Below are positions 1 to 64,000 of a stretch of 64,000 bases of DNA, one piece after another; position 1 is the stretch's first letter; each line of letters begins with the position of its first letter. The stretch is taken from assembly GCA_029260655.1 (NCBI GenBank), contig JAJDCU010000043.1:1-64000 (forward strand). Direction: 5' to 3'. The notes below the pieces were generated by a model, which was given only the letters and a program-made list of their open reading frames with translations, had not been told where the DNA came from and made no database searches. The position numbers and the translations under genes are program-made. The DNA comes from Phycisphaeraceae bacterium (GTDB taxonomy: Bacteria; Planctomycetota; Phycisphaerae; Phycisphaerales; Phycisphaeraceae).

Positions 1-275
1 AAAGCCGCGCTCAAAAGGCGTGTGCCGGTGACGGGACTTGATGGAGCGCACCGCCCCGGCTTATACGCGATCATCAGTACACGGGCCCGACCAGGTCCCG
101 CTGATCCCGTGGCTGCCGCTACCGCTGGAGCGTCGTGAGGATGCATAGATGCGTGACACGAAGACCGTATTTAGCCTAAATACAAAATTATGTGACAAGG
201 CCAAGAAAGGCGGAAATGCAGAACGATTGAAATCAGGTGGCGCGAACCATCAAGTGTTTGCTTAGCTGATCGACT

Positions 276-320
276 AAAAAAACACAACGCCGTGACATCA
301 GTGTCGACGGCGTCGTGTCG
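276..320 (-). terminator. Intrinsic terminator downstream of the RRM protein gene
   Basis: Imperfect inverted repeat acaacgccgtgacatc/gtgtcgacggcgtcgtgt; on the - strand it is followed by a T7 run (aaaaaaa on +). Confidence 0.6.
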
Positions 321-344
321 GTTTTAGTTGTGTTGCGGGCAGGC

Positions 345-671
345 TTAGCCGCCGGAGTGGTTGGAGTAACCATCGCCGCCGCCACCACCGCCGCCGTAGC
401 CACCACCACCACCGCCACCGGTGCGTGGTGCACGGGGTCGGGCCTCGTTGACGGTCATCTGGCGTCCGCTGAAATCGGATTCGTTCAGCTCGGCGATAGC
501 CTTTTTGCCTTCTTCTTCGTTTTCCATCTCAACGAAGCCGAACCCCCGGGAACGTCCGGTCTCCCGGTCGGTGATCACGGCCGCCCGGCTGATCTGGCCG
601 AACTGCGAAAACAGGTCTTCAAGTTCTTGGTCGGTGGTTGAGAAAGGTAGGTTCCCCACATAGATATTCAT
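345..671 (-). CDS. Glycine-rich RNA-binding protein (RRM domain)
   Basis: MNIYVGNLPFSTTDQELEDLFSQFG...RSRGFGFVEM: RNP2/RNP1 motifs, Gly-rich C-terminus. Start trimmed from the 686 ORF start to MNIYVGN. Confidence 0.93.
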   Translation of the reverse strand: MNIYVGNLPFSTTDQELEDLFSQFGQISRAAVITDRETGRSRGFGFVEMENEEEGKKAIAELNESDFSGRQMTVNEARPRAPRTGGGGGGGYGGGGGGGDGYSNHSGG

Positions 672-974
672 CACGATCAGCCCCAATGCAGTTGCTTGCC
701 CGGTTGTGTGATAACCCCAGCGGGGCTTTCGGGCCGAAACCGCGCCGGGGGGTTGACAATCGTGTGTGTTAGGCGTGCGCTCCTAGGTGGGTGCATGTCC
801 TGCCCGCCATATCTTACGGGTGAAAATTACCATAACTTCCACCCTTCTAAGATGCAAGAAAAATTGTTAAACTAGGGTACCTTTTCAGTCCCCGGGCCCC
901 CTGTATGGTGGTATATCGCCTTTTTGGGTCTTCCGGGACTTGTATTCGGATGAAACACCCTCGGGAGTCCGCCG

Positions 975-1919
975 ATGAACGATCCATATGACCCTGACCC
1001 ACGGAGTGATTCCGCCAATCCGTCCGATTCAGCTCGCCCAGCCCCCAGCGCCGCGCCAAACACTCACCCGGGCTCAACTCCCGGCTCGGCGGTGCCGATC
1101 CCTTTGACCCAAAAGTCCAGCGGACTGGCGATCGCGGCCCTGGTGGTCGGGATCCCCGGCCTGTGCTTTGCGCCCTTGGGGATCGCCGCCCTGATCATGG
1201 GGATCGTCGCGCTGACCCAGATCGGCGACCCGCGACGCGCCCTCACCGGCCGGGGCATGGCGATCACCGGCACCGTCCTGGGCGGGCTGAGCCTCGTCTT
1301 CGTCCCGTTTGTCCTGATCGGGATCATGTTGCCGGCCCTTGGCGCCGCTCGAAGGACGGCCCGGAAGATGGCGAACACCACCCAGGTGCGCGGTATCCAG
1401 CAAGCGATGATCAGCTACGGCAGCAGCAACGGCAGCTTCTACCCCGGGCTGGATAGTAAAGGCAGACCGGTAGACCTCACCGTCGAAGAGCGGTTCTTTG
1501 TGCTGCTGGATCAGAACTCCTTCTCCGGCTCCTACCTCATCAGCCCCGCCGAGAGCGATCCCGCCAAACACGACTGGCTCTCCGGGCAGGTCACACAAGA
1601 TCACTACTCCTACGCCATGCTCGACGTCTCCGATCCCGGCAGCCGGCGCAGGGAATGGCAGCAGACGCTCAGCAGCCTGGCCATCACGCTCAGCGACCGT
1701 AACACCGACACCTCCGGCGTCCCCACCCACGCGCAGAGCATCCATAGCCCCTTCCCAGGCCAATGGCAGGGCGCGGTCGCCAGAAACGATGGCAGCGCAA
1801 CCATCGAACACACCCACATCCTCTCGACGAAGTACCGCTCGTCACCCGGGCACACAAACGACGACATCTTCGAGATGGCCGGCAACGACGACGCGGCGAT
1901 GATCCATAGCGGGGAGTGA
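975..1919 (+). CDS. DUF4190 domain-containing membrane protein
   Basis: SGLAIAALVVGIPGLCFAPLGIAALIMGIVAL...GRGMAITGTVLGGLSL is a DUF4190-like double-TM signature. Confidence 0.7.
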   Translation: MNDPYDPDPRSDSANPSDSARPAPSAAPNTHPGSTPGSAVPIPLTQKSSGLAIAALVVGIPGLCFAPLGIAALIMGIVALTQIGDPRRALTGRGMAITGTVLGGLSLVFVPFVLIGIMLPALGAARRTARKMANTTQVRGIQQAMISYGSSNGSFYPGLDSKGRPVDLTVEERFFVLLDQNSFSGSYLISPAESDPAKHDWLSGQVTQDHYSYAMLDVSDPGSRRREWQQTLSSLAITLSDRNTDTSGVPTHAQSIHSPFPGQWQGAVARNDGSATIEHTHILSTKYRSSPGHTNDDIFEMAGNDDAAMIHSGE

Positions 1920-1966
1920 AAGCTGCACATTAAGTCCGACCTCAACTTTCTTTGCGATAGACACCC

Positions 1967-2671
1967 TTGAACGACACAAACGATTTCGATCCAGCCAGCG
2001 GCGCGCCTACCCCGAAAGCAACCGCCGACAAGAACTCAGGGCTGGCGATCGCCTCCTTGGTGTTGGGTATGCTCGGCCTGTGCATCACGCCGCTTGGGAT
2101 CGTCGCGCTATTCCAGATCGCCGACCCGCAGCGACAACTCACGGGCAAAGGCTCGGCTGTGGCTGGCATGATCCTCGGCGGACTGAGCATTGTGGTGCTG
2201 ATCGCCATTATCCTGCCTGTCCTAAGCGCGGCACGAAACTCGGCTAGGAACTCGGTGGATCTATCGAACCTCAGAGAGATCGCCCATGCAATGCATAGCT
2301 ATGCAGCCGGCAACGGTGATGTGCTGCCCGACCATCCGCGGGATGTAATGACCCATCTGGTGAAATTTGTGGTCCATCCGCAAGATGCTTTCATCAGCCG
2401 CCATCACGACCCGAACACCGTATTGGAGCGCGGCGATTCCGACGGCACCGCCGTGCGCTACGGCAGCTACGTCTTCCTCCTGCCCGGCGTATCGTTAGAC
2501 GACATCGACTCCCCGAGCTATACGGTTTTGGCATACACAGCCAGAGCATCAGATAGCCAGCGCCAACGTGCCGTGCTCTTTGTCGGCGGCCACTGCGAAC
2601 TGATGGAAGAGCAAGACTTCCGCGCCCTGATTCCGCCGGAAGTTGATGTCGATGCGCTGGATGGGCCGTAG
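1967..2671 (+). CDS. DUF4190-like protein with prepilin-type H-X9-DG-like C-terminus (paralogue)
   Basis: NSGLAIASLVLGMLGLCITPLGIVALFQIADPQRQLTGKGSAVAGMILGGLSI; C-term RAVLFVGGHCELMEEQ...EVDVDALDGP; TTG start. Confidence 0.65.
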   Translation: MNDTNDFDPASGAPTPKATADKNSGLAIASLVLGMLGLCITPLGIVALFQIADPQRQLTGKGSAVAGMILGGLSIVVLIAIILPVLSAARNSARNSVDLSNLREIAHAMHSYAAGNGDVLPDHPRDVMTHLVKFVVHPQDAFISRHHDPNTVLERGDSDGTAVRYGSYVFLLPGVSLDDIDSPSYTVLAYTARASDSQRQRAVLFVGGHCELMEEQDFRALIPPEVDVDALDGP

Positions 2672-2692
2672 GCGGGGGCTGAGTGTCTATAG

Positions 2693-3322
2693 TTGTGTGG
2701 TGTGATGTCGCACTGTTGGCCTGTTGGAGAGTATCCTATGAATGAAGGTCACTTATATTCACCCCAAAAGCCTGCCAAGCAACTTGTGCGGAACAGCTTG
2801 GCGCTTACACGGAATGAATTACTGGTTGTTATCGCGGCGATAGCTCTGTTGATTTGGATCTTGCCAGGTATGTTGGGCGGACACGATCATCGCGGTCATC
2901 GCGAGATCGTGGACATATCACGCTTGCGACAAATTGGAATCGCGATGTTCGAATACGCAGTTGATAACAAGGATGTGTTTCCCAACCACCCGCGAGATGC
3001 AACGGGTATTTTTGATGATCCATCTACCATTAAGCAGGTCTATCTCAACCCCTATCAAAATGAGGGCGCGATGCTTGATCGGGGCGACTTCGAGGGGCCG
3101 GCCGTACGTTTCGGTGGCTACGTCTTTGTGAATCTCGGGTTAGGGCTTGACGACATCGAGACTCCTACCGAAGTAATTCTTGCGTACACGGCAAAAATTT
3201 CTTCCAAGCAAGCAACTCGCAGCGTCTTGTTTGCGGACGGCCACACTGAGAAGTGGGAAGAAAAAGAGCTGCGGAATGCGCTGCCTGATGAGGTCGATGT
3301 CGATGCGCTGGATGGGCCGTGA
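2693..3322 (+). CDS. Type II secretion/pseudopilin-like protein
   Basis: Degenerate prepilin N-terminus LALTRNELLVVIAAIALLIWILPGML; C-term SVLFADGHTEKWEEKELRNALPDEVDVDALDGP shared with the upstream paralogue. Actual start may be internal (MNEGHLYSPQ). Confidence 0.65.
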   Translation: MCGVMSHCWPVGEYPMNEGHLYSPQKPAKQLVRNSLALTRNELLVVIAAIALLIWILPGMLGGHDHRGHREIVDISRLRQIGIAMFEYAVDNKDVFPNHPRDATGIFDDPSTIKQVYLNPYQNEGAMLDRGDFEGPAVRFGGYVFVNLGLGLDDIETPTEVILAYTAKISSKQATRSVLFADGHTEKWEEKELRNALPDEVDVDALDGP

Positions 3323-3434
3323 TGTGAGGTGGGTTCATGCGCTATGAAGCGGCGTGACTTGTCGCGGTCCCATGCCCGGAGGGCGTGGGCTTTAGGGGGG
3401 GTGTGAAGATTAAACGAGGCGTGTTACTGCCGCG

Positions 3435-7049
<3,615 letters not shown>

Positions 7050-7201
7050 ATATAAGTCCGCGGGGATACACAAAACCGTGCGAGTCCCTAAGCTTAGGGA
7101 ACCTGACGCCCGGGAGCAATCCCATGGCACGTGAATCCTGCTTCGCCGACGGCCCCGAGCCGACCCCAACCCCGCAATGAGGCCGACCAGACCGGTTTTT
7201 C

Positions 7202-8065
7202 ATGAATGAGCAGCTCCTAATATTGCCCACAGGATTAGCCGTGCTGGCGGTGCTGGCCTGGCGGGGGTGCTTCCGGCGCGACGCCCTGAGGCTGGGCCCG
7301 GACCGGTCGGTGGGGCTGGTCCCGGCCGACCTGATCGTCGCCCTGGGGTTGATGCTGGTCGGTCAGGCTTTGGGGGTATTGCTGGCCCAGCGGTTTGTAC
7401 CTGTAGACCCTCAGGGTGATGCAGAGAATCTGCCCGCCCTGGCCCGGGTCTTGCGCGTGCTGATCAGCCAGGGGATGGGGCAACTGCCCCCGGTGGCGTA
7501 TCTGCTGTGGCGCGCGGCCGGCAAGGACCGCGGCCTTAGACGGATCGGCGCGGTCCCCAGGCATCCGTTTCGTGATGTCGCCTGGGGCGCGCTTGGTCTG
7601 CTGGCGGCGATCCCGCTGGTGATGAGCACGATGTTGATCGCCACGATGATCGGCCAATCCCTGGGCTATCCCCCCGAGCCGATCGGGCACAAGCTCTTGG
7701 AGCTGTTGGGCGAATCAGACTCGATGCTCGCTTCGGCGCTGATGGTCGTCTCGGCGGCGGTTATCGCGCCTGTCCTGGAAGAAATGTTCTACCGGGGCCT
7801 ACTCCAATCGGTGGTGGTCGAGGCATTGGGCAAAGACAAACGCTGGATCGCCGTGCTGTCTGTGGGGCTGTTCTTTCCATTGGCCCATCTAGGCGGTGTC
7901 AGTTGGCAGGCGCTGCCGGGGTTGTTTGTGTTCGGGGTCCTGCTGGGCTGGCTGTACGAGCGGTCCGGGAGCTTGTGGCCCAGCATCTTCGTACACGCCG
8001 GCTTTAACAGCTTCAATATCGTTCTCGCGCTGCTCCTCCAGGCCCAGCCGGCGGGATCGCCCTGA
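7202..8065 (+). CDS. CPBP family intramembrane metalloprotease
   Basis: VLEEMFYRGLLQSVV and FFPLAHLGG / IFVHAGFNSFN motifs in a multi-TM protein. Confidence 0.88.
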   Translation: MNEQLLILPTGLAVLAVLAWRGCFRRDALRLGPDRSVGLVPADLIVALGLMLVGQALGVLLAQRFVPVDPQGDAENLPALARVLRVLISQGMGQLPPVAYLLWRAAGKDRGLRRIGAVPRHPFRDVAWGALGLLAAIPLVMSTMLIATMIGQSLGYPPEPIGHKLLELLGESDSMLASALMVVSAAVIAPVLEEMFYRGLLQSVVVEALGKDKRWIAVLSVGLFFPLAHLGGVSWQALPGLFVFGVLLGWLYERSGSLWPSIFVHAGFNSFNIVLALLLQAQPAGSP

Positions 8066-8089
8066 CCCGAACTTAACTAGGATACGTTC

Positions 8090-9154
8090 ATGGCCTCTAC
8101 CCCCGTCCCCATCCCCGGCCCGCGCAACATCGAATGGGTCGGCGACGCCGATACCGGCTACCTGCGCCTGCTGGATCAGACCCGGTTGCCCAACGAGGTG
8201 GTCTACCTGGATTGCCGTGACGTGCAGACGGTCTGGGACGCGATCAAACGTCTGAGCGTCCGCGGCGCGCCGGCGATCGGGGTTGCCGCGGCGTTTGGGT
8301 GTGTGATCGGCGCGCAGCAAGGCGCGTTCGACAAGGCCGCCGAGCATCTGGCCACCAGCCGCCCGACCGCCGTGAACCTGTTCTGGGCGATCGATCGGAT
8401 GAAGTGCGTCACCCCCAGCACGCCGGAAAAGTTGCTTGACGAAGCAATAGCGATCCACGCTGAAGACGCCGAGATGTGTCAGCGCATCGGCGAACACGCT
8501 TTGGGTTTGATCAAGCAACTTATCCCCGAACCCCCAACCCCCAATCCCAAATCCCCCCTCACCTTCCTCACCCACTGCAACGCCGGGGCGCTTGCGACCG
8601 GCGGGATCGGGACCGCGACCTCGCCGATGTACCTGGCGCATCAGCGTGGCCAGCCGGTCCGCGTTTTCGCCGACGAGACCCGGCCTCTGCTTCAGGGCGC
8701 TCGGCTGACCGCTTTCGAGTTGGGCGCCGGGGGGCTTAACGTAACGTTGATCTGCGACGGGATGGCCGGGCAGGTGCTGCGCGAGGGCAAGGTCGATGTG
8801 GTTATCACCGGCGCGGACCGGATCGCCGACAACGGCGACGCCGCGAACAAGATCGGGACTTATCCCCTAGCGGTCCTGGCCGATTACCACAACGTCCCGT
8901 TCCTCGTGGCCGCGCCCAGTTCGACGTTTGACCTATCAGCCCCGGATGGCGGCGCGATCCCGATCGAGCAGCGCGCCGCCGAGGAGATCACCGAGGGCTT
9001 TGGAACACGCACCGCGCCACAGGATGTCCAGACCTACAGCCCCGCGTTCGACGTCACCCCCGCGAAGTTGATCACCGCGATCATCACGGAGCGGGGCGTG
9101 ATCCGGCCGGTGGACGCCGAGCATGTCCGCTCGATCGTCGGGCCCGAAAAATAA
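8090..9154 (+). CDS. mtnA: S-methyl-5-thioribose-1-phosphate isomerase
   Basis: IKRLSVRGAPAIGVAAAFG, LTHCNAGALATGGIGTA, VVITGADRIADNGDAANKIGTYPLAVLA; carries an in-frame PEPPTPNPKSP insertion. Confidence 0.95.
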   Translation: MASTPVPIPGPRNIEWVGDADTGYLRLLDQTRLPNEVVYLDCRDVQTVWDAIKRLSVRGAPAIGVAAAFGCVIGAQQGAFDKAAEHLATSRPTAVNLFWAIDRMKCVTPSTPEKLLDEAIAIHAEDAEMCQRIGEHALGLIKQLIPEPPTPNPKSPLTFLTHCNAGALATGGIGTATSPMYLAHQRGQPVRVFADETRPLLQGARLTAFELGAGGLNVTLICDGMAGQVLREGKVDVVITGADRIADNGDAANKIGTYPLAVLADYHNVPFLVAAPSSTFDLSAPDGGAIPIEQRAAEEITEGFGTRTAPQDVQTYSPAFDVTPAKLITAIITERGVIRPVDAEHVRSIVGPEK

Positions 9155-9157
9155 AAA

Positions 9158-9179
9158 GCGCCGCCCGGAAAAGCGGCGC
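9158..9179. terminator. Hairpin terminator between convergent mtnA and sodC
   Basis: Perfect 7-bp stem gcgccgc ccggaaaa gcggcgc. Confidence 0.65.
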
Positions 9180-9216
9180 GGGTGCTTGGGAAGTGTTGTC
9201 TACGAGGCTCTTTGTC

Positions 9217-9777
9217 TTACTCGCCCTTGGCGATGCCGATGACGCCCATGGCGATGCGTGCGCCGGCGTTGCCGGTGGGCTGGCCTCCGTCGTCAACCTT
9301 GGCGTGGACGATGACGCCCCGGCCGATCACGGGGTTATGGAGCCCTGCGATGGAGAGGTTGTCGGCGGTCATCTCAAAATGCACGTTGCCGTTGTCGTCG
9401 GCGATGATGTTGCCAAGATCCCCGGCGTGGCGGGCTTGCACATGGGGCAGGCCGTGGTCATGCCCCTCGGGGTTGTAGTGCCCCCCCGCGGTCTTGCCGT
9501 CGGCGCCGGTGATGTCGCCGTACTGGTGGACGTGGATCGCGTGGGTTGATCCGGGTTCGACCCCGCTCAGTTCCACATCAACGATCACGCCATCCTCGCC
9601 CTGATGAAAGTACACAACGCCCCGCGCGGTGCTGCCTTCGGTGGGAACGAGCACCGCGACGGCGTCGTTGATCGAGATCATCTGCGCCCCGTGGGCGTGT
9701 GCGTCGGGCTGGGTCGCGGCGTGCTGCGCGATGGCGGATAGTGCGATGGCGGCGGTGGCGATGAGTGTCTTGTTCAT
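9217..9777 (-). CDS. sodC: Cu/Zn superoxide dismutase family protein (secreted)
   Basis: Signal peptide; THAIHVHQYGD, AGGHYNPEGHDHGLPHVQARHAGDLGNI, GRGVIVHAKVDDGG. Confidence 0.9.
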   Translation of the reverse strand: MNKTLIATAAIALSAIAQHAATQPDAHAHGAQMISINDAVAVLVPTEGSTARGVVYFHQGEDGVIVDVELSGVEPGSTHAIHVHQYGDITGADGKTAGGHYNPEGHDHGLPHVQARHAGDLGNIIADDNGNVHFEMTADNLSIAGLHNPVIGRGVIVHAKVDDGGQPTGNAGARIAMGVIGIAKGE

Positions 9778-9849
9778 GGGGAGCCTCTCTCGGTTGGTTA
9801 TTCGGTGGTGTCTGTTCGTGGGTGATTATATCGCTAAGCCGCAAGCGGC

Positions 9850-10737
9850 TTACATGGTGATCGCGGCGAGGGGGACGATCGCTTCGATCAGTTGTTCCTG
9901 ATCGTAGGCGCGGGACAGGTCGATGGGCAAGGCGACGCCGTGGCTGTGGTTGGACGCGAGGATGAGCATGGTGTCTTCCTGGGGTTCGTAGCCCATGTCC
10001 GCCGGCTGATGCCCCATGACGAACTGCTTACACCCCCAGACCTTGGCCAGCGCATCGGCGGTCTGTTGTTTTTGGTTTCGGCCCCAGACCATGTGGTAGA
10101 CGTCGCCTTTCTCTGACAGGTCTTGCGGGGCCGGGGCGCGGTCGATGATGGCCGGGTCGAAGCGGCGCATCTTGCTGTTGGAGGGGATGCTGTGGCAGGC
10201 AAACACGCCGTTGGCGCAACGCACAGCCAGCGGCAGGCTCTGGATGTATCCGTTCATCGCCTGACGTACCGCGTCGGCTTTACCGGCATAAAGAAACTCG
10301 ATGCCCTCGTCGAAACTCCCGACCGTGTCTCTACCTTCTTTGAGGATGCCCTCGCCGCGAAGCTGGGCCAGCTCGTGGTTGGACTGCAGGACGTAGACCT
10401 GCTGGGGGAACCGGCACTTCAGCGCGGCGACATTGGCCAGCATCCTGACCGACAGGTCCAGCCCGTTGACCAGGTCCAGGCCGTGGATCACCTCGTGGAG
10501 GATCAGCCTGTTGGCCGAGTCCGAACCCAGCTGCGCGAGCTTGCGTATCCGCTGGTAGTTTTGTGTGTGGTCGTGCAGGTCGCCGGTCATCAAAAGCCGG
10601 CCCCGATCGCCTAGGTCGACCACGGACCCGGATAGGCCGTGGGTATCCAGATTGGCCTTGGCGGCCTGGATAAACAGGTCGGCGACGGCGTCTGGGTCGC
10701 GCAGATCCGGCTCATGGTGGCTTGGGTCTTGGGCCAT
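9850..10737 (-). CDS. Metallophosphoesterase/PPP-type phosphatase
   Basis: VVDLGDRGRLLMTGDLHDHTQNY, LQSNHELAQLRG, VMGHQPAD. Confidence 0.75.
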   Translation of the reverse strand: MAQDPSHHEPDLRDPDAVADLFIQAAKANLDTHGLSGSVVDLGDRGRLLMTGDLHDHTQNYQRIRKLAQLGSDSANRLILHEVIHGLDLVNGLDLSVRMLANVAALKCRFPQQVYVLQSNHELAQLRGEGILKEGRDTVGSFDEGIEFLYAGKADAVRQAMNGYIQSLPLAVRCANGVFACHSIPSNSKMRRFDPAIIDRAPAPQDLSEKGDVYHMVWGRNQKQQTADALAKVWGCKQFVMGHQPADMGYEPQEDTMLILASNHSHGVALPIDLSRAYDQEQLIEAIVPLAAITM

Positions 10738-10866
10738 AGGGTCGGCAGTATGGGCGATCCGGCGGGGCTGTGCGAGTTGGGGGGGCGGCTAGGGCTTCCC
10801 TGGCCTGGAAATCTGGCGATAATGGCAATAACCTCAGGTCAGGGGCGTTTTTCTACAGGAGCGTGC

Positions 10867-11532
10867 ATGGGCCGACAGCCTTTGGAACTGCCGGTGGAAC
10901 AAGTGCTTAGGCGGGCGGCCCGTGGCGATGCCGAGGCTTGGCGTACGCTGGTCGAGGCCTACACGCCCCGGCTGTACGGCCTGTTGGTCAATCAGTGCCG
11001 GGACCGGGAGCTGGCAGAGGAGTTGACCCAGGCCACGTTCGTGAAGGTCGTGAAGAAGCTCGATGGCCAGGGCGGATACAAGGAGACAGGCCGGTTTGAA
11101 GCATGGCTGTTTCGGATCGCGATGAACGGCCTGCGTGACGAGATGCGTCGGCGCAAGCGTCAGGCGAAGCCGACGGACATGAGCCCGGGGGCGGCCAGCG
11201 GCCGGGACGAACAGACGGGGGGCTGGTCTTCGGCCCAGCAGTCGATCGTGTCCGGTGGCCCATCGATGCCCGACGACCCGGCCCAGGCCGTGATCAAGGC
11301 CGAACAAGTCCAACGCCTCCGTGAGGCGATTCAAGAGTTAAGTGAGGCCGACCAGGAGATACTTCACCTAAGACATACCGCCGGCCTGAGTTTCGCCCAG
11401 ATCGCCGACACCTTGGACCAGCCCCTGGGCACGGTCCTCTCCCGCGGGCACCGGGCGCTGGGCAAGCTCAAGAAGCTGATGACCGAAACAGAAAAACACG
11501 CCGAGCAGACCCCGCAACGCCAAGACGGATAG
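10867..11532 (+). CDS. RNA polymerase sigma factor, sigma-70/ECF family
   Basis: Region 2 GRFEAWLFRIAMNGLRDEMRRRKRQ; region 4 EADQEILHLRHTAGLSFAQIADTLDQPLGTVLSRGHRALGKLKK. Start trimmed to MGRQPLELP. Confidence 0.9.
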   Translation: MGRQPLELPVEQVLRRAARGDAEAWRTLVEAYTPRLYGLLVNQCRDRELAEELTQATFVKVVKKLDGQGGYKETGRFEAWLFRIAMNGLRDEMRRRKRQAKPTDMSPGAASGRDEQTGGWSSAQQSIVSGGPSMPDDPAQAVIKAEQVQRLREAIQELSEADQEILHLRHTAGLSFAQIADTLDQPLGTVLSRGHRALGKLKKLMTETEKHAEQTPQRQDG

Positions 11533-11539
11533 ATAGATC

Positions 11540-12061
11540 ATGGACACCCGGCAACCACAACCCGACACGACCGACCCGGCGCTGGATGCGCTGCTGGACG
11601 AGGCGCTGTCACACCGCGCGACGCCCGCGGACCCGGCGCTGGCCGACCGGATCATCCGGGAAACCTTGCCGATGCTGGGCCGACCGCCCGTGCTTGCGCG
11701 GATCGGGCCGACCCTGTTGCGCATCGCCGCGGCGGTATTGATCGTTGTCGGTGCGGGCATCGCGGCGACGATGCTGACCCGTGACCAGGCCGTGACTACA
11801 CCGATCGATCCAGGCGCCCTGGCACAGATCGACTCGACGGTGCAGGCGATCGCCCAGGCCGACGAGCCCGGCCGGACATGGATCGACGAGCAGTTGGACA
11901 TACTCGCGATGCGGGTTGATTACGCCAGCACCGACAGTGTCTGGAGCCCCGCCGGGCAGGACATCAACGACCAGCTTGAAGAAGCGGTCGCCCGGTTTGA
12001 GTTCGACCGGTTCACCGACGATGCTGTGTTCCTGTCGACCAACGGTTCGGTGCTGTTCTAA
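11540..12061 (+). CDS. Putative anti-sigma factor-like membrane protein
   Basis: Immediately follows the sigma gene; single TM LLRIAAAVLIVVGAGIAATML; no specific family recognised. Confidence 0.5.
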   Translation: MDTRQPQPDTTDPALDALLDEALSHRATPADPALADRIIRETLPMLGRPPVLARIGPTLLRIAAAVLIVVGAGIAATMLTRDQAVTTPIDPGALAQIDSTVQAIAQADEPGRTWIDEQLDILAMRVDYASTDSVWSPAGQDINDQLEEAVARFEFDRFTDDAVFLSTNGSVLF

Positions 12062-12192
12062 TGATGGATGCGCATGCATTGTGTGCCAGGACCTGAACGT
12101 TTAACCCCGCTCGTCACGGCGGCACACATCGTTGCACGGCATCGAGACCCAAGGAAAACCCGGACGGACATTTCTTGACGAAAGGCAATGTG

Positions 12193-12840
12193 ATGAGATC
12201 GGCGCGTATTTCCGCTGTGGTGCTTTTGATCTTGAGCACCTGTGTATCTGTTGACAGCTTATCCGCACAGCAGGCCGACGAACCTGCTCCCCCGCGGGCA
12301 AAGCCCGGCGAGATGGATCGGCCACATCGCGGTCATTGGGGGGCCGGGCGCGAACGGCCTATGAATGAGGACGAGGTCCGCGAGGCGATCGAGGTCCTGC
12401 GTGAGATCGACCCGGAAAAGGCCGAGAAGCTCGCTCAACATGTGCATGAAGACCCTCACCGCGTCGGCCAAGCCCTGCACGAGCACTTCCCCAACCTGGG
12501 CCGGTTCCTGGCGATGCGCCGGCACGACCCGCAGATGTTTGAGCTGCGGATCGACGACCTGCGATTGAATCACCAGGCCCACGAAATCGCTCGGCGGGTG
12601 CATGAGGCGGAGGCCTCCCAGGACGATATGCTGGCCGCTGCCGAGGGGGTCAGGCTCGAGCAGATTGTCGTCGAGCACTTCGAAGTCCGTCAGCAGATTC
12701 GAGAGCGCGAGTTAATGAAACTTCAGCAACGGATCGAGCAGATGCGCGATCAGTTAGAGCAGCGCGCGGCCGACCGCGATGCACTGATCACCGAGAGGTT
12801 AGATGAATTGACAGGCGAAGACGCGGGCAACAGTTGGTGA
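12193..12840 (+). CDS. Secreted hypothetical protein (periplasmic, helical)
   Basis: Signal peptide MRSARISAVVLLILSTCVSVDSLSAQQ; His/Glu-rich helical body. Confidence 0.5.
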   Translation: MRSARISAVVLLILSTCVSVDSLSAQQADEPAPPRAKPGEMDRPHRGHWGAGRERPMNEDEVREAIEVLREIDPEKAEKLAQHVHEDPHRVGQALHEHFPNLGRFLAMRRHDPQMFELRIDDLRLNHQAHEIARRVHEAEASQDDMLAAAEGVRLEQIVVEHFEVRQQIRERELMKLQQRIEQMRDQLEQRAADRDALITERLDELTGEDAGNSW

Positions 12841-12880
12841 ATGCGCCGCTGAGGTTGTCTTCGAGCCTGATATGGGGGTG

Positions 12881-13522
12881 TCACAGCGGGGCGTTGGCTT
12901 TCCGCTCGATCGGGTCGACCATCCCGGAGGCCTGGAACGCGGCTTTGCGCCGCCGACAACCCGGGCACGCGCGGCAGGGGATGTCCGCCTGACCCAGGCA
13001 GGACCACGACTGCTCCCAGGGCACGTCCAGCTCGGCGCCTAACTCGATTACCTGCCGGTCGGTCAACTCAAGCAGCGGTGTGACGATGTGCGGAGCGCCG
13101 CCCTGTTCGAAGTCACCGAATTGATCGGCCAGGATCGCCTGTTCGGTTGCCTGGGCCATCGCCTTGACGTTCCCGTCGAACGACACCGGCCAGATCACCT
13201 GCTGGGCCTGCTGGAACCGGGCGTGGCTCAACGCCGCCAGCAGGAGTTGAGGCACCACGAATGCCCCCATCGGCTCACCTTCGGGGCCCTTGCCATGGCC
13301 GTGCCCGTACAGGTGCGCCAGGTCCATCTCATTGACCCGGGTGATCGCGAAGTGCTCGGCCTGGCGGTGGACGTGGTCCAGCCGGTTGTAGGTATTGTCG
13401 CGCCCATCGTTCAGGTGTAGCAGGGTCAGCCGGGCCTTATCGTCGTTCTCGAGGGTCAAGGCGGTGGCGACCAGGCTCCGCAGGCCGCCGCTGTGCAGGA
13501 TAAGGGCGTGGGGTGAAGACAT
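12881..13522 (-). CDS. queC: 7-cyano-7-deazaguanine synthase-like (QueC/ExsB) protein
   Basis: HALILHSGGLRSLVA (PP-loop-like), CLGQADIPCRACPGCRRRKAAF zinc cysteines. Confidence 0.75.
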   Translation of the reverse strand: MSSPHALILHSGGLRSLVATALTLENDDKARLTLLHLNDGRDNTYNRLDHVHRQAEHFAITRVNEMDLAHLYGHGHGKGPEGEPMGAFVVPQLLLAALSHARFQQAQQVIWPVSFDGNVKAMAQATEQAILADQFGDFEQGGAPHIVTPLLELTDRQVIELGAELDVPWEQSWSCLGQADIPCRACPGCRRRKAAFQASGMVDPIERKANAPL

Positions 13523-13679
13523 GGCAGTATTATCGGCCACGGCCGCCCCGGTGCGTGAGCCGACAAGCCGAGTTTTGGCCCGCCGGCCCAGGCATCTGCT
13601 AACATCCTGACCGCACGGGCCCGGATCATCAGGCCCAGTAGACTCGTCCGCACACCTGACACAAACACAGGAGCCGGCC

Positions 13680-14444
13680 ATGGCGATTGTCGTCTTCGAG
13701 CATCACGCGATGGAAACCTCCGCCCGGCTGGGACAGGTCCTGCGGGATCACGGCCATCAACTGCGGGTCGTCCGGCTCTACGCCGGGGATAACGTTCCGG
13801 ACGACCTGGATGATGTCGACGGCGTGGTCAGCATGGGCGGGCCGATGAACGTCGACCAGACCCAGACATATCCCTGGATCGAGCAGGAGTGTGCGTTCAT
13901 CAAGGCCTCGCACGAGGCCGGGCTGCCCATCGTCGGCGTGTGTCTTGGGGCGCAGCTCATCGCTAGCGCCCTGGGCGGCAAGGTCGACAGGATGGATCAG
14001 CCCGAGATCGGCTGGCACACGCTCAGCCAGTTCCGCCCCGGGTTCCCCGACACGGTCTTCGGCGGGATACCCTGGAAAACAGATCAACTGCATACCCACG
14101 GCTACGAGGTCGTCGAACTTCCCCCCGGCGGGGTCTTGCTGGCAAGCTCAAAGGCCAGCAAGCACCAGGCCTTCCGCGTCGGACTGAAGACCTACGCCTT
14201 CCAGTACCACTTTGAATGGACCCGGTCGGACATCGACGGCGTCCTTGGCCAGTTCGCAAAGTGGTTCAGCGATGCCGGGCACAACACCGATGCGATCCGC
14301 AGCGACACCGACGACAAATACGACCTGTACCGCCACATGGGCGACCGCCTGTGTCAGACGCTGGCGTCCTGCGTCTTCTGCATCGAGCACCGCCTGGGCC
14401 ACACCAAAGGCCCCGCAGCCAACTTCGACGCCTCGCAGTCATAA
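13680..14444 (+). CDS. Type 1 glutamine amidotransferase (GMP synthase-like)
   Basis: GLPIVGVCLGAQLIASALGG; FQYHFEWT; GGPMNV. Confidence 0.85.
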   Translation: MAIVVFEHHAMETSARLGQVLRDHGHQLRVVRLYAGDNVPDDLDDVDGVVSMGGPMNVDQTQTYPWIEQECAFIKASHEAGLPIVGVCLGAQLIASALGGKVDRMDQPEIGWHTLSQFRPGFPDTVFGGIPWKTDQLHTHGYEVVELPPGGVLLASSKASKHQAFRVGLKTYAFQYHFEWTRSDIDGVLGQFAKWFSDAGHNTDAIRSDTDDKYDLYRHMGDRLCQTLASCVFCIEHRLGHTKGPAANFDASQS

Positions 14445-14484
14445 CTTATGAGTGACAACCCGTGCCATCAATTTCACAATCAAG

Positions 14485-14510
14485 CCCACGGTCTATGACC
14501 GTGGGTCTTT
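14485..14510 (+). terminator. Terminator-like perfect hairpin
   Basis: cccacggtc tat gaccgtggg followed by tctttt; lies between the amidotransferase and glycosylase genes, so the 14452 ORF start is unlikely. Confidence 0.6.
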
Positions 14511-14514
14511 TAAC

Positions 14515-15477
14515 ATGACGCGCCAAACCTCCAACCTCACCCTACCCGTCCCGCGCGGGTTCGACCTCCAGGCCGCGGTGTGCAGCTACGGCTACTTCAT
14601 CCTCGCGCCCAACCGCTGGGACCCGGATACACGCACGTTGACCCGCCCGTTAAACGGCAGACGCGGCAGGGCGGTCCGCGTCACCATCAGCCAACCCGGG
14701 TCCAGGTCTAGCCGGCAGACGCTGAAGCTCGCCTGCAACAAGCGCCTTGACGCAAACGAACGCACATCAATCAAAGCGCAGACCCGCCGGATGCTCCGAA
14801 TCAATGAAGACTTCTCCGGCTGGTTCAGGATGCACCCGATCGCCCGGCGTAAGAAGTTCGGCCGGCTGTTCTGCTCGCCGACGCTTTTCGAGGACATCGT
14901 CAAGACCATCACCGGCTGTAACGTCACATGGTCCAACACCGTCCAGATGAACAAGCTGCTGTGCGCCAAGGCCGGGACCCGCGGCGCGTTCCCGACACCC
15001 AAACAACTCGCCGACGTCACCCCCGCCTGGCTCAAGGCCAACTGCAAGGTCGGCTACCGCGCCGAGCGGATCGTCCGCCTGGCGCGCGATGTCCATACAG
15101 GCCGGCTCGACCTCGCCTGGTTCGAGCAGCCCGGACACACCGCCGACGAAGTCTACAAGGCGCTACTTAAAATCTACGGCCTGGGCCCCTTCGCCGCCGC
15201 CAACATCTGCCAGCTTCTGGGCCACTACGACCGCATCGCCATCGACACCGAGACCTACCGACACTTCTGTAAGACCTATGGCGTGAAGCGCCCCAAAGAC
15301 CCTTTAAAACTCCACCCACGCATCGAAAAACACTACGCCCAATACACCCCGTACCAGTTCCTGGCCTACTGGTTCGAGTTGTGGTGCGGTTACGAGGCCG
15401 CCAACGGCAAGCCCGCGCCTAAGTGGCTCCCCCACGAGGCCGGCGACTTTACCGCCAATAAACTCAACTCAAAATGA
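14515..15477 (+). CDS. HhH-GPD family DNA glycosylase
   Basis: DIVKTITGCNVTWSNTVQMNKLL; IYGLGPFAAANICQLLGHYDRIAIDTETYRHF (HhH plus catalytic Asp). Confidence 0.8.
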   Translation: MTRQTSNLTLPVPRGFDLQAAVCSYGYFILAPNRWDPDTRTLTRPLNGRRGRAVRVTISQPGSRSSRQTLKLACNKRLDANERTSIKAQTRRMLRINEDFSGWFRMHPIARRKKFGRLFCSPTLFEDIVKTITGCNVTWSNTVQMNKLLCAKAGTRGAFPTPKQLADVTPAWLKANCKVGYRAERIVRLARDVHTGRLDLAWFEQPGHTADEVYKALLKIYGLGPFAAANICQLLGHYDRIAIDTETYRHFCKTYGVKRPKDPLKLHPRIEKHYAQYTPYQFLAYWFELWCGYEAANGKPAPKWLPHEAGDFTANKLNSK

Positions 15478-15495
15478 ATGCTCAAGCTTGGATGG

Positions 15496-15630
15496 AACCG
15501 CCAAGACGCCAAAAACACCAAGGCAGTGAGATAGCCGCAAATGAACGCGGATGAACGCAAATAGGATGAGATAAACGCCCGGTCATATTCGCGTTTATTT
15601 GCGGCTCATCTTCTTGGCGTCTTGGCGGTT
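15496..15630. repeat. Nested palindromic (MITE-like) intergenic element, ~135 bp
   Basis: Outer perfect 15-bp arms aaccgccaagacgcc / ggcgtcttggcggtt; inner arms gccgcaaatgaacgcg / cgcgtttatttgcggc (15/16). Confidence 0.75.
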
Positions 15631-16483
15631 ATCCCGCCCCTGCCTGATCCGGCTGCACCCCGACAATGGCGATCCCCGCTTCGTCCGCGGCGGCGATGAC
15701 CTGGTCTTTCTCCGCCAAAATCACCGAACCCGACGCGACCGCCAGGCACGAACCGCCGGCGGCTTTGAGCGCTTGAATTGTCTGCACGCCTACCGTCGGG
15801 ACATCGAATCGTCGGTCCTTGTCGGGCCTGGGGCCCTTGAGCATGACCCAGCCGCCGGACTTACACAACTCGCCGGCGCGGCGGATCATCCCGTCGGTCC
15901 CCTCGATGGCTTCGACCGCGATCACGTCCCGGCCCTTCACCGCGATCGCCTGGCCGATGTCCAGGTCGTTCATCCGCATCAGGATCGGCCAGCCGAACGT
16001 GATGTCCGCCATCTGCTGCGCGCCGGGCTGCCTGCGCGTCATCACGCCCGCGCCGGCCATATGCTCCGGGATATAACGTGTCGTGTCGATCAGTTCGACC
16101 CCTTGGCTGAATAAGTCGTCCGCCACCGCGGTGAGTAATACCTGGCTCCGTCGGTCGTGACGCAGCACACGATACCACAGCCGAAGCGCCCGCAGGTCCG
16201 GCAGCGAACGCACCGCGGCCAGCGGGTCGTACATCCGGGTCTTACTCACCACCCCGACCATCACCGCCTCGCGCGCCCCCCAGCGCTTCAGCAGCTTCAC
16301 CCACCGCCCCGGCCGAAGGGCCCCCGCACGGGCGAACCCGTCGCACAGACCCGGCAGGTCGCCGTCGTATTGATCGCCCAGCGCCACGCACACCACCCGC
16401 CGGTTTGCGGCGCGGATACCCTCCGCCTCCAGCACCGGCAGCCGTCCCCCTCCCGCGATCAGACCGATCGGCCGTTCGTCCAT
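15629..16483 (-). CDS. lpxI: UDP-2,3-diacylglucosamine pyrophosphatase, LpxI family
   Basis: MDERPIGLIAGGGRLPVLEAEGIR...WVKLLKRWGAREAVMVGVVSKTR...VAVEAIEGTDGMIRRAGEL. Confidence 0.88.
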   Translation of the reverse strand: MDERPIGLIAGGGRLPVLEAEGIRAANRRVVCVALGDQYDGDLPGLCDGFARAGALRPGRWVKLLKRWGAREAVMVGVVSKTRMYDPLAAVRSLPDLRALRLWYRVLRHDRRSQVLLTAVADDLFSQGVELIDTTRYIPEHMAGAGVMTRRQPGAQQMADITFGWPILMRMNDLDIGQAIAVKGRDVIAVEAIEGTDGMIRRAGELCKSGGWVMLKGPRPDKDRRFDVPTVGVQTIQALKAAGGSCLAVASGSVILAEKDQVIAAADEAGIAIVGVQPDQAGAG

Positions 16484-16597
16484 GACCAGATGATAAGGGG
16501 ATCGCCTCCGGCCCCCAAGCATCAGACCCAGTCAACTATCACAAGGAAAAGCATCAACCGAAGTGAAAAAACTCGGAAGTACGGTGTTCTCCGTATT

Positions 16598-16672
16598 GTT
16601 TAGCGGCGGATCGGAGATCCGCGTGTTGGGGTGGCAGGGGCAAGCCCGGCGATCTGCGATCACCCGCTAAAC
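16598..16672. repeat. Intergenic palindromic repeat, gtttagcgg...ccgctaaac type
   Basis: 9-bp perfect outer arms (16598-16606/16664-16672) with nested gcggatc gga gatccgc hairpin (16606-16622). Confidence 0.6.
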
Positions 16673-16697
16673 GATTCGCGTTGAGGTCTTGTGCAAC

Positions 16698-17327
16698 TCA
16701 GTACGCCCGGACGACCCCGATGACCAGGCCCTGGAGGGTGACGTCCCGGGGGTCGGCGAAGATCGGCTCGAATTGATCGTTGGCGGGCTGGAGGCGTATC
16801 TGGCCGTTGCGCTCCTTGTAGAACTTCTTGAGGGTCGCTTCGCCGTTGTCTAATAGGGCGACGACGGTCTGGCCGTTGCGGTAGGTGGTGCGCTGCTCGC
16901 AGATGACGAAGTCGCCGTCGCGGATCTGCTCGTCGATCATCGAGTCGCCGCGGACTTTCAGGACGAAGGTCTCGCCGGTCTTGGCGCTTGAGCGGATAAA
17001 CAGTTCTTCGAGGTCCAGGTGCTCGCGTTCTTCGACGGCCTCGATCGGGAACCCCGCGGCGATCGTCCCGACCAGGGGCAGCCGACTGTTGCGCTGCTCG
17101 TCGGGCAGGCCGGCGCTTGGGCTAACCTCCAAAGAGCGCGCCTTGTTGGCTTTCCTGACCAGTGCGCCTTTTTTGATCAAGGCCTCGACGTGTTCGAAGA
17201 CGGTGACCTTGGAGACTTTCAATTCGTCGGCGAGCTCCTGCATCGTCGGCGAATAGCCGCGTGACAGCCGGATGTCGCGGATCCGTGTGAGGATGTGCAG
17301 TTGCTTGGGTGTGAGGTTCATGCTCAT
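16698..17327 (-). CDS. lexA: LexA repressor
   Basis: LTPKQLHILTRIRDIRLSRGYSPTMQELAD; cleavage site VGTIAAGFP; catalytic GDSMID and K in GEATLKKFY. Confidence 0.95.
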   Translation of the reverse strand: MSMNLTPKQLHILTRIRDIRLSRGYSPTMQELADELKVSKVTVFEHVEALIKKGALVRKANKARSLEVSPSAGLPDEQRNSRLPLVGTIAAGFPIEAVEEREHLDLEELFIRSSAKTGETFVLKVRGDSMIDEQIRDGDFVICEQRTTYRNGQTVVALLDNGEATLKKFYKERNGQIRLQPANDQFEPIFADPRDVTLQGLVIGVVRAY

Positions 17328-17910
17328 GATTCGTCTCCGCGTGTTTTAGCCGGTCGGCCGGGCGTGGGATCGAGGGATAAGGCGGGCCCGCCGGCAAGGG
17401 TTCGACCCGGATGGTGATGTCGGCGTTGCTCTCGGCGGTACTGTTTCCTGAGGCGCTGTTCCCGGGGGTACTGCCGGGGGCGCTGCTCCCGGGGGCGGGG
17501 GTCACCGCCGGTTTCATCATGGCCCGGACCCATTCGCCAAAGCGCTGCACCGCCTGCTGTTGATGCGATAGCCAGGCTCCCGCCGCCGTGAGCACAGCCA
17601 GCCTGCCGGGCTGGGCGCTGAGCGTGCCTTGCTGGGTATACACATCCGTCGGGGCTTGGTCGGGCACATGCTCGAACCGGTCGCCCGCCGGCCTGAGCCC
17701 CCCGGCTAGCCCCTGATCCGTGCCCGCCTGAGGGTCGAGTCCGCCATCTGGTCGCCGCCACCGGCCCCACTGGGCGTTGCCCCCGGCCGACTCCCCCTGC
17801 GGGTCGTGCCCCCGCGCGGAGCCCGTCTGACGGGTCAAACCCCGCCCACGCACGTTCAGGGTCGTCGTAAAGTCGCCTCCAGGGCCCAGCATCACAAGGG
17901 GAACAGTCAT
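17324..17910 (-). CDS. Hypothetical protein upstream of lexA (reading frame uncertain)
   Basis: ORF beginning MTVPLVMLGPGGDFTTTLNVRGRGLTRQ in the frame of ORF 17122..18072, whose 3' end overlaps lexA by ~200 bp; 17324 is only an approximate practical boundary. Confidence 0.3.
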
Positions 17911-18210
17911 GGCGGTGTCGCCTCCATAGGGGTGAACAGCTCGGCAAGCCCCAACATCTTGGGGATCCTGCCCTCGAACCGCTCCTACCTTCGACGCACA
18001 CCTTAGCCATGCTTGAACATTAGCTCCAAATTCTGTTCGGTAAACGTTACCCCAAAAACCACCGAACGTCAAGTGGAAAGTTCAAGCTGAGATGAAACCG
18101 TGAGTTAAGCTGTTTTCCACCGCGAAAAAGACGACCCGAAAGGGGTTCGGGCTTATCGGGCATTGTGAGGTTGGAAGGCTAGGGCGTATCGTGAGATCAT
18201 CAACCAGAAG

Positions 18211-18705
18211 TTGATTTTAAGAGCTCATGGAGATGTGATTAACGAAAGGTATGGGACGCTGATGGCGGTTGATTCCGGGAGAATCTGGCTCGATGGCGAA
18301 GTCATCCGTTACCGATCGAAGACGTACGGTAATTTGGACATACCGCTGTCGGACGTGCGGGTGATCGGTGAAGCGACCAATCAAAGTGGCCCGTTTGTCG
18401 ACGACTATTTTTTCTGTTTCGCGACCGGCCCGGACTGCTGGTATGAGACGTCGTACTATGCCAAAGGCTGTGGCGAGTTTTTTACTGCGTTATCTGATCG
18501 ACTTCATTTTCAGCTCCAAACAGGCCTGGCTAACTCCACCGACTTCGCCAGCCGTGTGCTTTGGCCGCTTGATCTAGTAGGTGAACCGATGTTCACCTAT
18601 ACGGATGTGGAGCCTAAGACATGGCTAGGCAGATTGTTCTGGCCTTTGCGTAACGAGCAGACCTATACCGATGCGATTATGGATTATCTCAATGATCGCG
18701 GCTGA
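18211..18705 (+). CDS. Hypothetical protein
   Basis: 164-aa ORF, YGTLMAVDSGRIWLDGEVIRYRSKTYGNLDIPLSDVRVIGEA; protein-like composition, start may be internal (M at ~18262). Confidence 0.5.
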   Translation: MILRAHGDVINERYGTLMAVDSGRIWLDGEVIRYRSKTYGNLDIPLSDVRVIGEATNQSGPFVDDYFFCFATGPDCWYETSYYAKGCGEFFTALSDRLHFQLQTGLANSTDFASRVLWPLDLVGEPMFTYTDVEPKTWLGRLFWPLRNEQTYTDAIMDYLNDRG

Positions 18706-18758
18706 TATTCAACTGGGCGGGAATGGCTCGATCGCCATATTTCAAAGTAGCACGATAA

Positions 18759-20909
18759 TTAGGAGTCACGTCGCCTCAACATGACCCCCATCACACCCAC
18801 ACCGATCACCACCGCGCTCATCGGCTCGGGGACGGCGGCGGTTAGGGCTTTGGATTTGTAGCGGACGTTGTTGTTTCGGCCGCTGTTGCCTCGGCTGTTT
18901 GAGGTGAATGACTGGTTCTGCCAGGGGTTGGCGTTGCTGTAGATATCGGCCAGGTCTTCGAGTTCGTGGCGGTCCAGTTCGCGGCGGACTTCGCCCAGGC
19001 TCAGTTGGCCGTGGGACACGGCGTCGTGGTCGTCGAAGTCGTCGTCGAGGCCGATCAGGTGGAGGATTTCGTGTTCGGCGGCGGTCTGGTAGTCGTACTG
19101 GTTGTCGTCGATTTCGTCTGCGTCTTCGCCGGTGAACCAGTTGACGGAGCTGTTCATCCGGGCGATGGCCTTGCCGCCGAGGTCTGCGGCGTCCTGCCCG
19201 AGGCGCATCTGGTTGCCGTGGTCGTCCTCTGAGATAGCGAACTCGGCGATCCCGAGCTTGCCTCCGAGGGCAACGTTGTCGGCCTCGCCGAACAGGATGT
19301 TGTGATCGGCGGTCGGGTCGGTGGTCAGCTCTATTATCATGTCCATGTCCGCGGCTTGCATGGACTGGTTGATCTGGCGGATCGCGCTACCCAGGGCGTT
19401 TAGCTTGTCAGACCCGAGATTGCTGTAGTCATCAACCAGCACGATCAGCGGCTTGGTTGCCTTGCTCGACGGGGCGGCGGGGGTTGCCTGGCTGGGTTGG
19501 TAGCTGGCTTGGGCCGGGAGGGCGATCTTTTCGGGCTTGGCGTGATCGTCATGACGGTCGTGTTCGTAGGCATCGTCTTCGTGCTGCTTCGGAGCCGAGG
19601 TAGCTGCTGCCTGCTTGGGGAGCGCTGCGGAGGTCGGTGTCGTGGCTTGAGGGCGGTGGGTATTGGTGACAGGGGCATAGACCTGCTTAGTCAGCGCACC
19701 GCGGGAATCATCGTCGTCCCTATGGCTTAGGCTTGACGGGGTGGTGGGGCGGTTTGCCTTCGCGGTCGACTGGCCGGCGTGGTCGTCCTTTTCGTAGCCG
19801 TCACCGTGGTCGTCCTCGTAGGCATCGCGGTCGTGCGAATCGCCTTTGGGCTTTGCAGCGGTCGTCGGCCGCTGTGGGATGGCGGAGGCGAAGGGCGCGT
19901 GGGGCGCTACGGGAATGGCCGAACCTGTCACGGTAGCGGCGGGCCTTGTCGTGAAAGCGTGCCTGTCGTCATCGTCATCATCCACGTCATCCTTGTGGTC
20001 GACCCGGGCGATGGAATAGGTCGGGCTGATCGACGGCGCCTTGTCCTTGGGCGTGGCCACTGCGATGTGGGAGCTTACGGCGATTGTTCGTTCATTTTCG
20101 TCGGGCTCGGTCTTCGCGACGGGTGCGGATTTCTGCGCGATAGGCAGCCCCGGCCGGGATGCCTGGGACGGGATGATCGTGGCGGTGGGGGGGCTCGCGG
20201 TCACCGGGGCGACTTTCGGCGAGGCGTCTTGGGTCTGCGCAAGTGTTACGGTCGCCACGTCCTGCGTAGCGACCAGAGCGGTGTCTGGCCCATCGGTGCT
20301 CGGGGCCTGTGCTTCAGCGCCTTCGGCATCCTCATCTGCATCCGCCGCGGGGAGAAGTGATGAAGTCACGAGGTTTGCATCGACGAGGAACGAGCTCTCG
20401 GTCAGTTGTTCGCTGTCGACCTGGCCGTACCCAAGGATGAGGTACTCACGTTCGGGCAGCGCTTCGGGTCGGCGCCAGACCAGCGGGTTGAAGGAAATCA
20501 TGTACTCATCTTCGGGCGTGACATATGGCTGGTCGGTGTGGATGAGGTTGGACTGGTCGACCCGCCGGACCATACGCCTGTGCTGGCCGGCCTGATCGTG
20601 ATCCAAAGCCTGTTGCTGATCCTGTTCGACTTCGTCCTGCTCCTGCTGTTTCTGTTGAAGTTTCATCCTCAGGAACCTGAGCCGGGCCCGCGACATCAGG
20701 TCGTGGAGGCTTTGGCCGTTGAGTTGTCTGTGCGATGTGGCATAGGTGTCATGGCCGAAAGTCTGAAGCTCGGCCTGCTGCGGATCGGGTTGGTGATAGC
20801 CGGGCGATGGGTCATGGCCAGGCGTTGACAGGACGATCGTCAGGCACACCGCGGAACCCGCTAGCAGCAGGGCGTGGGGGGCGTACTTTTTCAGATGGAT
20901 ATGCGCCAT
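18759..20909 (-). CDS. PEP-CTERM-anchored metzincin-like metalloprotease with D/H-rich linkers
   Basis: AAEHEILHLIGLDDD (HEXXHXXGXXD); C-term AVPEPMSAVVIGVGVMGVMLRRRDS; Asp/His-rich linker segments. Confidence 0.7.
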   Translation of the reverse strand: MAHIHLKKYAPHALLLAGSAVCLTIVLSTPGHDPSPGYHQPDPQQAELQTFGHDTYATSHRQLNGQSLHDLMSRARLRFLRMKLQQKQQEQDEVEQDQQQALDHDQAGQHRRMVRRVDQSNLIHTDQPYVTPEDEYMISFNPLVWRRPEALPEREYLILGYGQVDSEQLTESSFLVDANLVTSSLLPAADADEDAEGAEAQAPSTDGPDTALVATQDVATVTLAQTQDASPKVAPVTASPPTATIIPSQASRPGLPIAQKSAPVAKTEPDENERTIAVSSHIAVATPKDKAPSISPTYSIARVDHKDDVDDDDDDRHAFTTRPAATVTGSAIPVAPHAPFASAIPQRPTTAAKPKGDSHDRDAYEDDHGDGYEKDDHAGQSTAKANRPTTPSSLSHRDDDDSRGALTKQVYAPVTNTHRPQATTPTSAALPKQAAATSAPKQHEDDAYEHDRHDDHAKPEKIALPAQASYQPSQATPAAPSSKATKPLIVLVDDYSNLGSDKLNALGSAIRQINQSMQAADMDMIIELTTDPTADHNILFGEADNVALGGKLGIAEFAISEDDHGNQMRLGQDAADLGGKAIARMNSSVNWFTGEDADEIDDNQYDYQTAAEHEILHLIGLDDDFDDHDAVSHGQLSLGEVRRELDRHELEDLADIYSNANPWQNQSFTSNSRGNSGRNNNVRYKSKALTAAVPEPMSAVVIGVGVMGVMLRRRDS

Positions 20910-21272
20910 GACTTACCTCTCCCAAAAGTTCGAACCGGCCGGACATGCACGTAGACAACCACCGATACCGGGACCGACGTTTTTCATCGATCCTCTGGGA
21001 TGGGTGTGTCCCGCCTGACGGGCGACGATGCATTCACGCCACCGGCCGCCGTCTTCCCTCCAGAACGGCGATCAGATATCGGTGACGATAGACCCTACCA
21101 GTATAAACCACGTCCTGGCTGATTAGAATGTTTTTTGTTGCGAAAGTCGCGTATCGGAAAAGGCGGCTATGGGGCGTAGCGATCTGGGGAGATAGGGGGT
21201 TTTGGTGGTCTGGATTGACTGGGCAGGCCTCGATCCTAAGCGGCCTAAGTGACTTAGCGGATTTAAGCCATG

Positions 21273-21299
21273 AAAAAAACGACGGCCCATTACGGGCCG
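21273..21299 (-). terminator. Intrinsic terminator for the 21370..22092 gene
   Basis: On the - strand cggccc gtaat gggccg then gtcgttttttt. Confidence 0.65.
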
Positions 21300-21369
21300 C
21301 CGCTTCACTTGGAGGAAAAACTTGTCAGGTGGCCGGTCGGTTGCACCGGCACATCACGCCTATCACCGA

Positions 21370-22092
21370 TCAATCGTACGACGCATCGACCATGTCGCCG
21401 GCTTCCAGAGCCTCGGGCGTGGTGCCCAGAGTTACCAGGACGACCAGGTCCTGGAAGTCCGCGTAGGCAGAGTCCACGTCGTCCGTGGCCAACTCGAACA
21501 GGTAGATGACCTGATTGATATCCAGGGACATCGTGTTGGTGTCGGTGTCGATGTAGGTAGCAACCAGATCAGCGGCGTCGGCCTGATCCCCAAAACCATC
21601 AATATTGGGTACCGGGTCGCCGTTACGCAGAACCATGACCATGTCCGACGGCTGACTCGTGTTGCGCGACTTCCATTCACTCAAGTCGAAATGCCAGCTC
21701 GTACTGGCGACAGCGATAGATACGGACGGGTCGAAGACCTGTGGAACGATGAAGTGCCGCGGGGGTGAGTGGTCGTTGACGTCACCCGCTTCCGGGTCGT
21801 CCAGCGGGCCGAAGGGCTCGTAGATCTGGCCATCGACGATCAGCTGTGTGGTCACGGGAAAATCGGTGCCGTTATACGAGATCGCCGCGCCAAGGACTGA
21901 TACCTTCACGGCAAAGTCTTCGGTGGGGACCACCCGGTCATCGCTGATGGTAAAGTCGATCGGGGTGTCGGCCTGCGCCCACGCGGCGGGGGCCAGGACG
22001 GCTCCAAGACACACTAGTCCGGCCCATTTAGGGAGGCGGGCGGAGGCGGGCCGGTCTCCGCTGGCCGTTGGCTTACGACGAGAAACAATCAT
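21370..22092 (-). CDS. Secreted hypothetical protein
   Basis: Signal peptide MIVSRRKP...WAGLVCLGAVLAPAAWAQA; beta-rich body; start trimmed from 22224. Confidence 0.6.
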   Translation of the reverse strand: MIVSRRKPTASGDRPASARLPKWAGLVCLGAVLAPAAWAQADTPIDFTISDDRVVPTEDFAVKVSVLGAAISYNGTDFPVTTQLIVDGQIYEPFGPLDDPEAGDVNDHSPPRHFIVPQVFDPSVSIAVASTSWHFDLSEWKSRNTSQPSDMVMVLRNGDPVPNIDGFGDQADAADLVATYIDTDTNTMSLDINQVIYLFELATDDVDSAYADFQDLVVLVTLGTTPEALEAGDMVDASYD

Positions 22093-22470
22093 GTTACTAC
22101 CACCCTTCTGCATCACCTCCATGAACGATTGATCACTGCGGCCGGGCGACACTGCCTGCGCCGGGGCCACACGCCGCTTGCATGCCGCTGGATCGTGCGG
22201 AGCGGGACCGAGGTAACTATCCAATACAAGGCGAGCCGGTCAAACGCTGGGCCAGAACTACTTTAGCCTTCAGGCTGCCGCGTATCGGTTGTATGGGATA
22301 TCCCGTCCAGGGTGGTTATCGGCTGTGCGGGCGGGGGCGGGTGTCGGCCTTGACGCCTCGCAACCCGTTCGCCAAAAGGTTTTTATCGCATGGGGCGGTT
22401 TTTGTATTTGCCCCTCTAGTGGATTGAATCGTACGGTTTCCCTGCGACTTGTTTAGTCGACGCCGGGTGG

Positions 22471-23895
22471 ATGGTTTTACCGACTCAAAAGGGCGACACT
22501 TTGAAGAAATCGACGAAAGTAAAGATCGGGGTTGCCGGGACGAGCCTGCTGCTGACGATGGGGACGCTTGAAGCGTTCTGGACCAATACCGACGGGGTGT
22601 CGCCCACCGACGGGAAGGTGTTGTACGGGATCAACCGGGATTCCGGGCAACTGTTCCGGTACGGCTTTGATGCGCAATGGCCCAGCAACGTCGGGGTGAT
22701 CACGGACGCGGACGGCAACACCATGGCAGGGATCGACGCCTCGGCCTCCATCCCCGGACATCAGAATATCTACGGCTTCTGGACCGACCCGGACGAAGGG
22801 TTGGTCCACTTGGTGTACGTCAACGCTGAGACGGCCGCCGGCACACCCGTCGGGGACGACCTGGGCCAGGGACAGGTTACCGGCGCGACCGCGGCACAGG
22901 TGGCGTTCGTTGACGACCACGACCACGACGACCACGACGACGATGATGATGGCCACGACGATGATCACGACGACGATGATGAACACGACGACGATGATCA
23001 CGGCCACGGTTCCCACGGCGATGACGACGATGATCACGGCCATCACGATGACGATGATGACCACGGTGACCATGACGATGACGACGACGATGATCACGGT
23101 GACCATGACGACGATGATGACGAAGACGATGACGATGACGACGACCACCACCACCATGCCCATGACGAGGCCGCCCTGGGATGGTCCCTCTTCGCGGTGC
23201 AGACCCTAGAAACAGAGCCGGATGACGACGACGATGACCACGAGGATCATGGCCATGGAAACGACGACGACGGGGTCGATGATGACAACCCCGGTAACAG
23301 CGACGGCGTGAACGAACACGGCCAGGGCCACGGCGCCCACGACGGCGACGGTGATGATGACCACGGCCATGACGACGGCCACGATGACCATGATGGCGAT
23401 GACGACGACCATGATGATCACGCCGACCACGATGAGGATGACCATGATGATCACGCCGATGATGATGAACACGGCGACGACGATGACGACGAGCACGAAT
23501 CCGCCTCGGTGACCGGGTACCGCCTGATCCAGGTGGATCACCACTCGGGTGACGTGACAGAGTTGATGACACTGAGCCGGTCGTACGACGGGCTGGCGAC
23601 CACGGACGGGCTGACGTTCATGGGCACCAGCGGATCGGACCTGTACCTGATCGACCCGGTCGCTCAGACCGAGACCCTTGTGGGCGCTTCGGGCCTGGAC
23701 GAGATGTTCGGCCTGGAGTTCGCGGATTCAACACTGATCGGGTTCGAGAACGTGGGCGATCGTCTCGTGCCCGTGGATGTGACGACGGGTTCGCAGTTGG
23801 GTTCACCGGTGAATATCGGCGCATCCAACCTGGGGACGATCGTCTTCATGAACGCATCGGTCGACCCGGCCAGCAACTCGGATTCATACGATTGA
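22471..23895 (+). CDS. Secreted Asp/His-rich (putative metal-binding) protein with propeller-like flanks
   Basis: Signal-like N-terminus; two long D/H tracts (DDDDHGHHDDDDDHGDHDDDDDDDHGDH...) between TDGKVLYGINRDSGQLFRYGFD and VTELMTLSRSYDGLATTDGLTFMGTSGSDLYLID. Start may be TTG 22501 (LKKSTKVKIG). Confidence 0.65.
   Translation: MVLPTQKGDTLKKSTKVKIGVAGTSLLLTMGTLEAFWTNTDGVSPTDGKVLYGINRDSGQLFRYGFDAQWPSNVGVITDADGNTMAGIDASASIPGHQNIYGFWTDPDEGLVHLVYVNAETAAGTPVGDDLGQGQVTGATAAQVAFVDDHDHDDHDDDDDGHDDDHDDDDEHDDDDHGHGSHGDDDDDHGHHDDDDDHGDHDDDDDDDHGDHDDDDDEDDDDDDDHHHHAHDEAALGWSLFAVQTLETEPDDDDDDHEDHGHGNDDDGVDDDNPGNSDGVNEHGQGHGAHDGDGDDDHGHDDGHDDHDGDDDDHDDHADHDEDDHDDHADDDEHGDDDDDEHESASVTGYRLIQVDHHSGDVTELMTLSRSYDGLATTDGLTFMGTSGSDLYLIDPVAQTETLVGASGLDEMFGLEFADSTLIGFENVGDRLVPVDVTTGSQLGSPVNIGASNLGTIVFMNASVDPASNSDSYD
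22912..23499 (+). repeat. Low-complexity gac/gat/cac coding repeat (D/H tracts)
   Basis: Runs of gacgacgatgatgaccac-type codons in two blocks, approx. 22912-23169 and 23221-23499. Confidence 0.85.
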
Positions 23896-23930
23896 CCCGT
23901 GCTGCCTGAAACATAATGACCCTATAGAAA

Positions 23931-23961
23931 GCGGGGCGTCGAAAGGCGTCCCGCCTTTTTT
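23931..23961 (+). terminator. Intrinsic terminator after the D/H-rich protein gene
   Basis: gcggggcgtc gaaa ggcgtcccgc (10-bp stem with two G-U pairs) followed by ctttttt-type T run. Confidence 0.8.
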
Positions 23962-24001
23962 GTGTAATACACCTTCGGATTAACCCCCGTGCTTTTGCGA
24001 A

Positions 24002-24048
24002 GCCCACGTTCTTTAAACGTGGGCATTGCGTCGTGCATGAATGCACGA
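24002..24048. repeat. Paired REP-like hairpins
   Basis: gcccacgtt cttta aacgtgggc (24002-24024) and tcgtgcat ga atgcacga (24031-24048), both perfect. Confidence 0.6.
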
Positions 24049-24086
24049 GTATTTGTGAGATGGTGTATAAGCGGCGCAATAGTGAT

Positions 24087-24905
24087 TCAGGTTATGTCCT
24101 GCCTGACCGCGATCAGGGCCGCCTGCCTGCCGGTTCGGCCGTGGTCCCGCCGGTGGCTGAAGAAGTCTTCTTCGTGGTCAAATGTGCAGCGGTCGGTCCG
24201 GTCGATCTGGTGTGACGGGATGCCGGACCGCTCAAGCTCAAGCCCTACCGCGCCGGGCAGGTCGATGTGCGGTTTGTTCCAGCCGGACCGGTGCACCGCC
24301 CGCCCAAGCCCCGCGTCTTCAAACGCCTGCGCCACCTCCGGCCCGACCTCATAGCGGTTGCCCCCGATGCAGGGACCGACCGCCGCGAACAGATCGCCGG
24401 GCCCGACGCCAAATGATCGAACCAGTGTTTCAACGGCGCTTGGCGCGACACCCGTCACAACGCCGCGCCAACCAGCGTGGATCGCAGACACCACACGCCC
24501 TGTTCGATCACTCAGCAGCACCGGTACGCAGTCCGCTACACGCACCATCAGAAGCAGCCCCGGCTTGTCGGTGGCGATCGCATCGGCGCGGGGCGCATCC
24601 ACCGGCCTGACCGGCTCGGCAGGGGGGAGCCAGACCTCCCGGCCATGCACCTGGTTCACCTGCACGCGGACATGCCGACGGCAACCCAGCGCCCGGCGCA
24701 CCCGGCGGAAGTTCTCCGCGACGTTCGTGTTCGCGTCGGCATCAGGGTCGTTCATCAGTGATGCCAGATTCAATGAAGCGAAAGGCTCGGGGCTGACCCC
24801 GCCTAGCCGGGTTGTGAACCCGTGGGGCACCCCGACGCCGCGCAGCAAGGGCGATTGGTAGGTCACCACCGCGTTCTCGTGTTCGGTGCGAAGAAGCTGG
24901 GGCAT
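24087..24905 (-). CDS. pgeF: Peptidoglycan editing factor PgeF (polyphenol oxidase/laccase-domain family)
   Basis: [53 protein letters not shown]. Confidence 0.9.
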   Translation of the reverse strand: MPQLLRTEHENAVVTYQSPLLRGVGVPHGFTTRLGGVSPEPFASLNLASLMNDPDADANTNVAENFRRVRRALGCRRHVRVQVNQVHGREVWLPPAEPVRPVDAPRADAIATDKPGLLLMVRVADCVPVLLSDRTGRVVSAIHAGWRGVVTGVAPSAVETLVRSFGVGPGDLFAAVGPCIGGNRYEVGPEVAQAFEDAGLGRAVHRSGWNKPHIDLPGAVGLELERSGIPSHQIDRTDRCTFDHEEDFFSHRRDHGRTGRQAALIAVRQDIT

Positions 24906-24907
24906 GG

Positions 24908-26920
24908 TCAGTCGGTCGGACGCTTGGCCGGGGTGATCTGATCTTCGCGCAGCGTCTTGGCGATCGCCAATTCCGCCAGCCGGACCGTTGCTTTATCCAT
25001 CGCGTCCAAAACTTCGTGGAACCTGTCGGGGTCGGTTGACGCCGTATCGGCAAGGGCTCGTACCTGCGATACTTTTTCTTCGATCGCCTGCCGGGACGCC
25101 GTGTCCAGCTCGTCACCGACCTTGTCTAACTGTTTCTCGATCGCGCGGATGTCCAGCCGGGCCTGGTTGCGCAGGTCGATCAGCCGGTGGGCGGTCATGT
25201 CCTCAGCCGCGTGCTCGTAGCTCTCGGCCTCCATCCGCTGAACCTCCGCCTGGGTCAGCCCGTGGTTGGGGACGATCTGGATCGACGCGCGCTTGCCGCT
25301 GCGCTGCTCCACCGCCTGCACGCTCAAGACCCCGTTGGCGTCGACCAGAAAAGTCACATGGACCTTCGGCAGGCCCGCGGGCATCGGGGGGATCCCCTTG
25401 AGCTCGAACTCGCCCAGCGATCGGCAATCGCTGACCAACTCACGTTCGCCCTGCAGGACGTGGACCTTGATGTTGGTCTGCCCGTCGGCGTAGGTCGAAA
25501 ACATCTCCGTCGCCTGCGCGGGGATCGTCGAGTTCGCCATCACCAGCTTCGACACCGCGCCGCCCATCGTCTCGATCCCAAGGCTCAGGGGGATCACGTC
25601 CAGCAGCAGCATGTCACGGTTGATCCCCGCCAGGATCGACCCCTGCACCGCCGCGCCCAGGGCCACCACCTCGTCGGGGTTCAGCGCGGTGTACGGCTCG
25701 GTCTTGAATAGCTCGCCGACGCGCCGGCGCACCAGCGGGATCCGCGTAGATCCGCCGACCATCACGACACGGTCGAGATCGTCCGCCGAACACTTGGCGC
25801 TCCGCAGCGCATCTCGGCAGCAACGCAGGGTCTTGTCGATCCAGGGCCCGATCATCTTCTCAAGCTCGCTGCGCGTCAGTGTCCGTTGATACACCCGCGG
25901 CTTGGCTCCATCATCTGCGCCCAGATCGACCTCGATCTGCGCCGATGCTTCATTCGTTAGCCGGACCTTCGTCGCCTCGGCGAAGTTGCGGAAAGCCTGC
26001 CGCGTCGACGCCGGGAACTCGATCTGCTCGCCGAACTGTTCGCGGACCCCCTCTTGGATCAACTCGACGATCATCCGGTCGACATCGTCGCCGCCTAAGT
26101 GCGTGTCCCCCGCGGTCGAAAGCACCTGGTCGACCCGGCCGTCTTCGGTCTGCATCAGCCGCAGGACCGACACGTCGAACGTCCCGCCGCCAAGGTCGAA
26201 GACAGCGACGGTTTGTCTTGGGGGTTGGGGGTTGGGGGTTGGGGATTGGGGTTCCGTACTACAAGCCTCGGGATTGAGCTTGGTGCTTAGTGTGACCGAT
26301 CCGTCAGCTTTCTTCTGCCCCAAATCCGAATCCCCAACCCCCAATCCCAAATCATACGCCAGCGCCGCGGCGGTCGGTTCGTTGACGATCCGTACCACCT
26401 CGAGCCCGGCGATCCGTCCGGCGTCTCTTGTGGCCTGGCGCTGCGCGTCGTCGAAGTAGGCAGGCACCGTCACCACCGCCTTGCGCACCGGCTGATCCAG
26501 CGCAGACTCCGCCCACGACCGCAACTCTTTTAAGATCGTCGCGCTGACCTCCTGCGGGCTCTTGATGCTGCCGCCGATCTTCACCCGGGCCGTGTCGTGT
26601 TCACCTTCAACGATCTCGTACGGCAGATATCCAAGCTCGCCTTGCAGATCTGCGATCCCCCGGCCCATCAGCCGTTTGACGCTGAAAACCGTGTTGGTCG
26701 GGTGCTCCACCGCGTGGCCATGCGCTTCTTGCCCGACGGCCTGAACCGATCCGTCCGACACGCCGTAACGCACCACGCTGGGCATCAGCCGCTGCCCGCC
26801 GGGCCCTTCTAAGATCCTCGGCCCACGCTCATCGCAGTACGCCACCAGCGAGTTGGTCGTCCCCAGATCAATCCCGATGATCGGCTCGGCTGGCGCCTTG
26901 GTTTGCTTCGATCCCGTCAT
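24908..26920 (-). CDS. Hsp70 family molecular chaperone (DnaK/HscA-like)
   Basis: [83 protein letters not shown]; contains a palindrome-encoded insertion. Confidence 0.92.
26220..26353. repeat. Inverted G-rich repeat pair inside the Hsp70 gene
   Basis: Left arm gggggttgggggttgggggttggggattgggg (26220-26251) and right arm ccccaaatccgaatccccaacccccaatcccaaatc (about 26318-26353) in inverted orientation. Confidence 0.8.
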
Positions 26921-27020
26921 AGGGCGAAAGTGTAGGCCACCTAGGGTGCCCGGACCAGCCCGAGAATACCCCCGCGATTTCCCCCGGTATCACCCCCGGG
27001 ACTGCCCCGACGGATACAGC

Positions 27021-27398
27021 ATGCCGACCTACCAGATCATTATCGAAGCGACTTTCACCGCGTCCCACGCCCTGCGCCTGCCCGATGGCGGCTACGAGCC
27101 AACGCACAGCCACGACTGGCCCGTCGCTGTGACCGTGCAGAGCGACAAGCTCGACGCCATGGCCTGCGTGATGGACTTCCACGATCTGGAAAGGATCGTC
27201 GCTGATGTGCTTGACCCCTGGCGAGACCAGCACCTCAATGATGTGGCCCCGTTTGCTAACGAAGCGCTGAACCCAAGCGCCGAGCGCATCGCCGAGCAGA
27301 TCGCCCTGGCGGTCGCCAAGCAACTACCGCCGGGCGTTTCACTCACCGAGGCCCGCGTCGGGGAAGCGCAAGGATGTACGGCGGTATACCGGGTGTGA
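27021..27398 (+). CDS. queD: 6-carboxytetrahydropterin synthase-like protein
   Basis: FTASHALRLPDGGYEPTHSHDWPVAVTV...MACVMDFHDLERIV...NPSAERIAEQI. Start trimmed to MPTYQII. Confidence 0.87.
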   Translation: MPTYQIIIEATFTASHALRLPDGGYEPTHSHDWPVAVTVQSDKLDAMACVMDFHDLERIVADVLDPWRDQHLNDVAPFANEALNPSAERIAEQIALAVAKQLPPGVSLTEARVGEAQGCTAVYRV

Positions 27399-27407
27399 GA
27401 TTTGTAT

Positions 27408-28439
27408 TTAAGCGCGGCTGCGCGGTCGGTTGATCATCACCGCGAGCCCAAGGCCCAGCACGCCGATTGCTGCCGGTTCGGGGATAACGGCCGGCGGCGG
27501 TGGGGATCCCAAGTTCCAAGTGTCCATGATGATGCTCAGGTCGTCGATCCCGACAAAGCCGTCACCGGAAGGGTCGTCCCCGTCGCCGGGCGTGACTTCC
27601 AGGCCCCAACGACTACTCAGTTCCTTTGGATCGGTGATCCCGACGAATCCGTCGCCATTAAGATCTCCCCACGGGTTGGGTGTGGCGAGGATCGGCCTGG
27701 GTAAGATGCCGGCGTTCCAATTGCTCAGCACGATGTTCAGGTCTTCGATCCCGATAAACTCACCGCTACAAGGCCAGATCAAGCACCACGGGTCCACGAC
27801 GGTCTGGTTCCAGTTGGCCAAGACGTAATTCAGGTCTTCGATCCCGACAAAGCCGTCTCGGTTCAAGTCGCCTTGAAGAGGCACAATAGACATCGTGTCT
27901 GCGGTGATCGGGTTATTCAGGAACTTGGCCTGCGGGGTTCCCAACTCGATGGCCCCGAAGGACCAGGTGCCAACCGCGTCGTCGGAAAGTGTGACACGCA
28001 TCGCCAGTTGTGTGCCTGAGCTGGAGAGCCCGGCGAAGTCGAACTGGTTTTGCGGCGTCCCCCAGGACCGGTCGATGCCGACCGTATCCGCCGGGAAGGT
28101 TTGCGTCCCGCCGACGTCGGTAGCGCCGTTGCCCTGGCCAACGTCCGGCAAGGCGTAGTAGGTATCAAACTCCAGACCGCCGAGGCCGATCTGTGCTGGA
28201 TCCGGCGCATTGAATCCAGCCCCCAACGCATCTTGATAGACCGACCCCTGCTCCAGCTCCAGGAACATCGCGGACGTGGTCCATTGACTTGTGGTCGTGA
28301 TGATCAGGTCGAAGGTGCGGAACCCGTTGAGGATGGGGTTGGCGCTGTTGTCGACCTCGACAAGATCGATGTTGATCGATGCCGTAGCGGTGGTGGTCAG
28401 AAGCCCCGCGATCACGACAGACCAAATGCGATTCAGCAT
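27408..28439 (-). CDS. PEP-CTERM protein with dockerin-like EF-hand repeats
   Basis: GDLNRDGFVGIEDLNYVLANWN, GDLNGDGFVGITDPKELSSRWG, GDGFVGIDDLSIIMDTWN; C-term VIPEPAAIGVLGLGLAVMINRPRSRA. Confidence 0.8.
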   Translation of the reverse strand: MLNRIWSVVIAGLLTTTATASINIDLVEVDNSANPILNGFRTFDLIITTTSQWTTSAMFLELEQGSVYQDALGAGFNAPDPAQIGLGGLEFDTYYALPDVGQGNGATDVGGTQTFPADTVGIDRSWGTPQNQFDFAGLSSSGTQLAMRVTLSDDAVGTWSFGAIELGTPQAKFLNNPITADTMSIVPLQGDLNRDGFVGIEDLNYVLANWNQTVVDPWCLIWPCSGEFIGIEDLNIVLSNWNAGILPRPILATPNPWGDLNGDGFVGITDPKELSSRWGLEVTPGDGDDPSGDGFVGIDDLSIIMDTWNLGSPPPPAVIPEPAAIGVLGLGLAVMINRPRSRA

Positions 28440-28602
28440 GATAAAGCCTCCCTGTTGCTATCCCCCACAGCCGATAGTTTATCTTCACCGGGGGTCGGGG
28501 ACAATCAAAAAACCGGAAGATCATACGATTCTTCAGCCTTTTCCTATGGCCCCGGATAGGTGTCGATCTTGACACGCCGGGCACAGCCTGGATGATCCAG
28601 CG

Positions 28603-30015
28603 ATGCTCGACCGCGTTTTCAGGCTCCGTGAAAATCAGACCACCGCGCGGACAGAAGTTGTCGCGGGGGTGACGACGTTTGTGACGATGGCGTACATCAT
28701 CTTCGTGCAGCCGGCGATGCTGTCCGGTGAGATGAGCGGTTCGCCGACGGGGATGGACGCCGGGGCGGTGATGACGGCGACGTGCCTGGCGTCGGCGCTG
28801 GCGACGCTGGTGATGGGGCTGTGGGCGCGGTACCCGATTGCGCTTGCGCCCGGGATGGGGGTGAATGCGTTTTTTATCTTTACGCTGCTGCCTGCGATCG
28901 CGGCGACGGGCCACGATCGGCCTTGGGCGGTGGGGCTGGGCGTGGTGCTGGTGTCGGGGTCGGTCTTCCTTGCGCTGACGCTGCTGGGGGTTCGTGAGAA
29001 GATCATGGACGCGATCAGTCCGAGCATGAAGCACGCGATCGCGGCGGGGATCGGTTTGTTCATCGCCTTCATCGGGCTCAAGAACGCCGGGCTCATCGTG
29101 GCCGACCCGGCGACGTTTGTGTCCATGAACGATGAACTGTTTTCGCCGGGCCTGTTGGTGTTCTTCACCGGTCTGATCGTGGCGGCGGCGCTTGGGGCCA
29201 GGCGTGTTCGGGGCTCGATCCTGATCGGTATCGCGGCGGCGACGTTGGTGGCGGTGGGTTTGAAGTACGGCCTGCCGTGGCTGCCTGAAAGCCTAAGCCC
29301 GTATCCGTCGGCGGACGGGGCCGACCCGTTGCCTGGGTTCGCCCTTGCGGAACGGGTTATCCAGACCCCGCCGGACGTCCGCCCGACCCTGATGCAGCTG
29401 GACGTCGCCGCGGTGTTCACCCGCCAGGTGCTGCCGTTCGTGGTGGTGTTTTTATTCATAGATATGTTCGACACGATCGGGACGCTGATCGGCGTGACGC
29501 AGCAGGCGGGTCTGATGAAGGACGGCAGGCTCCCGCGTGCCGGGCGTGCGCTTAGCGCGGATGCGGTCGGGACGGTGGTGGGTGCATGTCTTGGCACCTC
29601 GACGGTGACCAGCTACGTCGAGTCGGGCGCGGGTGTTCAGCAGGGCGGCCGGACGGGGCTGACCAGCGTGACGGTGGCGGGCTTGTTTCTCTTGGCGATG
29701 TTCTTCTGGCCGGTGATCGCGATGATCGGGTCCTACCCGCCGATCACTGCCGGGGCATTGGTCCTGGTCGGGGTGATGATGCTGCGGGGCGCGGCACGGA
29801 TCGACTGGGACGATCCGACCGAGGCGCTGCCGGCGTTCCTGATCGTCATCGGCATTCCGTTGACGTTTTCGATCGGGGACGGGATCGCGCTGGGTTTCAT
29901 GGCCTACCCGGTTGTGAAACTACTTAGCGGGCGCGGTCGATCGATCCATCCGGTGATGGCATTGCTGGCGGTCCTACTGTTTGCGTATTTCTACTTAGTC
30001 CGCTCGGGGCTGTGA
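28603..30015 (+). CDS. NCS2/AzgA-type purine permease
   Basis: TARTEVVAGVTTFVTMAYIIFVQPAMLS; PIALAPGMGVNAFFIFT; GTSTVTSYVESGAGVQQGGRTGLTSVT. Confidence 0.92.
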   Translation: MLDRVFRLRENQTTARTEVVAGVTTFVTMAYIIFVQPAMLSGEMSGSPTGMDAGAVMTATCLASALATLVMGLWARYPIALAPGMGVNAFFIFTLLPAIAATGHDRPWAVGLGVVLVSGSVFLALTLLGVREKIMDAISPSMKHAIAAGIGLFIAFIGLKNAGLIVADPATFVSMNDELFSPGLLVFFTGLIVAAALGARRVRGSILIGIAAATLVAVGLKYGLPWLPESLSPYPSADGADPLPGFALAERVIQTPPDVRPTLMQLDVAAVFTRQVLPFVVVFLFIDMFDTIGTLIGVTQQAGLMKDGRLPRAGRALSADAVGTVVGACLGTSTVTSYVESGAGVQQGGRTGLTSVTVAGLFLLAMFFWPVIAMIGSYPPITAGALVLVGVMMLRGAARIDWDDPTEALPAFLIVIGIPLTFSIGDGIALGFMAYPVVKLLSGRGRSIHPVMALLAVLLFAYFYLVRSGL

Positions 30016-30108
30016 GTTGTTTGTCAAAGCCAACCGCGGATTCGGTTCGAGGTCAACGGCGGATGAAGTGAACCCGTTGTGGAGTTGTTCCGGTTCAACC
30101 GTAGCGGG

Positions 30109-30165
30109 AAATGTTTAGCTGTCGCGGCGGCGCGTTCCGGGCGTAGCCGTGATGGCTAAACATTT
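30109..30165. repeat. Intergenic palindromic repeat, aaatgtttagc...gctaaacattt
   Basis: Perfect 11-bp arms (30109-30119/30155-30165), GC-rich core; terminal motif like the 16598-16672 element. Confidence 0.55.
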
Positions 30166-30236
30166 TGGCACATCGCAACGAGGAGAGAAAAACTGCGCTA
30201 TGAAAAAGCACAGATCATTAAACCGGTTTGATATAA

Positions 30237-30283
30237 AAATAAGGCCCGGCAAGAACCGAAGTCCAAGCCGAGCCTTTCCGGGG
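30237..30283 (-). terminator. Terminator-like hairpin with UUCG loop on the - strand
   Basis: On the - strand aaggctcggc...gac ttcg gtt...gccgggcctt then attttta; no confident - strand gene directly upstream. Confidence 0.4.
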
Positions 30284-30882
30284 GCGATTTAATTGGCTCG
30301 CATAGCGGGCCAGCCGGGTTTCAGGCAACGCCTAATTAAGTCGTTGCCGGTCCCAACACCGGTCATAATACCAAACTCCGGCGCGGGGTCAAGTCCCGAT
30401 TGAGCGAGTGTGGGATATCGCTTTCTGCCTGCCGTCAAAAGGATTATATGTCTTATGATGATTTGACTGTTTCATTTACGCTGATCGAAGTTGTTATATA
30501 AATATAGGTGATTGTATATAAATGAATTACGATCGCAATTGGGGTTGGCGGCGTCCTTGGCTACGGACTCATTCGAGGCAATTCCAAGGCGTATAGACCG
30601 GCCCTGGGCATAAAAAATGTTTTTTGGGGGGGGGAGACGACGTTTTGGCCCGCTCTTGTCGAAAAAAGGCTTTTTAATTGCCCCTGTCAGCGCCATGGGC
30701 CCTGAGATGGGTGGACGCGAACTTGGGCCAGACACGAAGCGAGCGAGTGAGTTAGATCAGTGGGTGCAAAAGTCCGTGGTCTTGGGCGATATCCCGCGAT
30801 GGGGGGCGGGTTTGCTGGGCGTAACCCTTGGCTAGCCAGCTCATGGCGGCGATGGCGTTTTGCGTGCGCTTGCCAAAACAGA

Positions 30883-32157
30883 TCAGGGCATTTCGGCTTG
30901 TCGGTAGGCGTTGAGTGATTCCCGTCCGGTGAAGATGGGGATCCCGATCTTCAGCGCGATGGTGAAGACCATCAGCCCAAGGGCCCAGATGCCCGCGGTG
31001 ATGCGCCACTCGGTGAGGCTCGGGGCGTACTCAACGATCTCGTGAAGCGTCGAGGGGATAAACGCGGGGATGATCAGCCCCATGCCCTTTTCGATCCACA
31101 GGCCGACGAACGCGAAGACGCAGGCCGTGGCGAGTATGCTCGGTTTGTTGTAGATCTTCGGCGACAGCAGCAGTATCGCGGCGATGACGGTCAGCACGAC
31201 CGAGGTCCATATCCAAGGCACCAGCCCGTAGTGGCCGTGCAGCCCGAAGTAGAGGTACTGGGCGCTGGCGGTGTGGCTGCCGCCTGCGTAGAACTCGGTG
31301 AAGACCTCGGACGCGACCATCAGCAGGCTGACGAGGATCGTGACGCGCATGATGTTGACGAGCGTGCGGACGGGCCTGTCCCCGAATTGGACGCCGCTGA
31401 AGCGTCTGAGCGCCAGAAGTGTGAGGACGATGAACGCGGGCCCGGCGACGAACGCGGTGGCGAGGAACCTCGGGGCCATCATCGCGGTGTTCCAGAAGGG
31501 GCGGCTGGGCAGCCCGCAGTAGAGGAACGCGGTGACCACGTGGACCGAGACCGCCCAGGCGATCGACAGGTAGACGAACGGCAGGTACCAGCGCCGCGCC
31601 GGGCGCTGCCCACGGAACCGCATGTACAGCAGATAACCTGTGATGTGCAGGTTCAGCAGCAGGTAGCCGTTGAGCACGAGCACATCCCAGGTGAGTATGG
31701 ACATCGGCCAGTTGAACCGGCCGATCCCGGGGATCATGTGCCAGAACCGGTCGGGCCGACCCAGGTCCACGGTGACGAACGCCAGGCACATCGTGATCGC
31801 CGCGATGGCGAGCATCTCCCCGACGATCACCAGGTCGTGCATCGCATCGTCGCGGTAGAGGTACGCCGGGATGACCATCATCACCGCCCCGGCGGCGACG
31901 CCGACCATGAACGTGAAGTTGGCGATGTACAGCCCCCAGGAGACGTGGTCGGTCATGTTCGTCATGACCATGCCGTCGCGGACCTGGGTCGCCCAGGCGT
32001 GGACCCCGACCAGGCAGACGGCGGTCAGCAGGATCATCCAGCCGTAGAACATCGGCGACCCGTCGGTCGCCAGGCGCAGCGAGCGGGCGATGAACCTGGG
32101 GTACGTAAGCAGGTGCCTGGGTGCCTGGGCGGTCGCGATGGCGGCGTCCGAACTCAT
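30883..32157 (-). CDS. NrfD/PsrC-family polytopic quinol-interacting membrane subunit
   Basis: Multi-TM; MTDHVSWGLYIANFTFMVGVAAGAVMMVIPAYLY; LGRPDRFWHMIPGIGRFNWPMSILTWDVLVLNGYL. Confidence 0.88.
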   Translation of the reverse strand: MSSDAAIATAQAPRHLLTYPRFIARSLRLATDGSPMFYGWMILLTAVCLVGVHAWATQVRDGMVMTNMTDHVSWGLYIANFTFMVGVAAGAVMMVIPAYLYRDDAMHDLVIVGEMLAIAAITMCLAFVTVDLGRPDRFWHMIPGIGRFNWPMSILTWDVLVLNGYLLLNLHITGYLLYMRFRGQRPARRWYLPFVYLSIAWAVSVHVVTAFLYCGLPSRPFWNTAMMAPRFLATAFVAGPAFIVLTLLALRRFSGVQFGDRPVRTLVNIMRVTILVSLLMVASEVFTEFYAGGSHTASAQYLYFGLHGHYGLVPWIWTSVVLTVIAAILLLSPKIYNKPSILATACVFAFVGLWIEKGMGLIIPAFIPSTLHEIVEYAPSLTEWRITAGIWALGLMVFTIALKIGIPIFTGRESLNAYRQAEMP

Positions 32158-32498
32158 TTGTTGTGTTCCTTTACCATCGTCAGGAGGAATCGCGTCGGCT
32201 CGACCGCATCCAGGTCGTGGGGCTTATCCGCCGGCATCACCAGCCAGTCGTTGCCGGCGAGCCTGCGTGTCTCACCATCCACCCCAAAGCTAAGCTCGCC
32301 GTCGAGTACCTGAACCACCGCGACAAACGGCGCACGGTGCTCGCTCATCGACTGGCCCTTGTCCATCGCGAAAACGATCTGACGGAGCGTGCCGTTATCG
32401 ACCAGCGGCTTGCTGACGGTCGCGCCTTCCACGATCGGAGCCAGCTCCAAGAGGTTGGCGTGGGCGGTTTGTTCGGCGTTGTGCAGGGCTTTCGCCAT
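32154..32498 (-). CDS. Cupin-domain protein
   Basis: HRAPFVAVVQVLDGELSFGVDGETRRLAGNDWLVMPADKPHDLDAVEPTRFLL. Confidence 0.8.
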   Translation of the reverse strand: MAKALHNAEQTAHANLLELAPIVEGATVSKPLVDNGTLRQIVFAMDKGQSMSEHRAPFVAVVQVLDGELSFGVDGETRRLAGNDWLVMPADKPHDLDAVEPTRFLLTMVKEHNK

Positions 32499-32503
32499 GT
32501 TGA

Positions 32504-33445
32504 TTACTTATCAAAGAAGTAGAAGAACTGCGGCTTGGTGCCCAGCTCTTCCTTGAGGACGAAGACCCGCTTGTTTTGCAGCACCCAGCGGATCTCCGAG
32601 TCCGGGTCGAGGATGTTGCCGAACACGCGCGACCCGGTCGGGCAGGCCTCCAGGCAGGCGGGCATGCGGCCTTCGCGTGTGCGGTGCAGGCAGAAGGTGC
32701 ACTTTTCCATCACCCCCTGAGGCCGGATGCGGTTGCTGAGGTACCCCTGCTCGGGGTTGATCTCCTCGGCGGGGATCTGCGGCTTGGTCCAGTTGAACCG
32801 CCGGGCGTGATACGGGCACGCCGCTTCGCAGTACCGACAGCCGATGCACCAGTTGTAGTCAACCACCACGATCCCGTCGTCTTCCTTCCAGGTCGCCTCG
32901 ACCGGGCAGACGCTGACGCAAGGCGGGGCGTCGCACTGCTGACACTGCACCGGCATGTAGAACTTGTCGTCCTGTGGGACCGGGTGGTCGTAGTCGGCGG
33001 TGCCCTTTTCCATGTCCATGCTGCCCTTGCTCATCTCCAGTACGCGGATGTATGAGTTGTGGCTGGGCCGGTCGTGGTTGTTTTCCTTGTGGCAGGCCTC
33101 GGCGCACTTCCGGCAGCCGATGCAGATCGACAGGTTCAGCGCGTAGGCAAACTTGACCCCGGGCGTGGGTTTGGGGTCGCTGATGCGGACTTCTTCGGCG
33201 CCGTATTTTTCCCTGGCGTCTTCTTCCAGCCGTGCGATGACCGCGTCCATCTCACCGGGGCCCAGCTCCTTGTAGTGCTTTTGCAGCATCTCATCCATGG
33301 AGGTGTTCTGCCCGGCCCATTCGGCGATAGGGGAGAGCGCCTTGGCGAACGCAGCGATACCCAGCGTCGCGCCCGCAGCCTTGATCGCGGTACGGCGGGT
33401 CATGTTGTTCAGCACCGGCAGGGCGGTGTGCTTGCCTTCACTCAT
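32504..33445 (-). CDS. 4Fe-4S ferredoxin-type electron transfer subunit (DsrO/NrfC-like) with Tat-like signal
   Basis: RRTAIKAAGATLGIAAFA; CIGCRKCAEACHKEN, CQQCDAPPCVSVCPVEA, CIGCRYCEAACPYHAR, CTFCLHRTREGRMPACLEACP. Confidence 0.9.
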   Translation of the reverse strand: MSEGKHTALPVLNNMTRRTAIKAAGATLGIAAFAKALSPIAEWAGQNTSMDEMLQKHYKELGPGEMDAVIARLEEDAREKYGAEEVRISDPKPTPGVKFAYALNLSICIGCRKCAEACHKENNHDRPSHNSYIRVLEMSKGSMDMEKGTADYDHPVPQDDKFYMPVQCQQCDAPPCVSVCPVEATWKEDDGIVVVDYNWCIGCRYCEAACPYHARRFNWTKPQIPAEEINPEQGYLSNRIRPQGVMEKCTFCLHRTREGRMPACLEACPTGSRVFGNILDPDSEIRWVLQNKRVFVLKEELGTKPQFFYFFDK

Positions 33446-34109
33446 GGGCGTTCTCGCTGGGCCCTGTTCTAAGGAAGCGGTCGTTCGGCGGTAGCACGGG
33501 CATCATCTTCGGGTATTGCGGGGCGTGGGGGTCGTGGCAATCGGTGCAGGTGTTGCGTTGCCTGGGGCCCCGCGTCAGGTCCCAGTACCCGGTCATCCCG
33601 CCGTGGGCGCCGTGTTGGTAGTCCTTGAATTGCGGGCCGTGGCACTGGGCACACAGCGTCATCACCTGCTCAAACGCGAGCGGCCGCCCGTCGGCTAACC
33701 TCAATTGGCCGTAGTCCTGCGCGTGGTGACAGGTCAGGCAGGTCGACGTGCCGTGGTTCGTGGTCAGCCCCTGGTGAAAGGATTTCAGTTGATCCCCGTC
33801 GGTTAGCCGCGGGTTTGGCGGCTTGGTTGCGTGACAGGTGGTGCAGTTGGCGAAGATCGGCTGGCCCATCTCGTCGACCTCGCCGGTGTCAATCGCGGGG
33901 GGGGCGTCGGGTTGGTGGATCGTTGTGGAAAACAGTTTCGCAGACGGGGCCGGTGGAGAACTCACGGGGTCGGCTTTGGGTGAATCCAGCGCCTGGGCCG
34001 TGAGCAAAGCCGCCGCACAGGCTAAGAGAGTAACCCCCAGGAACCAGCTTAAACGTGTGAATTGTGCTTTCTTTTCAGGCAATCGGAACACTCCGATCAG
34101 ATCCCGCAA
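33438..34109 (-). CDS. Membrane-anchored tetraheme cytochrome c
   Basis: N-terminal TM LSWFLGVTLLACAAALLTA; four CXXCH (CTTCH, CLTCH, CAQCH, CTDCH). Confidence 0.85.
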   Translation of the reverse strand: MRDLIGVFRLPEKKAQFTRLSWFLGVTLLACAAALLTAQALDSPKADPVSSPPAPSAKLFSTTIHQPDAPPAIDTGEVDEMGQPIFANCTTCHATKPPNPRLTDGDQLKSFHQGLTTNHGTSTCLTCHHAQDYGQLRLADGRPLAFEQVMTLCAQCHGPQFKDYQHGAHGGMTGYWDLTRGPRQRNTCTDCHDPHAPQYPKMMPVLPPNDRFLRTGPSENAHE

Positions 34110-34172
34110 AGCCCGTCGCGCGCCGCGCCGGTTCGTCTTGATCGAAGAATCTAATAGCCCGGGGCATAAAGA

Positions 34173-34200
34173 TCAAGAATTAACGACCTTTAATTCTTGA
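34173..34200. promoter_or_regulatory. Operator-like perfect dyad between divergent nap-associated operons
   Basis: tcaagaattaa cgacct ttaattcttga, 11-bp perfect arms, 6-bp spacer, in the 34110-34268 divergent intergenic region. Confidence 0.5.
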
Positions 34201-34268
34201 AGATCAGACCAAGCCCTGTTAACTTCTCCGGCGCCGGTCTTACCCGGCTACAGCCCCGGAGCCCCGCC

Positions 34269-34568
34269 ATGCCCATCAGTGGACTGGTTGTCACTCTCAA
34301 ACCCGACACCGCCCGGCGCGCCGTTGAGCAGATACGCCATCGACCGGAGATCCAACTCGGCGAACGCCAGGGGCAGCGACTGCCCGTGGTGGTGGATACC
34401 CCCGACCCCGAGGCGGACAAGGCCTGTTGGCGGTGGCTTAACGCATTGGAAGGCGTACACCACGTGGACGTCGCCTTCGTTCATTTCGAAGAGGCCGACG
34501 CTCCCTCAGCCTTTTGTAGTGCTATCACGGATCAACCGCTCACCCAGCCGACGATCGGAGAGACTTAA
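34269..34568 (+). CDS. napD: NapD-like nitrate reductase chaperone
   Basis: MPISGLVVTLKPDTARRAVEQIRHRPEIQLGERQGQRLPVVVDTPDPEADKACWRWLNALEGVHHVDVAFVHFE, directly upstream of napA. Confidence 0.8.
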   Translation: MPISGLVVTLKPDTARRAVEQIRHRPEIQLGERQGQRLPVVVDTPDPEADKACWRWLNALEGVHHVDVAFVHFEEADAPSAFCSAITDQPLTQPTIGET

Positions 34569-34570
34569 GC

Positions 34571-37075
34571 ATGGAACTTAAGCGACGCGAGTTTATACAG
34601 ATCGCTGCGATGACCGCCGCCACCGGTTTAGCCGGGTCGATGGCCGACCGGGCCCGGGCTTCGGGCGCCCCGCCGCTGCCGGATCAACCCGATATCCCCG
34701 GCGTGAATTGGGAAAAAGCCCCTTGCCGGTTCTGCGGCACCGGCTGTCACGTGCAGGTCGGGGTGAAGGACGACAAGGTCGTCGCCATCGCCGGTGACCG
34801 CGAGGCCGACGTCAACAAGGGCCTGCTGTGCGTCAAGGGCTACCACGTCGGGATGATCCTCTACGGCGAAGACCGGCTGACCAAGCCCATGGCCCGGCGC
34901 GAGGGGCAACTGGTTCCGATTGAATGGGACGAGGCGATCGACATCGCCGCCCGGCGGATCATGGAATCCGGCAGCAAGTTCGGGTTCTACATCTCCGGGC
35001 AGTCCACCATCCCCGAGGGCTACGCCGCACAGAAACTTATGAAGGGCGGGCTCTCAAACAACCACATCGAGGCCAACGCCCGGCTTTGCATGGCCTCGGC
35101 TGTCACCGGGTTCTTAAGCACCTACGGCGTAGATGAGCCCGCAAGCTGCTACGACGATCTGGATACCTGCGACACCCTGATCCTCTGGGGCAACAACCCC
35201 GCCGAGATGCACCCGATCCTCTTTAGCCGGGTCATGGACCGCCAGGCGCGCGGCGATAAGGTCACGCTGATCGACATCGGCACGCGCCACACACGCACCA
35301 CCGAACGGGCCGACCACTTCCTGAAGATGCAAGGCAACGGCGACCTCGCCATCGCCAACTGCATCGCACAGCAACTGATCGAAAATGACACCTACGACCA
35401 CGCGTTCGTCGAGAAACACTGCAACTTCCGCGCCGACCGCGACCCGTCCAAGGCGTTCGATTCGGTGATCGATCACGACACTTACGTCGCGCACGTGAAA
35501 GAAGCCGGGGCGTCCGGCTTGTTTGGTGAGGCGATCAGCTTCGAGCAGTACAAGAAGCTGGTTTCCTACTACACCCCCGAGAAGGCCGAGGAGCTCTCCG
35601 GCGTGCCGGCCGATCAACTCCGCATGCTCGCGGACGTCTTCGCAGACAAGTCCAAGAAGATCGTTTCGCTGTGGTGCATGGGGATGAACCAGCACACCGC
35701 AGGGACCGCGGTCAACAACCTCGTCCACAACGTCCACCTGATGTCCGGGCACTGGGGCAAGCCAGGCGACGGGCCTCAGTCACTGACCGGCCAGCCCGCG
35801 GCGTGCGGGACCGTCCGCGAGGTCGGCACACTTGCCCACGCCCTGCCCGGCGGGCGGATCGTCGCCAAGGAAGCCCACCGCGACCACGCCGAAGGCTTTT
35901 GGAACCTTCCCAAGGGACGGGTTAACCCCAAACCCGGCTACCACACCGTCAAGATGTTTCAGATGTTATCTACCCCCACCGACCAGGGCGGGGACATCGA
36001 CACCGTCTGGGTCCAGGTCACCAACCCGGGCCAGACCCTGCCGAATACGAAAAAACTCTTCAAGGCCAAGGCCGAGCTTAAAGACAAGTTCCTGATCGTC
36101 TCGGAGGTCTACCCCACAGCGACGACCGAGCTGGCCGACCTCGTCTTGCCCGCGGCGATGTGGGTCGAGAAGAACGGGATCTACGGCAACTCAGAACGCA
36201 GAACCCAGCAGTGGTTCAAGATGGTCACCCCGCCCGGCGAGGCGCGCGACGACTGCTGGCAGACACTCGCGGTCGCACGGCGTCTATTCGAGCTGGGACA
36301 CCCCGGCCTGAAGGATAAGGACGGTGAATACCTCTTCCGCATCAACGACGAAGACGGTAAAGAAGTCCCCTACTGGCAGTGGGAGCACTACTACGACGTC
36401 AATGTCGACAAGGCGCTGTTCGACGATTACCGCCGGTTCACGTTCATGAAGCACAAGAACGTCGCCCCGTATGACGAGCTGGTCAAGCACCGGGGCCTGC
36501 GCTGGCCGGTCGTCGAGACCGAGCCTGGCAAGTTCCGCGAGACCCGGTGGCGTTTTGTCGAGGGGGACGACCCCTACGTCGAAAAAGGAGCCGGGATCCA
36601 GTTCTATCACTCGACGACCAAAGACCACAAGGCGCAGCTCTGGTTCCGTCCCCACCAGTGGCCGGCCGAGATGCCCGACGATGCGCTGCCTCTGAACCTG
36701 GTGACCGGCCGGGTCATCGAGCATTGGCACTCCGGGACGATGACGATGCGCATCCCGCAACTTCGCCGGGCGATGCCTGGCGCGTATGTTGAGATGAACC
36801 CCGACGACGCCCGCGAACGTGGCATCACCAACGGCGACATGGTCCGCGTGACCACACGCAGAGGCGAGTTGAATCTGCCCGCCTGGATCAACGGCCGGGC
36901 CAACCCACAGCGGGGTCATGTCTTCGTCCCCTTCTTCGATGAATCGGCGCAGATCAATGACCTGACCCTCGGCGAGATCGACCCGTTCTCCAAGCAGCCG
37001 GACTACAAGAAGTGCGCCGCCGAGGTCACCCGGCTGGATCAGCCACATCCCTATTCACGGGAGGTTGTCCAGTGA
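34571..37075 (+). CDS. napA: Periplasmic nitrate reductase catalytic subunit (Mo-bisMGD)
   Basis: Tat-like KRREFIQIAAMTAATGLAG; CRFCGTGCHVQVGVKDDKVVAIAGDREADVNKGLLCVKGY; molybdopterin oxidoreductase throughout. Confidence 0.93.
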   Translation: MELKRREFIQIAAMTAATGLAGSMADRARASGAPPLPDQPDIPGVNWEKAPCRFCGTGCHVQVGVKDDKVVAIAGDREADVNKGLLCVKGYHVGMILYGEDRLTKPMARREGQLVPIEWDEAIDIAARRIMESGSKFGFYISGQSTIPEGYAAQKLMKGGLSNNHIEANARLCMASAVTGFLSTYGVDEPASCYDDLDTCDTLILWGNNPAEMHPILFSRVMDRQARGDKVTLIDIGTRHTRTTERADHFLKMQGNGDLAIANCIAQQLIENDTYDHAFVEKHCNFRADRDPSKAFDSVIDHDTYVAHVKEAGASGLFGEAISFEQYKKLVSYYTPEKAEELSGVPADQLRMLADVFADKSKKIVSLWCMGMNQHTAGTAVNNLVHNVHLMSGHWGKPGDGPQSLTGQPAACGTVREVGTLAHALPGGRIVAKEAHRDHAEGFWNLPKGRVNPKPGYHTVKMFQMLSTPTDQGGDIDTVWVQVTNPGQTLPNTKKLFKAKAELKDKFLIVSEVYPTATTELADLVLPAAMWVEKNGIYGNSERRTQQWFKMVTPPGEARDDCWQTLAVARRLFELGHPGLKDKDGEYLFRINDEDGKEVPYWQWEHYYDVNVDKALFDDYRRFTFMKHKNVAPYDELVKHRGLRWPVVETEPGKFRETRWRFVEGDDPYVEKGAGIQFYHSTTKDHKAQLWFRPHQWPAEMPDDALPLNLVTGRVIEHWHSGTMTMRIPQLRRAMPGAYVEMNPDDARERGITNGDMVRVTTRRGELNLPAWINGRANPQRGHVFVPFFDESAQINDLTLGEIDPFSKQPDYKKCAAEVTRLDQPHPYSREVVQ

Positions 37076-37917
37076 ATGACTCGCCGGGACTAGATCATTC
37101 GCCCAAACGCCAGGCACCAGACGGCGGGTCTCCCCGCGGCTGGATGGTGCATGCGGTGTTGGCGTGTGTTGGCGGCATTGCGATCGCGGGGATGGTCTTT
37201 GGTCTTTACGACCCCGTATCGCCATACCAGCAGCCGCACGTCGACGCGGCGCACGAAGCGCAGGGCGGGGTTGTCGGCAACGTGCCCGAAGCGGTGTCGT
37301 ATGCGCAGATCCCGTCGACACTTTTCGGGACTAACGCCGATTGGAAAACCGTCTGGCCCAAGACGGCTAAGGACCCGACAGCGTTCTATGGCTCACAGCC
37401 CGCCGATGCCGAAAGCCGCGGGTTGGCGATCGCCCAGCGTGTCCAGCGGCGCGCGTATAGCGGCGCCCCGCCGGTCGTCCCACACGCGATCGACCAGCAA
37501 AGCGCCGCGTCCTGCCTGGTCTGCCACGGGCAAGGCCTTGCGGTCGGCATGGTCATCGCGCCGCGGATGAGCCACCAGTCTTACAACAACTGCACCCAGT
37601 GCCACGTTGAATCGGTCAACCGCAGTCTCCCCCCGACCGCCGGGCTCCGTGTCGCCGGCAACCGTTTTCAGGGGCTGAGTTCCCCCGGCCCGGGCGAGCG
37701 CGCCTGGCCCGGTGCGCCGCCGACGATCCCTCACACCACCTGGATGCGAGAGAACTGCAATAGCTGCCACGGAGAATTGGCGAGCGCGGGGCTGCGTACG
37801 AGCCACCCCTGGCGCGGCAGCTGCCTGCAGTGTCACGGCCCGTCCGCCGCGTTCGACCAGCGGTGGGGCGTTTTCGCTGAGCGTCCGCCGGTCGGTTCGC
37901 GGGAGGCCCGGCCGTGA
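37072..37917 (+). CDS. napB: NapB-like cytochrome with two tandem diheme NapB units (tetraheme)
   Basis: Unit 1 RRAYSGAPPVVPHAIDQQSAASCLVCHGQG...SYNNCTQCHVES; unit 2 ERAWPGAPPTIPHTTWMRENCNSCHGEL...WRGSCLQCHGPS. GTG start overlaps the napA stop. Confidence 0.8.
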   Translation: MNDSPGLDHSPKRQAPDGGSPRGWMVHAVLACVGGIAIAGMVFGLYDPVSPYQQPHVDAAHEAQGGVVGNVPEAVSYAQIPSTLFGTNADWKTVWPKTAKDPTAFYGSQPADAESRGLAIAQRVQRRAYSGAPPVVPHAIDQQSAASCLVCHGQGLAVGMVIAPRMSHQSYNNCTQCHVESVNRSLPPTAGLRVAGNRFQGLSSPGPGERAWPGAPPTIPHTTWMRENCNSCHGELASAGLRTSHPWRGSCLQCHGPSAAFDQRWGVFAERPPVGSREARP

Positions 37918-38240
37918 GCCGTCAAGCAAGACCCACACGCCGAGACGTGCTGTTCGGCCGGCTCGGGGCTGCGGTACGCCGTGTTGGGCCCAAGCAGGGC
38001 GACGAGCTCAAACGCGCCGTCATCCAGGGCCGACACTGCCTGGCGTACCGAGAGCTGATGTGCTCGACCTGCTACGAGCGTTGCCCGGAAGAAGGCGCGA
38101 TCGTGATGGACCGGGGCATCCCAAGCGTTGTGGCCGACCGCTGCACCGGCTGCGGCGATTGTCAAGGGGTCTGCCCCGCCCCGGTCAATGCGGTGTTGAT
38201 GATCCGCGCCCAGCCCGTCATCCAGCGGAGTAAGCCATGA
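37914..38240 (+). CDS. napF: NapF-like 4Fe-4S ferredoxin
   Basis: CSTCYERCPEEGAI; CTGCGDCQGVCPAPVNAV; RRDVLFGRLGAAVRR N-terminus; operon context. Confidence 0.65.
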   Translation: MSRQARPTRRDVLFGRLGAAVRRVGPKQGDELKRAVIQGRHCLAYRELMCSTCYERCPEEGAIVMDRGIPSVVADRCTGCGDCQGVCPAPVNAVLMIRAQPVIQRSKP

Positions 38241-38548
38241 ACGAGCTTGCGCCCCTGCACGAATCCATCCTGGACGACGCGACCGTCGATCAGTTGTTCC
38301 AAGACATCGCGTCGCTTACCCAGGTGATCGAGGTCATCCCCAAGACCTCCGACCGGGGGTACGTGCCCGAGCATTCGATCCCGCTTGAAGATGCCCGGGA
38401 GATGCTCCGGCAAGGCGCGGTCCGCGCGGTGCAGATACGCTATGTGTACGACGGTGTTCAGTGGTGGGACACGCTGATGGTTCACCCCAGAGGCGTCCGC
38501 GTGGTGCGTATCAGCCATGACCCAAACGAACATGCTGGATGTAACTGA
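38237..38548 (+). CDS. Conserved-looking hypothetical protein of the nap operon
   Basis: 103 aa, overlaps flanking genes (38237 with napF-like, 38548 with moaA); VIEVIPKTSDRGYVPEHSIPLEDAREMLRQGAVRAVQIRYVYDGVQWWDTLM. Confidence 0.6.
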   Translation: MNELAPLHESILDDATVDQLFQDIASLTQVIEVIPKTSDRGYVPEHSIPLEDAREMLRQGAVRAVQIRYVYDGVQWWDTLMVHPRGVRVVRISHDPNEHAGCN

Positions 38549-39500
38549 CAGACCGATCCGCTATCTGAGGCTGTCTCTGACCGAGGCCTGCCAGATGCGA
38601 TGCGTGTACTGCCGACCGGCCTTCCTCACGGGGGCTCGAGGCGGCGGCGGGCTTGCGCCAAAAGAGATCGGGTCCATGGTCCGGCACCTGGTGACCGAGC
38701 ACGGCCTGACGAAGGTGCGCCTCACCGGCGGCGACCCCACCGCACGGGCCGACCTGCTTGACATTATCCGACAGGTTTCAAGGATCCAAGGCGTCGGCGA
38801 CCTGGCGATGACCACGAACGGCCTGACGCTCGCCAGACACGCTGCCGACTACGCCGCCGCCGGGCTTGGCAGGGTCAACATCAGCCTTGATTCGCTGGAC
38901 CGCAAACGCTTCGCCGACATGACCGGGGTTGACGGGATGGACCGTGTGATCGCCGGGATCGATACCGCGCTGATTGCCGGGCTCACACCCGTGAAGATTA
39001 ACACCGTGGTCTTGCGCGACGGCAACCTCGCGGACCTGCCCGCGCTGGTCGACTTCGCCGCGTCGAGGCAGGTCGAGGTCCGCTTTATCGAGCTGATGCC
39101 GATGGGGCCTTTGGGCGACCAATGGGCCGACCGGTATGTCCCCGCCTCGGTGATGCGAAACCGTCTCGAATCCGTGGTGCATTGCTGGGAGCCCCTGCCC
39201 CAGGGCTCGGACTCCGCCCTGCGTTACCGCGTGACCCTGCGCGACGGACGAAGCGCGTGCATCGGGTTCATCACCCCGATGAGTTGTAACTTCTGCTCGG
39301 CGTGCAACCGGCTTCGGATCACGTCCGACGGCTCGGTGTACCCCTGCCTGATGGACCAACCACGAGGAAGTATCATGCACGCGGTCCGGCCCCGCTTGGA
39401 TACCCAGCGGTTCGACCGGGTCCTTGAACAAGCCTTGCAAGACAAGGCCCCCGAGCACCCCACGACCGGCTTCGCGGTGATGACACAGATCGGAGGCTGA
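38517..39500 (+). CDS. moaA: GTP 3',8-cyclase MoaA (molybdenum cofactor biosynthesis)
   Basis: Radical SAM CQMRCVYC; LTGGDPTARADLLDIIR; C-terminal cluster CNFCSACNRLRITSDGSVYPCL. True start may be the ATG at 38530 (MLDVTDRP). Confidence 0.9.
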   Translation: MTQTNMLDVTDRPIRYLRLSLTEACQMRCVYCRPAFLTGARGGGGLAPKEIGSMVRHLVTEHGLTKVRLTGGDPTARADLLDIIRQVSRIQGVGDLAMTTNGLTLARHAADYAAAGLGRVNISLDSLDRKRFADMTGVDGMDRVIAGIDTALIAGLTPVKINTVVLRDGNLADLPALVDFAASRQVEVRFIELMPMGPLGDQWADRYVPASVMRNRLESVVHCWEPLPQGSDSALRYRVTLRDGRSACIGFITPMSCNFCSACNRLRITSDGSVYPCLMDQPRGSIMHAVRPRLDTQRFDRVLEQALQDKAPEHPTTGFAVMTQIGG

Positions 39501-39504
39501 CACG

Positions 39505-39846
39505 ATGAGCGACAGCAAAACCAAATTGCCCAAGACGTACAAAGACTTCATCTCCAAGTTCCCCGCGCTGGGCGCTTCGCACGAGTCGGTCGCCAAGGCC
39601 GTCGACAGCGCCGGGCCGCTGGACCGCAAGCAGTGCGAGCTGATTAAGATGGGCATCTGCGTCGGTGCGAACCTGGAATCCGCCTTCCGCAGCCACGTCC
39701 GCCGGGCTATCGAGCACGGCGCGACCGAGGATGAGATCGAGCAGGCTCTGCTGCTTGGGATGAACACGGTCGGTTTCCCCCGGACCGTCGCCGCCTGGCA
39801 GTGGGCGTGGAAGCAGATACAGCGGGACCGCGATGAGACGGGATGA
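39505..39846 (+). CDS. Carboxymuconolactone decarboxylase/AhpD-like protein
   Basis: KQCELIKMGICVGANLESAFRSHVRRAIEHGATEDEIEQALLLGMNTVGFPRTVAAWQWA. Confidence 0.8.
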   Translation: MSDSKTKLPKTYKDFISKFPALGASHESVAKAVDSAGPLDRKQCELIKMGICVGANLESAFRSHVRRAIEHGATEDEIEQALLLGMNTVGFPRTVAAWQWAWKQIQRDRDETG

Positions 39847-40212
39847 TGCGCGTGCTTGAGATCGCTATCCCAAACCGGTGGTGATCGTCACGATTTCCGC
39901 GATTCAATTCTCACATCCAGTAACCCTCGCTTCTTAGGTCATCAGACCCATCATCGCTTCGGGAAAAGCTGAGCCGTAGGCGCGTCCGGTTTCAAAGCAG
40001 CGCGGGTCAGGTCGGAGCCTGGTCCATGTGTCGGCCGCCGCAACCGGGCCCTTGCGGCGTCTGAAGGGTCCTGGCGGAGGCCGCGGCAGGCATGGGCGTC
40101 TCCCGGTACCGTGGATGGCAGAATCAGGGGTTTTGTGGCGCGGCATTTGTAGGTAATTTGAGGGCCGGCCCCGCTTGGGGGCCCCGGGAGCGATCTATTG
40201 GCGCTAAGGCGG

Positions 40213-41214
40213 ATGCGTATCTCGATGACGGTGCTCAGCACGACACTTGTGGTGTTGGTCCTGGCGATGCTGGTTTGGCTGGGCTGGTCGCCCGTCGGGC
40301 TGTCTGCGTCGAACCACCTAGCCGATGACTCCCTTAGCGACACCCAGGAGAGCCAAGTATTTCGACTTGGGGTGATCCCCGAGCGGGACATCTTCGCACA
40401 GCGTCTGCGATACCACGCCCTGGCCGACTACCTGTCGTCGGAGCTTGGTGTCCCCATGTTGCTGGTCACGCCCAATACCTACCGGGGGGTGCTGGACGAC
40501 CTGGCTCACGGGCGGATCGACGGCGCGTTTATGGGGTCGATGGTGGCGAAGTTGGCGCAGGATAACCTCGATGCGCGTGTGCTTGTCAAGCCCGAGTTGG
40601 CGGGGGGCGTGACGACCTACCGCGGCGTGGTTTTTGTGCGTGAGGGCTCGCCGATCGTTTCCCCAGGCGATCTGTCGGGCAGCTCGATCGCGATGGTCAG
40701 GACGACGACAGCGGGGCATCTGTACCCGATGTACATCCTGAAGAAACACGATCTGCTTTCGTCAGACCAGCCGCCGAAGGCGCGTTGGGTGGGTACACAC
40801 GACCAGGTGATCCTCGCGGTGTTCGACGGCCAGGTCGACGCCGGCGCCGCCAAGGACCTGCGTATCGACGCCTTTGAACAGGCCCACGCGGGCTACCGTT
40901 TCCGGCGGATTTCAGTCGGCCAGGCGGTGCCCAACAACGCGCTGCTGGTGCGGAGCGACCTGGACACCGAGCTTGCGAGCCGTCTGGAACAGGCCCTCCT
41001 GGCGATGGACCAATCCAAGCCGGGGCGTGATGCCCTGGCGGCATTTGGGGCTACACGCTTCGCCCCCTGCGATAGCCGGGAGTACCGAACGATTGACGAA
41101 ATGACTCGTGATCTGGGCCCCGGTTGGGAGCAGGTGGGTTCGCCGGGGGTTGAACACACCGCGTCCGCTACCGAACCGATGTCCATTGTGGATGATCCGT
41201 TGACAAGGCCTTAG
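40213..41214 (+). CDS. PhnD-like periplasmic substrate-binding protein
   Basis: LGVIPERDIFAQRLRYHALADYLSSELGVPMLLVTPNTYRGVLDDLAHGRIDGAFMGSMVAKLA...GSSIAMVRTTTAGHLYPMYILKKHDL; N-terminal TM. Confidence 0.8.
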   Translation: MRISMTVLSTTLVVLVLAMLVWLGWSPVGLSASNHLADDSLSDTQESQVFRLGVIPERDIFAQRLRYHALADYLSSELGVPMLLVTPNTYRGVLDDLAHGRIDGAFMGSMVAKLAQDNLDARVLVKPELAGGVTTYRGVVFVREGSPIVSPGDLSGSSIAMVRTTTAGHLYPMYILKKHDLLSSDQPPKARWVGTHDQVILAVFDGQVDAGAAKDLRIDAFEQAHAGYRFRRISVGQAVPNNALLVRSDLDTELASRLEQALLAMDQSKPGRDALAAFGATRFAPCDSREYRTIDEMTRDLGPGWEQVGSPGVEHTASATEPMSIVDDPLTRP

Positions 41215-41216
41215 AT

Positions 41217-42260
41217 ATGCTGCGACACAAGCTTCTGATGATCCTGTTTTCGCTGACCGCCCTGCTGATGGTGTTGGCGGTGACGGCGCTGTGGTCATTG
41301 CAGCGGGTCTTTGTCGAACTGGATCACCTCAACAGCAACGCCGCGGTCGTCGTCAGGCAGGTGAATGAATTAAACACGGCCTTGTCGGGGATTGAGGTCG
41401 AGCTGTATGCCCTTCAGTCCGGGCGACAAAATCATTTAGACCGCTTGATCGGCTCGGTGCAGGCGGTCCGTGATCTGTCCGAGCAACTCGACGAGCACTA
41501 CGTGCTGCAGGATGCGGCCATCCGGCCGGCCTACCGGGAGATGGTCGATCATCTCGACGGGTTCGAGACGATTGTCGGTGTTCTGGCGACGTCCCAGGAC
41601 CGCCAGCTCGCGTTGGCACACAATTTGGGTGCGCTGGACATCGCCGCGCAGATGCGCCGGCACCTCCTTGAGATCGGTCGGCACGTTCAGGACCACTCCC
41701 AGAGCGAGCAGGCGGCGCTGACCGGCAGGTTCCGTTGGCTGGTGGTGGCGATGGCGGTCGGTTTCCTGATCGTGATCAATGCGTCGATCCTGCTGCTGCT
41801 GCGCACCGCGGGGATGATCCTCCGCCCGGTTGATCGGCTCGTGCAGGCAAGCCGGGAACTGGCCAATGGAAACTTCGCTCACCGCGTCACGCTGGGACAG
41901 GTAGATGAGTTCGACGAGTTGGCGCAGGCGTACAACGACCTGGCCGGGCAGCTCGAAGAAAAAGAACGGAACCGGATCGAGACGCTCCAGCAGACGGCCC
42001 TGACGCTGAATCACGAACTGAACAACGCGATCGAGATCATCGAGTTGCAGTTGAGCCTGCTAAGGCGCCAATCCAGCGGAGACGAGGCGTTCGAGGGTCG
42101 GCTGCGTCAGATCCACGACAACCTCCAGCGCATGGCGCGGGTGGTCGGGTCGCTCAAGAACCTGCGGCGGGTGGTTCTGACCGACTACGTCGGGGGTGTG
42201 AAGATGTTGGACTTGGCCGAGTCGATCCGGGAAGATGAGCCGGCGGCGACCAAGCGATAG
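41217..42260 (+). CDS. Membrane HAMP protein with DHp-like H-box but no ATPase domain
   Basis: Two TMs; HAMP MILRPVDRLVQASRELANGNFAHRVTLGQVDEFDELAQAYNDLAGQLEE; LNHELNNAIEIIELQLSLL; ORF ends without N/G1/G2 boxes. Confidence 0.75.
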   Translation: MLRHKLLMILFSLTALLMVLAVTALWSLQRVFVELDHLNSNAAVVVRQVNELNTALSGIEVELYALQSGRQNHLDRLIGSVQAVRDLSEQLDEHYVLQDAAIRPAYREMVDHLDGFETIVGVLATSQDRQLALAHNLGALDIAAQMRRHLLEIGRHVQDHSQSEQAALTGRFRWLVVAMAVGFLIVINASILLLLRTAGMILRPVDRLVQASRELANGNFAHRVTLGQVDEFDELAQAYNDLAGQLEEKERNRIETLQQTALTLNHELNNAIEIIELQLSLLRRQSSGDEAFEGRLRQIHDNLQRMARVVGSLKNLRRVVLTDYVGGVKMLDLAESIREDEPAATKR

Positions 42261-42284
42261 CACCCCGAGGCGGGCCCAGCGTGT

Positions 42285-43613
42285 ATGGCCGAGACGACAC
42301 CGATTAAGTCCAAGCGTCTGCTGACGAATCAACTTCGGTGGCTGGTGCGCCTGCGCTGGGTGGCGGCGGCGGCGGTGGTCAGCGGGTCGGCGCTAGATGT
42401 CGGTTGGCTTCACTGGCACGCGTCGGCGCGGTGGATGGCGGCGGTGGGTGTTTTGATCCTGGTCTACAACGTCGGGCTCTGGGCGATGGCGCGGTGGTGC
42501 GACGGCCGATGGCTGCCGGGGACGAAAACCGTCTGGCTTCACATCCTTCCGGACCTGGGGTGTCTGGCGGCCCTGTCCGCCTGGACCGGGGGCGCGTCCA
42601 GCCCGCTTCTGGGTCTGTTCGTCTTGCACATGGTGTTCACCAGCATGATGCTTGCGCCGATCCAGGCCTACGGCGGCGTGGCCGGGGCGCTGGCCATGCT
42701 GGCGGTGAGCCTGGAGCTGACCGGACAATGGCCCGCCGATCGTCCCCAGCGCCTGGTCATCATCGGTTGGGCCGTGACCCTGTTGATGACGGTCTACCTG
42801 ACCAACCACATCACCACCGCGCTACGTCGGCACCGTGCCCGGTTGATGGCGCAGAACAAGCGCAACCGTGAGTTGGTCCACCGCCTGCGTCAGCAGCAGC
42901 AGGCCATGATTCAGCAGGAGAAGATGGTGGGGCTTGGGCAGATGGCGGCCGGGGTCGCACACGAGATATCCAACCCGCTGGCGAGCATGGACGGGGTGCT
43001 GCAACTGATGCAGCGCCACGAGCGCCACCTCTCGCCCGACAACATCACCAAACTCCGCCAGCAGGTCCAGCGGATCAAGCAGACCGTCCAGCAGTTGACC
43101 GACTTCGCCCACCCCACGGAGTATCGCTGGGAGCGGGTCTTGATCAACGAGGTGGTCGAGGAGGCGTTGCAGATGGTGCGGTTCGACCACCGCCAGCGCG
43201 TGGTGAGGATCCACCGGGATCTGACAACAAGCGACACCGAGATCTATGTCCAGCCCCACGCGCTGGTGCAGGTGTTGACGAATCTGCTGTTTAACGCTCT
43301 GGACGCGGTCGATCAGGCGCCCGACCCGCAGTTGATCATCACCACAGGGTACGAAAAACAGGTGTGCCTGATCTCCATCAGCGACAACGGCACGGGGATC
43401 GCGCCGCAGCACCTGGACCGGGTCTTCGAGCCGTTTTTTACCACCAAGCCGGTCGGCAAGGGCACGGGGCTGGGCTTGGCGATCAGCTACAACCTCGTCC
43501 AACACCAAGGTGGCCGGCTCGAGTTTGCCAACCGGCCGGACCGGGGCGTCACCGTCACCATCCGTCTGCCGCTGCGACCGGCCCCGCCCGATGAACCGCT
43601 CCCGGTCTCTTGA
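42285..43613 (+). CDS. Sensor histidine kinase (HisKA + HATPase_c)
   Basis: [82 protein letters not shown]; several TMs. Confidence 0.92.
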
Positions 43614-43711
43614 CCACGAGAAGGCCCACAGACCAGCGTTCCTGGATATGGGAATCCGCTGGCCGGCTACCCTGCCAAGGCCATTTTCCGGGTCGTAACC
43701 TCTCTATTCAC

Positions 43712-43727
43712 TGGCACGCAGTATGCA
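43712..43727 (+). promoter_or_regulatory. Sigma-54 (-24/-12) promoter
   Basis: tggcacg cagt atgca versus consensus TGGCACG-N4-TTGCW, one mismatch, correct GG/GC spacing; upstream of the 43875 cytochrome operon. Confidence 0.75.
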
Positions 43728-43827
43728 TATCGCTTTAGGGGGTACATGTTGCTCACGTCTTGGACGTGATGGCGGTCTATGAGTTTAGGTTGATGGGGGT
43801 CGTGCCGGGTGGGTACAGATGAGCATG

Positions 43828-43852
43828 TGCCGTGGTTTCTTTGACCACGGCA
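43828..43852 (+). promoter_or_regulatory. 5'-leader hairpin between sigma-54 promoter and cytochrome CDS
   Basis: tgccgtggt ttctttg accacggca, perfect 9-bp stem. Confidence 0.4.
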
Positions 43853-43874
43853 CTTCGAGAGGTCAGGTGATCCA

Positions 43875-45446
43875 GTGGCGTCGCGAGGAACCAGTATGCG
43901 GTGGCGTAGGCCAAGCCCCGCCAGCGCCGGACCGATCGGGTTATTGCCGATGGCTGGGGTGACCGGGGACCAGAACCAATCACAGGCATCGTCCGCGCCT
44001 CAAGCCCCCGGCCCGGCCACGGCGAGCTACCGGGTAAAGCCTGGGGCTGTAGGGAACAAGCTCATACGTCTATTCACCCGGATCGGCGTGTGTGTGCTGC
44101 TCATGTCGGTGAATCTCTGGACGGCTGGCGCAGCGGTCGGTCAGGACCTGTCCATGCCCACCGCCGAAACCGCGACCTGCCAGACCGAGGCCTGTCACGC
44201 CAACACCGCGAACTCGAAGTTCGCCCACGGCCCGGTCGCACAGGGCAAGTGCCAGGCCTGCCACGCTTTCGACACGCCCGCCAACCACACATTCAAGCTC
44301 ACCCGCCCGGCTTCCGAGCTCTGCCAGAGCTGCCACACGCTCAACCACCGCGATGTCATCCACAAGCCGGTGCAGCAAGGGCGGTGCATGGACTGTCACG
44401 AACCCCACGGGTCCGACCACCGGATGATGCTGATCGACGACCCGACAAGGGGGCTGTGTATCGGGTGTCACAAGCAGGAGGGCTTTTCTGACAAGCAGTT
44501 CAAGCACGGCCCTGTCGCCGCCGGCGCCTGCATCCTCTGCCACGAACCCCACTCGTCCTGGCAGCCCAAGCTCCTGGTGGAAAAACAAGACACCCTGTGT
44601 CTGACCTGCCACGCGCAGGAGCTTCGGCCTAAGTCCGACGGGGCTTGGCACGAACACGCACCGCTTAAAGGCGGATGCACCGACTGCCACGACCCCCACG
44701 CCTCGGATATCCGCCACCAGCTACATCAGGACAGCCCGGGCCTGTGCTTTTCATGCCACGACCAGATGCAAGAGCAGTTGGCCCAGGCGCCGATCGTCCA
44801 CGGCGCCCTGACCCAGGCCGGCGGTTGTCTGCGCTGCCACGCGCCGCACGGCTCGCCGCTGCCCAAGCTCCAGCGCGCCGCTCAGACCGAATTATGCCTG
44901 GACTGTCACAACAAGCCGCTTCAGACCGCCGACGGCCGGACGCTTACCGACATGGCGGAACTACTCAGCGATAACCCCGATCATCATGGCCCGATCCGTG
45001 AAGGCGAGTGCAGCGCCTGCCACCAGCCCCACGCGGGCGAACGCCACAACATGCTTATCCAGGCCTACCCCCCACAGTTTTACGCGCCCTTCTCCGATGA
45101 GCGCTACGAGCTTTGTTTTGGCTGCCACCAGGCGCAGATGGTCAAGGACAAGCGGGGCACCGGGCTGACCCGGTTCCGCGACGGCGATACGAACCTGCAC
45201 TGGCTTCACGTCAACCGCGAGAAGGGGCGCACCTGCCGGGCCTGCCACGAGGTGCACGCCTCGGGGAATCCTTTCCACATCCGTGACGCCGTGCCGTTTG
45301 GCAACAGCGACTGGATGCTCGAGATCCGTTTCGAAGTTTCGCCGGCCGGCGGGAGTTGTGCGCCGGGATGCCATCAGCCCAGGTCGTACGACCGCGGACC
45401 CGGGCGGGCCGACCCGGCGTCAAACTATTCAGGAGAATCACCGTGA
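43875..45446 (+). CDS. 15-motif multiheme cytochrome c (doubled CXXCH type), paralogue A
   Basis: 13 CXXCH plus N-terminal CQTEACH and C-terminal CAPGCH; repeats of HGPV...C..CH. Start may be ATG 43950. Confidence 0.88.
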   Translation: MASRGTSMRWRRPSPASAGPIGLLPMAGVTGDQNQSQASSAPQAPGPATASYRVKPGAVGNKLIRLFTRIGVCVLLMSVNLWTAGAAVGQDLSMPTAETATCQTEACHANTANSKFAHGPVAQGKCQACHAFDTPANHTFKLTRPASELCQSCHTLNHRDVIHKPVQQGRCMDCHEPHGSDHRMMLIDDPTRGLCIGCHKQEGFSDKQFKHGPVAAGACILCHEPHSSWQPKLLVEKQDTLCLTCHAQELRPKSDGAWHEHAPLKGGCTDCHDPHASDIRHQLHQDSPGLCFSCHDQMQEQLAQAPIVHGALTQAGGCLRCHAPHGSPLPKLQRAAQTELCLDCHNKPLQTADGRTLTDMAELLSDNPDHHGPIREGECSACHQPHAGERHNMLIQAYPPQFYAPFSDERYELCFGCHQAQMVKDKRGTGLTRFRDGDTNLHWLHVNREKGRTCRACHEVHASGNPFHIRDAVPFGNSDWMLEIRFEVSPAGGSCAPGCHQPRSYDRGPGRADPASNYSGESP

Positions 45447-46519
45447 CCGTCACCCCAAGACGAACCATACCCCCCGGTCCGGGCCGACTGCGCACAGTCT
45501 CTGTGTTAGCGGCGGCCTGGGCCATTTTGATATTCACAGCCTGCGCCGACCCGGTGCTTGCGGTCACCCACCTGGCGCGCGGCATGCAAGCGCCAGGGAT
45601 CGCGCTGAACACGATCGACGGCCTGGCTGTCAACACCGATGACCTGCGAGGCCAAGCCGTGGTCCTGATCTTCGGTGAGCTGTACCACGGCAAGACCGCT
45701 GAGGCCTGTGACCTGATCCGTACGACCCAGGCGGACGAACGCCTGCGCGATGAACCGGTCACCACCTTGCTGATCGTCGCCCAACAGACCGGGACCGATG
45801 ACCTCAAGGACGCCGCGGCCGACAACGGACACGTCCCGGAAACGATCTTGCACGACCCGGGCCGCGAGGCGTTCGGGGATTATCGCGTAACGGTCCTGCC
45901 CAGCGTGGTGGTGGTTGACGAACATGGCCGAGTCGTTCACGTCATCGCGGGTCTGACGACCGGGTTCGCCGACAGACTCGCCGATGCGCTGCTGCTGGCG
46001 ACCGGAAAGATCACCGCGGAGACGTTTGATAGCAGGCGTCGCCCACAAGACGGCCCGGTGCTCAGCGAAAACGAGGTCAAGGCGATTCGGCTGACCCAAT
46101 TAGCCGGGCAACTATCCAACAGGGGCATGGCGGCGCTGGCCGAGGAAAAATACACCGAGGCGCTTGAGTTGAGTCCCGCCAACGCGCCGGCTCACCTGGG
46201 GATGGGGATGTTGCAGTTGAAGCGGGGGCGGTTAGCCGAGGCGGAAAAACGCTTCCGGAAAGTCATGGAACTGGACCCGGACTCGGTCGAGGCGTCGCTG
46301 GGCCTGGCGTATGTCATGACGATGCGCGGCGACGAGGAATTGGCGTCCGCGGAGAAGCTGACGCGCCGTGTGCTGGCGCTCAACCCCGCTCAGCCCCGGG
46401 CGCATTACCTGTTGGGGTTGATCCAGCAGCAGGGCGGGGACATCGAGGCCGCCGCCGCCAGCTTCAAGAAGTCAGCCGAACTTTTGTTGGACCGGTACGA
46501 ACAGGAGGCTTCGCCATGA
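45443..46519 (+). CDS. Thioredoxin-fold (no CXXC)/TPR protein, partner A
   Basis: GMQAPGIALNTIDGLAVNTDDLRGQAVVLIFGELYHG...YRVTVLPSVVVVDEHGRVVHVIAG then TPRs NAPAHLGMGMLQLKRGRLAEAEKRFRKVMELDPDSVEA. GTG start overlaps the upstream stop. Confidence 0.75.
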   Translation: MTVTPRRTIPPGPGRLRTVSVLAAAWAILIFTACADPVLAVTHLARGMQAPGIALNTIDGLAVNTDDLRGQAVVLIFGELYHGKTAEACDLIRTTQADERLRDEPVTTLLIVAQQTGTDDLKDAAADNGHVPETILHDPGREAFGDYRVTVLPSVVVVDEHGRVVHVIAGLTTGFADRLADALLLATGKITAETFDSRRRPQDGPVLSENEVKAIRLTQLAGQLSNRGMAALAEEKYTEALELSPANAPAHLGMGMLQLKRGRLAEAEKRFRKVMELDPDSVEASLGLAYVMTMRGDEELASAEKLTRRVLALNPAQPRAHYLLGLIQQQGGDIEAAAASFKKSAELLLDRYEQEASP

Positions 46520-46959
46520 GCAGCGACAAGCCGTGTGAAAAAGGCAACGGTCGGCGCGGATTCTGCAAGGCCTGTATCGGCGCGATGACGGCGGCGTCGA
46601 CGGCGATGGTGGGATACCCGGTCGTGTCCTTCGTTATCAGCCAGCCATCGCGGATCGGAGAGGACAAGCCGCTGGAAGTCCCGATCGACCAGTTGACGCT
46701 GGGACAGGCGCGCTACGAGCAATGGCGCGGCCTGCAGGTCATCATCCTGGCGACCGCCGATGGCCCGATGGTCTTCAGCGCTTCGTGTCCGCACCTGGGC
46801 TGTGCAGTCGGTTGGGACACGGCCGACTCGGTGTTCCGCTGCCCGTGTCACGGAGCGGTCTTCACCGCCCAGGGCGAAGTCGTCAGCGGGCCGGTCAGCG
46901 ATTCGCTAAAGCAGATCCCCTTCGAGATCAAGGACGGCAAGATCATCATCACCGCGTGA
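46516..46959 (+). CDS. Rieske 2Fe-2S protein of a cytochrome bc-type complex
   Basis: CPHLGCAVGW and CPCHGAVF; N-terminal TM. Confidence 0.92.
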   Translation: MSSDKPCEKGNGRRGFCKACIGAMTAASTAMVGYPVVSFVISQPSRIGEDKPLEVPIDQLTLGQARYEQWRGLQVIILATADGPMVFSASCPHLGCAVGWDTADSVFRCPCHGAVFTAQGEVVSGPVSDSLKQIPFEIKDGKIIITA

Positions 46960-46968
46960 GGCCAAGCT

Positions 46969-47628
46969 ATGCGTTTGTTTCAAGCAATCTACGGGTGGTT
47001 CGATCGGCGGTACCAAGTGACCCCGCTGATCGAGAAGAACGTGACCCACAAGCGTGTGCCCCGGACCCTGGGTTGGGCCGCGTGCTTCGGGGGGCTGTCG
47101 CTGTTGATCTTCCTGGTCCAGGTCTTCACCGGCATGCTCTTGCTGATGTATTACAAGCCCGACCCCGCCAACGCCTGGGACAGCGTGACGTTCATCAAGT
47201 CCAACGTCTCGATGGGTTGGCTGGTTCAGCGGATCCACACCGTCAGCGCGAACCTGATGATCGTGATGGTCCTGATGCATATGGCCAGGATCGCCTATTA
47301 CAAGGTCTACCGCTCGCCGCGCGAGCTGCACTGGGTCAGCGGGGTGGTGCTGCTGATGCTGACGCTGGTCCTGGCGTTTACCGGCTATCTGCTGCCCTGG
47401 ACGCAGCTAAGCTACTGGGGCGCGAAGGTCGGGACGGAGATCCCCGGCGCGATCCCGGTGATCGGGCGAGACATCGTGCAGTGGATGCGGCGCGGCGAAG
47501 CGATCAGCGGCGAGACGCTGGGTTTCTTCTTTGCGCTGCACATCTGGATCATCCCCGCGACGATCAGCGCGTTCATGGGCATGCACTTTGCCATGATCCG
47601 CCGGACGGGGATCTCCAGGCCGTTGTAG
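46969..47628 (+). CDS. Cytochrome b, N-terminal (b6-like) subunit
   Basis: VQRIHTVSANLMIVMVLMHMARI; HWVSGVVLLMLTLVLAFTGYLLPWTQLSYWGAKV; LHIWIIPATISAFMGMHFAMIRRTG. Confidence 0.92.
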   Translation: MRLFQAIYGWFDRRYQVTPLIEKNVTHKRVPRTLGWAACFGGLSLLIFLVQVFTGMLLLMYYKPDPANAWDSVTFIKSNVSMGWLVQRIHTVSANLMIVMVLMHMARIAYYKVYRSPRELHWVSGVVLLMLTLVLAFTGYLLPWTQLSYWGAKVGTEIPGAIPVIGRDIVQWMRRGEAISGETLGFFFALHIWIIPATISAFMGMHFAMIRRTGISRPL

Positions 47629-47673
47629 CGGGCGTCAACACCCGCCAAGGGCGGGAGCGATTGGGAGTATCAC

Positions 47674-48327
47674 ATGGCCGTCGACTATAAGAAACAATAC
47701 CGACCGGACCAGTTGGAGCCGTTCTGGCCCAATGAGATCATCAAGATGGCGGTGGTCGTGCTGTGTACGCTGTCGGTGATCATGGTGCTGGCGGTTTTGC
47801 CGGAGATCCTGGACATGGTCGGCATGCGTGGGGTGGTTCACCAGGAGGAGCCGGCCAACCCAGCCGGATCGACACCCGCGGGGATCAAGCCCGAGTGGTA
47901 CTTCCTGGCGGTCTACCAGCACCTGCGTCTGATGCCGACACAGTTCCTGGGGATCAGTGGCAAGACGCTGGGCGTGCTCAGCCAGGGCCCGGTCGTGCTT
48001 CTTGTGTTGACGCTGCCGTTTTGGTACCGCAAGGGCTCGCACCGTCGGCCGGGCTGGGCCTACCGGCTGATCGTAACCGCCAGCGTGTTCCTGCTGCTTG
48101 GGCTGACGATCTGGGGCGGCTGGCCCGAGCACCACGTCGACGGGAAAGAGCAGCTTGCGCCGTTGAGCGAATACATCGGCCATCACCCGATCATGTTCGC
48201 CATGATCGCCGCGACGATCGTGGTGTTCTACTTCATGATCGCGCACGAGCGGCGGGCGATACGAAAGATCCTCGACGCGCCGCCGCCTGAACCATCCGAG
48301 TCGACGGATCAGGAGGAGCAGCCATGA
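47674..48327 (+). CDS. Cytochrome b, C-terminal (subunit IV-like) subunit
   Basis: FWPNEIIKMAVV; PANPAGSTPAGIKPEWYFLAVYQHLRLMP; TM helices. Confidence 0.88.
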   Translation: MAVDYKKQYRPDQLEPFWPNEIIKMAVVVLCTLSVIMVLAVLPEILDMVGMRGVVHQEEPANPAGSTPAGIKPEWYFLAVYQHLRLMPTQFLGISGKTLGVLSQGPVVLLVLTLPFWYRKGSHRRPGWAYRLIVTASVFLLLGLTIWGGWPEHHVDGKEQLAPLSEYIGHHPIMFAMIAATIVVFYFMIAHERRAIRKILDAPPPEPSESTDQEEQP

Positions 48328-49280
48328 CGCGCCTGATTTTGTCAGCCTGCCTGCTGGCGGTCCTGGCCGGGGCCGATCGTGTCAGCGCCTCACAGGATCA
48401 AGCCGAGGTCGTCGCGGCGGCGCCGACCGACCCCTATGCAAAAAACGCCTGTGTCCAGTGCCACAGCGACCTGCCGGGACGGTCCAGCGAGATCGTCGAG
48501 CTTGAGTGGAAACACAGCGTGCACTTTACGGCGAACGTCGGGTGTGACGGCTGTCACGGCGGCGATGCGAGTGTCCGGCCCGAACAGTTCGGCTCGGCCG
48601 AGGCGCTCAAGCGGGCCGCCCACCTGCAGCGCAGCCCCGAGTTTCTGACCATGCGCCAGTCGCGCGACAGTTTTGTCAGCGCCGCCAGCGGACGCAGCGT
48701 CTCTTACTTCTGCGGCAAGTGCCACGCTCAGATCAAGGAAAAACACCTGGGCAGTCCCCACGGCGACTTCGGAGACCCGACCTGCCTGTACTGTCACGGC
48801 CAGGGGTCTCACAAGATCACCGACGCGACCCCGCAGATCATCGACCCCCGAGGCCGCGCCGAAGCCGGCCGATGCAGCCCCTGCCATGCGGCTTCGACCA
48901 TGGAGGTGGTCCGCCAGATCAAGACCACCTTGATAGAGACCGAGCAGCGGATCGCCGAGACCACCGAGACCTACAGCGAGCTGGAGGGCTGGGGCTACCG
49001 CAACCTGGAGCTTGAGGAGCTTTCCCACCACGCCAAGGAGGTCAGTTCGAAGCTTCGGCAGATCTTCCACAGCTTTAACATGCGGGAGATCAACAACTTC
49101 GCCGCGGAGGTCCAGGAGGTGTCGGACCAGGCCAAGGCCACCTACGAGTTGATCACCCACCTGCAATCGGTCCGGCGCAACCAGACGATCGTGGGGGTGC
49201 TCGCAGTCGGGCTACTCTTAAGTTTTGCCTGCGTGCTGGTCTACTACAAACACAGTTTCCTGGACCCGTTGCACGGCTGA
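48324..49280 (+). CDS. Pentaheme membrane-anchored cytochrome c
   Basis: CVQCH, CDGCH, CGKCH, CLYCH, CSPCH; long helical segment; C-terminal TM IVGVLAVGLLLSFACVLVYY. Confidence 0.88.
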   Translation: MTRLILSACLLAVLAGADRVSASQDQAEVVAAAPTDPYAKNACVQCHSDLPGRSSEIVELEWKHSVHFTANVGCDGCHGGDASVRPEQFGSAEALKRAAHLQRSPEFLTMRQSRDSFVSAASGRSVSYFCGKCHAQIKEKHLGSPHGDFGDPTCLYCHGQGSHKITDATPQIIDPRGRAEAGRCSPCHAASTMEVVRQIKTTLIETEQRIAETTETYSELEGWGYRNLELEELSHHAKEVSSKLRQIFHSFNMREINNFAAEVQEVSDQAKATYELITHLQSVRRNQTIVGVLAVGLLLSFACVLVYYKHSFLDPLHG

Positions 49281-49444
49281 ACACGCCTTGGCTATCGGTC
49301 GAGCACGATTCGATGATCCTTCACCAACCTGCCGGGCATGCATCGCGGCTCTTGCGATCGGGAGCCGGGGGATTCACTGATTCTCATCCGCGAGAACTCG
49401 CCCGGATAACAGATTAATATACCTAAACTTATGGCCTCATTGAT

Positions 49445-49460
49445 TGGCACGCGGTGTGCA
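49445..49460 (+). promoter_or_regulatory. Sigma-54 (-24/-12) promoter
   Basis: tggcacg cggt gtgca, same one-position deviation from consensus as the promoter at 43712; implies the CDS starts at 49558, not 49444. Confidence 0.75.
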
Positions 49461-49557
49461 ATTTATCTGTGGGGCATGTCAGGCGTGGCCATGCCCTGCC
49501 GACCTTTATCCCTCAAAAGGCTCAGCCCACGCCCAAGCGCCGAACGCGAGTTCCGTC

Positions 49558-51816
49558 ATGCTCGGGCTCATCCTTCCAGATATCGGCGGCCGCAAGCTCG
49601 GTTTCCTCTCTCGTGGAGCCGGCCTGCGCCTGCGTCTGTGCCTGCGCGGTGGGGGTTCGGTGGGGCGGGGGGGCTTGATCCGTGCTCTGCGTCTCTTGGC
49701 GATCTTGGCGGTCTTGCTTTCGTCGGCCCACGCCCGGGCGGTCGAAATGACCGATGCGGACATAGAGAACAAGCGCTGCTTCAACTGCCACGGGCAGAGC
49801 CGGATCACGGACCTGGCGCCCAGCGAATGGCGGACGATGGTCTCGGACCCGGGTTCGATGGATGCACGTGCGCGGGTGGCCGAGCCCAGGCCGGGCCTAT
49901 TCACCCCGCCGGATGCGCTGCATGACGGGCCCCACGCCGACCTGACATGTATCCGGTGCCACGAGGACGCCGACGAACTTCCTCACACCGCGTTGCTGAA
50001 GCAGGCCCGATGTGACAACGGCTGCCACGCTCCGGCGGCGGCGGCGTACCGAAACGGGATCCACGCCGAGGCGCTGGCCGATGCGGACGACCGGGCCCCC
50101 GGCTGCGCCGATTGTCACGGCGGCCACGACATCCGTGTCAAGACCGATCGGCGATCGCGGATGTACCCGTTGAACGTCAACGCCCTCTGCGCCGACTGCC
50201 ACAAGCAGCACAACGGGCTGACAACCAACGGCCAAAACAAAAAGCAGTACGTCGACAGCTACATGCAGAGCGTTCACGGCCAGGCGGTCAGCGGGGCCGG
50301 GCTGATCGTCGCGGCGACGTGTGTGGACTGCCACCGCGGGCACGACGTACAGCCCTCGAACGATGAAAACGCATCGACTCACCGCATGCAGATCCCCGAC
50401 ACCTGCGGGCGATGTCACGAGGGCATCAAGGAGGTTTACACGAGGAGCATCCACGGCCAGACACTCCTCGAGGATGACTCCGGGGCCCCGGTCTGCACGG
50501 ACTGCCACACCGCCCACTCGATCACCCATGCCTCGACCGACACGTTCAACCGAGACATCGTCGGCGAGTGCGGCCAGTGCCACGACAAACCATCAGACAA
50601 CGGGGGGCTGTCGCTGTACGAGACCTACCGGCGCAGCTACCACGGCCAGGTGACCGAACTGGGCTCGTACCGCGCGGCACGTTGCAGCGACTGCCACGGG
50701 ACCCACGACATCCGCCCGATCGCCGACCCGGTTTCCCGCTTGCATCTAAACAACCGGGTCCAGACCTGCGCGGCCTGCCACAAATCGGCGAACGCCAATT
50801 TCGTCCAGTTCATGCCCCACGCCGACTTCCACGACGGCCAGCGGTACCCACTGCTGCACGGTGTCTGGCTCTACTTCATCATCCTGATGACCGTCACGTT
50901 CGTGTTCTACGGGGTCCATTCGCTTTTGTGGCTGATACGTTCGCTGATCGAGAGACGCCGGCACACCACACGCAAGGCCCGGGTCCATCCCCAGGCGCAG
51001 GGTTACGCCATCAAGCGCTTCCGCAAGACCAACCGTGTCAACCACGCGCTGGTCGCCTTCACCTTCTTCGGGCTGACGCTGACGGGGATGCCTTTGTTGT
51101 TCTCCGACCAGGGATGGGCCAAGGTCCTGGCCGGGGCGCTGGGCGGGGTCGACAACGCGGGGGTCTGGCACCGTTTCTTCGCGGTGATCCTTGGGATCAA
51201 CTTCGTGATCCACTTCACCGGGATGTACAAGCGCTTCCGCCGACAGTCCGCCAAGTTACTGCTGGTCGGGCCCTACACCCTGCTGCCGAGGATGAAAGAC
51301 GTCTACGACTGCCTGGGGATGTTCCGCTGGTTCTTCACCGGCCGGGGCAAGCCGGCGTTTGACCGGTGGACGTACTGGGAGAAGTTCGACTACTGGGCCG
51401 AGATCATCGGGACCCTGATCATCGGCGGGACCGGGCTGATGCTGTGGTTCCCCGGCCTGTTTTCGCTGTTGATCCCCGGCTGGGGTTTCAACGTCGCGTC
51501 GGTGATCCACGGGTACGAGGCCATGCTGGCGGTGGGGTTCATCTTCACGATCCACTTCTTCAACGCGAACCTTCGGCCGGAGAAGTTCCCGGTCGATGAT
51601 GTGATCTTCACCGGGGTGGTCAGTGAGGACGAGCTGCGTCACGAGCGCCCCGCCGAGTACCACCGGCTCAAGCAGACCGGGGAGCTGTCCGCCATGCGTG
51701 TGCCTGCGCCGCCTCGTTGGCAGCGCACAGCCGCGATCGTGGTGGGCGTTACGGCGATGGCGATCGGTATGTCGATGGTCGCGCTGATTATTTTGGCGGG
51801 TTTACGGTTGATCTAG
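49558..51816 (+). CDS. Multiheme cytochrome c fused to di-heme cytochrome b-type membrane domain
   Basis: 10 CXXCH plus CDNGCH, then TM region with His: RVNHALVAFTFFGLTLTGMPLLF, WHRFFAVILGINFVIHF, SVIHGYEAMLAVGFIFTIHFFNANLRPEKFP. Confidence 0.85.
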   Translation: MLGLILPDIGGRKLGFLSRGAGLRLRLCLRGGGSVGRGGLIRALRLLAILAVLLSSAHARAVEMTDADIENKRCFNCHGQSRITDLAPSEWRTMVSDPGSMDARARVAEPRPGLFTPPDALHDGPHADLTCIRCHEDADELPHTALLKQARCDNGCHAPAAAAYRNGIHAEALADADDRAPGCADCHGGHDIRVKTDRRSRMYPLNVNALCADCHKQHNGLTTNGQNKKQYVDSYMQSVHGQAVSGAGLIVAATCVDCHRGHDVQPSNDENASTHRMQIPDTCGRCHEGIKEVYTRSIHGQTLLEDDSGAPVCTDCHTAHSITHASTDTFNRDIVGECGQCHDKPSDNGGLSLYETYRRSYHGQVTELGSYRAARCSDCHGTHDIRPIADPVSRLHLNNRVQTCAACHKSANANFVQFMPHADFHDGQRYPLLHGVWLYFIILMTVTFVFYGVHSLLWLIRSLIERRRHTTRKARVHPQAQGYAIKRFRKTNRVNHALVAFTFFGLTLTGMPLLFSDQGWAKVLAGALGGVDNAGVWHRFFAVILGINFVIHFTGMYKRFRRQSAKLLLVGPYTLLPRMKDVYDCLGMFRWFFTGRGKPAFDRWTYWEKFDYWAEIIGTLIIGGTGLMLWFPGLFSLLIPGWGFNVASVIHGYEAMLAVGFIFTIHFFNANLRPEKFPVDDVIFTGVVSEDELRHERPAEYHRLKQTGELSAMRVPAPPRWQRTAAIVVGVTAMAIGMSMVALIILAGLRLI

Positions 51817-51825
51817 GAGTAACAG

Positions 51826-53361
51826 GTGATGAGTGGCGACAGCCCGGCAACAACGAAGCAAACACCCGAGCGGCCCCCGGCCCCGGGTTGGTGGAAGTGG
51901 GTGGGTCTGCGCCGCCGGAGCGGGCGTTTGTTGAGGATCGTCCCCAACCGGTGGGGCTGGGTCATGCTGATCGGTGTAAGCCTGATTTCCGGGGCGCTGG
52001 GTTTCGCCGAATACTCTATGCAGCCGGAATTCTGCCGGTCCTGTCACATCATGGAGCCGTACTACCAGGCCTGGCACGAGTCGACCCACGCCGACGTGGC
52101 TTGTGTTCTATGCCACTTCGAGCCGGGGCTTGAGAAGACGCTCGAGGGCAAGTGGCAGGCGTCCAGCCAGGGCGTGAAATACATCACCAACACCTACGGG
52201 TCCAAGCCGCACGCCGAGGTCCGCGACAGCTCCTGCATGCGCGATGGCTGCCACGATCGCCGCCTGCTCGAAGGCAAAGCCGACTGGGAGGTCCCGACCC
52301 AGCGGGGCACGAAGATCACGATCAAGTTCGACCACACGCCGCATCTGACCGAGCTGCGCCGCGGCAAGGAACTTCGGTGTGTTTCCTGTCACTCGCAGAT
52401 CGTTCAGGGCCAGCACCTGGTCGTCACGCTGGACACCTGTTTCCTGTGCCACTTCAAGGGTCTCAAGCACGGCCGGGACGACGAGACACTCGGCGGCTGT
52501 CGGTCTTGCCACGAAACGCCCAAGGACGAGATACGGCTGACCAACGGGATCTTCAACCACGAGAGCTACATCGACCGGGGCGTGAGCTGCGAGAACTGCC
52601 ACGTCGACGCGGTTTCGGGCGACGGGGCCGTCCCCAAACAGCTTTGCTGGACCTGTCACAACCAGCCGGCGCAGATCGCTCGCTACGGCGAAACGAACTT
52701 CATGCACCAGAGCCACGTCACCGACAACAAGGTCGAGTGCTCGAGCTGCCACGTGCAGATCGTCCATCACCTGACCGCTGGCCCGGCGGCGTCGGGGAGC
52801 CTGCTGACCACGCTGGATTCACACGAGCAGGGCGATCAGAACGCCTGCTCCCAGTGCCACGACATGTCTCACAACGGCCCGCTGAACCTGTACCGAGGCG
52901 CGGCCGGCCGGGGCGTCCCGGACATGCCCAGCCCGATGTTTAACGCCCAGGTCGACTGCGTCGCGTGCCACAAGCAGCGCAAGTCGTCTCGGGATGTCGC
53001 CGGCGTCATGGGGCAGACCTACATCGCGGTCCAGGATTCGTGCGACGAATGCCACGGCGGTCATTACGAAGGCGTGTTGGACGAATGGCGGCAGACGGTC
53101 GGCCTGCACCTGGCTCAGGCCGAGCAGGCCAACGAACGGGCGCACGAAGTGATTGAATCGGCGAACATCCCCCCGGCCGAGTTACTCAAGCTCAAGCGGC
53201 TGCTGGATGACGCGGTCCACAACGTCCGGCTGGTCAAGCTCGGCCACGGCGTCCACAATGTCACCTATGCCACCGCGCTGCTCAACGTCGCCATCGAAAA
53301 CTGCAAGCAGATAGATGCCGCGGTCCACAACGACCCAGGAAAGGTTCAGGCCAGTCCGTGA
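51826..53361 (+). CDS. NapC/NrfH-like multiheme cytochrome with 12 heme motifs
   Basis: N-terminal TM then EYSMQPEFCRSCHIMEPYYQAWHESTHADVACVLCHFEPG (NapC/NirT-like); 11 CXXCH plus CMRDGCH. Confidence 0.87.
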   Translation: MMSGDSPATTKQTPERPPAPGWWKWVGLRRRSGRLLRIVPNRWGWVMLIGVSLISGALGFAEYSMQPEFCRSCHIMEPYYQAWHESTHADVACVLCHFEPGLEKTLEGKWQASSQGVKYITNTYGSKPHAEVRDSSCMRDGCHDRRLLEGKADWEVPTQRGTKITIKFDHTPHLTELRRGKELRCVSCHSQIVQGQHLVVTLDTCFLCHFKGLKHGRDDETLGGCRSCHETPKDEIRLTNGIFNHESYIDRGVSCENCHVDAVSGDGAVPKQLCWTCHNQPAQIARYGETNFMHQSHVTDNKVECSSCHVQIVHHLTAGPAASGSLLTTLDSHEQGDQNACSQCHDMSHNGPLNLYRGAAGRGVPDMPSPMFNAQVDCVACHKQRKSSRDVAGVMGQTYIAVQDSCDECHGGHYEGVLDEWRQTVGLHLAQAEQANERAHEVIESANIPPAELLKLKRLLDDAVHNVRLVKLGHGVHNVTYATALLNVAIENCKQIDAAVHNDPGKVQASP

Positions 53362-54938
53362 TTCATCGTAGGGTCCATCCCGGCGCACAGCACCCCGCAG
53401 ATCTGCGGCGCGGGTTTGTTGTTTTTGTTGCGGGTCTGTCGCTGTTAGCGATGGTTTGCGCCGGGTTGTCCGGCTGCGGGCATGAAGAACCTGCCGAGCC
53501 CGGTGACGACCACCGTGAACAGGTCGCCGCCGCGACGGCCGACCGCTACGACCCGGCGCTGGCCTCGGAGCCTCAAGCGCCCACTGCCGAAGCGATTTCA
53601 TTCAACACCCCGGCGCTCGAGAAACCCACCGAGCCCTTGCCCAAGGACGCATCCTGCATCACCCCCGGCTGCCACATCACCCTGGTCGACGCCAAGCACG
53701 TCCACGGCCCGGTCGCGGTCGCCGACTGCCAGTCCTGCCACGGGCAAGATGTCGGCGGGCATCAATACCCGCTGAAGCGCCCGGGCAACCAGACCTGCAT
53801 GTTTTGTCACCCCGTCGTCGGCGCACGCGAGCACGAGCACGAAGCGATCAGCGCCTCGGGGTGTGTGGCCTGTCACGATCCGCACCGCTCGGACACCAAC
53901 TTTCTGCTCGCGGAGTCGTCTATCGAGTTGACCTGCGCCTCATGTCACGACACCCCGCTGAAGAAACACGCCCACGGCCCGTTCGCCGCCGGGCAGTGCA
54001 CGGTCTGTCATCAGCCGCACGAGGCCAACGCCTCGAACCTGCTTCGAAGCGGTGATCAGCCCGAGCACTGCTACGGCTGCCACAGCGAGATCGACTTGCG
54101 CGTGGGCAATTCCCCGTTTGTCCACGAGCCGCTTAAGGAAGGTTGCACGGCCTGCCACGACGCCCACACCAGCGATTTTCCCTTCCAACTGGCCGCGCCG
54201 ATCACGCAGAGCTGCCTGGACTGCCACGAGCAGATGGCCAAGCGAGTCAGGGATGAGCCCGTTTCGCACGATGCGCTTTTCATCGCCGACGGCTGCGCTA
54301 ACTGCCACGATCCGCACGCCTCGGCCGATCCTAACCTGCTGCGTGACCGGGCGGACCACCTTTGCCTGGCCTGTCACGAGGACCCGGTCGAGGCCTCGGA
54401 CGGCAGGACGATCGTGGGCATGAAGCCGACGCTCAACCGCCGATTCCTGCACGGGCCGGTGAGGGCCGGGGACTGCGCCGCCTGCCACAGCGTCCACGGC
54501 GGGCAGAACGCTCGGCTGTTGCTGGAGAAGTTCCCCGACACCTTCTACGCATCGTTTGAGCTTAGCAGCTACGCCCTGTGCTTTAGCTGTCACAGCCCCG
54601 ACCTGGTGATGACCGAGAACACGGCCGAACTCACCGGGTTCCGCGACGGCGATACGAACCTGCACTACACCCATGTCCACCGTGACAAGAAGGGGCGGAC
54701 CTGTAAGACCTGCCACGACATCCACGGTAGCGACCTGCCCCAGCACATGGCCAGCGAGGTCCCCTTCGAGGGTTCGAGGTGGTCGATGCCGATCAACTTC
54801 ACCAAGGTCCAGGGCGGCGGGTCCTGCGCCCCGGGCTGCCACGAACCCAAGACGTATCGTCGAGGGCCTGCCACGACCCCCGCGCCGCCGCTGCCGACCC
54901 AGCCCGACGACGCCTCAATTACGGGTGAGCCATCATGA
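53358..54938 (+). CDS. 15-motif multiheme cytochrome c lipoprotein, paralogue B
   Basis: Lipobox-like LSGCGHEE; CITPGCH + 13 CXXCH + CAPGCH. Confidence 0.88.
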   Translation: MIHRRVHPGAQHPADLRRGFVVFVAGLSLLAMVCAGLSGCGHEEPAEPGDDHREQVAAATADRYDPALASEPQAPTAEAISFNTPALEKPTEPLPKDASCITPGCHITLVDAKHVHGPVAVADCQSCHGQDVGGHQYPLKRPGNQTCMFCHPVVGAREHEHEAISASGCVACHDPHRSDTNFLLAESSIELTCASCHDTPLKKHAHGPFAAGQCTVCHQPHEANASNLLRSGDQPEHCYGCHSEIDLRVGNSPFVHEPLKEGCTACHDAHTSDFPFQLAAPITQSCLDCHEQMAKRVRDEPVSHDALFIADGCANCHDPHASADPNLLRDRADHLCLACHEDPVEASDGRTIVGMKPTLNRRFLHGPVRAGDCAACHSVHGGQNARLLLEKFPDTFYASFELSSYALCFSCHSPDLVMTENTAELTGFRDGDTNLHYTHVHRDKKGRTCKTCHDIHGSDLPQHMASEVPFEGSRWSMPINFTKVQGGGSCAPGCHEPKTYRRGPATTPAPPLPTQPDDASITGEPS

Positions 54939-56302
54939 CGCGCTACCTCTCGATCCTCGCCGCTATCACGGTCGCCGCGACATCCCTTAGCGCGGCCCCG
55001 GTTCCGCCCACCATCGAGGTGGCGTCCCAGGGGTGTGTCACCGCCGACTGCCACGCAAACATTAAGCGGCACAACGTCGTCCACGGCCCGGTGAACGTCG
55101 ACGCCTGCGACGCCTGCCACACCCTCACCGATGCCAAGACACACACCTATCGACCCACACGCGATGCGTCGGAGACCTGTACCTTCTGCCACGTGGTTGA
55201 GACGGAGGGCGCCGCGGTCGTGCATGAACCGCTGACGACCAGGCAATGCACCGGTTGCCACGATCCGCACGGCGGGTTCGACCGCAACTTCCTCAAGGCC
55301 GAGTCGATGAACGGGCTGTGCGCCTCTTGCCATCAGGACGTGACCGGTGACAAGCAGACGGTCCACGGCCCGGTCGCCGCCGGCGCTTGCGGGATGTGCC
55401 ACCAGCCGCACACATCGCAGTACCCCAAACTCCTTGTCGAGCAGGGCCGGACGCTTTGTATCGGATGCCACAGCGAGATGCAGCAGCAGATCGAGCAGGT
55501 CGGGTTCGTCCACCAGCCGGTCCAGGAAGACTGTACGGCCTGCCACAACGCCCACGCCTCAGACCACCCGATGATGCTCAAGCAGGCGCCGGGACAGCTC
55601 TGCACGACCGCCTGTCACGAGGATGTGAAAAAGGCCGTCACCCAGGCCACGCATCAGCACTCGGCGGTGACACAGGACAACGGCTGCGTCAACTGCCACA
55701 CGCCTCACGGCGGGGATCTGGCCAAGCTGATGAAGGACAAGCCGATCCAACTGTGTCTGCGCTGTCACAACCAACCGATCAACACCGACTCCGGTGAGAT
55801 CGTCCAGGCGGTATCCGAGCTTGCCGACCCGGAACTCAACAAACACGGGCCGGTGAAAGAGGGTAGCTGCGGCGGGTGCCACAACGTCCACGGCTCTGAC
55901 ATCGCGAACCTGCTGATCCTTGAGTACCCAGGCACGTTCTACCAGTCGTTCGATCTTAAAAAATACAGTCTCTGCTTCGAGTGCCACGACAAGCAGTTGG
56001 TCCTGACGCCCAGCGCCCAGGGGCTGACCGGTTTCCGCAACGGCGATCAGAACCTTCACTACTTGCACGTGAACAAGGACAAGCGCGGCCGAAGCTGCCG
56101 GGCCTGTCACAGCGTCCACGCCAGCGCCCACCCGGTGCATCTGCGCGAGTCGGTCCCCTACGGGCAGTGGGAGTTGCCGATCAAATACAGCCCGACTCCC
56201 ACCGGCGGCGGCTGCGCCCCGGGCTGCCACCTGCCCAAGGACTACGACCGCGAACGGCCCGTCGATTACAACCCCAAGCCCAGTGAGGGCACATCACCAT
56301 GA
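54935..56302 (+). CDS. 15-motif multiheme cytochrome c, paralogue C
   Basis: Signal peptide; CVTADCH + 12 CXXCH + internal CTTACH + CAPGCH. Confidence 0.88.
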   Translation: MTRYLSILAAITVAATSLSAAPVPPTIEVASQGCVTADCHANIKRHNVVHGPVNVDACDACHTLTDAKTHTYRPTRDASETCTFCHVVETEGAAVVHEPLTTRQCTGCHDPHGGFDRNFLKAESMNGLCASCHQDVTGDKQTVHGPVAAGACGMCHQPHTSQYPKLLVEQGRTLCIGCHSEMQQQIEQVGFVHQPVQEDCTACHNAHASDHPMMLKQAPGQLCTTACHEDVKKAVTQATHQHSAVTQDNGCVNCHTPHGGDLAKLMKDKPIQLCLRCHNQPINTDSGEIVQAVSELADPELNKHGPVKEGSCGGCHNVHGSDIANLLILEYPGTFYQSFDLKKYSLCFECHDKQLVLTPSAQGLTGFRNGDQNLHYLHVNKDKRGRSCRACHSVHASAHPVHLRESVPYGQWELPIKYSPTPTGGGCAPGCHLPKDYDRERPVDYNPKPSEGTSP

Positions 56303-57372
56303 CACACCCGACACATAACCTGTTGACCTTCCCACTCGCGCTCAGATCGGCACTGACCGGTCTTGCCCTTGCACTGATGCTGCCCACAGGCGTTGTCATG
56401 GCAGACGACAGCGCCTCGCCCGGCGAAGCGGACGACCGGGCACAGGCCGCTGCGCCGCAAGTTCAATGGCAAGCTCAAGACACCGTCGGCAATCCTGTCG
56501 TGGTCCCCGCGCCCGAGCGCACAAGCGTGTTGCTGTTCCTGATGGCCGACCAGAGCCGCAGCACCTACGCGGTAGATCAGGTTCGCGCCTTGTTGGCGGA
56601 TGAGCCCGGCGTCCAGGCGGTGGCGATTTTCAGCGGTCATGAGGCGGGCGTCGGTGCCGCCCAGATAACCGAATCGGGCACGTGGCCCAGGCCGATCGTG
56701 GTTGATCCTGAGTATAAAGCGTCCGGGTTGATGAGCGTCCGTGTCTGGCCGACCACCGTCATCGTCAATGCCGCCGGCGAGCAGGTCGCCCACCTCGGCG
56801 GGCTGCGCGCGTCGTACACCAAAGACATGCGCGCTTACCTGGACTATTGCAACGGCTCGATTGATAAGCAGGCCTTGAAGCAGCGTCTTACGTCCAACGG
56901 CCTGGTCGCGTCCACCTCCGACCACGTCGCGTCGCGTCACCTGCAACTGGCGCTTCGGCTTTTGGGAAAAGGTCAGGTTGCCATGGCCCGCGAGGAGCTT
57001 GATCGCGGCCTGGCGGTGGAGCCGGACAACACGCAATTGCTTTTGGCTTCGGTGCGGGTGCATCTATTGACCGGTAAGCCCAACGAGGCGATACAGACGT
57101 TGGATCGCCTGCCAGACGGCGCGGTGTCCTGGCGGGTCAAGACGTTGCGTGGCCGAGCGATGGTCGCGCTTGGACAATGGGACCAGGCGCGCGAGGTTTT
57201 AACCGATGCCTTGAAGGTCAACCCCGATCCGGCGGAGGCCTACTACTTCCTGGGCCGGGTCCATCAGCACCATCAGGACTGGTCTGAGGCGGCGCATGCA
57301 TACCGTAGCGCGTTTGAAAAAAGCACCGCGTCCCACGGCCTGGCCGAGTCGGAAACCCAAGAAGACGACTGA
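56299..57372 (+). CDS. Thioredoxin-fold (no CXXC)/TPR protein, partner C
   Basis: SVLLFLMADQSRS...ASGLMSVRVWPTTVIVNAAGEQVAHLGGLRASY then TPR-like repeats (AYYFLGRVHQHHQDWSEAAHAYRSAF). Confidence 0.7.
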   Translation: MTHPTHNLLTFPLALRSALTGLALALMLPTGVVMADDSASPGEADDRAQAAAPQVQWQAQDTVGNPVVVPAPERTSVLLFLMADQSRSTYAVDQVRALLADEPGVQAVAIFSGHEAGVGAAQITESGTWPRPIVVDPEYKASGLMSVRVWPTTVIVNAAGEQVAHLGGLRASYTKDMRAYLDYCNGSIDKQALKQRLTSNGLVASTSDHVASRHLQLALRLLGKGQVAMAREELDRGLAVEPDNTQLLLASVRVHLLTGKPNEAIQTLDRLPDGAVSWRVKTLRGRAMVALGQWDQAREVLTDALKVNPDPAEAYYFLGRVHQHHQDWSEAAHAYRSAFEKSTASHGLAESETQEDD

Positions 57373-57744
57373 TCACACCGGGTTAGGTAGACCAGCGAAT
57401 AGGTTTGCATGTATCGGGCCGCGTCGACATTGATCGATGATTTCAAGTCCATCGCAGGGCTATCGGTGCGGCGTGATTCTCAGATACAGGAACGCTTGCG
57501 GGGACAAGTGAAAATAGGCGGTTTCTCGGAGTTTGGGCTCGTGCGTCTGGTGATTTCTCATTTGTGATCGGCACAGGGACCGCCGAGGCGGAACTGGCTA
57601 ATCCTACAACCTAAAAACCCACTTTAGAGTCTAAGAAGGGCCTTGTTTTTCGGTATGCCGTTTGCGATGTACCTGAGTGACGAAACAATTCGGACGTGAG
57701 CGTTCCCGTCCGAGCGACACATCCATCAAACGGAGACATCTACA

Positions 57745-58365
57745 ATGAAGCCCAGACTACTCATCTTCACAATGGCCATCGGATTGGTCATCACTACGAG
57801 TGCCCAGGCGGCCATCTCAGGTTCCGACCACGACTTCAGCGGTCAGGCCTGGTCTGGCGGGACGATCTGCCAGCCCTGTCACGCCCCGCACGACGGGCCC
57901 AATGCCAGTTCGCTCGGTCTGCTGTGGAACCACGAGGTTCCCTCCTATGCCAACTACACCCTTTACGAAGGTGCGACCTCCAACGATGGTTTCGCCGGAC
58001 TGGACCGCGACAGCCAGGCATGCATGAGCTGCCACGACGGATCGATCGCATTGGACAGCTTTGGCGGCACGACCAACGGCACCCAGTTCATCGGCGCCAG
58101 CAAGCAGATCGGCGCCGGCACGGGCGACCTCAGCAACGATCACCCGATCGGCGCCGTGGCCGTGTATGACGTCACCTCCACCTCGCTGACTCCCGACCCC
58201 AAAGCCAACGGTGTTCGGATCCGTTCCATGACCGTCGCTGGCCAGGCCGAGAGCGTCGTCAGCTGCGCATCGTGCCACTCGGTCCACAATAAGGCAAGCC
58301 TGCCCCAGTTGCTCCGCGTCACTAACTCCGGCAGCCAGTTGTGCCTGGCCTGCCACGTCAAGTAA
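57745..58365 (+). CDS. Small secreted tetraheme cytochrome c
   Basis: Signal peptide MKPRLLIFTMAIGLVITTSAQA; CQPCH, CMSCH, CASCH, CLACH; last heme motif 2 residues from the C-terminus. Confidence 0.88.
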   Translation: MKPRLLIFTMAIGLVITTSAQAAISGSDHDFSGQAWSGGTICQPCHAPHDGPNASSLGLLWNHEVPSYANYTLYEGATSNDGFAGLDRDSQACMSCHDGSIALDSFGGTTNGTQFIGASKQIGAGTGDLSNDHPIGAVAVYDVTSTSLTPDPKANGVRIRSMTVAGQAESVVSCASCHSVHNKASLPQLLRVTNSGSQLCLACHVK

Positions 58366-58385
58366 ACCCCAGCCTCAATCCAAAT

Positions 58386-58432
58386 CCACTGGCGGGCTGG
58401 TCGATCACGACCAGCCCGACCAGTGGTTTTAT
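58386..58432 (+). terminator. Strong intrinsic terminator after the tetraheme cytochrome gene
   Basis: ccactgg c gggctggtcg atca cgaccagccc ga ccagtgg followed by ttttataaaaa. Confidence 0.85.
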
Positions 58433-58568
58433 AAAAAGCGCTAATATCTGCTCAGCCGTCCGCGTGTTTCGTCTATTGCGGAACGGGCACCGCGGCTTGA
58501 GAACCGATATGATAACCCGTTGTGAGTGGTTCATTTTGCAATGAGACATCTTGCGGGAGCACCGGGTT

Positions 58569-60029
58569 ATGAAAACCAATAACAATCGCATCCTCGACCT
58601 ACGCCCCTGGTTCACTGCGGCCCTGCTGATAGGCGCTGCCATGCTAGGCGGTTGCAGCGGCGCCCCTTCCACCGAGAAGACCGCACAGACATTCGCCTTC
58701 TGGCCGCCGTACCCCGATGAGCCAAGGATCCAATTCCTCACGTCCTACCAGTTCAGCAAGGACATCGAAGAGCCGGGTACCAAACTCGAAGAGTTGATCT
58801 ATGGCGAAGCCGGCCAGCAGGTGCTGCCGATCAACAAGCCCTACGGCGTCGCCATGAATCAAGGCCGGATCTATGTCTGTGATATCCGCAGCCCAAGCGT
58901 GGTCGTGCTGGACCTGCGCAAGCGTCAGACCCGTGTGATCGGCACCACCGGGGTCGCCCGCCTGGAACGTCCGACAGACGTCGCCATCGCGCCTGACGGT
59001 TTGATCTACATCGCCGATATCGGCGGTAACCGCATTGTCGTGTTCGACCAGAACGAGCGTTATGTCACACGGTTTCAGCCCCCGCAGTTCAAGCCCGGGG
59101 CCCTGGCTGTGACCCAGGAACATATCTACGTCAGCGACTACGTCAGCAAGCAGATCCTGGTGTTGGACCGTTTAACGGGGCAGGAACTCAGACGGATCGG
59201 CACCCCCGACGGCGGTGGCAATGACGGGCAGTTCATCCGGCCCCTGGGCGTCACCGTCGATAAGCAAGGGCGCCTCATCGTCAGCGATGTCCTGAAAGCC
59301 CGTATCCAGATTTTCTCGCCCGAGGGTAAGTTCCTGTCCGGATTCGGGGAGATATCCACCGGGATCGGTGGGTTCGTCCGGCCCAAGCACCTGGTGACCG
59401 ATTCAGATGATCGGATCTACGTGGTGGACGCCGCGTTTCAGAACGTCCAGATCTTTACCTACGAGGGCAAGCTGCTGACGTGGTTCGGCAACGCCGGCGA
59501 ACACCCCGGCGCGATGTTCCTGCCCGTCGGCATCGCCGAGCATGAAGGCGACCTGGACCTGTTCCAGAATTATTTGCACCCGTCCTTCCAGGCCGAGCGC
59601 CTGCTGATTGTGACCAACCAGTTCGGCCCGGCCAAGGTCGCGGTCTATGCCCTGGGCCGGCTCAAGCCCGGCGCTACGGTCGAAGACATCCGCGTCGATC
59701 TCGCCGAGGTGAACCTCGGGCTCGACGACAGCAAGCCCGACCCAACCCCCTCGCCGCCGCGCAAGCCCGGGGACGAACCCGGAGCGGAACCCAAAGCAGA
59801 ACCAGTAGCTGAGCCCAAGGCAGAACCAGAAGCTGAGCCCAAAGCGGAACCCAAAGCGGAACCAGAAGCTGAGCCCGCCGTTGAGCCCACAGATGAACCC
59901 GTTGCAGAACCCACAGCAGAGCCCGAAGCAGAGCCCGAAGCGGAACCCGTCGCCTCGCCCAAGATGAACCCGTCGCCGCAAGCGGCCGATATACCCGCAG
60001 GCAACCGCGCTGTCGGGTCCGAGAAATGA
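58569..60029 (+). CDS. NHL-repeat beta-propeller lipoprotein with Pro/Glu/Ala-rich tail
   Basis: Lipobox-like AAMLGGCSG; NHL blades INKPYGVAMNQGRIYVCDIRSPSVVVLD, RLERPTDVAIAPDGLIYIADIGGNRIVVFD; AEPKAEPEAEPKAEP tail. Confidence 0.87.
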   Translation: MKTNNNRILDLRPWFTAALLIGAAMLGGCSGAPSTEKTAQTFAFWPPYPDEPRIQFLTSYQFSKDIEEPGTKLEELIYGEAGQQVLPINKPYGVAMNQGRIYVCDIRSPSVVVLDLRKRQTRVIGTTGVARLERPTDVAIAPDGLIYIADIGGNRIVVFDQNERYVTRFQPPQFKPGALAVTQEHIYVSDYVSKQILVLDRLTGQELRRIGTPDGGGNDGQFIRPLGVTVDKQGRLIVSDVLKARIQIFSPEGKFLSGFGEISTGIGGFVRPKHLVTDSDDRIYVVDAAFQNVQIFTYEGKLLTWFGNAGEHPGAMFLPVGIAEHEGDLDLFQNYLHPSFQAERLLIVTNQFGPAKVAVYALGRLKPGATVEDIRVDLAEVNLGLDDSKPDPTPSPPRKPGDEPGAEPKAEPVAEPKAEPEAEPKAEPKAEPEAEPAVEPTDEPVAEPTAEPEAEPEAEPVASPKMNPSPQAADIPAGNRAVGSEK

Positions 60030-60736
60030 ATGGCTATGCCCCAATCAGCAGGGTCAACCGTGGATCACAACTCAGCAGGCTTTTGCGCCTGCTGCCGGGG
60101 GCGGTTCTGGGTGTTTCGCTCTTGCTGGGGTTGACCGGCTGCGATCCTGAAAAACACTATGAGACGCTGTCGTTTTTCTTCGATGGCGTTCCCGATCCCA
60201 ACGCCCCGGTGGAGGACCTGTCCGATACGCCCGGCGCGCAGGCCCGCAGGCGGTTGGCGATCAAGCTGAAGTTTCACCCGCCCTACGCGGAGGAGAAATG
60301 TAATGCCTGCCACCTCTCACATGAGCCGGCGGCGCTGATGCCCGACGCCTCGGTCTGCCTGACCTGTCACGCCCAGGTACCCGAGCAATTCCAGATGATG
60401 CACGGCCCGGTCGCGGCCGGGTCCTGCCTGACCTGCCATAACCCCCACCAGTCCACCGACAACTACCTGCTCCGCAGACCCGCGCGGCAGATGTGCGCCA
60501 GTTGTCACGAACCGCCGGATACACTCGAACCGCTTCCACCGGCACACTTGGATCCGGAGCAATCGTGTATCAACTGCCACCACGGGCACGGGGGGGACAA
60601 TCCATACTTCCTGCGCGAACCGGGCCCGGAACAAACGGATACAGAGCAAACGGACGCGGAGCAAGCGGACCAGGAGTCGGACCCCGCCCCGTCCGCGCCG
60701 CCGACCGCCGATGACAACGGGGGGGCGCCTGGATGA
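60026..60736 (+). CDS. Pentaheme cytochrome c lipoprotein
   Basis: Lipobox-like LLGLTGCDPE; CNACH, CLTCH, CLTCH, CASCH, CINCH. Confidence 0.85.
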   Translation: MNGYAPISRVNRGSQLSRLLRLLPGAVLGVSLLLGLTGCDPEKHYETLSFFFDGVPDPNAPVEDLSDTPGAQARRRLAIKLKFHPPYAEEKCNACHLSHEPAALMPDASVCLTCHAQVPEQFQMMHGPVAAGSCLTCHNPHQSTDNYLLRRPARQMCASCHEPPDTLEPLPPAHLDPEQSCINCHHGHGGDNPYFLREPGPEQTDTEQTDAEQADQESDPAPSAPPTADDNGGAPG

Positions 60737-62781
60737 CCCGCTGCCGCATCCAACCCCCTTGCCTACTCGGCGCGGTCTGGTTGATAACCGCGCTTGTGTC
60801 TGTCCTCATAGGCGCCGAAGCCGCGCTGGGGCAGAACGGGTCGATCATCATCAATCAGCGCCAGGAGTTGCCGCTCTTTGAGATCGAAGACATCCACGGC
60901 GCCGTCGGGCTGGAGTATCGCCAGCAGTCCGACACCTCTGACTCCGCCGGACAGTCCTCGATGACCGACACCGAGGAAGAGTGGAGTCAACTGTTTGAAC
61001 TTTCTACCAATGCCTTCATCAAGCACCCCAACTTCGTGGACCTGTCATTGTTCGGGTCGTTCCAGTTCGAGCAGGAGGACATCGACTCCGCGTCCCCCGG
61101 CGGCGACCTGCAACGGAACGAGACGGTCCAGGAATACGACGCCCGCGCGACGATCCTGCGGCGAAGCAGGGCCCCGCTTACCCTGTTCGGGACCCGGCTG
61201 CAGACCCAATTGGACCGGCAGTTTGGGCCGACCATCGAGAACATCGACACCTCCACCGGGTTCAACTGGGTGGTCAGCCTCCCAAGCTCAAATCACAACT
61301 TCGGGTTTACCCACCGGACCATAAGCCAGGACGATCCGTCGAATAATGCCTCCAACAGCTTCGATCAGGACGAAGACCTCGTAGACCTGTCCAGCCGGTT
61401 CAGCCTCGGGCCGAATAACCAACTGGATTTCAACTATCACTTTGACAAGATCGATCAGACCGCACCGGTCCGCACCGAGATCAGTTACTCCCGGCACGAC
61501 GGGGACCTGACCCACACGATCGACTTCGGCCCGGACCAGGGCCATAACCTCCGGTCACGGTTCGAGTACTTCGACCAGCAGGGCGACTTCCCCGAGCAGC
61601 GGTTCCGCTGGGACGAACGGCTTCGGCTGCACCACTCGGACACGCTCGAATCGATCTCACATCTGTCCGCGCTCGATCAGACCCGTGCCGGCGTGACCCA
61701 GCGCGCTTACGCCGGAGAAATGCTAATGCGCCACCGGCTCTACGACAGCCTGACCACCACCGCGCAGGTCGGCGGGCGCAGAGACGATTTCTCCGATGGG
61801 TTTACGATCGATGATTACTTCGGCGACCTGACCTTCGATTACACCAAGCTCGTTCCCGGCGGCCAGATCTCAGGGGACCTGCGTCTTCGGCACGACCAGC
61901 AGGACAACAGCGAGCGGGGTCAGCCCTTGCAGATCCTCCGCGAGCCGCACGCCTTCCTGGACCCCAGCCCGGCAACCTTGAGCCGGGCCAACATCGACAC
62001 GACCAGCATCGTCGTACACAACATCTCCAACCTGCTGGCGCCGCCGGTCTACAGCGAAGGGATCGATTACACCGTGCGCGTCCTGCCCAACCGCGTGGAG
62101 CTGCGCCGCGTCGTGACCGGCCGGATCGTCAACGGCGAGAGCGTCGAGATCGACTATATCATCAGCCCCGAGCCGGCCCACGAAACAACGTCCGACACGG
62201 TCGGGTTCGGGCTGCGCTACGACATCCGAGAGGGGCCCCTCGCGGGCCTGGCGCTGTACATGCGGCAATTGATAATCGACGAATCCATCAGCAGCGACAG
62301 GCCGACCGCCCTGGTCGCTAATTCCCTGGACGAGTTGACGCTGGGCGTGGAATACCGCTTCTGGGTCGTATTCCTCGAGGCCGAGCACATCACCCACGAC
62401 AGCGAGATCTCGCCGTTCAAGGAGCTGCGCTTCCAGGCGCTGGCTCACCACCGCCTGTCAGGCAGCGACTCGCTGGACCTGCGAGCTCAGTACACCGAGA
62501 CCGACTTCACGGACGAAGACAACGTCGCCAAGCTGCTATCCGCCAGCGGCACGTTGAACCATCAGTTCGACAACAGGCTCTCCGGTCAGCTCGAACTGCT
62601 TTGGTATCAGCTAAGCGAAGACATCTCGGAAGACAGCACGTCGTTTGAGCAGAGGCTGAACCTGGACTGGCGTCACCGTCAGACCAGTGTGTTCCTGCAG
62701 GTCCGCAACGAGGTATTTGAATCCGATTCGAGTGAAACGACGTCACAATCACTGTTTGCCGGGGTGCGCAGGGCGTTTTAA
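60733..62781 (+). CDS. Putative outer-membrane beta-barrel protein
   Basis: Signal peptide; alternating amphipathic strands (NQLDFNYHFDKIDQ, ISGDLRLRHDQQDNSERG, RTSVFLQVRNEVFESD-type); terminal FAGVRRAF ends in F. Confidence 0.75.
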   Translation: MTRCRIQPPCLLGAVWLITALVSVLIGAEAALGQNGSIIINQRQELPLFEIEDIHGAVGLEYRQQSDTSDSAGQSSMTDTEEEWSQLFELSTNAFIKHPNFVDLSLFGSFQFEQEDIDSASPGGDLQRNETVQEYDARATILRRSRAPLTLFGTRLQTQLDRQFGPTIENIDTSTGFNWVVSLPSSNHNFGFTHRTISQDDPSNNASNSFDQDEDLVDLSSRFSLGPNNQLDFNYHFDKIDQTAPVRTEISYSRHDGDLTHTIDFGPDQGHNLRSRFEYFDQQGDFPEQRFRWDERLRLHHSDTLESISHLSALDQTRAGVTQRAYAGEMLMRHRLYDSLTTTAQVGGRRDDFSDGFTIDDYFGDLTFDYTKLVPGGQISGDLRLRHDQQDNSERGQPLQILREPHAFLDPSPATLSRANIDTTSIVVHNISNLLAPPVYSEGIDYTVRVLPNRVELRRVVTGRIVNGESVEIDYIISPEPAHETTSDTVGFGLRYDIREGPLAGLALYMRQLIIDESISSDRPTALVANSLDELTLGVEYRFWVVFLEAEHITHDSEISPFKELRFQALAHHRLSGSDSLDLRAQYTETDFTDEDNVAKLLSASGTLNHQFDNRLSGQLELLWYQLSEDISEDSTSFEQRLNLDWRHRQTSVFLQVRNEVFESDSSETTSQSLFAGVRRAF

Positions 62782-62803
62782 GATCAAGACGAGGAAGTCA
62801 GCC

Positions 62804-63931
62804 ATGACAGATACTCAACGTGCTTCGGATCCGCGGCCGCCCCTGCGGGTGTTGGCGTCGGCTCGTCGGGCTTGCGCGCGGCGCTGGGTTTGTTGGCGCT
62901 GGATGGTTTTAGTCATGGTGGGGTGGGCCGTAGCCGGGTGCGCCGCGCCCGCGGGCCCGATCTTCCTCGCCCAGCCGGACGACCCGTTCTGGCCTGCGCC
63001 CCCCGAGCTGCCGCGGGTCAGGTACGTCGGGTCGCTGAGCACCGACCAAGACCTGAAGCCGGAAAAATCCTTGTTCACCCGCGTGGGCGAATCCTTGTTC
63101 GGGGACGAAGCGGCGCAGGGGATGCTCAGCCCTTATGCCTTGTGCACCGATGGCGGCGACCGGCTGTTCGTCGCCGACTCCAATGCGCAAGTTGTTCACG
63201 TCTTCGACCTTGCGACGCGCCAATACGCGCGGTGGGCGCCGCCGGGCCCCGATGGCGAGCCGGGGCGTTTCTCCCAGCCCGCCGGCGTGGCGTATGACCC
63301 GGCGGGGCGGTTAATCGTCTCCGACTCGGTCGAGGGCTCGTTGGTGGTGTTTGACGATCAGGGCGTCTACCTCGGTCGGATCGGCGAAGCGTCGCTGAAG
63401 CGCCCGGCCGGTCTCGCGATCGACCCCGATCGCCAACGTCTATTCGTCGCAGACGTACCCACCCATCAGGTCGTGGTGATGACACTCGAGGGTGAGTTGA
63501 TCCGCCGGCTGGGCCAGCGCGGCGCCGGGCCGGGCGAATTCAATTTTCCGACCAACGTCGCCGTCGACAGCGAGGGCCGGCTATACGTCAGCGATTCGCT
63601 GAACTTCCGCGTCCAGATGTTCGACGTCGAACTCCGCCCGACCCGTCAGATCGGCCGCGGCGGCAACCTGCCGGGGTACTTCTCCCAGCCCAAGGGAGTG
63701 TCGGTTGACCAGGACGGGCACATGTATGTGGTCGATGCTCATTTTGAGGCGGTTCAGATCTTCGACGCCACCGGGCGGCTGCTGCTGACCTTCGGGGAAG
63801 AGGGGCGCGGGCCCGGTCAGTTCTGGCTCCCGGCGGGGATCTTCATCGACCCGAGCAACCGGATCTGGATCGCAGACACGTACAACCGGCGCGTCCAGGT
63901 CTTCGACTACCTGGTGGAGGATCAGCCATGA
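62804..63931 (+). CDS. NHL-repeat beta-propeller lipoprotein (paralogue of 58569)
   Basis: Lipobox-like WAVAGCAAP; NHL blades FSQPAGVAYDPAGRLIVSDSVEGSLVVFD, FNFPTNVAVDSEGRLYVSDSLNFRVQMFD, FWLPAGIFIDPSNRIWIADTYNRRVQVFD. Confidence 0.87.
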   Translation: MTDTQRASDPRPPLRVLASARRACARRWVCWRWMVLVMVGWAVAGCAAPAGPIFLAQPDDPFWPAPPELPRVRYVGSLSTDQDLKPEKSLFTRVGESLFGDEAAQGMLSPYALCTDGGDRLFVADSNAQVVHVFDLATRQYARWAPPGPDGEPGRFSQPAGVAYDPAGRLIVSDSVEGSLVVFDDQGVYLGRIGEASLKRPAGLAIDPDRQRLFVADVPTHQVVVMTLEGELIRRLGQRGAGPGEFNFPTNVAVDSEGRLYVSDSLNFRVQMFDVELRPTRQIGRGGNLPGYFSQPKGVSVDQDGHMYVVDAHFEAVQIFDATGRLLLTFGEEGRGPGQFWLPAGIFIDPSNRIWIADTYNRRVQVFDYLVEDQP

Positions 63932-64000
63932 ACCGCTTTGTATTCGCCTTGCCCGTGATCCTGATCGCCGCTTCGGTTTATGGCCAGGCAGGCCGCGGCG
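63928..64000 (+). CDS. 5' end of a secreted protein truncated by the window edge
   Basis: ATG overlapping the upstream stop; signal peptide MNRFVFALPVILIAASVYGQAGRG. Confidence 0.55.
   Translation, partial: MNRFVFALPVILIAASVYGQAGRG

Follow-up and report, generated by a model that had tools for sequence, protein, structure and literature searches.

Four genes at 58569–63931 of the 64,000-nucleotide stretch of planctomycete DNA analysed here (the window) are the middle of a six-gene unit, which runs OmcEa, NHL1, a pentaheme plug, a β-barrel, NHL2 and OmcEb. We think it probable that these genes form the centre of a Uet-like locus for extracellular electron transfer, in which a conduit is joined to a filament of the OmcE type. 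Gene order, homologies, lipoboxes and conserved heme ligands were observed directly, and the fold of the barrel was obtained by modelling.

Gene content and conservation of the six-gene unit

The features given with coordinates below lie on the forward strand. The unit begins with OmcEa (57745–58365), a secreted, UetA-like tetraheme cytochrome of 206 aa that has no lipobox and is a homologue of OmcE. A strong stem-loop with a T4 tail, resembling a terminator or an mRNA-processing hairpin, lies 3′ of this gene (58386–58431; fold z=-8.2). The four genes of the original prediction follow and are all present. NHL1 (58569–60029) is a β-propeller lipoprotein of 486 aa with the lipobox LGGC, a Pfam NHL match (E=4e-20) and a Glu/Pro/Ala-rich C-terminal tail, and NHL2 (best start 62804, end 63931) is a second β-propeller lipoprotein with the lipobox VAGC (Pfam NHL, E=2e-34); the two share 33% identity (E=2e-42), in agreement with their earlier description as related propellers with lipobox-like N-termini. 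Between them are the pentaheme lipoprotein (60026–60736; 236 aa), which is MtrA-related, contains five CXXCH motifs and the lipobox LTGC (Pfam CXXCH, E=4e-22) and is proposed to be the plug of the conduit, and the UetC-like outer-membrane β-barrel (60733–62781). The latter, predicted as a protein of ~680 aa ending in Phe, has 682 aa and terminates in RRAF.

The genes had also been described as overlapping, which holds, in the stretch from NHL1 through OmcEb, for all four junctions but one: ATGA overlaps join NHL1 to the pentaheme gene, the pentaheme gene to the barrel gene and NHL2 to OmcEb, while a gap of 22 nt separates the barrel gene from NHL2. The boundaries of the cassette had been drawn too tightly, as they left out OmcEa and OmcEb, the OmcE-family cytochromes that define the system. 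OmcEb starts at 63928, passes the end of the window at 64000 and runs to position 65541 of the contig; it encodes a secreted, UetJ-like cytochrome of 537 aa with 11 CXXCH motifs, one CX3CH motif and an N-terminal OmcE domain. The question raised earlier of whether the cassette continues past 64000 can thus be answered: the contig runs to 126 kb, and OmcEb is followed by a ccm operon consisting of ccmE, ccmF, one further gene and then ccmA-like, ccmB and ccmC genes (Pfam; for the ccmA-like gene the Pfam evidence is an ABC ATPase only), after which a hemA-like gene can be read from the sequence.

Upstream of OmcEa, the first gene encodes a TPR protein (56299–57372; Pfam TPR) whose N-terminal half is thioredoxin-like by sequence reading only and which is a possible helper. 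Next come two DmsE-related cytochromes that are candidate periplasmic electron partners, one with 12 hemes (54935–56302; NCBIfam DmsE-type decaheme, E=6e-43, below cut-off) and one, a lipoprotein, with 13 hemes (53358–54938; same family, E=9e-37, below cut-off). Genes similar to the 13-heme lipoprotein gene are found near the cassettes of relatives. Beyond these lie genes for a NapC-like cytochrome, cytochrome b subunits and a NapAB-like nitrate reductase. Several secretion-F genes are found elsewhere in the same genome.

Among 199 genomes of the class, a search with the barrel alone recovered it in 46, and among 395 genomes of the phylum a profile recovered it in 21; the genes that accompany the barrel in these genomes again make up the set of OmcEa, NHL1, plug, barrel, NHL2 and OmcEb. 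The loci named here are drawn from GTDB genomes, which were scanned with an alignment led by OmcE. In all, 13 loci have the strict six-gene order, including loci of Verrucomicrobiota (Opitutae bacterium) and Thermodesulfobacteriota (Syntrophaceae bacterium). Cultured carriers of the cassette include Aestuariivivens sediminis and Desulforhopalus sp. IMCC35007. The run OmcEa-NHL-plug-barrel was present at 15 further loci (Bacteroidota, Ignavibacteriota, Calditrichota and others), five loci, mostly gammaproteobacterial, have the form NHL-tetraheme-triheme-triheme-barrel-NHL-11-heme, and partial versions of the cassette occur in about ten phyla. The recurrence of the gene order in unrelated phyla shows that the cassette is not due to chance.

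We also counted the neighbours of 39 barrels chosen by barrel sequence alone. Within 6.5 kb of the barrel, 38 of the 39 have a gene for a cytochrome with at least three hemes, 37 an NHL gene and 34 an 11-heme gene. The concern attached to the original prediction, that the cassette might occur widely without respiratory cytochromes, is therefore answered by the multiheme gene beside all but one of these barrels. The propellers, which had been considered an unusual addition, are a conserved part of the system, as the NHL counts demonstrate; synteny rejects the idea that they are chance neighbours, and NHL lipoproteins of the same family adjoin omcE in Geobacter. In a tree of OmcEb proteins the Planctomycetota grouped together with weak support. 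The copy studied here adjoins one from a Phycisphaeraceae genome (75% identity), which makes this group the most likely affiliation of the host, and the second copy of the host, on contig 17, is distant.

The barrel and the heme lipoprotein as a candidate conduit

Neither Pfam nor NCBIfam gave a match for the barrel. An AlphaFold2 model of it (pLDDT 92.1, pTM 0.75) contains ~28 membrane strands by our count and starts with ~14 loose N-terminal residues in place of a plug; a barrel too narrow or filled, the outcome flagged earlier as adverse to a conduit, is thus not what the model shows. The secondary structure of the model places an inserted domain (61927–62163; residues 365–443 of the mature chain) between strands 17 and 18, which would be extracellular if standard topology holds. 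In a Foldseek search with the model, the barrel chain of the Mtr complex (6r2q_B) was the third match, and siderophore receptors and LptD scored similarly. All TM-scores were ~0.3, and the search therefore supports a large barrel and not kinship with the Mtr barrel. An identity as a TonB-type receptor or LptD was rejected given these TM-scores and the lack of a plug in the model. None of 42 members of the barrel family has an MtrB-type Pfam match. The barrel is, by sequence, homologous to the barrels of the Uet-type gammaproteobacterial loci L074, L106 and L131 (E=3e-55 to 8e-62).

Among solved structures, the pentaheme profile matches best to MtrA, chain A of the Mtr complex (6r2q_A, E=1.4e-30; chain A of this entry is mislabelled in the sequence file). 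The pentaheme protein is homologous to MtrA but half as long, with five hemes compared to ten. Its lipid-bearing Cys is invariant in 21 of 21 aligned pentahemes and is followed, starting 5 to 9 residues later, by the motif LSFFFDGVP, which is also present on versions with 9 and 10 hemes. The five triheme-type loci each carry two trihemes, one of which bears a shortened motif, FFDxP. Of 59 heme genes located upstream of a barrel, 45 have the lipid-anchor motif, compared to 14 of 1589 other ORFs; roughly six of these 14 encode pentahemes in other positions. We infer that the motif may serve as an anchor by which barrels of a single family receive different heme modules.

Together, the unplugged barrel, the match to the MtrA chain and the near-constant presence of a multiheme gene beside the barrel support the candidate porin-cytochrome conduit of the original prediction. 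Several observations point the other way. We had expected the cassette in the omcE locus of Geobacter, but the barrel adjoining it there is not detectably of the same family (hhalign probability 11%), and the OmcEb homologue of Geobacter relatives is split into 4-heme and 7-heme genes that, with an NHL gene, adjoin a type II secretion-like operon; no such operon was found by phmmer adjoining the other loci. In addition, the Foldseek matches of the barrel are generic and some loci contain a barrel without a recognised plug.

A fair rival, which we regard as unlikely but serious, is that the locus encodes a machine for nanowire export and assembly, as has been put forward for the OmcS-serving osc cluster of Geobacter. 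Here, the barrel would be the exit channel for OmcEa (and OmcEb), the propellers would give the filament its shape or gather it into bundles, and the heme lipoprotein would only prime assembly. According to the original osc paper, OscD is reportedly propeller-like and OscEFG channel-like. A secondary source states that the osc operon holds parts for secretion (OscEFG), folding (OscH) and filament morphology (OscD) (PMC13194489). The width of the modelled barrel and the position of NHL lipoproteins next to omcE in Geobacter would suit such a machine. However, the partner of the barrel is an MtrA-type or triheme lipoprotein with the conserved anchor motif, which suits a wire better than a free channel, the cassette contains no prolyl isomerase (the nearest Rotamase_2 matches are on other contigs), and the type II secretion-like operon beside the Geobacter OmcEb homologue would be a more usual exporter.

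OmcE-type cytochromes and the proposed electron path

OmcEa matches the OmcE nanowire structures 7tfs (E=5e-17) and 9yuq (E=4e-21) in phmmer searches, and the first 209 residues of OmcEb match 7tfs with E=2e-30 by the same method. OmcEb belongs to the same family as the 11-heme proteins of gammaproteobacterial Uet-type loci, and its C-terminal CX3CH motif is present in 83 of 87 homologues. A model of the OmcEb family was mediocre (pLDDT 67), and its only significant Foldseek match was the OmcE nanowire. The aligned region of OmcE contains nine His residues, comprised of four in CXXCH motifs, four distal ligands and a ninth. The first eight are kept in 92–100% of 84 OmcEa-type proteins and in 98–100% of 83 OmcEb N-terminal domains, while the ninth is kept in none of these sequences. 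The neighbouring subunit supplies a His ligand to one interfacial heme in OmcE (PMC12954529). Because all eight ligand His are kept, one of which comes from the neighbouring subunit in OmcE, the interface ligand appears, from the alignment, to be conserved in both OmcEa and OmcEb.

The hairpin after OmcEa also recurs. Among relatives, 40% have a structure with z<-2 after the OmcEa stop codon, compared to 2–11% after other cassette genes (Mann-Whitney p between 2e-6 and 5e-11), a control that is imperfect because the other junctions are for the most part short or overlapping, the fairest being the OmcEb end (11%). A consensus terminator scan after OmcEa returned nothing and direct folding gives the hairpin, which the scan probably missed because of a bulge in the stem. 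The hairpin fits a surplus of the filament subunit OmcEa over the conduit parts.

That OmcEa polymerises at all is denied by a reading that we consider still less likely than export, in which a conduit operates without filaments and OmcEa and OmcEb are terminal reductases or oxidases at the cell surface, like MtrC/OmcA. Homology to OmcE is indeed no proof of polymerisation, and OmcEb keeps the same His residues within one long chain, where all may be satisfied internally. Against this, the eight OmcE ligand His, including the one that serves the next subunit, are retained in nearly all OmcEa proteins, and the hairpin that many lineages have after OmcEa suggests that this protein is made in excess. 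The notion that a generic large porin or uptake receptor merely lies beside cytochromes and NHL proteins of other function, for which the absent Pfam family and the indiscriminate Foldseek matches might be cited, is very improbable, as it is refuted by the synteny across phyla, the ATGA coupling and the multiheme genes near the barrels, and the barrel model contains no TonB-type plug.

In the conduit-and-filament mechanism that we favour, the barrel would sit in the outer membrane and enclose the lipid-anchored pentaheme in its lumen as a trans-membrane wire; five hemes alone might not span the barrel. Outside the cell, OmcEb with its 11–12 hemes would act as an adaptor that receives the electrons, may be held in place by docking to the two NHL propeller lipoproteins, and would pass the electrons to putative OmcEa filaments, a nanowire of the OmcE type, for which its OmcE-like N-terminal domain would let it serve as the base. 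The periplasmic DmsE-like cytochromes may connect the conduit to the respiratory chain encoded upstream, and the adjoining ccm operon would attach the hemes. As to the direction of electron flow, uptake coupled to nitrate would fit the NapAB-like genes nearby, and respiration of an external acceptor would fit equally. More tentatively, the loci of about ten phyla could encode one machine, in which the OmcEb adaptor joins an OmcE-type filament by heme coordination to an MtrAB-like conduit, and in which interchangeable plugs with 3+3, 5, 9 or 10 hemes use a common lipid-Cys...FFD(G)VP anchor peptide to dock to barrels of one family.

Whether cytochrome nanowires have any physiological role is debated. 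For the question of how they connect to the electron path across the outer membrane, a compact and widely conserved locus that codes for a conduit, propellers, an adaptor-like 11–12-heme protein and a nanowire subunit together offers defined partners to study, in carriers with far fewer competing cytochromes than Geobacter: in the genome studied here, this locus and the second copy on contig 17 account for nearly all doubled-CXXCH matches. The planctomycetes thereby join the likely extracellular electron traders.

Comparison with known systems

Among described systems, the little-studied Uet (undecaheme electron transfer) is the closest; the locus is a divergent variant of it and not a new kind. 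Uet is encoded by the uetA-J cluster of Tenderiales (Ca. Tenderia electrophaga) and is also found in Gallionella and Leptothrix; its parts are the tetraheme UetA, the prolyl isomerase UetB, the barrel UetC, the trihemes UetDEG, the NHL proteins UetHI and the undecaheme UetJ, and published UetJ clusters have 11 or 12 hemes (PMC10734462). The system has been proposed to function in electron uptake (PMC12575090). The planctomycete locus shares the tetraheme, the barrel, two NHL proteins and the undecaheme with the Tenderia system, as compared by its published gene list only. The gammaproteobacterial loci detected in this work match that list, and their barrel, NHL and 11-heme proteins have homologues in the planctomycete locus. 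In contrast to Uet, a pentaheme MtrA relative replaces the UetDEG trihemes, none of which is present in the planctomycete cassette, and shares the lipid-anchor motif with one triheme. A search for one isomerase family detected no UetB-like isomerase on contig 43, which carries the locus, and gave Rotamase_2 matches on contigs 26, 49 and 69. Because the triheme cytochromes and a linked prolyl isomerase are lacking, we term the locus Uet-like and not a full member of Uet. The planctomycete host and the ccm operon adjoining the locus studied are further differences.

With Geobacter OmcE (7tfs) the locus shares the homology of OmcEa and of the OmcEb N-terminal domain, including the eight ligand His; the Geobacter omcE locus differs in its cytochromes of 10 and 8 hemes, and the three whole Geobacter genomes tested yielded no barrel homologue. 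The likeness to MtrCAB (6r2q) consists of a large unplugged barrel, an MtrA-related heme protein and a putative surface multiheme protein. The locus differs from MtrCAB in its five hemes instead of ten, a lipoprotein as the proposed plug, its NHL propellers and an OmcE-type instead of an MtrC-type surface protein. MtrB has 26 strands, whereas the barrel described here has ~28 by model, and lacks an MtrB-type Pfam match. Finally, the locus of the OetABI conduit of syntrophic sulfate reducers likewise encodes a barrel alongside multiheme proteins and cytochromes of the nanowire type (PMC10553843), and related SEEP-SRB1 operons encode propeller-fold proteins (PMC5539420). Judged by their descriptions only, OetABI and Geobacter osc thus resemble the planctomycete locus in this combination of barrel, multihemes and nanowire-type cytochromes, and differ from it in that their nanowire-type cytochrome is OmcS- or OmcX-like.

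Respiratory genes and additional hemes

A large respiratory supercluster spans positions 30883-57372 of the window and comprises NrfD-like and FeS genes, a NapAB-like nitrate reductase, cytochrome b, and NapC-like and DmsE-like multiheme cytochromes, with a thioredoxin-TPR protein following every DmsE-like gene or pair. The DmsE-like cytochromes (53358-56302) and OmcEb, the OmcE homolog that closes the cassette, carry CX3CH motifs near their C-termini, which suggests that each binds an additional heme that CXXCH scans miss. The window also contains an ORF (22471-23895) with very long Asp/His-rich stretches (DDHDDDDDDHGDHDD...), which possibly binds metal.

Variation in plugs and propellers

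A diverged second copy of the cassette is located on contig 17 of the same genome, G000 (L030:5286-13520). In this copy a 10-heme plug replaces the pentaheme lipoprotein of the window cassette, and of the two NHL genes the upstream one has the opposite orientation. The triheme-type loci L074, L093, L099, L106 and L131 encode two trihemes upstream of the barrel; one of these is a lipoprotein whose FFDxP anchor resembles that of the pentaheme, although its heme domain differs from the pentaheme's.

The propeller NHL1 ends in a Glu/Pro/Ala-rich repeat tail of roughly 90 residues (59740-60000), which is perhaps a spacer. In L052, L062, L063, L067 and L068, an NHL1-type propeller is fused with eight CXXCH motifs in a protein of ~650 residues, possibly a redox-active propeller.

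A secretion-like neighborhood in Geobacter and Desulfuromonas relatives

In relatives of Geobacter and Desulfuromonas (L162-L165), OmcEb is divided between two genes, one with 4 hemes and one with 7. Together with the NHL gene, which in L165 falls outside the sequence as the contig stops short of it, they lie immediately next to a type II secretion-like operon encoding F, E, PilM/N/O-like proteins, a secretin and a pseudopilin.
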